Part shown: positions 1-34,608 of the stretch, one piece after another
Position numbering within the stretch: the first letter of the stretch is position 1
Layout: every line of letters begins with the position of its first letter
Source: Chloroflexota bacterium
Lineage (GTDB): Bacteria; Chloroflexota; Anaerolineae; Aggregatilineales; UBA2796
Length of the DNA: 34,608 bases
Reading direction: 5' to 3'
Assembly (NCBI GenBank): GCA_003695215.1
Contig: RFIM01000097.1
Span: forward strand, 1-34,608
Made by a program: the position numbers and the translations under genes
The notes under the pieces: generated by a model
Seen by the model: only the letters and a program-made list of their open reading frames with translations
The model's database searches: none
What the model was told of the DNA's origin: nothing

Positions 1-1722
1 GATGCCGCTTTCTTCGAAAGCCGCCTGAAGAGCGTCGAGGACGTTCTGGAGAAATTAGCCGCCGATCGCCTGAAAAGCAGCCAGCAGGCGCGCCTCGCCA
101 AGCTCTATGAAGTCAGCCGCGTCATCGGCGCCTCGCTGGACCTGCAGACCGTGCTAAACCAAGTCATGGATGCCATCATCGCCCTGACTGGCGCCGAGCG
201 CGGCTTTCTGCTGATCCAAGATGATGACGGCAACCTGACTATCCCTGTGCGCCGCAATTTCGACCAAGAGACTATTGGCATGGAAGCCGTCTCGATCAGC
301 CGTACCGTCACCAATCGCGTCCTAGAGACAAACCAGGCGATCATCACCACCAATGCGCAGGAAGACCCGCGCTTCGCCAATCAGGCGAGCATCGTGGCGC
401 ATGCCCTGCGCAGCATCATGGCCAGCCCGCTGCGCGTGCGCGGCAAGGTCATCGGCGTGGTCTATGTGGATAACCGCGTGCGCACCAACTTGTTCAACGA
501 GCAGGATCTCGAGCTGCTAGAGACCTTCGCAGCGCAAGCGGCTGTGGCCATTGATAACGCGCGGCTCTTCAGCGCAACCGACCAAGCCCTGAACGCGCGC
601 ATCGAAGAGCTGATCATGCTCCAGCGCATGGATCGTCAGCTGAACGAGACTCTGGACTTGAACAATGCGCTGCGCGTCACCTTAGAATGGTCGAGCCAGG
701 TGTGCCAGGCGCAGGCAGCGGCGCTGTATTTGCTGGATGAGGAGAGCGGCGCGCCATACGTCGTGGCGCGCTCAGGCGAGCGCGAGCCCTTCTCGGCTGA
801 GGACAATCCGTCGCTGATTCAGCAGGTCATCAGCAGCCAGGCGCCGCTCGTCCATCAGGCTTCTGGTCATGCCGTCTTGCTGGTGCCGATTCGCCGCAGC
901 GGGCGCGTCATTGGCATCATTGTCATGACGGCTGAGCGCGCTAGTGCTTTCAGCGCTGATCAGCAGGCGCTAGTCAGCCGCATGGCCGATCGCGCCGCCA
1001 TCGCCATTGAGAACGCGCGCCTGTACGCTGCTGTGCAAGCCGCCAATCGCGCCAAGACTGAGTTCATCGGTATTGTGGCGCATGAACTCAAAATTCCGAT
1101 GACCAGCATCAGCGGCTACGCCGACCTGATTCCGATGTCAGGGCCGCTCAATGAGAAGCAAGCCGCTTTTCTGAGCACGATCAAGAACGCCGTGCAACGC
1201 ATGAAAGTCCTGGTAAGCGATTTGAACGACATCAGCCGCATTGAGACGGGCAACTTGCGCGTTGAGCTGCGCGAAGTAGACGTGGCTGAAGTCATCAGCG
1301 CCGTACGCGAGAGCATTGGTGCTGAGATCGCGCAGCGCGAACACAGGCTGCACGTTGAGGTCGCGCCTTCGCTGCCGGCCGTGCGCGCCGATCGCGACCG
1401 CCTGATCCAAGTTCTGCTGAACCTTGCCAGCAACGCCTATAAATACACGCCGAATGGCGGCGACATTTGGCTCAGCGCCAAGCGCGAGGGCGCTCACGTG
1501 GCCTTCACTGTTGCTGATAGCGGCGTCGGCATGACGGCTGAGCAGCTGGCTAAGCTCGGCACCAAGTTTTGGCGCGCCGACAATGGCCTGGGTCAGCCTG
1601 GCACTGGGCTTGGCTTCGCCATCACGCGCAACTTGATCGAGCTGATGGGCGGCCAACTGGAGATTCAGAGCGCGCCGAATCAGGGTACGACAGTCACCTT
1701 CAAATTGCCGAGCGCTCATTGA
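1..1722 (+). CDS. GAF-domain sensor histidine kinase, 5' truncated by window start
   Basis: Frame is open from base 1 (DAAFFESRLKSVEDVLEKL...). Two GAF-like segments, HisKA-like box IGIVAHELKIPMTSISGY, HATPase motifs NLASNAYKYTPNGG, DSGVGM, GTGLGFAIT. Confidence 0.92.
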   Translation, partial: DAAFFESRLKSVEDVLEKLAADRLKSSQQARLAKLYEVSRVIGASLDLQTVLNQVMDAIIALTGAERGFLLIQDDDGNLTIPVRRNFDQETIGMEAVSISRTVTNRVLETNQAIITTNAQEDPRFANQASIVAHALRSIMASPLRVRGKVIGVVYVDNRVRTNLFNEQDLELLETFAAQAAVAIDNARLFSATDQALNARIEELIMLQRMDRQLNETLDLNNALRVTLEWSSQVCQAQAAALYLLDEESGAPYVVARSGEREPFSAEDNPSLIQQVISSQAPLVHQASGHAVLLVPIRRSGRVIGIIVMTAERASAFSADQQALVSRMADRAAIAIENARLYAAVQAANRAKTEFIGIVAHELKIPMTSISGYADLIPMSGPLNEKQAAFLSTIKNAVQRMKVLVSDLNDISRIETGNLRVELREVDVAEVISAVRESIGAEIAQREHRLHVEVAPSLPAVRADRDRLIQVLLNLASNAYKYTPNGGDIWLSAKREGAHVAFTVADSGVGMTAEQLAKLGTKFWRADNGLGQPGTGLGFAITRNLIELMGGQLEIQSAPNQGTTVTFKLPSAH

Positions 1723-2564
1723 ACGCACAGCACATTTATCTCTCGCCACATTGCGATGACGCCGTCTTCAGCTGTGGCGGTCAAATTGCGCAGTTGAGGC
1801 GTAGCAGCGCTGCTGTGACCATTTACACGGTCATGGCAGGCGATCCGCCTGCTGGTTTCACGCCGACTGCCTTCACTGATGAGCTTCATGCGCGTTGGCA
1901 AGGCGGCTTGAGCGCCGAGCAGGCGCTAGCGACGCGGCGCGCCGAAGATCAAGCTGCGGCACAGAGGCTAGGCGCGGCGCTTGTCTTCGGCAGTCATGCC
2001 GATGCTGTCTACCGAGTCAGCGCGGCCACAGGCGCGCCGCTTTATACCTCGCGCGAGGCCATCTTCGGCGAGATTCATCCCGAGGATTCGGCCACGCCTG
2101 AAGCGCTTGCGCAGGCATTCTGCGCCGCCTTTCCGCAGCTCACGCCTGAGGTGACGCTCTACGCGCCGCTAGGCGTCGGTCATCACGTCGATCATCAGCT
2201 GGTGCGCGCTATGGCGTTGCGCCTAGCTGCGCAGTTTCAATTGCGGGAGGTTTATTTTTATGAAGAATTCCCTTATGCGCGCGATGGTCTGAAGGCGCGC
2301 TTGCGCGCCGTGAGCGAACTGGCGCAAGCTATGCGCGCTCATCCTGAGCATTTTGGCCTGCGCGCCGTGCTGCACAAAGTCGTGCTAGACGAGGAGGCGC
2401 TCAACAGCAAGATCGCAGCGAGCGCTTGCTATCGCTCTCAAATCAGCAGCTTCTGGGCCGATCAGGATGAGCTGGAGCGCGCCTTTCGCGAGCAGCATGC
2501 GCATAGCGGCGGCGAGCTGTGCTACCGCCCGCTGCTGCGTGGCGAAGATCAGTCTTCAGGGTGA
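1719..2564 (+). CDS. PIG-L family (LmbE-like) N-acetylglucosaminyl deacetylase
   Basis: Motifs YLSPHCDDAVFSCGG and PLGVGHHVDHQLVRA. Probable TTG start at 1719 overlaps the TGA of the kinase; the upstream part of the supplied ORF (1569-1718) runs inside the kinase gene. Confidence 0.82.
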   Translation: MNAQHIYLSPHCDDAVFSCGGQIAQLRRSSAAVTIYTVMAGDPPAGFTPTAFTDELHARWQGGLSAEQALATRRAEDQAAAQRLGAALVFGSHADAVYRVSAATGAPLYTSREAIFGEIHPEDSATPEALAQAFCAAFPQLTPEVTLYAPLGVGHHVDHQLVRAMALRLAAQFQLREVYFYEEFPYARDGLKARLRAVSELAQAMRAHPEHFGLRAVLHKVVLDEEALNSKIAASACYRSQISSFWADQDELERAFREQHAHSGGELCYRPLLRGEDQSSG

Positions 2565-3970
2565 TAGCTGCTGCGCGGCGAGCCGTCCATCTTGACCAAC
2601 TTGGGCTGGAAGGACGCCAGCACTTCAACCAGATCGGCTTGAGCGGCCATCACTTCATCGATAGCTTTGTAGCAGTTTGGCACTTCATCCAGGCCCGCCG
2701 AGAGGACTTCGACGCCCTGATCCCTGAGCTTGCGCTTGATGATATCCCAATTGAAGCGCCTGAAAGCCTCAGCGCGGCTCATGCGCCGACCCGCGCCATG
2801 CGCAGCGCTGTTCAAGGCAGCGGCGACGCCACGGCCGCGCACTACATAGCCGCGATCGGCCATGCTGCCCGGAATTACGCCTAGCGCGCCTTCGCCCGCA
2901 GGCGTGGCGCCCTTGCGATGCACGATCACCTCCTGACCGTCCACGACCTCGCGCCAAGCGAAATTGTGATGATTTTCCACCACGCCCAGCACAGGCAAAC
3001 GCACTGCCGCCACTAACTGCTGATGGATGACCGCGTGATTGGCGCTGGCATAGCGCCCTGCCAGCTGCATGGCCTCCCAGTACTCCGCGCCAGCTGACCA
3101 GGCCAAATCAAGCCAGGCCAAATGCTGGAAATCTTTGGGCAAGCCGCTATGGCTGCTCATGGCGATGCGCGTGTAGTGATTGGCGATCTCATAGCCGAAG
3201 CGTCGGCTGCCGCTGTGGCTGAGCAAGGCGAGGTACCGGCCGATAGGCACGGCCCCTTCAGGCGTCTCAAACGGTGTGGAGACGTCCAGCACGCCGAACT
3301 CAACGAAATGATTGCCCGATCCGCTAGTGCCGAGCTGCCGCCAAGCGAGATCCTTGAGTTGGCGCGCCACAGGATGCTCGCGCCAAAGCGGATCGTCCAT
3401 CACAGCGTGTTGGCGCGGCACAGGCCAGGCGTTGCCGGCGCCGAAACACGTGTTTTCCTCAAGCGCCTTGCGGAAACGCTCTTTTTTTTGCTCCAAGAGG
3501 TGCGGCGGCGCCTCAAAGATGGTCAGGCGCATGCGGCAGGCGATATCTACGCCGACTGCGTAGGGAATCACCGCGTTGTACGTCGCCAAGACGCCGCCGA
3601 TGGGCAGGCCATAGCCTTGGTGCGCATCAGGCATGAGCGCGCCGCGCACAGCGATCGGCAAGCGCACAGCGCGTTCCATCTGTTGCAAGGCGCCAGGCTC
3701 GATCTGTTCACGCCCCCAGACTCGATAGGGCGCGTAAGTGTCCAATTGATACGCTTTCGGCTGCTCACGGACGCGCATCAGCTCTTTGGCGAGCCCTTTG
3801 TAGCGCGGATCGGCGCTGAAAGCCTCAGGCTTTGCCAAGACGGCGCGCAGCGTCTCCAAAAGCGCCGATTCGGCTTCGCCTTGGGCAGCAGCTTCGTCTG
3901 CCACTTGTAGTGCGATGCCAATAGCCTTGCCTGGCGGATAGCCAAGACTGAGCAAGTCATGTGCGTTCAT
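2549..3970 (-). CDS. rtcB: RtcB family RNA ligase-like protein
   Basis: PDAHQGYGLPIGGVL, AVGVDIACRM, GTSGSGNHFVEFG, LSHSGSR, ENHHNFAW, HRKGATPA, AHGAGRRMSR. Confidence 0.9.
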   Translation of the reverse strand: MNAHDLLSLGYPPGKAIGIALQVADEAAAQGEAESALLETLRAVLAKPEAFSADPRYKGLAKELMRVREQPKAYQLDTYAPYRVWGREQIEPGALQQMERAVRLPIAVRGALMPDAHQGYGLPIGGVLATYNAVIPYAVGVDIACRMRLTIFEAPPHLLEQKKERFRKALEENTCFGAGNAWPVPRQHAVMDDPLWREHPVARQLKDLAWRQLGTSGSGNHFVEFGVLDVSTPFETPEGAVPIGRYLALLSHSGSRRFGYEIANHYTRIAMSSHSGLPKDFQHLAWLDLAWSAGAEYWEAMQLAGRYASANHAVIHQQLVAAVRLPVLGVVENHHNFAWREVVDGQEVIVHRKGATPAGEGALGVIPGSMADRGYVVRGRGVAAALNSAAHGAGRRMSRAEAFRRFNWDIIKRKLRDQGVEVLSAGLDEVPNCYKAIDEVMAAQADLVEVLASFQPKLVKMDGSPRSSYHPED

Positions 3971-4008
3971 GGCTACTTCTCAGATCAACGACGAGCGTCG
4001 CATCAGAA

Positions 4009-4443
4009 CTAGAAGGGCAGGTCGCCGACTTCTTCGGGCAGGTCGTCGCTGCTTGGGGCAGGTCGCTTAAGGCCGCTGCTCCCTGATGAGGCCATGGCCG
4101 TCTCAGTGGCTGAGTCCTCTCTAGGACTCAGCAGCCTGAAGTCGCTGGCAGTCACTTCCAAAGTCGCTGTAGGCCTGCCATCTTGAGCCATATAAGCGTT
4201 AGCACTTACTTCACCGACGACCAGGATGCGCTGCCCTTTTTTGACGATTTGACTGACGGTCTCGGCGCGCTCGCGCCAGAATGTCACACGGAACCATGTC
4301 GTCTTCTCTGTACGCTGATCGCCACGCCCAACCACTTTATTGACGGCGACCGAGAACGAGCAAACGGCGATGCCGCTTTCCGTATACTTGAAATCTGGAT
4401 CGCGCCCAACGTTGCCCACAATAATCAACTGCTGATACGTCAT
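4009..4443 (-). CDS. ssb: Single-stranded DNA-binding protein
   Basis: OB-fold start MTYQQLIIVGNVGRDPDFKYTESGIAVCSFSVAVN, WFRVTFW, acidic tail ending DLPF. Confidence 0.95.
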   Translation of the reverse strand: MTYQQLIIVGNVGRDPDFKYTESGIAVCSFSVAVNKVVGRGDQRTEKTTWFRVTFWRERAETVSQIVKKGQRILVVGEVSANAYMAQDGRPTATLEVTASDFRLLSPREDSATETAMASSGSSGLKRPAPSSDDLPEEVGDLPF

Positions 4444-4478
4444 GGTTGACCGTCCTTTTGGCTACTTCGCGCCATCAC

Positions 4479-4512
4479 ATGCAATCTAGCGTCTGGTCGT
4501 AATAGATTGCAT
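4479..4512. repeat. 10-bp perfect inverted repeat ATGCAATCTA-N14-TAGATTGCAT over the predicted ssb start site
   Basis: Arms at 4479-4488 and 4503-4512. Confidence 0.8.
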
Positions 4513-4513
4513 C

Positions 4514-4542
4514 ATTATAGAACGCTTGTTCAAACCTGACAA
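4514..4542 (-). promoter_or_regulatory. Predicted sigma70-type promoter of ssb: TTGTCA (4542-4537) - N17 - TATAAT (4519-4514)
   Basis: Minus strand reads TTGTCA GGTTTGAACAAGCGTTC TATAAT. Confidence 0.75.
4520..4531. promoter_or_regulatory. Candidate LexA/SOS box GAACGCTTGTTC (GAAC-N4-GTTC)
   Basis: Dyad lies entirely inside the -35/-10 spacer of the predicted ssb promoter; matches the Gram-positive-type SOS box core. Confidence 0.55.
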
Positions 4543-4566
4543 GAGGCAATTTTTCAGCCCTTCCTT

Positions 4567-4572
4567 TATAAT
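4567..4572 (+). promoter_or_regulatory. Predicted -10 (TATAAT) for yajC
   Basis: Consensus hexamer 35 bp upstream of the yajC ATG; no good -35 seen. Confidence 0.45.
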
Positions 4573-4607
4573 CATTCTAGAGTTTAGCAGAGAAAGGCGA
4601 TCGCCAG

Positions 4608-4955
4608 ATGGGTGAATTCATTGCGTTTTCGTTTGTGATGTTGTTGGTGCTGGCGGGCTACTGGTCGTTCGTGATCTTGCCGCGCCAACGCATGTTCCGC
4701 AAGCACAACAAGTATGTGCGCACCTTGCGCGTCGGCGATGAGGTGATCACGGCTGGCGGCATCGTCGGCACGCTGACGCGCATGGAAGCTGAGCGCGGCA
4801 TCGCTTACGTGCAGATCGCCGAAGGCGTAGAGGTCAAAATTCTGACGGCAGCGCTCAGCCGACCTTTCGATCCTGAAGAAGTGGCGATCACAGCCAATCT
4901 CGGCATTGATCCGACTGCTGATCAGCGCCTGCAGCAGCGTGGCGCACAGCACTGA
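4608..4955 (+). CDS. yajC: Preprotein translocase subunit YajC
   Basis: N-terminal TM, then LPRQRMFRKHNKYVRTLRVGDEVITAGGIVGTLTRM. Confidence 0.9.
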   Translation: MGEFIAFSFVMLLVLAGYWSFVILPRQRMFRKHNKYVRTLRVGDEVITAGGIVGTLTRMEAERGIAYVQIAEGVEVKILTAALSRPFDPEEVAITANLGIDPTADQRLQQRGAQH

Positions 4956-5069
4956 GCGCGCCACGCACGCCAATGAGGAAAGATTCAGTGCCTTCGGCTG
5001 CTCAATGTATTCAAGCGCGAAAGATGCCACAGCTTGCGGCACAGCGAGTACGTAGGTAAGACTTCCACT

Positions 5070-6575
5070 ATGCTCTCAGATATCTCTATTGGCATTGCCT
5101 TCATCGCAGGCTTGTTGTCGTTCATCTCACCGTGCGTTTTGCCGCTCATCCCTGCCTACATCGGCTACCTGACGGCGCGCGCTAGCGGCCAAGCGAGTGT
5201 TGAGGCGCAGCCGCGCGAGGCGGCGCTCAGCCTCAGCCGCGCCAATCGGCTGATCGTCTTCTTGCACGGCGTCGCCTTTGTGCTGGGCTTCACATTGATC
5301 TTCGTGGGATTGGGCATGCTGATCAGCGGCGGCCTTCGACTGGTCGTCGGGCAAGAGGCGGCGGCTGTGGTCAGCGGCGGCGCGCGCGATCTGCAGACGC
5401 TCCTGGCTCAGGTGGGCGGCGTGATCGTGATCGTCTTCGGTCTGCACGTGATGGGCGTGACAGGCTGGCTGTTGCAGCGCTTGGTCTACGATGTGAACTG
5501 GGCAAGCTTAGGCGGCTTGGGCGCAGTGCTGAGAGGCTTCTTCGAACGGCTGCTGGGCGGGCTCTACGCTGATACGCGCCGTCAGGTCGATCCGCGCAAT
5601 CCCTATGGCTTTCTCGGCTCAGCGCTGATGGGCATGGTCTTCGCTGCGGGCTGGTCGCCATGCATCGGTCCGATTCTGGGCGCGATCCTGACGGTCTCGG
5701 TCTCGGCCACATCCAGCAGCGAGTGGTGGGCTGCTGGCGGCATGCTGCTAGTCTATTCGCTCGGCTTAGGCGCGCCATTCTTGCTGGCAGCTATCGCCAT
5801 TGACCAAATGCGCGGCCTGATGAGACGCTTGCAGAAGCGCATGCGCTTGATCGAGGCGATCAGCGGCATATTCTTGATCCTAGTCGGCTATTTACTGCTC
5901 TCAGGCGAGCTGGCGCGGCTTGCCAACGTCGGCGGCGGCATCGCAGACTTCACCTATAACTTGCAAGAATGCACGGTCAGCGCATTTCGCGGCGAGATCG
6001 CCTGGAGCGAACACGGCGCGTGCATGGGCATCGGCCATGGCGCCTTTTTGCGCCAAAAAGCGCTTGAAAAGCCTACAGAAAGCGCTTCTGACTTGCCTGA
6101 ATCGAGCGAAGCCGCGCCTGAGGCACTCATAGACCGCGCCATCGGCACTGAGATCGGCTTGAAGGCGCCGAACTTCAGCACCACCCTCTTTGATGGCACT
6201 CCGCTTGAGTTGCGCCAACTTGAAGGCAAGCTCGTGATCCTGAACTTCTGGGCGAGCTACTGCGCGCCATGCCGTGACGAAATGCCGTTTTTCCAGACGC
6301 TCAGCGAAAAATACGCCGACCTAACTGTGCTCGCCATCAACACTGTCGAGATCAATCCGCAAGCGGCGCGGCAGTTCGCCGCCGACCTGGCGCTGCGCTT
6401 TCCGCTCGGCACTGATGCGGATAACCGCATCGGGCGTCAATTCGGCGTGCAAGGGCTGCCCACGACCTACATCATTGGGCGCGACGGTGTGATCCTGAAG
6501 CGGCTCTACGGCGCTGTGAACTTCGCCACTTTTGAAGCCGACGTGCGGACGTGGCTTGGTATCTCAGGCGAGTAG
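5070..6575 (+). CDS. CcdA-type thiol-disulfide membrane transporter fused to TlpA/ResA-like thioredoxin domain
   Basis: SFISPCVLPLIPAYIGYLT and AAGWSPCIGPILGA (CcdA cysteines); C-terminal ILNFWASYCAPCRDEMPFF and GLPTTYII. Confidence 0.9.
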   Translation: MLSDISIGIAFIAGLLSFISPCVLPLIPAYIGYLTARASGQASVEAQPREAALSLSRANRLIVFLHGVAFVLGFTLIFVGLGMLISGGLRLVVGQEAAAVVSGGARDLQTLLAQVGGVIVIVFGLHVMGVTGWLLQRLVYDVNWASLGGLGAVLRGFFERLLGGLYADTRRQVDPRNPYGFLGSALMGMVFAAGWSPCIGPILGAILTVSVSATSSSEWWAAGGMLLVYSLGLGAPFLLAAIAIDQMRGLMRRLQKRMRLIEAISGIFLILVGYLLLSGELARLANVGGGIADFTYNLQECTVSAFRGEIAWSEHGACMGIGHGAFLRQKALEKPTESASDLPESSEAAPEALIDRAIGTEIGLKAPNFSTTLFDGTPLELRQLEGKLVILNFWASYCAPCRDEMPFFQTLSEKYADLTVLAINTVEINPQAARQFAADLALRFPLGTDADNRIGRQFGVQGLPTTYIIGRDGVILKRLYGAVNFATFEADVRTWLGISGE

Positions 6576-7072
6576 CGCGGCAAGCTGCAGCAGCGCTGTT
6601 GACGCTGCTCGCCTTCGCTTTGATCGCTGTGGCAGGCTTGCCTGAGCAGCGCACTTGGCAGAGCCTACCGCAAAATGGCGCGCTGATTCTAGCAGGCAGG
6701 ACGCTAGATGGCGACTCTTTCCAGCTTTCAGCATGGCGCGGCCTGCCAATCATCCTGAACTTCTGGGCGAGCTGGTGCGCGCCTTGCCGCGAAGAGCTGC
6801 CTGCGCTGCAGCAGCTGCACGCCTCAGGCTTCCGCGTGGTCGGCGTGAACGTCGGCGAGCCGAGTCAGCAGGCGCTCGGCTTTGCCATGGCGCACGGCGT
6901 CACTTTCCCGAACTTGCTCGATCCTGATTACTACTGGCTGCGCGTCTTCGGTGTGCGCACACTGCCGACGACGTTTTTCATCAGCGCTGATGGCGCACTG
7001 CGCGAGATTGTGCAAGGCGGCATGAGCGCCGACGAGCTATTCAGGAAGGCGAGAGCGCTAGACGAGCCGTAA
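6551..7072 (+). CDS. TlpA-like membrane-anchored thioredoxin-fold protein
   Basis: GTG start overlaps the previous gene; N-terminal TM; ILNFWASWCAPCREELPAL; RTLPTTFFI. Confidence 0.88.
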   Translation: MAWYLRRVARQAAAALLTLLAFALIAVAGLPEQRTWQSLPQNGALILAGRTLDGDSFQLSAWRGLPIILNFWASWCAPCREELPALQQLHASGFRVVGVNVGEPSQQALGFAMAHGVTFPNLLDPDYYWLRVFGVRTLPTTFFISADGALREIVQGGMSADELFRKARALDEP

Positions 7073-8560
7073 CCGATCGTAGCGCAGCAAGAAGTTCGGC
7101 TCGATCAGCACGCCACGCACTGATTCAGCCGCATACAGCACCTGGACGCTTTGCCAGAGCGGAATCGCCACTAGATCGCGCATGGCGAGTGCCTCAAGCG
7201 CCATGTACGAATCGCGCAGCGCCGCTTGCGCCAAGAGTTGGGCCGCCTCGGCAGTATTGTACTCAGCGCCGAGAGCTAATTCGCCCGTCAGCAGCGGCTC
7301 AAAATATGCCTGTGGATGCGGCACCAAAGGCGACCAGCCTATCACCAGGAGCCGAAAGGCGCGCCGATTGACCTGATCGAAGAAAGTGCGCGGTTCCAAG
7401 TCTTGAACGCTGAAGCGCAGCGCGTCCACAGTAGTGATCTCGCTGAACAGGCGCGTGGCAGCGCTTAGCACGGCATCGCCGTAGACCAAGCGCGCTGTCT
7501 GCACTTCGCTCACGATTTGCCGAAAGCGCGTGAAGCCGCCTTCGCTGAGGGCGCTGCGTAGCCTCTCTAGCTCAAAATCAGCGTAGCGCGGCGCCTCTGC
7601 TGGGCTGAGCGGCGTGAAAGTGAACAAGGGTATGCCATAGCCGTTCAAGCCGTCGCGCACAGCGCGCGCGCGGCTCAAGCTGAGCATCAGGATGCGCCGC
7701 GCCTGCGGATTATCGAACGGCTCGCGGCGCTGCGCGACGATCAAGTAGAAACACTGTAAGCTTGGCGCTGTATGCTCTTGAATGGCCGAGGCCTGTTGCG
7801 CATCAAGCGCATCGGCGCTGGCTAGGCCGCGCCACGCCACGTGCACCTCGCCGCGTTTGAGTGCCTCGCGCAGCGCAGCCGAGCTGCTGTAGCGCCGTAA
7901 AACGATCGTCGGCGTCCGTGGCGGCGCGCCGCGCCAAGCCTCATCGGCCACAAGCCGATACTCATCGAAGCTGAAAGCATCCAGGCGGTAAATGCCGTTA
8001 GTGTGCAGCGCGCTCAGCTCAGGGCGCTGATTGAGCCGATCCGTAGGGAAGCTCTGCGCGTGCAGCGGGAAAAATGGCGGCAAGGCCACGAGTTGGCGCA
8101 CAAAACTAGATGGCAACGCCTTGACGAGCCTCAGCTGCAGCGCGCCCGAGTCGTCCACAGCTGCGCTGCGCACGTACGGCGCCACAAAGGCCGCAGCGCG
8201 GCCGTTCAGGCGCAAGACTCGGTTGATTGAGTCGGCGAAGGTTTGGGCTGTGATCGGCGTGCCGTCATTGAAGGCAGCATCGGCGCGCAGGCGGAAAGTG
8301 TGCCTCAGGCCGTCTGCGCTCGCCTGATGTGACTCAGCCAGCGCCAATGTGTAGGTCAGGCTGCCATGCGCTTGGCGCGTCAAGCCTGTGTAGAGATGCG
8401 TCAAGACTTCCCACTCAAAGTAAGTGGATGCATCAGCAGGATCGAGGTTGAGCAGCGGCTCCAGCGTGCCGATGATCAGGGCAGGCTGCGCAGCAGTGCG
8501 CATTGGCAGGAGCGCACAGAAAGTCAGCGCGATCAGCAAGAGAGCGCGCAAGCGCGACAT
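7058..8560 (-). CDS. Family 5 (peptide/nickel-type) extracellular solute-binding protein
   Basis: Signal peptide then LNLDPADASTYFEWEVLTHLYTGLTRQ, FRLRADAAFNDGTPITAQTFADSINRVL, PFDNPQARRILMLSLSR. Confidence 0.85.
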   Translation of the reverse strand: MSRLRALLLIALTFCALLPMRTAAQPALIIGTLEPLLNLDPADASTYFEWEVLTHLYTGLTRQAHGSLTYTLALAESHQASADGLRHTFRLRADAAFNDGTPITAQTFADSINRVLRLNGRAAAFVAPYVRSAAVDDSGALQLRLVKALPSSFVRQLVALPPFFPLHAQSFPTDRLNQRPELSALHTNGIYRLDAFSFDEYRLVADEAWRGAPPRTPTIVLRRYSSSAALREALKRGEVHVAWRGLASADALDAQQASAIQEHTAPSLQCFYLIVAQRREPFDNPQARRILMLSLSRARAVRDGLNGYGIPLFTFTPLSPAEAPRYADFELERLRSALSEGGFTRFRQIVSEVQTARLVYGDAVLSAATRLFSEITTVDALRFSVQDLEPRTFFDQVNRRAFRLLVIGWSPLVPHPQAYFEPLLTGELALGAEYNTAEAAQLLAQAALRDSYMALEALAMRDLVAIPLWQSVQVLYAAESVRGVLIEPNFLLRYDRLRLV

Positions 8561-8578
8561 GATATCACTCCTCTTCAG

Positions 8579-9862
8579 TCAGCTACCGCTAGGTTGTGTG
8601 GCAATTGGCGGCGCCGCTGGCAGGTTGCCACCGCATTGGCGCAAGCCATCTTGGAATTGGCTAGCGAGCGCGCCGTTGGCGTCAAGGCGTGCGCCTTCGC
8701 GCAGAAGCGGCAAGGCCTCGCTACAGCGATTCAGCAAACTGAGCGAGAGACCTGCTACTAGGTAGGCGGCAGGGTCTTGAGAGCCGTAATCGATCGCCTG
8801 CAACGCAACCTCAGCAGCGCGCTGATAGTTCTGTGCACGGTAGAGGACTGTGCCGAGCCAGCGCAAGCACTTGATCTGCTTAGGATCGATATCGCGGCAG
8901 CGCTCCAGGTAGGTGCGCGCCTGATTGGGATCGCCGCGATTCAGATAGATGCGCCCGAGCAGGTAAGGGTTGATCGGATCGTCTTTATCGCGGTTGAAGG
9001 CTTCTTGCAGGATGCTGATGGCCTTGTCCGAATCGGCGCGATTCAGGTAATAGCCGGCGATCCACTGAGCGATGTAGCCGCGTGGCGCGCTCGGATCGCT
9101 TTGGGCAACGCGCCAGGCTTCTTCGTAAGCGCGAATTGCCTCAGCGCCGCTAGAGCGGCTGAGCACGTTGCCTTGTACTACATAGGCGTAGGCCAGGGCC
9201 GTTACATCGATTGGATTGTTCGTCTTCGCTAACTCGATAGCTTCTTCAGCGTAGCGCGCCGCTTCCTCAGGGCGATCTAAATCGTCGTAAGTATCAGCGA
9301 GGACGGCGAGCAGCATTGGATTGCGGGGTTCCAGATCGCGTGCCCGCAGAAGGTATGGCAGTGCCAGCTGCGGCTTGCCGCTGTTGTTGTAGGCCAAGCC
9401 GCTCATGATCCAGCCTTCAGCGGATTCAGGATCGGCGTTCAACGCCGCGGTTGCAGCGCGCAGCACTTCGGCGTGGCGCGCCTTGTCATCAGGATCGCCG
9501 CGCAGGGCGATGATCCGCGTGAGTGTGGCGAAAAGTTGCACGTCGTTCGGCGCCAAATCGCCCAGGCTCCATAGCGCCGCAATGGCGTTGTTGACGTTGC
9601 CGGCTTGCATGTAGCTGATGTAGCGCACGCGCAAATCAGCGGCAGGCACTGTCGGTGTAGGCGTCGGCGGATTCAGCTGAATGCGGATATTGCGGCTGGC
9701 CCAATCGCCAAGGCGCTGGCTGACTGCCTCGCGCGCATTCCAGATCAGCAGCAGCGGAATCAGCACAATTGGAAACAGGATGTATAGCCATAGCCAGCGC
9801 AAATTGAGCAAGTAGCGCCGCTTGCCTTTGGCTGTGTAGCGCTTCGGCGTACGCAGATACAT
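8579..9862 (-). CDS. Membrane-anchored TPR protein (third of tandem set)
   Basis: Basic N-terminus, TM, PPTPTPTVP linker, several TPR-like repeats. Confidence 0.82.
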   Translation of the reverse strand: MYLRTPKRYTAKGKRRYLLNLRWLWLYILFPIVLIPLLLIWNAREAVSQRLGDWASRNIRIQLNPPTPTPTVPAADLRVRYISYMQAGNVNNAIAALWSLGDLAPNDVQLFATLTRIIALRGDPDDKARHAEVLRAATAALNADPESAEGWIMSGLAYNNSGKPQLALPYLLRARDLEPRNPMLLAVLADTYDDLDRPEEAARYAEEAIELAKTNNPIDVTALAYAYVVQGNVLSRSSGAEAIRAYEEAWRVAQSDPSAPRGYIAQWIAGYYLNRADSDKAISILQEAFNRDKDDPINPYLLGRIYLNRGDPNQARTYLERCRDIDPKQIKCLRWLGTVLYRAQNYQRAAEVALQAIDYGSQDPAAYLVAGLSLSLLNRCSEALPLLREGARLDANGALASQFQDGLRQCGGNLPAAPPIATQPSGS

Positions 9863-9868
9863 AGCGCT

Positions 9869-11116
9869 TCAACTTCCTGTGCGCTGATTGCAGATCGCCA
9901 CGCCTTTGTTGACCAGCTCAACGGCGCGCTGGCTGGTCGTCCATGCCAGCACATCATTGAAGATCGGCATGGCGCGTGCGCAATCGCCAAGCGAGAGATA
10001 AGCCAAGCCGCCATAAGACCAACACTCGGTTTGGCGCACAGGCGCAGGCACTTGCGCATCCAGGCTGCGGCAAGTATCAAAGGCTTCGACTGCTTGTTCG
10101 TACTCCATCAGGCGGTAGTGCACCTCGCCGAGCCAGCGCCACGCAGTCGTGTAGCTTGGATCGATATCCACAGCAGTGCGGCAGTTATCGCGGGCTAGGT
10201 TGCGCTCGCCAATGGCGAAATAGGCGCGGCACAAGCTGGTGTAGGCCTTGACGCTGCGTCGATTCATGCCCAGCACGGTATCGTAAGCGTTAATCGCCAA
10301 CAAATTGAGCGCTTGATCGCCGCGCTGCAAGCCTGTGGCGAGCGCCTGCGCCGCAAGGTTGAAGTAGGGGAACTCCAGACGCGGGTTGTAGGCAGCGGCG
10401 CGCTTGAAGTGATCGATCGCCTGATCGGCGCGGCGCGAAGCGGCTAGCAAGAAGGCGTAGGCTGTGTTGCCTTCCAAGTGGTTCGGATCGAGCTGCAAGG
10501 CGCGCTGGGCAGCCTCAAAGGCGACGTCATAGCGCGCTAGATCGTAGTAAGCGAGCGCCAGGTAGGCATGCGCATTCGCATCTTCGGGCAGCAAGGTGAT
10601 GGCGCGGTTGCACGCCTGAGCGGCCTCTTCGCTGCGGGCAAGGCGCACGAGCGCATAGCATTGAATGGCAAAGGCGCGTCCATGGCGCGGATTGGCTTCG
10701 ACCAGCTGGTTAGCATAAGCCAGCGCTGATTCGCGGTCGGGCCAATTGCGCTCATCATCAAAGCTACGGTAGATGTGCATTCGCGCCAACTCGTAGACGA
10801 TATCGACGTTAGTTGGCGCTAGGCGCGCGGCGTGCGTATAGTGTTCGATGGCGGCATTCAGGTTGCCGCGCCAAAAGGCCAGATCGCCCTGCCGTGCTGC
10901 CTCAAGGGCAGTAGGCGTTGGCGTTTGCACAATGCCGAAAGCTGCCAGGACCACAGGTTGAATAGCACTCAGCTGCCAGAAGACAATGCCCGTGCCGATC
11001 AGCGCCACAATCACTAGGGCCAGTAAGAGCGCTGTGCGGCGCCGACGCCGCTCGCGGAAGAGCAGGCCTTTGCCGAGCGCAGATTGATGGCGGCGGATGT
11101 AATAGTCGCGCGGCAT
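9869..11116 (-). CDS. Membrane-anchored TPR protein (second of tandem set)
   Basis: RERRRRR + TM + QTPTPTAL linker + TPRs; clearly paralogous to 11130-12455 (RLAPTNVDIVYELAR, AYTSLCRAYFAIGE, WRWLGEVHY). Confidence 0.85.
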   Translation of the reverse strand: MPRDYYIRRHQSALGKGLLFRERRRRRTALLLALVIVALIGTGIVFWQLSAIQPVVLAAFGIVQTPTPTALEAARQGDLAFWRGNLNAAIEHYTHAARLAPTNVDIVYELARMHIYRSFDDERNWPDRESALAYANQLVEANPRHGRAFAIQCYALVRLARSEEAAQACNRAITLLPEDANAHAYLALAYYDLARYDVAFEAAQRALQLDPNHLEGNTAYAFLLAASRRADQAIDHFKRAAAYNPRLEFPYFNLAAQALATGLQRGDQALNLLAINAYDTVLGMNRRSVKAYTSLCRAYFAIGERNLARDNCRTAVDIDPSYTTAWRWLGEVHYRLMEYEQAVEAFDTCRSLDAQVPAPVRQTECWSYGGLAYLSLGDCARAMPIFNDVLAWTTSQRAVELVNKGVAICNQRTGS

Positions 11117-11129
11117 GGCTCAGCGGCTC

Positions 11130-12455
11130 CTAGACAATTGGCGTCGGGCGCGGCGTCGGCGTTGGGATTGGCGTCGGCGTACGATACAGGCCTTGATAGG
11201 CAGTGGCGCATTTCTCGATAGTGCGGCGCGTCTCACGGATAGCGATCTCGTCCGTCGTCCAGGTCAGCACGTCATCGAGAATAGGTATGGCAGTGTTGCA
11301 ATCGCCGAGGATGAAATAGCCAACGCCGCGCAGCCACCAGCAGGTCGGATCGCGCAGCGCCTTTGGGATGCCTTGTCGCTCTTCGAGCTGAGCGCAAGTG
11401 CGCAGCGCCTCGACGGCATCTTCGTAGTTGCGGCTCTTGTGATACACCTCGCCCAGCCAGCGCCACGCCTGGCTGGACTCAGGATCGATGCGCGTCGCTT
11501 CTTGGCAGTATTCGCGGGCGAGTTTCGGCTCACCTTTGGCCAGATAAGTTTGGCAGATGCGCGTATAGGCCTTTACGCTGCTCGGATTGTGCTGCAAGAT
11601 GGTGTTATAGGCGCTCAAGGCGATGCGGTAGAGCGTCTCAGCGCGGTCAGGGTTGCGCTCGACGTTAGCCAACGAGTAGGCATAGAAGGCCATCTGGAAA
11701 TAAGGAAATTCCAGCTTTGGATTGATGGACGCCGCTAACTTGTAGTGATCGAGGGCGCGCTCGACGCGCCCTTGAAAGGCAAGCGCGAGCGCATAGGCCA
11801 TGTTGCCATCAATGCTCTTTGGGTTCAAGCGCACAGCCGTCGCCGCTTCATCGAGCGCTGCTGCTGTGCGGCCTAGATCGTACTGAGCCAAAGCCAAGTA
11901 AGCGTGCGACTCGGAGTCGTTCGGGTTCAGGTCAATGGCACGGATACAAGATTGGACAGCAGCGCTGCTTTGACGGGCGCGGATCAGCGCGAAGCAGTGA
12001 ATGGTGTAGGCCCGTGGATTGTTGGGCGCGCTCTCAATCAGGCGATTCGTCCATTGCAGCGCCTCGTCAATATCGCCGATGAAGCGCGCGTCGTTATAGC
12101 TACGGTAGAGCAATGTCCGCGCCAGTTCATAGATGATGTCTACATTGGTCGGCGCCAGGCGCGCTGCATTGCGGTAAGCCGCTATAGCGCTGTCCAGGTC
12201 GCCCTGCCAGAAAGCGGCATCGCCTTGCTGGGCCCAAGCGCCCGCGGTGATGGTAGGCGTCGGCTGGATGCCCACAAGGGCTAGCACACGCGGCTGCAAC
12301 GCGTCCATTTGCCAAAAAGCCAGCAGCGCTAGCAGGAAAGTCGGTAGCCAGAGCGTATAGAACCAGAGCGGCAGCGCGGCGCGCCTTCTTTGGCGGAAGG
12401 ATAAGCCGCCGCGCCGTCCGCTGCGGTTCCGTTGAATGCGCGGGTAGTGATTCAT
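11130..12455 (-). CDS. Membrane-anchored TPR protein (first of tandem set)
   Basis: FRQRRRAALPLWFYTLWLPTFLLALLAFW TM, QPTPTIT linker, TPRs, C-terminal PTPIPTPTPRPTPIV. Confidence 0.85.
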   Translation of the reverse strand: MNHYPRIQRNRSGRRGGLSFRQRRRAALPLWFYTLWLPTFLLALLAFWQMDALQPRVLALVGIQPTPTITAGAWAQQGDAAFWQGDLDSAIAAYRNAARLAPTNVDIIYELARTLLYRSYNDARFIGDIDEALQWTNRLIESAPNNPRAYTIHCFALIRARQSSAAVQSCIRAIDLNPNDSESHAYLALAQYDLGRTAAALDEAATAVRLNPKSIDGNMAYALALAFQGRVERALDHYKLAASINPKLEFPYFQMAFYAYSLANVERNPDRAETLYRIALSAYNTILQHNPSSVKAYTRICQTYLAKGEPKLAREYCQEATRIDPESSQAWRWLGEVYHKSRNYEDAVEALRTCAQLEERQGIPKALRDPTCWWLRGVGYFILGDCNTAIPILDDVLTWTTDEIAIRETRRTIEKCATAYQGLYRTPTPIPTPTPRPTPIV

Positions 12456-12517
12456 GCGCTAATAGGACATCCTCAAGCACGAGTTGGCAGGCAGGCCTAC
12501 AGCTTGCCCAAGGGCTA

Positions 12518-12546
12518 AGCATACAAAGGCGGCTTCAGCTTGTCAA
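12518..12546 (-). promoter_or_regulatory. Predicted promoter of the TPR operon: TTGACA - N17 - TATGCT
   Basis: Minus strand TTGACA (12546-12541), AGCTGAAGCCGCCTTTG, TATGCT (12523-12518). Confidence 0.6.
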
Positions 12547-12612
12547 TCAGCGTTTGATAAGGAACTGCTGGGATGCAGGCGGATGGCTTACAGCGCGTGG
12601 ATTGTGGTATAA

Positions 12613-12999
12613 TTAAGAAGACGGATCGAGCAGCAAACGCACGCCGAGAATTCTGACGGGCTTTTGTTGGACGAACAACCGAAGCAGCTTGCGGTTAGGG
12701 AATGGCGCTGTTTTGCCTGCCACAATCAGCGCCGAGAGAATTGGGTCGAGCTCCTCAAGGCGCTGATGCACGCTGAGCATGAAGCGGCCATATGGTCTGT
12801 TCTCCGATAATTGACGCGGCACGCTGCGCCCGCTGGAAGCGATTGAGCGCGGCACTTCGCTCGCCCACATAGCGACGATTGGCGCGTTGAGCAACTCGGC
12901 CAAGCTAGGGCGATGTGGATACATCTCCGTTCCCCACTCACGCTCGTGGAGCTGCACCAATTCCATGAAGCCCTTGTCAATATCGATCGGCATGCTCAA
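12613..12999 (-). CDS. Hypothetical protein, 128 aa
   Basis: Plausible codon usage; TATAAT on the minus strand at 13047-13042 gives a possible promoter about 40 bp upstream. No family recognised. Confidence 0.6.
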   Translation of the reverse strand: MSMPIDIDKGFMELVQLHEREWGTEMYPHRPSLAELLNAPIVAMWASEVPRSIASSGRSVPRQLSENRPYGRFMLSVHQRLEELDPILSALIVAGKTAPFPNRKLLRLFVQQKPVRILGVRLLLDPSS

Positions 13000-13070
13000 T
13001 CTCGCTCTTCAGAGGCAAGCCACAAGCGCTGCACCCGTTGGATTATACTATAACATACGCGCCGCGCCGA

Positions 13071-13115
13071 AAGCCTGCCTTGAGCGGCCCGCAGGCTTGT
13101 GCACTTTTGGTTTTT
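13071..13115 (+). terminator. Hairpin AAGCCTGC-N12-GCAGGCTT followed by GTGCACTTTTGGTTTTT, terminator-like on + strand
   Basis: 8-bp perfect stem (13071-13078 / 13091-13098) and a downstream T-rich tract. Confidence 0.4.
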
Positions 13116-13225
13116 ATGCAAAAAATAGTCTCAGCAGGGCATAAGCTGTGACGCTAGCTGCTTAGAGACTGCTTGATCTGGGCTAACTTGCCTGATAAAT
13201 TAGAGCCCTTGCACGAAGTTGATCA

Positions 13226-13254
13226 TTGCGCACACTCGTTCAAATTGGTACAAT
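13226..13254 (+). promoter_or_regulatory. Predicted promoter of the NYN gene: TTGCGC - N17 - TACAAT with extended TG
   Basis: TTGCGC 13226-13231, TACAAT 13249-13254 preceded by TGG. Confidence 0.5.
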
Positions 13255-13402
13255 TGAAATCGGTTACAAGCGTTTATTGCGTTTAAGAATCTTGCGCAAT
13301 TCGCTTTGCGAACATGAGCTTAGCATTAAGTGCGAGCTTGCGTCCAATTTTCAATTTATATTCCATTAACTTTGCTTGCGTGCGAAACTTGGGAGATTAT
13401 GA

Positions 13403-15532
13403 ATGTCCGCTTACCTAATCGTAGATATAGAAGACTTGCTGGTCGGTTTGCAGCAGCGCGCCTTTGCGATTGATCTCTATGATCTCGCCTCGCGCCTGCG
13501 CAGCACAGCCGCGCTAGCCGCTGGCGTGAGCCTGGAGCGCCTGCAGGCTGTGGCTGTAGCCAATTGGGAAAGCGTCCGAGCGCTGAACAGCTCAGCGCAG
13601 CCAATCCTGGAAGGTGTAGGCTTCCAGACCTTCGACGTGCCCGAGCGCGCTCAGTTTGCCGATGCCTTGATGGCACGTTACTTCGGCGATGATGCCGAGC
13701 CGCTGAATGAGCTGATTCTGGTGGCGACTAGCCAGGAAGTGCTCTCGCTGATCGCGCGCGTGCCGAAGCGCCGCAACGCGCGTGTGCGCGTCTGGGCGGA
13801 TAGCGCGCCTAGCACTTCAGACGAGATCATCTATCAGCCGCTTGAGACTGTGCTGGGTATTCAGACGAAGACAGTGGCGCTGTACATCGATTTCGAGAAC
13901 ATCGCCATCAGCCTGAATCAGCAAGGGTATGCCGTCAACTTGGATCGCTTGATCGAAGGGTTCAGCGCACACGCCAAGGCGCATGGGCAAATCGTCAAGA
14001 TGGCAGCCTACGCGCCGTGGGGAAAGCGCGGCAGCCTGCCGCCTTTGATCGACTCGAGCGGGCGCGAAGTCTCTGATGAGGCCAGCAGCCGCCTCGCTTT
14101 GGCCAACATCGATCCTGTTTTCAATCTGCCTGGCAAGAATAGCGCCGATATGCGCATTGCCAAAGACGTGCTTGCCGATAGCGCACAGCCGAACTCGGCT
14201 GATATTTTCATCATTGCCAGCGGTGACCGCGACTTCAACGATGTTTTCTCGGCGCTGCGGGCGCGCAACAAGCAGGTAATTGTCTGGGGCGTGCGCGGCA
14301 GCACCAGCCGCCTGCTAGAGACGAATCCGTCATTGCAGGTTGAATACCTGGACGATTTTCTTGGTTTGACGCGCTATGATGCGCTGAGCGCTCAGCCACA
14401 CATAGCTATGGCGCTCAGCAGTACTGCCACAGCCTTCACACCTTCGCAATGGTCGAGCCTGATCCTGCAATACGATCGCCTGATGGCGAGCCTGGGCGCC
14501 CATGAGGTGACGCTAGAGGCGCTGCAAGAGCATCTACAAGAGATGAACGCTGTGGTCTCAGCAGAGCGCGGGCGCGATTTGATCATGCAGGCTGTGGCGA
14601 TGGGCATCTTCCGCCTGCGCCATGGCGACGGCCTGGACTTTGTGCAGCCTGCCGACGAGCATCCGATCGTGGCGCGCACGCGCCTCGTCCGCGACCGCAT
14701 CCTGTTGCGCGTGGCGAATACGCTGGAAGTGCGCAGCTGGGAATACGTGAACTATGGCTTTTTGCTCAAGGGCATTGCCATGGATCGTGAATTGGACAAG
14801 CCCGGCTTGAACGTAGACGACGCTTGGCGCTCTGAGTGGATAGATTGTCTCGTCCGCGAAGGGCTGCTCATCCGCGAGATGATACCGCACCGCCACAATC
14901 CTGAGGATTTAGTACCCGTGATCAAGCTGGCGCCAGATTTGCCGCCAATGGCGCGCCCAAGGCCACCTGCTATCAATGGCAAGCCTTCGTACGACGATCT
15001 GGATACTTCCTCAACGCAAGTGGTCAAGCGCGACCTTGAGACAGAAGATATGATGAAGCGGATCGTCGTGAGCGTCGATCAGTTCACCAGCTACCGTGGC
15101 TTCACCTGGTGCCCGTTGGGCAGCTTGCATCGGCGCTTGCGGCCATACGATTCAGGTGTGACTTTTCAGCGCGCTGTGGAATGGCTGCAAGAGCTAGGCG
15201 CCGTCAAGATTGACGAATACGAGAATCCTGAGAGTCCTTACAAGACGAAAGGCATCTCGGTGATCTCGACATCCAATGTTGCGCAGGAGATTCTGCGCGA
15301 GCGCAATGCTTTTATCCGCGGCTTACTGCGCCTCTACGAGCAGCATCTGCCAATCAACATGTCCAACATCGCTCGCGAGACAGGCCTGAGCGAAAGTGAG
15401 CTATCGCTCTGGGTATCGATCATGGAGTCAGAGAACGTGCTGAATCCAGTGCAAGGCAAGCCAGGCTTGTACAGCTTGTTCCGCGGGCACCATACGGTCA
15501 ATCTGGTGGCACAGATGGGCGATCAGGCTTGA
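13403..15532 (+). CDS. NYN-domain (PIN-like) ribonuclease-family protein with duplicated N-terminal domain and winged-helix-like C-terminus
   Basis: TVALYIDFENIAISL, KNSADMRIAKDVL, ADIFIIASGDRDFNDVFSALRARNKQVIVWG; a degenerate copy precedes it (YLIVDIEDLLVGL ... ELILVATSQEVLSLIARVPKRRNARVRVWA). Confidence 0.85.
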   Translation: MSAYLIVDIEDLLVGLQQRAFAIDLYDLASRLRSTAALAAGVSLERLQAVAVANWESVRALNSSAQPILEGVGFQTFDVPERAQFADALMARYFGDDAEPLNELILVATSQEVLSLIARVPKRRNARVRVWADSAPSTSDEIIYQPLETVLGIQTKTVALYIDFENIAISLNQQGYAVNLDRLIEGFSAHAKAHGQIVKMAAYAPWGKRGSLPPLIDSSGREVSDEASSRLALANIDPVFNLPGKNSADMRIAKDVLADSAQPNSADIFIIASGDRDFNDVFSALRARNKQVIVWGVRGSTSRLLETNPSLQVEYLDDFLGLTRYDALSAQPHIAMALSSTATAFTPSQWSSLILQYDRLMASLGAHEVTLEALQEHLQEMNAVVSAERGRDLIMQAVAMGIFRLRHGDGLDFVQPADEHPIVARTRLVRDRILLRVANTLEVRSWEYVNYGFLLKGIAMDRELDKPGLNVDDAWRSEWIDCLVREGLLIREMIPHRHNPEDLVPVIKLAPDLPPMARPRPPAINGKPSYDDLDTSSTQVVKRDLETEDMMKRIVVSVDQFTSYRGFTWCPLGSLHRRLRPYDSGVTFQRAVEWLQELGAVKIDEYENPESPYKTKGISVISTSNVAQEILRERNAFIRGLLRLYEQHLPINMSNIARETGLSESELSLWVSIMESENVLNPVQGKPGLYSLFRGHHTVNLVAQMGDQA

Positions 15533-16338
15533 GCGTAGGGCTGCGATGGCACGTTCAGCGCGTGAATCAGCCGCAGGCCGTCTAGGGTGAGCATTGGCGC
15601 GATAATTTCAATCACGTCCGTGTGCTGCTGGAACAGGCGCGCTAGGCCACCTGTGGCGATCACTTTAGCTTGGTCGCCATCGGGCATGGCGGCTCTCAGG
15701 CGCGCTACCAGGCCTTCGACCATGCAGATATAGCCCAAGAACAGGCCGCTTTGAATGGCGTGGGTTGTATTGCGCCCAATGGGCGAAGGCGGCGGCGCTA
15801 GCTCGACTTTGTAGAGCTGTGCGGCACGCCTGACCAGCGCATCGTGGGCGATGCCGATGCCTGGGGCGATGCTGCCGCCAATGTAATTGCCCTGCCGTGA
15901 GATCACATCGAATGTGGTAGCCGTGCCGAAGTCGATCACAATGGCTGGCCCGCCATAGAGCTGATGGACAGCCGCCGCGTTCACGATCCGATCGGCGCCG
16001 ACCTGCTCGGGATTGTCCACTTCGATTTGAATGCCCAGCTTGGTGCGCGCATTGACGATCAGCGGCTCAAGGCCGATGCTCTTGCGAGTTAGCTCGGCGA
16101 AGGCGTGCGTCAGCGGCGGCACCACGCTCGCCATGACCACAGCGCCGATCACGGCGTAGCTCATGCCCGCATCGCGCAGGAAACTGCGCACTAAGGCGGC
16201 GTACTCGTCGGGCATTTTGTCGTGAACTGTGCGTGCACGCCAGTCGTGCCGCCAGGCGCCACTGTACCACAAGCCGAGCGTGATGTTGGTATTGCCGATA
16301 TCTATCGCCAGCAGCGCTGAGCGCTCAGGAATGAACAT
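15523..16338 (-). CDS. coaX: Type III pantothenate kinase
   Basis: LLAIDIGNTNITLGLW, DNPEQVGADRIVNAAA, AIVIDFGTATTFDVI, GGSIAPGI, VIATGGLA. Confidence 0.95.
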   Translation of the reverse strand: MFIPERSALLAIDIGNTNITLGLWYSGAWRHDWRARTVHDKMPDEYAALVRSFLRDAGMSYAVIGAVVMASVVPPLTHAFAELTRKSIGLEPLIVNARTKLGIQIEVDNPEQVGADRIVNAAAVHQLYGGPAIVIDFGTATTFDVISRQGNYIGGSIAPGIGIAHDALVRRAAQLYKVELAPPPSPIGRNTTHAIQSGLFLGYICMVEGLVARLRAAMPDGDQAKVIATGGLARLFQQHTDVIEIIAPMLTLDGLRLIHALNVPSQPYAQA

Positions 16339-16432
16339 TTTTGCCTACGCTATTCACTAAAATCTTGTTCCGCTCAGGCATGTAACATAACATTGAATGG
16401 ACGTATCTGACAAGCGGCGAGCTGGTTATACC

Positions 16433-18910
16433 ATGCTTATGTCTCATGCTGCTGAGCCGAGCGCTTATGCCGAACTTGCTATCTACCAGGCGAACGTGCG
16501 GCGCACTTTTCATTACGCTGTGCCCGAGGATTTGCCCGTTGAAGTCGGGCATTTAGTGCAGGTCAGCTTCCGCACAGGTCTCTCACAAGGTATCGTCCTA
16601 GCGCTGAGCGCTGAAAGCCCTGTGCAGCGCGCCAAGCCGATTCAAGCTATCATCGTGCCCGAGCCTGTGGTCACGCCGACTCAGATCGCCTTCGCGCGCT
16701 GGTTAGCTGATCACACGCTCAGTCCGATCGCCAGCTGCTTATGGCTGATGCTGCCGCCTGGCATCGCTAAGCGCAGCGGCGTGCGCTACCGCCTTGCTGA
16801 GCCTGAGAGCGAGTGCCCGCCTGAAGGCACGACGCTCGCGGCGCAAGTCATTGCGCTGCTGTGTCGGCGCGGCGCAATGACGGCTAGGCAACTCGACCGC
16901 GCGCTGCCGAATCGGGCCTGGCGCGAAGCAATACGCCCATTGTTGGCAAATGGACGCATCCTGAGCGAGCCGATCCTGCCTGAGCCTGATGCGGAAGCGC
17001 ACACGGTGCGCACAGCCCATCTGTTGGTCGCAATGGAGCGCGTGCCGCTGCTCGTCCAAGAGATGGCGCGCAGCCCTAAGCAGGCAGCAGCGCTCTTGAG
17101 CTTAGCCGAGCAAGGCGGCAAGTGCGCTGTGAGCGATCTTCTGCGCGACTCAGGCGCTAGCCTGCACGCGTTGCGCCAACTTGCCGCCAAAGAGCTGATT
17201 GAGATCGTCGAAGAGGAGCGCTACCGCGATCCATTGGCGTCGCGGCACTATCCGCCGCAACCTATACCAACCTTGACAGCTGAGCAGGAGGCCTGCTGGC
17301 AGGCCATTCGCGCCGCGCAAGATGGCGAAGGCGGCGCCTTCCTGCTGCACGGCGTGACAGGCGCGGGCAAGACTGAGATTTACTTGCGCGCCATTGAACA
17401 CGCGCGGGCTCAGGGCAGGCAAGCGCTAGTGCTAGTGCCTGAGATCGCGCTTGTGGCACAGACGGTCAGCCGTTTTGCTTCGCGCTTTCAAGGGCAAGTC
17501 GCGGTCGTTCACAGCGCGCTGAGCGATGGCGAGCAATACGATACTTGGCGCCGTGCGCGCCAAGGTGAGATTGGCGTGGTGATCGGCGCGCGCTCAGCGC
17601 TCTTCACGCCTTTGCCTGATATCGGCGTGATCGTGATCGATGAAGAGCATGATGAGAGCTACAAGCAATCGCCGCCGTTGCCGCCGCCTTATTACCACGC
17701 GCGCGAGGCCGCGCTCGCGCTGATGCGCCTGCAGCGTGGCGTGGTGATTCTCGGCTCTGCTACGCCTGATGTCGTCACTACTTTCCGCGCCAGGCGCGGC
17801 GAACTGACCTATCTGCGCTTGCCGAATCGCGTGGTCATCTCCCATGAGCGCACCACAGCTGCATCTGAGGCGATTGCGGCGCCGTTGCCGCCTGTGACCG
17901 TCGTAGATATGCGCCAAGAGTTGCGCACAGGCAACCGCAGCATCTTCAGTGCCGCGCTGCGGCAAGCGCTCCAAGAGACTCTGGCGCGCGGCGAACAGGC
18001 GCTGCTCTTTTTGAATCGGCGCGGCGCAGCAACCTTTGTGCTATGCCGCGATTGCGGCTATGTGGCGCGCTGCCCTGACTGCGATATCCCGCTCACCTTC
18101 CACAAACACGGCCAGAGCGGTCAGCTGGAATGCCATTATTGCGGCTACCAAAGTACGGCGCCACAACGCTGCCCGCAATGTAACAGCGCGCGCATCCGTT
18201 ATTTCGGTGCAGGCACAGCTAGTGTAGCTGAACAGGTTGAGAGCGAATTCCCTGGCGCGCGCGTGTTGCGCTGGGATCGCGATACAGCGCAGGTGCGTGG
18301 CGCACACGAGGCCATCTGGGCGCGCTTTGCCGCAGGCGAAGCGGACGTGCTGGTCGGCACGCAGATGATCGTCAAAGGGCTAGATTTGCCGCGCGTCACG
18401 CTCGTCGGCGTGATCCTGGCTGAGACGGCGCTCAGCCTGCCCGATTACCGCGCTGCTGAGCGGACTTTCCAATTGCTGACTCAAGCGGCCGGACGCGCAG
18501 GGCGCAGCTCGCGCGGCGGCAAAGTCATCCTGCAGACTTATCAGCCTGAGCACTATGCCATTCAAGCGGCCGCGCATCACGACTATGAGACGTTCTATGA
18601 GCGCGAGCTGGCATATCGCCGCCTGCTGGATTATCCGCCTTATAAGCGCCTAGTGCGCTTGCTCTTCAGCGCGCCTAATGCTGCTCAGGCACAGCGCCAG
18701 GCGCAAGAAGCTGCTGGCGTGCTGCGCGCGCGTATTCTTGCGGAAAAATTGACCGCCACACGCCTGATCGGACCGACCACAGCGCCCTTCGCCAAGCTTG
18801 ACGGCGTGTACTACTGGCATGTCCTTGCGCGCACTACCGATCCATTGCGGCTGATCGGCGAGCCTGCTGCTCATTGGATCGTCGATGTTGATCCGACCAA
18901 CACGCTCTGA
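16433..18910 (+). CDS. priA: Primosomal protein N' (replication restart helicase)
   Basis: LLHGVTGAGKTEIYLRA, VIDEEHDESYKQ, zinc cysteines CRDCGYVARCPDCDIPLTFH...CHYCGY...CPQC, VLVGTQMIVKGLDLPRVTLVG, QAAGRAGR. Start 16433 or 16439 preferred over 16397. Confidence 0.95.
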   Translation: MLMSHAAEPSAYAELAIYQANVRRTFHYAVPEDLPVEVGHLVQVSFRTGLSQGIVLALSAESPVQRAKPIQAIIVPEPVVTPTQIAFARWLADHTLSPIASCLWLMLPPGIAKRSGVRYRLAEPESECPPEGTTLAAQVIALLCRRGAMTARQLDRALPNRAWREAIRPLLANGRILSEPILPEPDAEAHTVRTAHLLVAMERVPLLVQEMARSPKQAAALLSLAEQGGKCAVSDLLRDSGASLHALRQLAAKELIEIVEEERYRDPLASRHYPPQPIPTLTAEQEACWQAIRAAQDGEGGAFLLHGVTGAGKTEIYLRAIEHARAQGRQALVLVPEIALVAQTVSRFASRFQGQVAVVHSALSDGEQYDTWRRARQGEIGVVIGARSALFTPLPDIGVIVIDEEHDESYKQSPPLPPPYYHAREAALALMRLQRGVVILGSATPDVVTTFRARRGELTYLRLPNRVVISHERTTAASEAIAAPLPPVTVVDMRQELRTGNRSIFSAALRQALQETLARGEQALLFLNRRGAATFVLCRDCGYVARCPDCDIPLTFHKHGQSGQLECHYCGYQSTAPQRCPQCNSARIRYFGAGTASVAEQVESEFPGARVLRWDRDTAQVRGAHEAIWARFAAGEADVLVGTQMIVKGLDLPRVTLVGVILAETALSLPDYRAAERTFQLLTQAAGRAGRSSRGGKVILQTYQPEHYAIQAAAHHDYETFYERELAYRRLLDYPPYKRLVRLLFSAPNAAQAQRQAQEAAGVLRARILAEKLTATRLIGPTTAPFAKLDGVYYWHVLARTTDPLRLIGEPAAHWIVDVDPTNTL

Positions 18911-18917
18911 GAAAAAC

Positions 18918-18941
18918 AAGGGACGCCCATGGGCGTCCCTT
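18918..18941. terminator. Perfect palindrome AAGGGACGCCCATGGGCGTCCCTT between convergent priA and hsp20
   Basis: 10-bp stem with 4-nt CATG loop; the minus strand continues GTTTTTC, so it is an intrinsic terminator for hsp20 and possibly bidirectional. Confidence 0.8.
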
Positions 18942-18953
18942 GGAGCGGCGCGC

Positions 18954-19433
18954 TCACTCGCTCTTCTTTCCGCCGCTGAGCAGATTCTTGACCTTGACGG
19001 CGATCTTCTGGATCGGGCTGGGCTTCTGCTTGGGCAGCTTAATGGTCAGGATGCCATCTTCTAGCGTCGCCTCAGCCTTATCGGCCAGCACATCCTCAGG
19101 CAAGGCTACGCTGCGCGCAAACTTGCCATAGCGCATCTCGCGGATGTGCCAGTTGGCTTGCTTATCCTCGCGCTCGGCTTTGGTCTCAGCGCTGATGGTC
19201 AGCAGGTTGCCCTGCACGCTGATATCAATCTCATCCTGCTTGAAGCCCGGCAGCGCTGTGCGGATAGTGACGCTGTTCTCATCGCTGGTCATGTCCACAG
19301 CCAATGTGGCCACATCAGGCAAGCGCGGCGTTTCCCAGCTGATCGGCATGAGCGCGTTCATCATCGAGCGCATCCGCTCCATCATCCGATCCATTTCCTC
19401 GAACGGATTGTAATCACGACGAATGAGCGACAT
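18954..19433 (-). CDS. Hsp20/alpha-crystallin small heat shock protein
   Basis: NPFEEMDRMMERM, alpha-crystallin segment TIRTALPGFKQDEIDISVQGNLLTISAE, GKFARSVALPEDV, LEDGILTIKLPK. Confidence 0.95.
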   Translation of the reverse strand: MSLIRRDYNPFEEMDRMMERMRSMMNALMPISWETPRLPDVATLAVDMTSDENSVTIRTALPGFKQDEIDISVQGNLLTISAETKAEREDKQANWHIREMRYGKFARSVALPEDVLADKAEATLEDGILTIKLPKQKPSPIQKIAVKVKNLLSGGKKSE

Positions 19434-19590
19434 AGCCGAATACCTCCTATTGGGCTAGCTTTTAGGTTCGCAACCTGAGGTGCAGCCTTGATGCTTCTCT
19501 TGCGCGCCTCAGCGTTGCTTATCTGCCCACAGGTATACGCCATACGCATAGGAAGAACACAAGAGAGACGCTAATCTTTCGTAAGAAAGG

Positions 19591-21063
19591 CTATCGTGTG
19601 GCCTTACGTCGAGTCTCGCCGAAGACGACCTTGCCCGACTGATCGTTGATGAACGCAAGGCGCATGTCACCATCGACTTCGGTCAGCTGAGCGATCCAGA
19701 CGGGTAGGAGCGCGAGCGAGAAGATCATGTTGGTGATTTGCGTCGTCGTGCGCTTCACCCGTGAGACCTGCATGCCATGCTGGTTGCGCGCCTGATCGGT
19801 CACTTCGTAAGGATACTTGCGGCGCATTTGCGCTGTGACCAAGCTGCGCGCTTCTAGCGAAGCCTTATCCAGATCGAGCGTATAAAGCTCAGCCGGATAT
19901 TCTGCCAGCCACTTGGGCGCGTAGTTCACGGCGCGCTGCATATCGAAGGGCGCTAGCTGAATCAACGAGTGCATTGGCGGCGCTTGCACAGCAGGAATGG
20001 CCACGTTGCCTACCATATCTTGCCAAGTCTGGCTCTCGCCGATAGGCACGCCTTGGACAATGTGCGTCTGCGAGACCTTCACAAAGGCATCAAAGAGCCA
20101 GAACGGCACGTAAGCGCCTTCTATGGCCATGTGCGCGATCTGGTTCGTGTTGAACAAATTTGCCAGGCGCTGGCCTGGACGCTGCAAGGCGCGGTCGATC
20201 ATAGCGCGGACTGCCTCGGGCGTGTGCCGAAAAGGCAGGATGAAATCAGGCTGCACAAATGAGCGCAGCACATCGCTGATCATCACGCTTGTGGCGCCAC
20301 AAAAACGGCATTGCACCGAGAGTTTGTTTGCAAGCAGGGTATGCTCTGCACCGCACTGTTGGCAAATCATGATTCGAGTGCCAACTTTCCAGCGGTGCGG
20401 CTGCGTCTTGCGCTCCAGCAGCGATAAGATCAGCAGATTGGCGCTATCCGTGCGCCTTTCTCGCTCCGCTTCAACGAAACCGCAGAAGCTGCACTCAACC
20501 AGCCCGAGTCGCTCGTTCAAGCTCAAAGTGCCGCCGCAGATGCGGCACAACAGCGCTTTGGCGTGCCCTTGAACGCTCTCAGCGCGCGCCTCTTGCGGCT
20601 GCGCTTCAGCATACACGCTTTCGGATATCGGCAAGCCCTGATCCAACTTCTTGAGCAGATGAATTGCCTCAGTGTGCACAGGCTCATAGGCAAGGACGAT
20701 CTCCAAATGCTCGCGCTGCACTGCAGGATTAGGTGAGCTCTTGGCGACCCATAAGTGCGCGTCCACAAAATCGCGCTGATATTCACAGGCGCGCAAGAAA
20801 GCCTCCAGAGCGCCTTCCATGTTACCCTGATTGAATAGCTCCCGCCCTGTGCGGAAAGCCGCCAAGGCGCGCGGTAAAATCTCACCCTTGTAGGTCAGCG
20901 GCAGATGTGCGCTCAGTGGACGCGCCTCAATTTCCTGGCGCTTAGCTTCCAGCTGACTGATTTCATCAGGGCGTACGTAGGCACAGTGCCTGCAGTACAC
21001 TTTGCCTGTAGCAAAATCCAATGTCAGACGCTGGCCGCACACAGGGCAGGTGAAATTCGCCAT
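19591..21063 (-). CDS. Multi-zinc-ribbon protein with TPR-like segment
   Basis: CPVCGQRLTLDFATGKVYCRHC; CRICGGTLSLNERLGLVECSFC; CQQCGAEHTLLANKLSVQCRFC; TPR-like AFRTGRELFNQGNMEGALEAFLRACEYQ. Start MANFTC (21063) preferred to 21141. Confidence 0.8.
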   Translation of the reverse strand: MANFTCPVCGQRLTLDFATGKVYCRHCAYVRPDEISQLEAKRQEIEARPLSAHLPLTYKGEILPRALAAFRTGRELFNQGNMEGALEAFLRACEYQRDFVDAHLWVAKSSPNPAVQREHLEIVLAYEPVHTEAIHLLKKLDQGLPISESVYAEAQPQEARAESVQGHAKALLCRICGGTLSLNERLGLVECSFCGFVEAERERRTDSANLLILSLLERKTQPHRWKVGTRIMICQQCGAEHTLLANKLSVQCRFCGATSVMISDVLRSFVQPDFILPFRHTPEAVRAMIDRALQRPGQRLANLFNTNQIAHMAIEGAYVPFWLFDAFVKVSQTHIVQGVPIGESQTWQDMVGNVAIPAVQAPPMHSLIQLAPFDMQRAVNYAPKWLAEYPAELYTLDLDKASLEARSLVTAQMRRKYPYEVTDQARNQHGMQVSRVKRTTTQITNMIFSLALLPVWIAQLTEVDGDMRLAFINDQSGKVVFGETRRKATR

Positions 21064-21134
21064 ACGATCAACCTCCGCGCCTTCAATTGTAGTGCATCTT
21101 TTGCTGAACGGCACGCGCCATAATCGCCAATAAA

Positions 21135-21163
21135 TTGACACTGTGCCATTCTCTTTTTACAAT
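21135..21163 (+). promoter_or_regulatory. Predicted promoter of the CHAT gene: TTGACA - N17 - TACAAT
   Basis: TTGACA 21135-21140, TACAAT 21158-21163. Confidence 0.75.
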
Positions 21164-21213
21164 CTGCGCTCAGCGTGAAAATCGGACTCTCGGCGGCGGA
21201 AAGGCGACGCACT

Positions 21214-23367
21214 ATGGCGACGCAGGAATACCTCGATTTTGAGCTGACTATTGAGGCGCTCCCTAACGATCAGCTGCGCGTGACACTGGCGAATTCGCCC
21301 GTCGGCTCAGCTACAGTGGACGTGCCGAATCCGATCACGCCCGCCGAAGCCGAGCGGATTATCAAAATCCTCGACGGCACGAGGCGCGTGCCGCGCGACG
21401 AGGCAACGCGGGCTGCGCGCGTCTTCGGCGAAAAGCTCTTCAGCGCCGTCTTCAGCGGGCAAATCTACGGCGCTTACCTGGCTAGCCGTGCGCAAGCGGC
21501 TGAGCGCGGCCTGCGCCTCCGCCTGAACTTGGATAAAGCCGAAGCGCTCTACGACCTGCCCTGGGAATTGTTGCACGATCCCTCGAGCGATTATCTGGCG
21601 CTCTCACGCCAGACGCCGATCGTCCGCTATCCGCGCGTGATCGACGTTCGCCCTGTGGTCGAGATCAGCCTGCCGCTGCGCGTCTTAGTGCTGATCAGCA
21701 GCCCGAGCGATCAAGCAGCCTTGGATGTCGAAGCGGAGTGGCGAAGCCTGCAAGAGGCAACTGCCGATCTACGCCAACGCGGCTTGTTGGAACTAGAGCG
21801 CGTAGATGATGCACAGCTGATCGTCTTGCAGCGCAAGCTGCGCAGCGGCGTGAGCTATCAAATCTTCCATTACATCGGTCACGCTACCTTCGATGAGCGC
21901 AATGCGGTCGGCATGTTGGCTTTTGAGTCGCCGCGCACTGAGCAAACACAGCTTGTCAGTGGCGAGGAATTGGCGCGCGAGCTGGTTGAACAAAACAGCA
22001 TTCGGCTCGTGGTGTTGAACGCCTGCCAAAGCGCGCGCCAGGTACACAACAATCGGTTCTCGGGCATCGCCTCAAGCATTATGGCACGCGGCGTGCCTGC
22101 TGTCGTGGCGATGCAATTCCCGATCAGCGACGAAGCGGCGCGCATCTTTGCCCATGAGTTCTACCGCGCGCTCTCGGAAGGCTATCCGATTGAAGCGTCT
22201 GTGGCAGAAGCGCGGCGCGCCATCAAAAGCGAGCTGGGAAACCTTGAATGGGCGACGCCTGTGCTGTTCCTGCGCGCTCAAAGTGGCGTCCTCTTCCCAA
22301 AGCGGCGCACCTTCACTGAGCGCCCATCTTACGGCGGCCTGCGCGAGGCTTTGCTGCGCCCGCGCGTGCTGCTAGGTTTGGCCGCATTGCTGATCGTCGC
22401 TTTGGGCTTGGTCAGCCTGCTGAGCAGTCTGTTTGGCGGCCTCAGCGCGCCGACGCCTGCATCACCGAGCACGCCTGTGCCTATCATCGCCACATTCACG
22501 CCAACGCCTGATGCGCCACGCAACGTCGATCTGGTCATCACCCGTGTGCGCTTCCTGCCCTCGAACCCAGCGCCTGGCCAAGCAGTCACAGTCGCTATTG
22601 AGTTGCAGAATAACGGCACAAGCGACTCAGGCCCGTTCGATTGGGTCTGGTTTGATACGAACGCCGAAGCTGAGAATGCCACGCCTGCCTTGCGCGGCAC
22701 AGTTGCCAATTTGAGCCCGCGCGCCAAGACAACGGTCATTGGCACTTATCGCTTCGGCTGGTGGGGAACCTACCTGACCACAGCTTGGGTCAATCCTGAC
22801 AATCGCGCGCCTGAGTCCAACATCTTCAACAACTTTGTGCCGCGCACGCTGAACACTGGCAGCGAGCCGTTCACAGTCGATTTCTCGCGCCTACCTGACG
22901 ATTCGCTGCTGGAAGCGGGCGTCCTGCGCGGCGATGAATTCGACAAGTGGCTGCTGAGAATGCGTGTCGAGACGGACGGCAATGCTGAATGCAGCGCTGC
23001 TGTGCTGCTGCTCACACTAATGGATGACCTGAATCAGATCACCACAGGGCTGCCAAACGCGCCACAGCGCTGTGCCAACCTGCCCGTGATCTTTGAGCTG
23101 AGCCAGCCATCTGAGTCGCCGCGCCTGCGCAGCGTGCTGATCGAGTTCTTGCCAACAGCGCAAGGCGAATACACACTCGAGGTGCGCGCTGCCGATAACA
23201 GCGTGCAGCGCCGCGAGACCTTGCGCGTGCAGCCAGGCGAAGTCGGCGTGCCTAAGACGCTCAGCGTCACGCTCGATGGCGCGGCGCGCCTTGCCCTGCG
23301 CGTGCCCGAGAACGCTCGGACTATCATCCGCCGCTTGACGCGCACTATCACACCGACTCAACCTTAG
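21214..23367 (+). CDS. CHAT-domain (caspase-like) protein with TM segment and CARDB-like extracytoplasmic region
   Basis: GHA and NACQSA catalytic motifs (YQIFHYIGHATF; LVVLNACQSAR), PWELLHDP; TM LLGLAALLIVALGLVSLLSSLF; APTPASPSTPVP linker; CARDB-like VDLVITRVRFLPSNPAPGQAVTVAIELQNNGT. Start 21214 fits the predicted promoter and GGCGGAAAGG RBS. Confidence 0.87.
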   Translation: MATQEYLDFELTIEALPNDQLRVTLANSPVGSATVDVPNPITPAEAERIIKILDGTRRVPRDEATRAARVFGEKLFSAVFSGQIYGAYLASRAQAAERGLRLRLNLDKAEALYDLPWELLHDPSSDYLALSRQTPIVRYPRVIDVRPVVEISLPLRVLVLISSPSDQAALDVEAEWRSLQEATADLRQRGLLELERVDDAQLIVLQRKLRSGVSYQIFHYIGHATFDERNAVGMLAFESPRTEQTQLVSGEELARELVEQNSIRLVVLNACQSARQVHNNRFSGIASSIMARGVPAVVAMQFPISDEAARIFAHEFYRALSEGYPIEASVAEARRAIKSELGNLEWATPVLFLRAQSGVLFPKRRTFTERPSYGGLREALLRPRVLLGLAALLIVALGLVSLLSSLFGGLSAPTPASPSTPVPIIATFTPTPDAPRNVDLVITRVRFLPSNPAPGQAVTVAIELQNNGTSDSGPFDWVWFDTNAEAENATPALRGTVANLSPRAKTTVIGTYRFGWWGTYLTTAWVNPDNRAPESNIFNNFVPRTLNTGSEPFTVDFSRLPDDSLLEAGVLRGDEFDKWLLRMRVETDGNAECSAAVLLLTLMDDLNQITTGLPNAPQRCANLPVIFELSQPSESPRLRSVLIEFLPTAQGEYTLEVRAADNSVQRRETLRVQPGEVGVPKTLSVTLDGAARLALRVPENARTIIRRLTRTITPTQP

Positions 23368-23381
23368 GAAGAGCTGTTCCC

Positions 23382-24671
23382 ATGAGTCAATTGCCCGCCT
23401 CCCTTGAGATTCGCCCGTTGAATCGCCCGATAGACGCTGTGATCAGCGTGCCTGGCTCTAAGAGCATCACGAACCGCGCTTTGCTCTTGGCGGCACTAGC
23501 CGAAGGCGAGAGCGTCTTGGAGAACGCGCTCTTCAGCGAAGATTCGCAATGGTGCAGCCAGGCGTTGCAACGTCTGGGTATCTGTGTGCAGTCGGAGCCA
23601 GAGGCAGCGCGCTTTGTGGTCAATGGGAAAGGCGGCTACTTCCCTGCAGCCTACGCTGACCTGTTCGTTGGCAACAGCGGCACCACAGCGCGCTTTCTGG
23701 TGGCAGCGGCGACGCTCGGCGGCGGCACCTATCGCTTTGACGGCGTGCCGCGCATGCGCCAACGCCCAATCCGTCCGCTTTTGGCAGCTTTGCGCCAACT
23801 GGGCGCGCACTTCAGCTTCGAAGGCGAAACTGACGCCTTCCCACTGATGGTTCACGCCGTCGGCTTGAACGGCGGCACAGCGACGCTCGAGGCGACCGAT
23901 AGCAGCCAGTACGTCTCAGCCTTGTTGCAAGTAGCGCCCTACGCGCGCCGCGATGTGAGCTTGACCTTGACAGGCGAAGTCGTCAGCGAGCCGTACATCG
24001 AGATGACCTTGCGCATGATGGCGCAGTTCGGCGTGATTGTTGATAAGAAAGATTATCGGAACTATCGCGTGTGTGCAGGGCAGCGCTATCGAGCGCAGCG
24101 CTATGTAATCGAGCCTGACGCCAGCAACGCAACTTATTTCTTCGCCGCTGCTGCCTTGATCGGCGGGCGTGTGCGCGTGCCGTATCTCTCTGCTGACTCG
24201 CTACAAGGCGATGCGCGCTTCGTGGATGTGCTGGAGCGCATGGGCTGCCAAGTCGAGCGTGCAGCCAATTATCTTGAAGTGCGCAGCTCAGGGCAGCTGC
24301 GCGGCGTGGACGTTGACCTGAACGCTATGTCTGATACAGCGCAGACCTTGGCGGCAATTGCGCCGTTCGCCAGCTCGCCAACGCACATTCGCAACATCGG
24401 TCATATTCGCCACAAAGAGACCGATCGGATCGCAGCTGTGGCCACTGAGCTGCGCAAGCTCGGCGCGCAAGTGGAAGAGAGCGCCGATGCGCTGACCATC
24501 TATCCTTCCGTGCTGCAGCCGACTGAGATCGAGACCTATGACGATCATCGCATGGCAATGGCGTTCTCGGTCACGGGTTTGGCGCTTGGCGGTGTGCGCA
24601 TCAAAAATCCTAGCTGCACGGCCAAGACATTCCCTGATTACTTCAAGCGATTTGAGGCGCTCTACGGATGA
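23382..24671 (+). CDS. aroA: 3-phosphoshikimate 1-carboxyvinyltransferase (EPSP synthase)
   Basis: VPGSKSITNRALLLAALAEG, FVGNSGTTARFL, GVPRMRQRPI, IRNIGHIRHKETDRI, YDDHRMAMAF. Confidence 0.97.
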   Translation: MSQLPASLEIRPLNRPIDAVISVPGSKSITNRALLLAALAEGESVLENALFSEDSQWCSQALQRLGICVQSEPEAARFVVNGKGGYFPAAYADLFVGNSGTTARFLVAAATLGGGTYRFDGVPRMRQRPIRPLLAALRQLGAHFSFEGETDAFPLMVHAVGLNGGTATLEATDSSQYVSALLQVAPYARRDVSLTLTGEVVSEPYIEMTLRMMAQFGVIVDKKDYRNYRVCAGQRYRAQRYVIEPDASNATYFFAAAALIGGRVRVPYLSADSLQGDARFVDVLERMGCQVERAANYLEVRSSGQLRGVDVDLNAMSDTAQTLAAIAPFASSPTHIRNIGHIRHKETDRIAAVATELRKLGAQVEESADALTIYPSVLQPTEIETYDDHRMAMAFSVTGLALGGVRIKNPSCTAKTFPDYFKRFEALYG

Positions 24672-25315
24672 ATCGCTTGTTTGAGACGCTGCGCGGCTTG
24701 ATCGGCCGTTCGCATAGTGAAGCGCCAAAGCCTGCCACGCCTGAGAGGCCTAGCCTCCTGACAGGTTTTGAGGCGCGCTTGGCGACGCTCTACCATTATG
24801 CGGAGCAAGCCGCTGCTTACGAGCGCGATCTTGAAGCGCGCCTTGCCGAAGCGCAAGGGCACATGGATCAGCTTGAGGCGACTGTTGAAGCCATGATCGC
24901 GGCCGGCCGCGATCGCGAGGCTTTCGAATACTTACGGCTGGCTGCGCGTTTGCGTCCTCAGCGCGACTTGTTGGATCACGAGCTGCGCGCCTTCCAGACT
25001 GTCGCTGCTGAGCTACAACGCCGTGTGGCGCTGCTGATGGACAATCGCGCAGCTGCACAGCGCATCGCACAAGATGTAGCGGCGAATGCACAGGCGGCGC
25101 GCACGCTTGAGCGCGTCCTGAACCAGCTGACGCGCTATTTCGTGATGCTCGACCGTGTGGCGAAGGCGCGCCGCCGCGAACTGCCGAATCGCCTTGCGCT
25201 CGCCATGACTCGCGTCATCGACGATCGGCAATTGGACTTGGAATTGGCGAATTACGTCTTGCAGCGCCGCCGCACTCTGAACGCTGGTCGTCCTGCTCAG
25301 CCTGTTGAGGAGTGA
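24668..25315 (+). CDS. Predicted coiled-coil protein of unknown function
   Basis: ATGA overlap with aroA; long charged alpha-helical sequence ([39 protein letters not shown]). Confidence 0.75.
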
Positions 25316-25322
25316 CCTTACG

Positions 25323-26450
25323 ATGTTGCGCCTTTTTGGCCGCTTGTTGGCCTTGAGTTTCTTACTCATAGCGCTCGCCGCCTGCCGCGAACGCCCGCCT
25401 CTGCCGACTCTTGCCGTCTTGCCAAGCCCGACCATCACGCCGACTTTCACGGACACGCCGACGCCGACAAACACGCCGACGCCGACGAATACGCCGACGC
25501 CGACGCCAACATTCACTTTGACGCCCAGCATCACACCGACCCCAACCTTCACGGCGACGCCAACAGCAACCTTCACGGCGACCAACACGCCGACTTTCAC
25601 GCGCACCTTCACGCCGACTGCTACCAGCACTGCCACTTTCACGCCGACACCGACCGACACAGCGACAAACACGCCAACATTCACCTTCACGCCGACCAAC
25701 ACGCGCACGCCGACGCCTGCGCCGCCTGCCATCATCGCCTTTGAGACAAGCGCGCTGAGCGTGGCGCAAGGCAGCAGCATTCAGGTGAGATGGCAAGCCG
25801 ATGCAGAGACGATCTTCCTGGAGAGTCTCGATGGGCGCGGTCAGGTCATCTCACGGCAGCAGGTTTCGCCAAGCGGCGAGCAAACCTTCTCAGCTGAAGA
25901 GCGTTACGGCACATCGGTCATCTTCCGCCTGATCGCCGAGCGGAATGCTCAGCGGGCGCAGCGCGCTATCGCCGTTGAGATCACCTGCCGCATTCCGTGG
26001 TTCTTCCGCCCGCCGCCGCCCAACAACATCTGCCCTAACCAGCCCGCCCAGTTCGCGGCGATGGTCTTCCAGCAATTTGAGCGCGGCGCTGCCTTTTACT
26101 TCTCACCACAAAATCGTGTCTTCATCCTGACAGCAGATTTCCGCGTCGGCGCCTACGTGAACACGTGGGTTGAAGGCGTGCCTATTCCGCCGCCGATTGC
26201 GCCGCCGCCGCCTGGCAGGTTCGTGCCGACTGCGCAGATCGGCTTGGTTTGGGCGACACAAGTCTGGTTTGATGCGCGCCCGCTACAAAACGTGCTCGGC
26301 TACGCCGTAGCGCCTGCCCAAGCCTACGGCGGCACTTACCAAGCAGGCACAGCGCCTGATGAGCTGTTCGTCTCCGCTAGCGATGGCACGGTCTACTACA
26401 TGAAGTTTCAAGGCACAGGGCAATGGCAATTTGTGGGCAGGGTCAACTGA
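25323..26450 (+). CDS. Lipoprotein with long Thr-Pro stalk and C-terminal globular domain
   Basis: Lipobox-like [28 protein letters not shown]... stalk; C-terminal [22 protein letters not shown]. Confidence 0.85.
25455..25508 (+). repeat. Three near-identical 18-bp tandem units ACGCCGACGCCGACNNN in the Thr-Pro stalk
   Basis: ACGCCGACGCCGACAAAC / ...GACGAAT / ...GACGCCA, in frame (TPTPTN). Confidence 0.8.
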
Positions 26451-26462
26451 GGTGCCTCTGAG

Positions 26463-27797
26463 ATGCGGCAACTGCGCAGCCTGCTGCGCCTGATCCTGCG
26501 CAGTTGCCTGCTCCTGGTCGCCTTTCTGGGCGCGTGGTGGCTGCGTCCGAGCTACCCTGCAGGGCTGCGCCCGCCCTCTGAGCCATACTTTCTCGGCTTC
26601 CTGATCACAGTGCCGATTGGCGTAGCGTTGCTCTGCTGGCTGCTGCTCGGCCTGGAAGGCTTGGGCAGCGCACTGCGCGATGCGCGCCGCTATTGGCTGC
26701 TGTTCGGGCTGCTGCTGGCAGCCTGGGCGGCGCTCTCGCCAACTTGGGCGCGCTATGCGAGCGTGGCGGGCAGCAGCGCAGGGCAATTTCTGGCGGTCAT
26801 GGCGGTTGGGTTGATGGCATTTTGCACGCCGATGACATGGCAAGCGCTTATCGGCGCTTTGGCAGCAGGCGCGCTAGTGCAGAGCGTCGTGGTGATCGGG
26901 CAAATGAGCTTGCAGGACGATCTCGGCTTGCGCGCGCTCGGCGAGCTGAGCTTGTATGCTGGTCGGCAGGGTTTGAGCGTGTTGCAAGCCGAAGGCGCAC
27001 ACTTGTTGCGTCCATACGGCTTGAGCGTGCATCCGAACGTTGTTGGCGGCTATTTGGCAGTGAGTTTGTTGGCGATGAGCGCATGGCTGTTCAAGGCGAC
27101 GTCGGCTTGGCGCGCTGTAGTGCGTGCTATCGCCTTCGTGCTGAGCTTGATCGGACTGTGCCTGACTTTCAGCCGTGCCGCGTGGCTAGCATGTCTAGGC
27201 GCGGCGCTAGGCTTGAGCATCTGGTTAGCGTGGCACAAGCTGTGGAATCGCACGGCGCTGCACCGTGCGCTGAAGATCGGCGCTCTGAGCGCGCTAATTC
27301 TCGGCATTTTCAGCGTAGCCTATCTGCCCTTTCTCAGAGCGCGCACAGGCGTCGGCAGCGAATCAGTCGAGCAGATCAGCCTGGCACAGCGCGGCATTTT
27401 CATCGCCTTCGCAAGGCAAATCATAGCGCGCTATCCAATTGCAGGCACAGGCATTGGCACCTTTGCGTGGGAAGCGCGCGATTTGCTGGTGAATAGCCCG
27501 TATCGCGGCTTGCTGCGCGCCGAGAACGTCCACAGCGTGCCGCTGCTGATCCTCAGCGAGCTAGGCGCGGTCGGTTTTGCCTTGTGGAGCGCTGCGCTGC
27601 TCGCCTGGGCGCGAGCAGCATGGCGCTTCAGGCGCGACGTCGGTCGGCTGGCGCTCATGGCGGGCGTCGGCGCTTTGGCGCTGATCGGCCTTGTAGATTT
27701 CTACCCGTTCGGTATTTTCTCAATGCACTGTTTGTGGCTCTTGCTGATGGGCGCGAGCGCACAAGGCGCCTGCACTAGTAGCCTGCCTCGAGGTTGA
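26463..27797 (+). CDS. O-antigen ligase family (Wzy_C) polytopic membrane protein
   Basis: Many TM helices; LCLTFSRAAWLACLGA; YPIAGTGIGTFAWEARDLL; ENVHSVPLLILSELGAVGFALW. Confidence 0.87.
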   Translation: MRQLRSLLRLILRSCLLLVAFLGAWWLRPSYPAGLRPPSEPYFLGFLITVPIGVALLCWLLLGLEGLGSALRDARRYWLLFGLLLAAWAALSPTWARYASVAGSSAGQFLAVMAVGLMAFCTPMTWQALIGALAAGALVQSVVVIGQMSLQDDLGLRALGELSLYAGRQGLSVLQAEGAHLLRPYGLSVHPNVVGGYLAVSLLAMSAWLFKATSAWRAVVRAIAFVLSLIGLCLTFSRAAWLACLGAALGLSIWLAWHKLWNRTALHRALKIGALSALILGIFSVAYLPFLRARTGVGSESVEQISLAQRGIFIAFARQIIARYPIAGTGIGTFAWEARDLLVNSPYRGLLRAENVHSVPLLILSELGAVGFALWSAALLAWARAAWRFRRDVGRLALMAGVGALALIGLVDFYPFGIFSMHCLWLLLMGASAQGACTSSLPRG

Positions 27798-28797
27798 CGC
27801 GATTGAGCAGCTCTTTTTTCTCCAGGTAGCGTATCAAGTTTTCGGCGAAGAGATCGACAGCGCGTTCATTGTAGCGCGCTGTATTGCCGGCGATGTGCGG
27901 GCTGATGATGACGTTCTCCATGCTCCACAGCGGGCTAGATTGCGGCAAAGGCTCGCGCGCGAAGACGTCCAGGGCAGCGCCGCCGATTTTGCCCGTCTTC
28001 AGCGCCTGGATGAGCGCTTCCTCATCCACCACGCCGCCGCGCCCAACGTTGATGAAAACGGCATGCGGCTGCATCGCCTCGAAGACGCTGGCGTTGATGT
28101 AGCCGCGCGTCTGCGGCGTCAGCGGCAAGGTGACCAGGACGAAATCGCATTGGCTGACCATCGAGCGAATTGCCTCGGGCGGATAGAGCCGATCGACGCA
28201 CTCGCCCTGCGGATCGCCCACGCCTTCTTCCTCATACGCGTTACGGCTGACGGGCTGCATGACGTTGCGCTTGGTGGCTAGAACCGTCATGCCGAAAGCT
28301 TTGGCAAGGCGCGCCGTCGCCCGACCGATGCTGCCATAGCCGACGATGCCCAGAGTGGCGCCGCGCAGCTCCCGCGGCAAGAACAGCTCAAAGCGCTTCT
28401 CTGACCACTCGGCGCGCGCTTGATGGCGTAGCATCAGCGGAATCTTGCGCGCATGCGCCAAGATCATGGCGAAGGTGTACTCAGCAATCGTCGAGGCGTG
28501 AATGCCACTGGCTGTGGTCAAGATGACATTCTGGTTTTGGATGACGGGCGAGTCGATCACGCCATCTATGCCTGCGAAGTGCAGCTGAATCCAGCGCAAG
28601 CGCAGCGCCTGATCGGGCTCAGGCAACAGGCGCGCGGTGTACAAGATATCGGTGCTCGCCCAGACTTCACGCGGAATTTCGTTGGCGTTGCGCGCCAGGC
28701 TGCGCGTGAATTTCAAGCGCGGCGAAAGGCTCTTCAGGCGATTCATCAGCGCGTCGTTGAAATCCACTAGCACCAGCACGTTCAGCGTCTCATCCAT
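27775..28797 (-). CDS. D-2-hydroxyacid dehydrogenase (NAD-binding)
   Basis: LGIVGYGSIGRATARLAKAFGM, LPLTPQTRGYI, FINVGRGGVVDEEALIQAL, GAALDVFAREPLP, ISPHIAGNT. Start 28797 preferred (GGGAGAG RBS). Confidence 0.9.
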   Translation of the reverse strand: MDETLNVLVLVDFNDALMNRLKSLSPRLKFTRSLARNANEIPREVWASTDILYTARLLPEPDQALRLRWIQLHFAGIDGVIDSPVIQNQNVILTTASGIHASTIAEYTFAMILAHARKIPLMLRHQARAEWSEKRFELFLPRELRGATLGIVGYGSIGRATARLAKAFGMTVLATKRNVMQPVSRNAYEEEGVGDPQGECVDRLYPPEAIRSMVSQCDFVLVTLPLTPQTRGYINASVFEAMQPHAVFINVGRGGVVDEEALIQALKTGKIGGAALDVFAREPLPQSSPLWSMENVIISPHIAGNTARYNERAVDLFAENLIRYLEKKELLNRVNLEAGY

Positions 28798-28933
28798 CTT
28801 GAATTCTCTCCCTTGAGGCAGTTGCTGTGCCGATTTTAGCGCATTCTCAGCTCTAGACACGCTCTTAGAGATTGATGAGCCTGCCTTGCTGTCTTGAGAG
28901 AATGCCGCTAGACTGTTGCTGTCACAGAGCCAT

Positions 28934-31402
28934 ATGAGAAAGCAGACTTTGCGCTATCCTGCGCGTGCTCCGCGCCGTTTCGACTGGGCGATTTTTCGGC
29001 GTCGCTTGCGCAACAGCCTTCGAAGGATTTTCGCGCGCGGCGATTTTTCCACGCTCATCATCGCCTGCGCACTGATAGTGCTGCCTGCCCTAGCCATGAA
29101 CCAAACTCTGCGCTTCGCGGTTGAGTTTGCTGTACAAAGTGGCAGCTGGGCAGTCAGTTTGGATCAGATCGTGCCAGTGGTGATCCTCTCAGTCATCTTT
29201 GGCTTTTTGCTGGCACGCAGCCGCTATGGCGAATTACTGGCGATGCTCTTGAGCAGCATTTACGGCTTGGGCACGGTCTTAACAGTGCAATTCTTCGCAG
29301 CAGATGGCGGGATCGTTGAGCGCCTTTACGCCGTGATGGCCCGATTCATCGGCGCGCTGCAAAACGCCTTCACTGAAGGCGTCGGTCTCGATCCCTTCCT
29401 GCTGCTGCTCGTGCTCTCAGTGCTGTTCTGGTTTTTAGGGCACAACACGGCGTGGCATCTTTTCCGCCTAGAGCGCGTTTGGCGCGCCATCCTGCCGCCA
29501 GGCATCGTGCTGATCATGAACAGCGTTTACAACACTGATCCCAGCAGCAGCTATGATGGCTACATCATCCTTTATCTCTTCCTCTCGTTGCTGCTGCTAA
29601 TTCGCTCCCACATTGATGCGCGCGAATACGATTGGTACGTCGCGCGGCTGGCATTTCGCAGCTCTGTGCGCCGCTGGGTCTTCCGCTTAGGCGGCTTAGT
29701 GACGGCTGCAGCGCTGCTCTTGGCTTGGGCGTTGCCGACGGGCAACGCGCAGGAGAATGCGCGGCGCTTCCAGAACTTTTTGAACCAGGAGACGCTCTCG
29801 CGGCTGATGGAAATCGCCAATCGCCTGTTCGGCTCGCTGGAAGGGCAAGGCCCAGTGACCGCCAACTATTTCGGCGGCGATCAGCTGCAGCTAGGCGGCC
29901 CGATCAACTTGGGCAACCAGATCGTCATGGCAGTGGACGCGCCGATCGGTCTGCGCTACTACTGGAAGTCTAGCACTTTCGACACCTACCAGAATGGTCG
30001 ATGGACGACCACTGCTAACGCCGAGCAACAGATCGGCAGTGGCGGCATTACCTTGAGCCATATGCCTGTGCAGGCAGGCGCCCGCCGCGAGATCACGCAG
30101 CGTTTCGTGATCACCATGGGCGCCTCGCGCCTGGTGTACGCTGCGCCACAGCTGAAGACGATCCGCCTGCCTGTGCGCATTCAGCTGGACTTCGTCGAGC
30201 GCGGCAGCGGCATTTCCGATCCGCTGACTCTCTGGGCAGGCGAGCCGCTCTTGCGCGGCACGCAGTATTCAGCTATCTCTTCGGTCAGCGTCGCCGACGC
30301 TGAGACGTTACGGCGCGCGGGCACGCAATACCCAAGCTGGGTCGTCAACAAGTACTTGCAAGTGCCGCCTGAGATCACGCAGCGCACCCGCGACCTGGCA
30401 CAACAGATCGTGCGCGCTGCTAACGCACAAACGCCCTATGACAAAGCTAAGGCCATTGAGACGTGGCTGCGCCAGAACATCGCCTATCAAGAAGCGCTCG
30501 GCGATCCGCCGATCGGGCGCGACCCTGTGGATTGGATGCTTTTTGAGCGCCGCGAGGCCTATTGCACCTATTATGCTTCTGCCATGATCATGATGCTGCG
30601 CTCGCAAGGCGTGCCTGCGCGCATGGCTGCAGGCTTTTCACAAGGCATCTACGATCCTGTCAACCAGTATTTCGTGGTGCGCGAGCGCGATGCCCACACC
30701 TGGGTGGAAGTTTACTTCCCCAACATAGGCTGGGTTGAATTTGAGCCGACGGCCGCCCAAAGCGTGATCAATCGCGCTGAGATCGAGATCATCCCGCCCA
30801 CGCAGACGCCTTCGCCAACAGCCACCTCGACGCCGACCTTCACGCCGACTCCGACGCCGACTGAGCCGAGTGGGAATATCGCCGAGCCGCTGCCATTGCC
30901 GCCGCCGCTGGTCAGCGCAACGCCTTCGCCCACACCAAGCCCGACACCCACGCCAACCGCTGAGCCGCCGCCGCTCACGCCACTCGAATTACCGCCGCTT
31001 GTGACCGACTTCCTGAGCAATTTGCTCATCATCGCAGCGGCCATTGCGCTGCTCTCATTCGGCGGCGTCACCTGGATCTGGTGGCTTGAGTATCGCGGCT
31101 TGGATCGGCTCAGCCCGATTGGACGCGCCTACGCGCGCCTAGAGCGCGCTGCACGACAGCTCGGCGTGCCGCTTGGAGTAGGCGATACAGCCCTGGAGCG
31201 CGGCAAGCGCACCGCGCGCGCGCTGCAGGCAGAAGGTCAGCCGATCATGACCATCACAGACGCTTACATCACCGAGCGCTATGCGCCGAGGCCGCCTGAT
31301 ATCGCTGAAGAGAAACAAGTCGAATCGGCGTGGCGGCGCGTACGCCGAGCCCTGCTCAAGTACTGGCTGCGCCGTAAGCCGACGCCACCTGCTGCTGAGT
31401 GA
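28934..31402 (+). CDS. Transglutaminase-like membrane protein (TgpA-type, with C-terminal DUF4129-like region)
   Basis: N-terminal TMs; REAYCTYYASAMIMMLRSQGVPARMAAGFSQG...DAHTWVEVYFPNIGWVEFEPT; TPTPTP segment, TM, cytoplasmic tail. Confidence 0.87.
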   Translation: MRKQTLRYPARAPRRFDWAIFRRRLRNSLRRIFARGDFSTLIIACALIVLPALAMNQTLRFAVEFAVQSGSWAVSLDQIVPVVILSVIFGFLLARSRYGELLAMLLSSIYGLGTVLTVQFFAADGGIVERLYAVMARFIGALQNAFTEGVGLDPFLLLLVLSVLFWFLGHNTAWHLFRLERVWRAILPPGIVLIMNSVYNTDPSSSYDGYIILYLFLSLLLLIRSHIDAREYDWYVARLAFRSSVRRWVFRLGGLVTAAALLLAWALPTGNAQENARRFQNFLNQETLSRLMEIANRLFGSLEGQGPVTANYFGGDQLQLGGPINLGNQIVMAVDAPIGLRYYWKSSTFDTYQNGRWTTTANAEQQIGSGGITLSHMPVQAGARREITQRFVITMGASRLVYAAPQLKTIRLPVRIQLDFVERGSGISDPLTLWAGEPLLRGTQYSAISSVSVADAETLRRAGTQYPSWVVNKYLQVPPEITQRTRDLAQQIVRAANAQTPYDKAKAIETWLRQNIAYQEALGDPPIGRDPVDWMLFERREAYCTYYASAMIMMLRSQGVPARMAAGFSQGIYDPVNQYFVVRERDAHTWVEVYFPNIGWVEFEPTAAQSVINRAEIEIIPPTQTPSPTATSTPTFTPTPTPTEPSGNIAEPLPLPPPLVSATPSPTPSPTPTPTAEPPPLTPLELPPLVTDFLSNLLIIAAAIALLSFGGVTWIWWLEYRGLDRLSPIGRAYARLERAARQLGVPLGVGDTALERGKRTARALQAEGQPIMTITDAYITERYAPRPPDIAEEKQVESAWRRVRRALLKYWLRRKPTPPAAE

Positions 31403-31408
31403 GCCGCC

Positions 31409-32095
31409 TCAAGGACGTTTAGGCAATGCTGCCACAAAGGCTTGCGTGATCGCAATCGGGTTTGTGATAGCAGTGCCGACTACAACGGCATAGGCGCCTG
31501 CCTCAAAGGCGGCGCGCACAGCGCTTGGCGTAGCCAGACGCCCTTCGCAGATCACGGGCACGTGCAAGCGCGCCGCTAAAGCGCTCACCAGCTCCAGATC
31601 GGCGCCTGCTGTTCGCGCGCGCTGCGCTGTGTAGCCGGCTAGCGTCGTGGCGATCATATCGGCGCCGCTCGCCTCGGCCATTTGCGCTTCTTCGAGCGTA
31701 TCAATATCCGCCATCACCAGGACGCCAAGCTCCTCACGAATGCGCTTGATCAAGCTCTCTGGGGAAGCGCCGCCTTGGCGTGGGCGATGCGTTGCATCCA
31801 GGGCTACAATGTGCGCACCTGCGCGTACTACTTGCCGCGCTGAGGCGAAAGTCGGCGTGATGTAGACAGGGTAACGCGGATCGCGTCGCTTGTTGATGCC
31901 GATGATCGGCAAGCTGACGGCCTGCCGCACAGCGCGCACATCGCGCACGCCATTGGCGCGAATGGCGCACGCACCGCCGATCTCAGCGCAGCGCGCAAAA
32001 GCCGCCATGAAGCGCGCGCCGTACACAGGGCTATGCGGCTGCGCTTGGCAGGAGACGATCAAGCCGCCTTGGAGCGACTTCAAGATAGGATGCAT
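31409..32095 (-). CDS. nanE: N-acetylmannosamine-6-phosphate 2-epimerase
   Basis: LIVSCQAQPHSPVYGARFMAAFARCAEIGGACAIRANGVRDVRAV, PIIGINKR, VMADIDTLEEAQMAEASGADMIATTLAGYT, VICEGRLATP. Confidence 0.92.
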   Translation of the reverse strand: MHPILKSLQGGLIVSCQAQPHSPVYGARFMAAFARCAEIGGACAIRANGVRDVRAVRQAVSLPIIGINKRRDPRYPVYITPTFASARQVVRAGAHIVALDATHRPRQGGASPESLIKRIREELGVLVMADIDTLEEAQMAEASGADMIATTLAGYTAQRARTAGADLELVSALAARLHVPVICEGRLATPSAVRAAFEAGAYAVVVGTAITNPIAITQAFVAALPKRP

Positions 32096-32166
32096 TGCCA
32101 ACTAGTCCTCGTTGCCTTCCTGACCTGGCTTAAACTTATGGTGAAGCGCTCAAAAGTCAAGCCGCT

Positions 32167-32195
32167 TTGGCGGGCCTTTGCATTTGTGCTATAAT
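32167..32195 (+). promoter_or_regulatory. Predicted promoter of the DoxX gene: TTGGCG - N17 - TATAAT with extended TGTGC
   Basis: TTGGCG 32167-32172, TATAAT 32190-32195. Confidence 0.65.
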
Positions 32196-32232
32196 TGTGA
32201 AGTAATGCACAAAATGTGAACGGAGGTCTGCG

Positions 32233-32757
32233 ATGAAGCGAGCTGTGCAGCTCTTCAAAGCCATTGACGTGAGAGTGACGCGCTGGATGGCGCGCTACGC
32301 TGTGATGATTCTGCGGGTTGGCCTGGGTGTTGTGTTCCTGTGGTTCGGTGTGCTGAAGTTCTTCCCGAGCCTGAGCCCGGCTGAGGCGCTAGCTACCAAG
32401 ACCATTGAAACGCTGACGTTCGGCATTGTGCAGCCACAACTGGCACTGCCGCTTTTGGCCACGCTCGAGACGCTCATCGGGCTCGGCCTGCTCACGGGCA
32501 AGCTGATGCGCCTCACGCTGCTGTTATTGCTCTTCCAGATGCTCGGCACGGTCACGCCCTTGTTCCTGTTCCCTAGCGAGACCTTCACGCACTTTCCTTA
32601 CGCGCCGACGCTAGAAGGGCAGTACATCATCAAGAACATCGTGCTCGTAGCGGCAGGCTTGGTCATCGGCGCAACCGTGCGCGGTGGCGCCGTGATCGCC
32701 GATCCTGAGGCGGCCAAGTTGGCGCGCATGCGCGAGTCATCCGCTGCTGCTGACTGA
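32233..32757 (+). CDS. DoxX-like membrane protein
   Basis: ILRVGLGVVFLWFGVLKFFP, LATLETLIGLGLLTGKLMRLTLLLLL; four TM segments. Confidence 0.8.
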   Translation: MKRAVQLFKAIDVRVTRWMARYAVMILRVGLGVVFLWFGVLKFFPSLSPAEALATKTIETLTFGIVQPQLALPLLATLETLIGLGLLTGKLMRLTLLLLLFQMLGTVTPLFLFPSETFTHFPYAPTLEGQYIIKNIVLVAAGLVIGATVRGGAVIADPEAAKLARMRESSAAAD

Positions 32758-32761
32758 GCGA

Positions 32762-32788
32762 AAGGGCGAGCTTGAGAAGCTCGCCCTT
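32762..32788. terminator. Bidirectional-type terminator hairpin AAGGGCGAGCTT-GAG-AAGCTCGCCCTT
   Basis: Perfect 12-bp stem, 3-nt loop, between convergent genes. Confidence 0.85.
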
Positions 32789-32794
32789 GAATTT

Positions 32795-33745
32795 TCACAT
32801 GATAGGGATGAAGCGGAAACCTTCGCCTTCAGCGACCACAAAGCCTGTGCCAGGGAATGGGAAGTGATAGGCGAAGATGCGCGTGCCGTTGCGAGCGGCT
32901 TCGCCGAAGATGCGGCGGCGCGTCTCAGCTGCTAGCGCGCCGTTGACGTCGAAGGCGGTATGCCAATCAGGGCGCGCTAATGAGACCACGCTGTTGAGCG
33001 CTGTATCCACAGCGTGAAGCATCTGCTGGCCTTCAGACTCAAAGCGGAAAGCCGTATGGCCGAGCGTATGGCCGTAAGCCGCAATAGTCGTCACGCCTGG
33101 CAGAATCTCTGTATCAGGCGCGTACAGCTTGAGCTTATCGCCCGCCGCCTCGAAGATCGCCTTGTTTGTCGCCGCGACGCCAGCCAAAGGCGAATCGGCA
33201 GGCAAGCCGTTCACGAAGTCAAACTCAGCCTGCGAGTAGTGATAAGTGGCGTTTGGGAAAGTCAATGCGCCGTCGGTCAGCGCGCCGCTGACGTGATCAG
33301 GATGCAGGTGTGTGAGCACTAGGTCGGTCACTGACTCGCGCTCAATGCCGAGCAACGCCAAAGTTGCCAAGAGCGCGCCGCCTGCAGCAACGCCAAAGCC
33401 TGTGTCGAAGACCATGGTTTTATCGCCATTGCGTGCCACCAGCACGTTGAATGTGGTTGTGATCGGTGCAGGCACATTGTTGGCTTTCAGCACTTCAGCA
33501 ACGCCGCCTTCAGGTGCATTGCGCCCGAGAACGCTCGGGTCTTGCTGGCGCGCTGCATCGCGGATGACCGTTAGCTCCATAGCGCCGAGCGTAAAGCGGA
33601 AGAAAGCGATAGGCGTCGCTGCGGGCGCGCCTTGTGCGCGCGCAGCCTGCGGCGCAAAGCCGATACGACCGATCAGCGCGCTGCCTAACGCGCCGACGCC
33701 CAGGAACTTGAGCATGTCACGCCGTGAAAAGCTGTTCATCTTCAA
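32795..33745 (-). CDS. Tat-exported metallo-beta-lactamase-fold hydrolase
   Basis: Twin-arginine SFSRRDMLKFLGVGALG; LTHLHPDHVSGAL; AYGHTLGHTAF. Confidence 0.9.
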   Translation of the reverse strand: MKMNSFSRRDMLKFLGVGALGSALIGRIGFAPQAARAQGAPAATPIAFFRFTLGAMELTVIRDAARQQDPSVLGRNAPEGGVAEVLKANNVPAPITTTFNVLVARNGDKTMVFDTGFGVAAGGALLATLALLGIERESVTDLVLTHLHPDHVSGALTDGALTFPNATYHYSQAEFDFVNGLPADSPLAGVAATNKAIFEAAGDKLKLYAPDTEILPGVTTIAAYGHTLGHTAFRFESEGQQMLHAVDTALNSVVSLARPDWHTAFDVNGALAAETRRRIFGEAARNGTRIFAYHFPFPGTGFVVAEGEGFRFIPIM

Positions 33746-33959
33746 AAACCTCTCCAGAAGCTAGACCGATACGTGCTTAATTCTAGCAAGGCACTTTGGC
33801 AATGCCCTTTAGCAAATCATGACGCTTTGATAAGCGTGGCCTTAAGCAAAGGCTCCTTCAGCCACTTCTGAGCGGTTTTGCTAGCTAACACGAGCTCTCT
33901 GAGAGATTTTGAGAGTCCGTTGGCGCTAAATTTGTGATATAAAGCACAAGCAAAGCTGA

Positions 33960-33978
33960 GCGTGCTGAGAAAGCACGC
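33960..33978 (+). promoter_or_regulatory. 5'-leader hairpin GCGTGCT-GAGAA-AGCACGC upstream of the DUF35-type pair
   Basis: Perfect 7-bp stem just downstream of a predicted -10 (TATAAA 33938-33943). Confidence 0.5.
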
Positions 33979-34002
33979 AAGATTGGACTGGAGTAGAGGA
34001 TC

Positions 34003-34197
34003 ATGCACATCGCACAGAATTGGCGCTTGAAGGCACAACGTTATGCATTGAAGGCGGCCCGCTGCGAGCTCTGCCAGACGGTTTACTTCCCGCCGCGCGC
34101 AGTGTGCCCGAACTGCCGTGAGCGCGCCGCTGAGGCACGTCAAGAAGCGCCGCTAGCAGTGAAGATCGGCTCAGAAGCAGTGCGCGTCTCGCACTAG
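34003..34197 (+). CDS. Short zinc-ribbon protein resembling DUF35 N-terminus
   Basis: MHIAQNWRLKAQRYALKAARCELCQTVYFPPRAVCPNC, paralogous to the next ORF but with no OB domain. Confidence 0.75.
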   Translation: MHIAQNWRLKAQRYALKAARCELCQTVYFPPRAVCPNCRERAAEARQEAPLAVKIGSEAVRVSH

Positions 34198-34207
34198 GGT
34201 GACGACT

Positions 34208-34606
34208 ATGCACGTCTCTCAGAATTGGCGTATCAAAGCACAGCGTTACACACTGATCGGCGAGAAGTGCCCTGCCTGCGGCAAGTTCATCTTTCCGCCG
34301 CGCGATATCTGCCCTGAATGCTCGGCTGAAGCAAAGACGGACTATAGCCTGAGCGGCAAGGGCGAAGTCTTCAGCTACACTGTGGTGCAAGAAGCGCCTG
34401 CAGGCTTTGAAGAGCAAGCGCCTTATGTCTTGGCGCTGATCAAGCTGGATGAAGGCCCGCTAGTGACGGCACAGCTGACTGATCTAGACGGCGCACCTGA
34501 GATCGGCATGCGCGTGGAGATGGTGACGCGCAAGCTGCGCGCCGATGGCGCTGACGGCGTGCTGCTCTACGGCTATAAATTCCGCCCTATCTTGCCCGTC
34601 GGCTGA
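34208..34606 (+). CDS. DUF35-type Zn-ribbon/OB-fold protein (acyl-CoA-associated)
   Basis: CPACGKFIFPPRDICPEC then GKGEVFSYTVVQEAPAGFEEQAPYVLALIKLDEGPLVTAQL. Start ATG 34208 preferred over GTG 34199. Confidence 0.88.
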   Translation: MHVSQNWRIKAQRYTLIGEKCPACGKFIFPPRDICPECSAEAKTDYSLSGKGEVFSYTVVQEAPAGFEEQAPYVLALIKLDEGPLVTAQLTDLDGAPEIGMRVEMVTRKLRADGADGVLLYGYKFRPILPVG

Positions 34607-34608
34607 GC

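Follow-up and report, generated by a model that had tools for sequence, protein, structure and literature searches.

An intact NYN nuclease domain preceded by a degenerate NYN-like domain and followed by four modelled winged helices in Aggregatilineales (Chloroflexota)

The reading frame at 13403–15532 of the DNA analyzed here raises the question of whether a bacterial protein can join a nuclease domain to a degenerate relative of the same fold, and of what such a protein would do in the cell. The window is the whole stretch of 34,608 nucleotides (RFIM01000097.1, positions 1–34,608, forward strand; assembly GCA_003695215.1, Chloroflexota bacterium, Aggregatilineales; UBA2796). A preliminary description of this DNA had proposed a pseudo-nuclease/nuclease tandem with a winged-helix-like tail, and had suggested that the first domain may regulate, dimerise, or bind RNA. 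The tandem and its tail are supported by the present analysis: the catalytic Asp residues of the second domain (D2) are invariant in 64/64 full-length orthologues, while the first domain (D1) is NYN-like by profile and has the Asp of its SGD motif replaced in most of them. The features of the product are collected in Table 1.

Table 1. Coordinates in the window of the reading frame and of the domains and motifs of its product.
Feature	Position	Strand	Basis
ORF, 709 aa: pseudo-NYN, NYN, and four winged helices	13403..15532	+	ATG start, RBS-like GGGAG, orthologue matches
D1, residues 1–152, degenerate NYN-fold domain	13403..13858	+	D8, R129, W131, Q145, G152 invariant; SGD Asp lost
D2, residues 153–325, intact NYN nuclease domain	13859..14377	+	Pfam NYN 4.4e-21; D163, D249, D275, D277 invariant
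TVALYIDFEN motif, residues 157–166, catalytic D163	13871..13900	+	orthologue alignment; Asp set as in MARF1
PGKNSADMRIAKD motif, residues 243–255, catalytic D249	14129..14167	+	orthologue alignment
ASGDRDF motif, residues 272–278, catalytic D275	14216..14236	+	orthologue alignment
Winged helix 1, residues about 349–416	14447..14650	+	AlphaFold2 model
Winged helix 2, residues about 421–509, best-conserved tail module	14663..14929	+	AlphaFold2 model; mean pairwise identity 0.74
Winged helix 3, residues about 545–620, conserved QFTSxRxFxWCPLGSLHRRL	15035..15262	+	AlphaFold2 model, alignment
Winged helix 4, residues about 625–692	15275..15478	+	AlphaFold2 model

That the frame is a real gene is borne out by the RBS-like GGGAG found at about 13391–13395, upstream of the ATG at 13403, and by matches in 140 of the 154 genomes of the order, mostly over the full length. 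In the source genome, a MAG of 339 contigs, its product is the sole PF01936 (NYN) protein. A search of NCBIfam with the protein returned no family, solved structures searched by sequence yielded no significant relative, and the promoter and terminator scans around the gene stayed at chance level.

D2 matches the Pfam NYN family (PF01936) over residues 158–305 with an E-value of 4.4e-21 (76.3 bits, cut-off 24.2), and its motifs YIDFEN, NSADMRIAKD, and ASGDRDF, which contain those picked out in it beforehand, are all found. The residues D163, F164, E165, N166, D249, G274, D275, R276, D277, and F278 are invariant among the 64 full-length orthologues. The catalytic Asp residues of the MARF1 NYN domain are D358, D426, and D452 (PMC11346440), with equivalents in VPA0982 and in a CRISPR-associated NYN protein (PMC11346440; PMC6294520); judged by motif, D163, D249, and D275 are their counterparts. 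The MARF1 NYN domain is also matched when the full-protein model is compared with solved structures (Foldseek), the TM-score to the target being 0.79. From the intact motifs we infer that D2 holds a metal-dependent, RNA-cutting NYN active site. The mean pairwise identity among orthologues is 0.72 for D2 vs 0.52 for D1.

The evidence further indicates that D1 is very probably a diverged NYN domain. Pfam NYN is matched by 38 of the 64 orthologous D1 copies, the best at 5e-5, the next family being matched by 2/64; the window's own D1 (residues 1–152 alone) has no match in Pfam. The D1 and D2 profiles are collinear over 151 columns in hhalign (E-value 9.2e-5, or 1.6e-4 in another comparison), which, together with the Pfam matches, agrees with the earlier alignment of the two domains by the order of their motifs. 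An NYN profile that was kept free of D1 copies finds 10/64 of them at E<=0.1, a level reached by 0/1280 shuffled D1 sequences and by no unrelated ORF. The AlphaFold2 model of D1, built with 64 sequences, has a pLDDT of 89.9 and a pTM of 0.88, and its helix/strand order is nearly that of the D2 model. The predicted fold of residues 1–150, which the preliminary description had made the touchstone of its proposal, is modelled with confidence, is NYN-like in topology, and does not refute that proposal. In the comparison of this model with the PDB, the top probability (0.97) belongs to VPA0982 (2qip) and the top TM-score (0.54) to the MARF1 NYN domain (6fdl), with E-values of 0.03–0.07, none of them significant. 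VPA0982 is in addition the only PDB chain that weakly matches both the D1 and the D2 profiles by sequence. A duplicated or acquired NYN domain is the best explanation for the origin of D1.

The equivalence of D1 and D2 residues was set by matching the starts of the secondary-structure elements, which gives D8 = D163, S110 = D275, and residue 112 = D277; the register at 110/112 is agreed by other profile alignments, while the hhalign alignments are shifted by one there. D8, the first Asp of D1, is invariant in 64/64, as are R129, W131, Q145, and G152 among the orthologues. Position 110 is S in 31, N in 11, G in 7, and D in only 6 of the 64 copies (S110 in the window). The Asp of SGD is accordingly gone from D1 in 58/64, and the loss of SGDRDF from the first domain, already noticed in the window, proves to be the replacement of a catalytic Asp. 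Position 112, on the other hand, is D in 52/64 and D/E in 56/64 (E in the window); the preliminary description had noted neither this nor the invariance of D8. The middle catalytic Asp is probably lost as well: residue 84, equivalent to D249 by helix start, is Q in the window and not conserved. This loss is probable rather than certain because a D/E three positions further on, at residue 87, is kept in 55/64 and leaves the register in doubt. The earlier claim that the middle acidic motif is lost is thus probably right. Since Asp stands at position 110 in 6/64 only and the position at about 84 shows no conserved acidic residue, D1 lacks the full catalytic Asp set. The omega values are mostly about 0.04–0.2 for D1 vs 0.02–0.05 for D2, and D1, being under purifying selection though faster-evolving than D2, is a domain that has been kept and not one in decay.

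Two alternative views of D1 have to be weighed against these data. One of them takes D1 for a Rossmann-like domain that has no relation to NYN beyond a similar topology. Many Rossmann-fold enzymes do appear in the D1 fold search at E-values similar to those of the NYN structures, with nothing below 0.001, and the window's D1 alone is without a Pfam match. However, NYN is the only Pfam family matched by many copies, the NYN profile ranks D1 copies above all shuffles, and NYN structures lead the fold search both by probability and by TM-score, which makes an unrelated domain quite improbable. The other view holds that D1 is not dead, a reduced acidic site (D8, D/E87, and D112) binding a metal, a nucleotide, or an RNA end, so that the domain could act as an allosteric sensor or form a composite active site with D2. 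The conservation of D8 in all copies, of D/E87 in 55/64, and of D/E112 in 56/64 would be unexpected in a pure scaffold. Nevertheless, the equivalent of MARF1 D452 is lost in 58/64, helix position pairs D249 with a residue whose acidic character is not conserved, and the evolution of D1 is several times faster than that of D2; we regard an active or sensing D1 as a minority possibility. The reading that we prefer is that D1 would be a noncatalytic scaffold, having lost most of its catalytic Asp residues.

The tail, which comprises about 380 aa, is modelled by AlphaFold2 over residues 349–692 as four helix-helix-helix-strand-strand modules, i.e., winged helices. The winged-helix nature anticipated in the preliminary description is thereby retained, its length of about 350 aa being the part that needs correction. 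When the fold of the full model was searched, tandem winged-helix proteins obtained the lowest E-values, namely RPC62 of RNA polymerase III, TFIIIC, and SelB, the winged helices of the latter with a Foldseek E-value of 3e-4. Conservation is strong in the second and third modules. When the winged helices were compared among themselves by profile, no significant match emerged, and a recent duplication among them is therefore unsupported. The fourth module has a weak Rrf2-like match (E-value 0.22 with the full protein, at best 0.018 among orthologues). It may be that the winged helices bind DNA or protein rather than RNA.

The surroundings of the gene are informative with regard to its function. 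The gene rpsO encodes ribosomal protein S15, and pnp encodes the RNA-degrading PNPase. The usual arrangement among the orthologues is proS, the gene, rpsO, and pnp, all on one strand: proS lies upstream within 1.5 kb in 43/62 testable loci, and on the downstream side pnp follows on the same strand no more than 2.5 kb away in 40/60 loci, with rpsO present too in 37/60. As the arrangement is found on either side of the deepest split of the midpoint-rooted tree, it is probably ancestral and was lost in the window's lineage. The window copy is instead convergent with coaX, with priA beyond; coaX, priA, and hsp20 as neighbors are confined to its close relatives, coaX-priA being found in the window's genus. 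In the window's genome rpsO-pnp lies on a different contig from the gene, and in its family the gene has been relocated and the linkage lost. Since the gene is kept there, linkage to rpsO-pnp is not required. In one genome without the gene (G039) proS, rpsO, and pnp are directly adjacent, and it may be that these three were neighbors before the NYN gene was inserted. The window's genome further encodes RNase Y, two RMMBL (RNase J-type) proteins, and PNPase; no RNase E/G was found in it. As side observations, proS is divergent from rpsO-pnp in another genome without the gene (G019), and one genome (G008) has two PNPase genes, one with rpsO and the other without rpsO and more divergent.

The gene occurs in 86 of the 90 good-quality genomes of the order and in essentially one copy each, and those relatives in the species collection that bear names are Anaerolineae/Aggregatilineales MAGs. 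Among the 154 genomes it is missing from every one of the nine sampled in one family (f3), from both of a second (f7), from the one of a third (f6), and from G039 and G056. Its absence from the sampled genomes of f3, f7, and f6 indicates that it is dispensable at the family level. A comparison across 298 genomes of the class gave, outside the order, matches that span mainly the second NYN domain; 20 such loci, 19 of which lie outside the order, were read, and in them the NYN domain opens the protein or nearly does, D1 being absent. When 400 genomes of the phylum were searched with a D1 profile, no convincing match came from beyond the order. A weak match in one genome outside the order (G663) was rejected, since the reading frames at that locus are methionine-synthase-like or of unrelated kinds and none has an NYN domain. 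One genome of the order (G049, contig C30) encodes, besides the tandem protein, a shorter second NYN protein of about 295 aa whose tail is OST-HTH-like. Two orthologues on contigs titled Bacteroidetes and cyanobacterium are nested among Chloroflexota in the tree, and these MAGs have probably been mislabelled.

NYN nucleases that carry HTH tails occur widely among bacteria. A search of the open-access literature turned up no bacterial protein described as a pseudo-NYN/NYN tandem. The bacterial proteins that combine an LK-nuclease (DUF88/NYN, LabA-like) with OST-HTH are predicted to be standalone RNA-degrading enzymes and have no conserved linkage to known RNA-processing systems (Anantharaman et al. 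2010, PMC2848206). The present protein likewise has an NYN nuclease followed by helix-turn-helix modules, and in relatives from the same class the NYN domain leads. It differs from them by the additional degenerate N-terminal NYN, which puts the intact NYN second rather than N-terminal, by its four winged helices, none of the 35 orthologous C-terminal regions searched matching the OST-HTH models of Pfam, and by the conserved proS/rpsO-pnp neighborhood. On these three grounds it is a variant rather than a member of the LK-nuclease/OST-HTH group. Among solved NYN domains, that of MARF1/Limkain b1 (6fdl, 5yaa; PMC6294520) scores best against the full model; MARF1 has the same kind of acidic active site and shares the combination of nuclease and tandem winged-helix (LOTUS) modules, but has no pseudo-NYN. 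VPA0982 of Vibrio (2qip) has the NYN fold as a single domain without winged helices. The C-terminal winged helices of SelB (1lva, 2uwm), which are RNA-binding in that protein, are arranged in tandem like those of the tail by fold, whereas the present protein has no GTPase, SelB has no nuclease, and a sequence relation between the two is not detectable. Rae1/YacP is an NYN endoribonuclease of bacterial mRNA decay but belongs to a different NYN family (NYN_YacP, PF05991), which has no match anywhere in the window's genome and hence none in the product considered here. What is new here is that the gene is flanked in most orthologues by proS on one side and rpsO-pnp on the other, all on one strand.

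Taken together, we consider with moderate confidence that the protein, encoded in single copy and specific to this lineage, is a housekeeping endoribonuclease acting in RNA decay or processing, in which the pseudo-NYN serves as a noncatalytic partner; the biochemical role is deduced from domains and genomic context. The rpsO/pnp neighborhood suggests a role in RNA turnover. In terms of mechanism, D2 would cut RNA in a metal-dependent manner, as its motifs imply, and D1 probably packs on D2 as an intramolecular pseudo-dimer, shaping the access of RNA or stabilizing D2. The junction of the two domains has few residues and a strongly conserved sequence, QPLExLLGIQTKNVAVYID, while the pTM of the full-protein model (AlphaFold2) is only 0.55, so that the D1–D2 arrangement is uncertain. 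The four winged helices could select or position structured RNA, as those of SelB do, and the gene may be functionally tied to rpsO-pnp, with D2 making the first cut and PNPase digesting the fragments. Alternatively to feeding PNPase, the protein might process a dedicated structured RNA. The most detailed version, an order-specific RNA-decay factor made of a pseudo-NYN/active-NYN intramolecular heterodimer, guided by SelB-like winged helices and feeding PNPase, is put forward as a tentative proposal with perhaps a one-in-several prospect of being correct throughout. If the heterodimer reading is true, it would represent a previously undescribed bacterial pseudo-nuclease/nuclease pair within one chain. 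An NYN variant that is near-universal and single-copy in one order, mostly with rpsO-pnp, leads to the concrete hypothesis of an initial cut ahead of PNPase, and a pseudo-nuclease domain as a built-in partner becomes testable in bacteria.

We have also considered functions other than RNA decay. The winged helices might attach to DNA or to RNA polymerase in the way of RPC62, with the NYN domain acting on nascent RNA or being vestigial. The fact that the winged-helix arrays of RPC62 and TFIIIC are among the lowest E-values in the fold search, along with the weak Rrf2-like match in the fourth module, speaks in favor of such a role in transcription. However, tandem winged helices match one another across unrelated functions, the conserved neighbors are translation and RNA-decay genes, and the invariance of the catalytic residues means that D2 is not vestigial; a role of this kind is thus unlikely. 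A defence or stress nuclease, as could be imagined from the occurrence of LabA-like NYN proteins in defence libraries, is the least probable of all these readings. The PADLOC match to a LabA-like NYN is weak (E-value 0.0024), whereas the gene is single-copy in nearly every genome of the order and adjoins proS/rpsO/pnp in most relatives, and among the ten window genes scanned around the ORF there is no obvious defence gene, except for a CHAT-domain protein about 6 kb away.

Some of the other genes in the window deserve brief mention. The CHAT-domain (caspase-like) protein, of 730 aa, is encoded at 21175–23367 (+) and also contains a CARDB domain. A 516-aa protein at 19591–21141 (−) combines a weak TFIIB-type zinc ribbon match with a TPR. 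Three successive TPR proteins of 427, 415, and 441 aa are encoded at 8579–12455 (−) and are apparent tandem paralogues, at least the last two of which share similar N-terminal basic/transmembrane starts.
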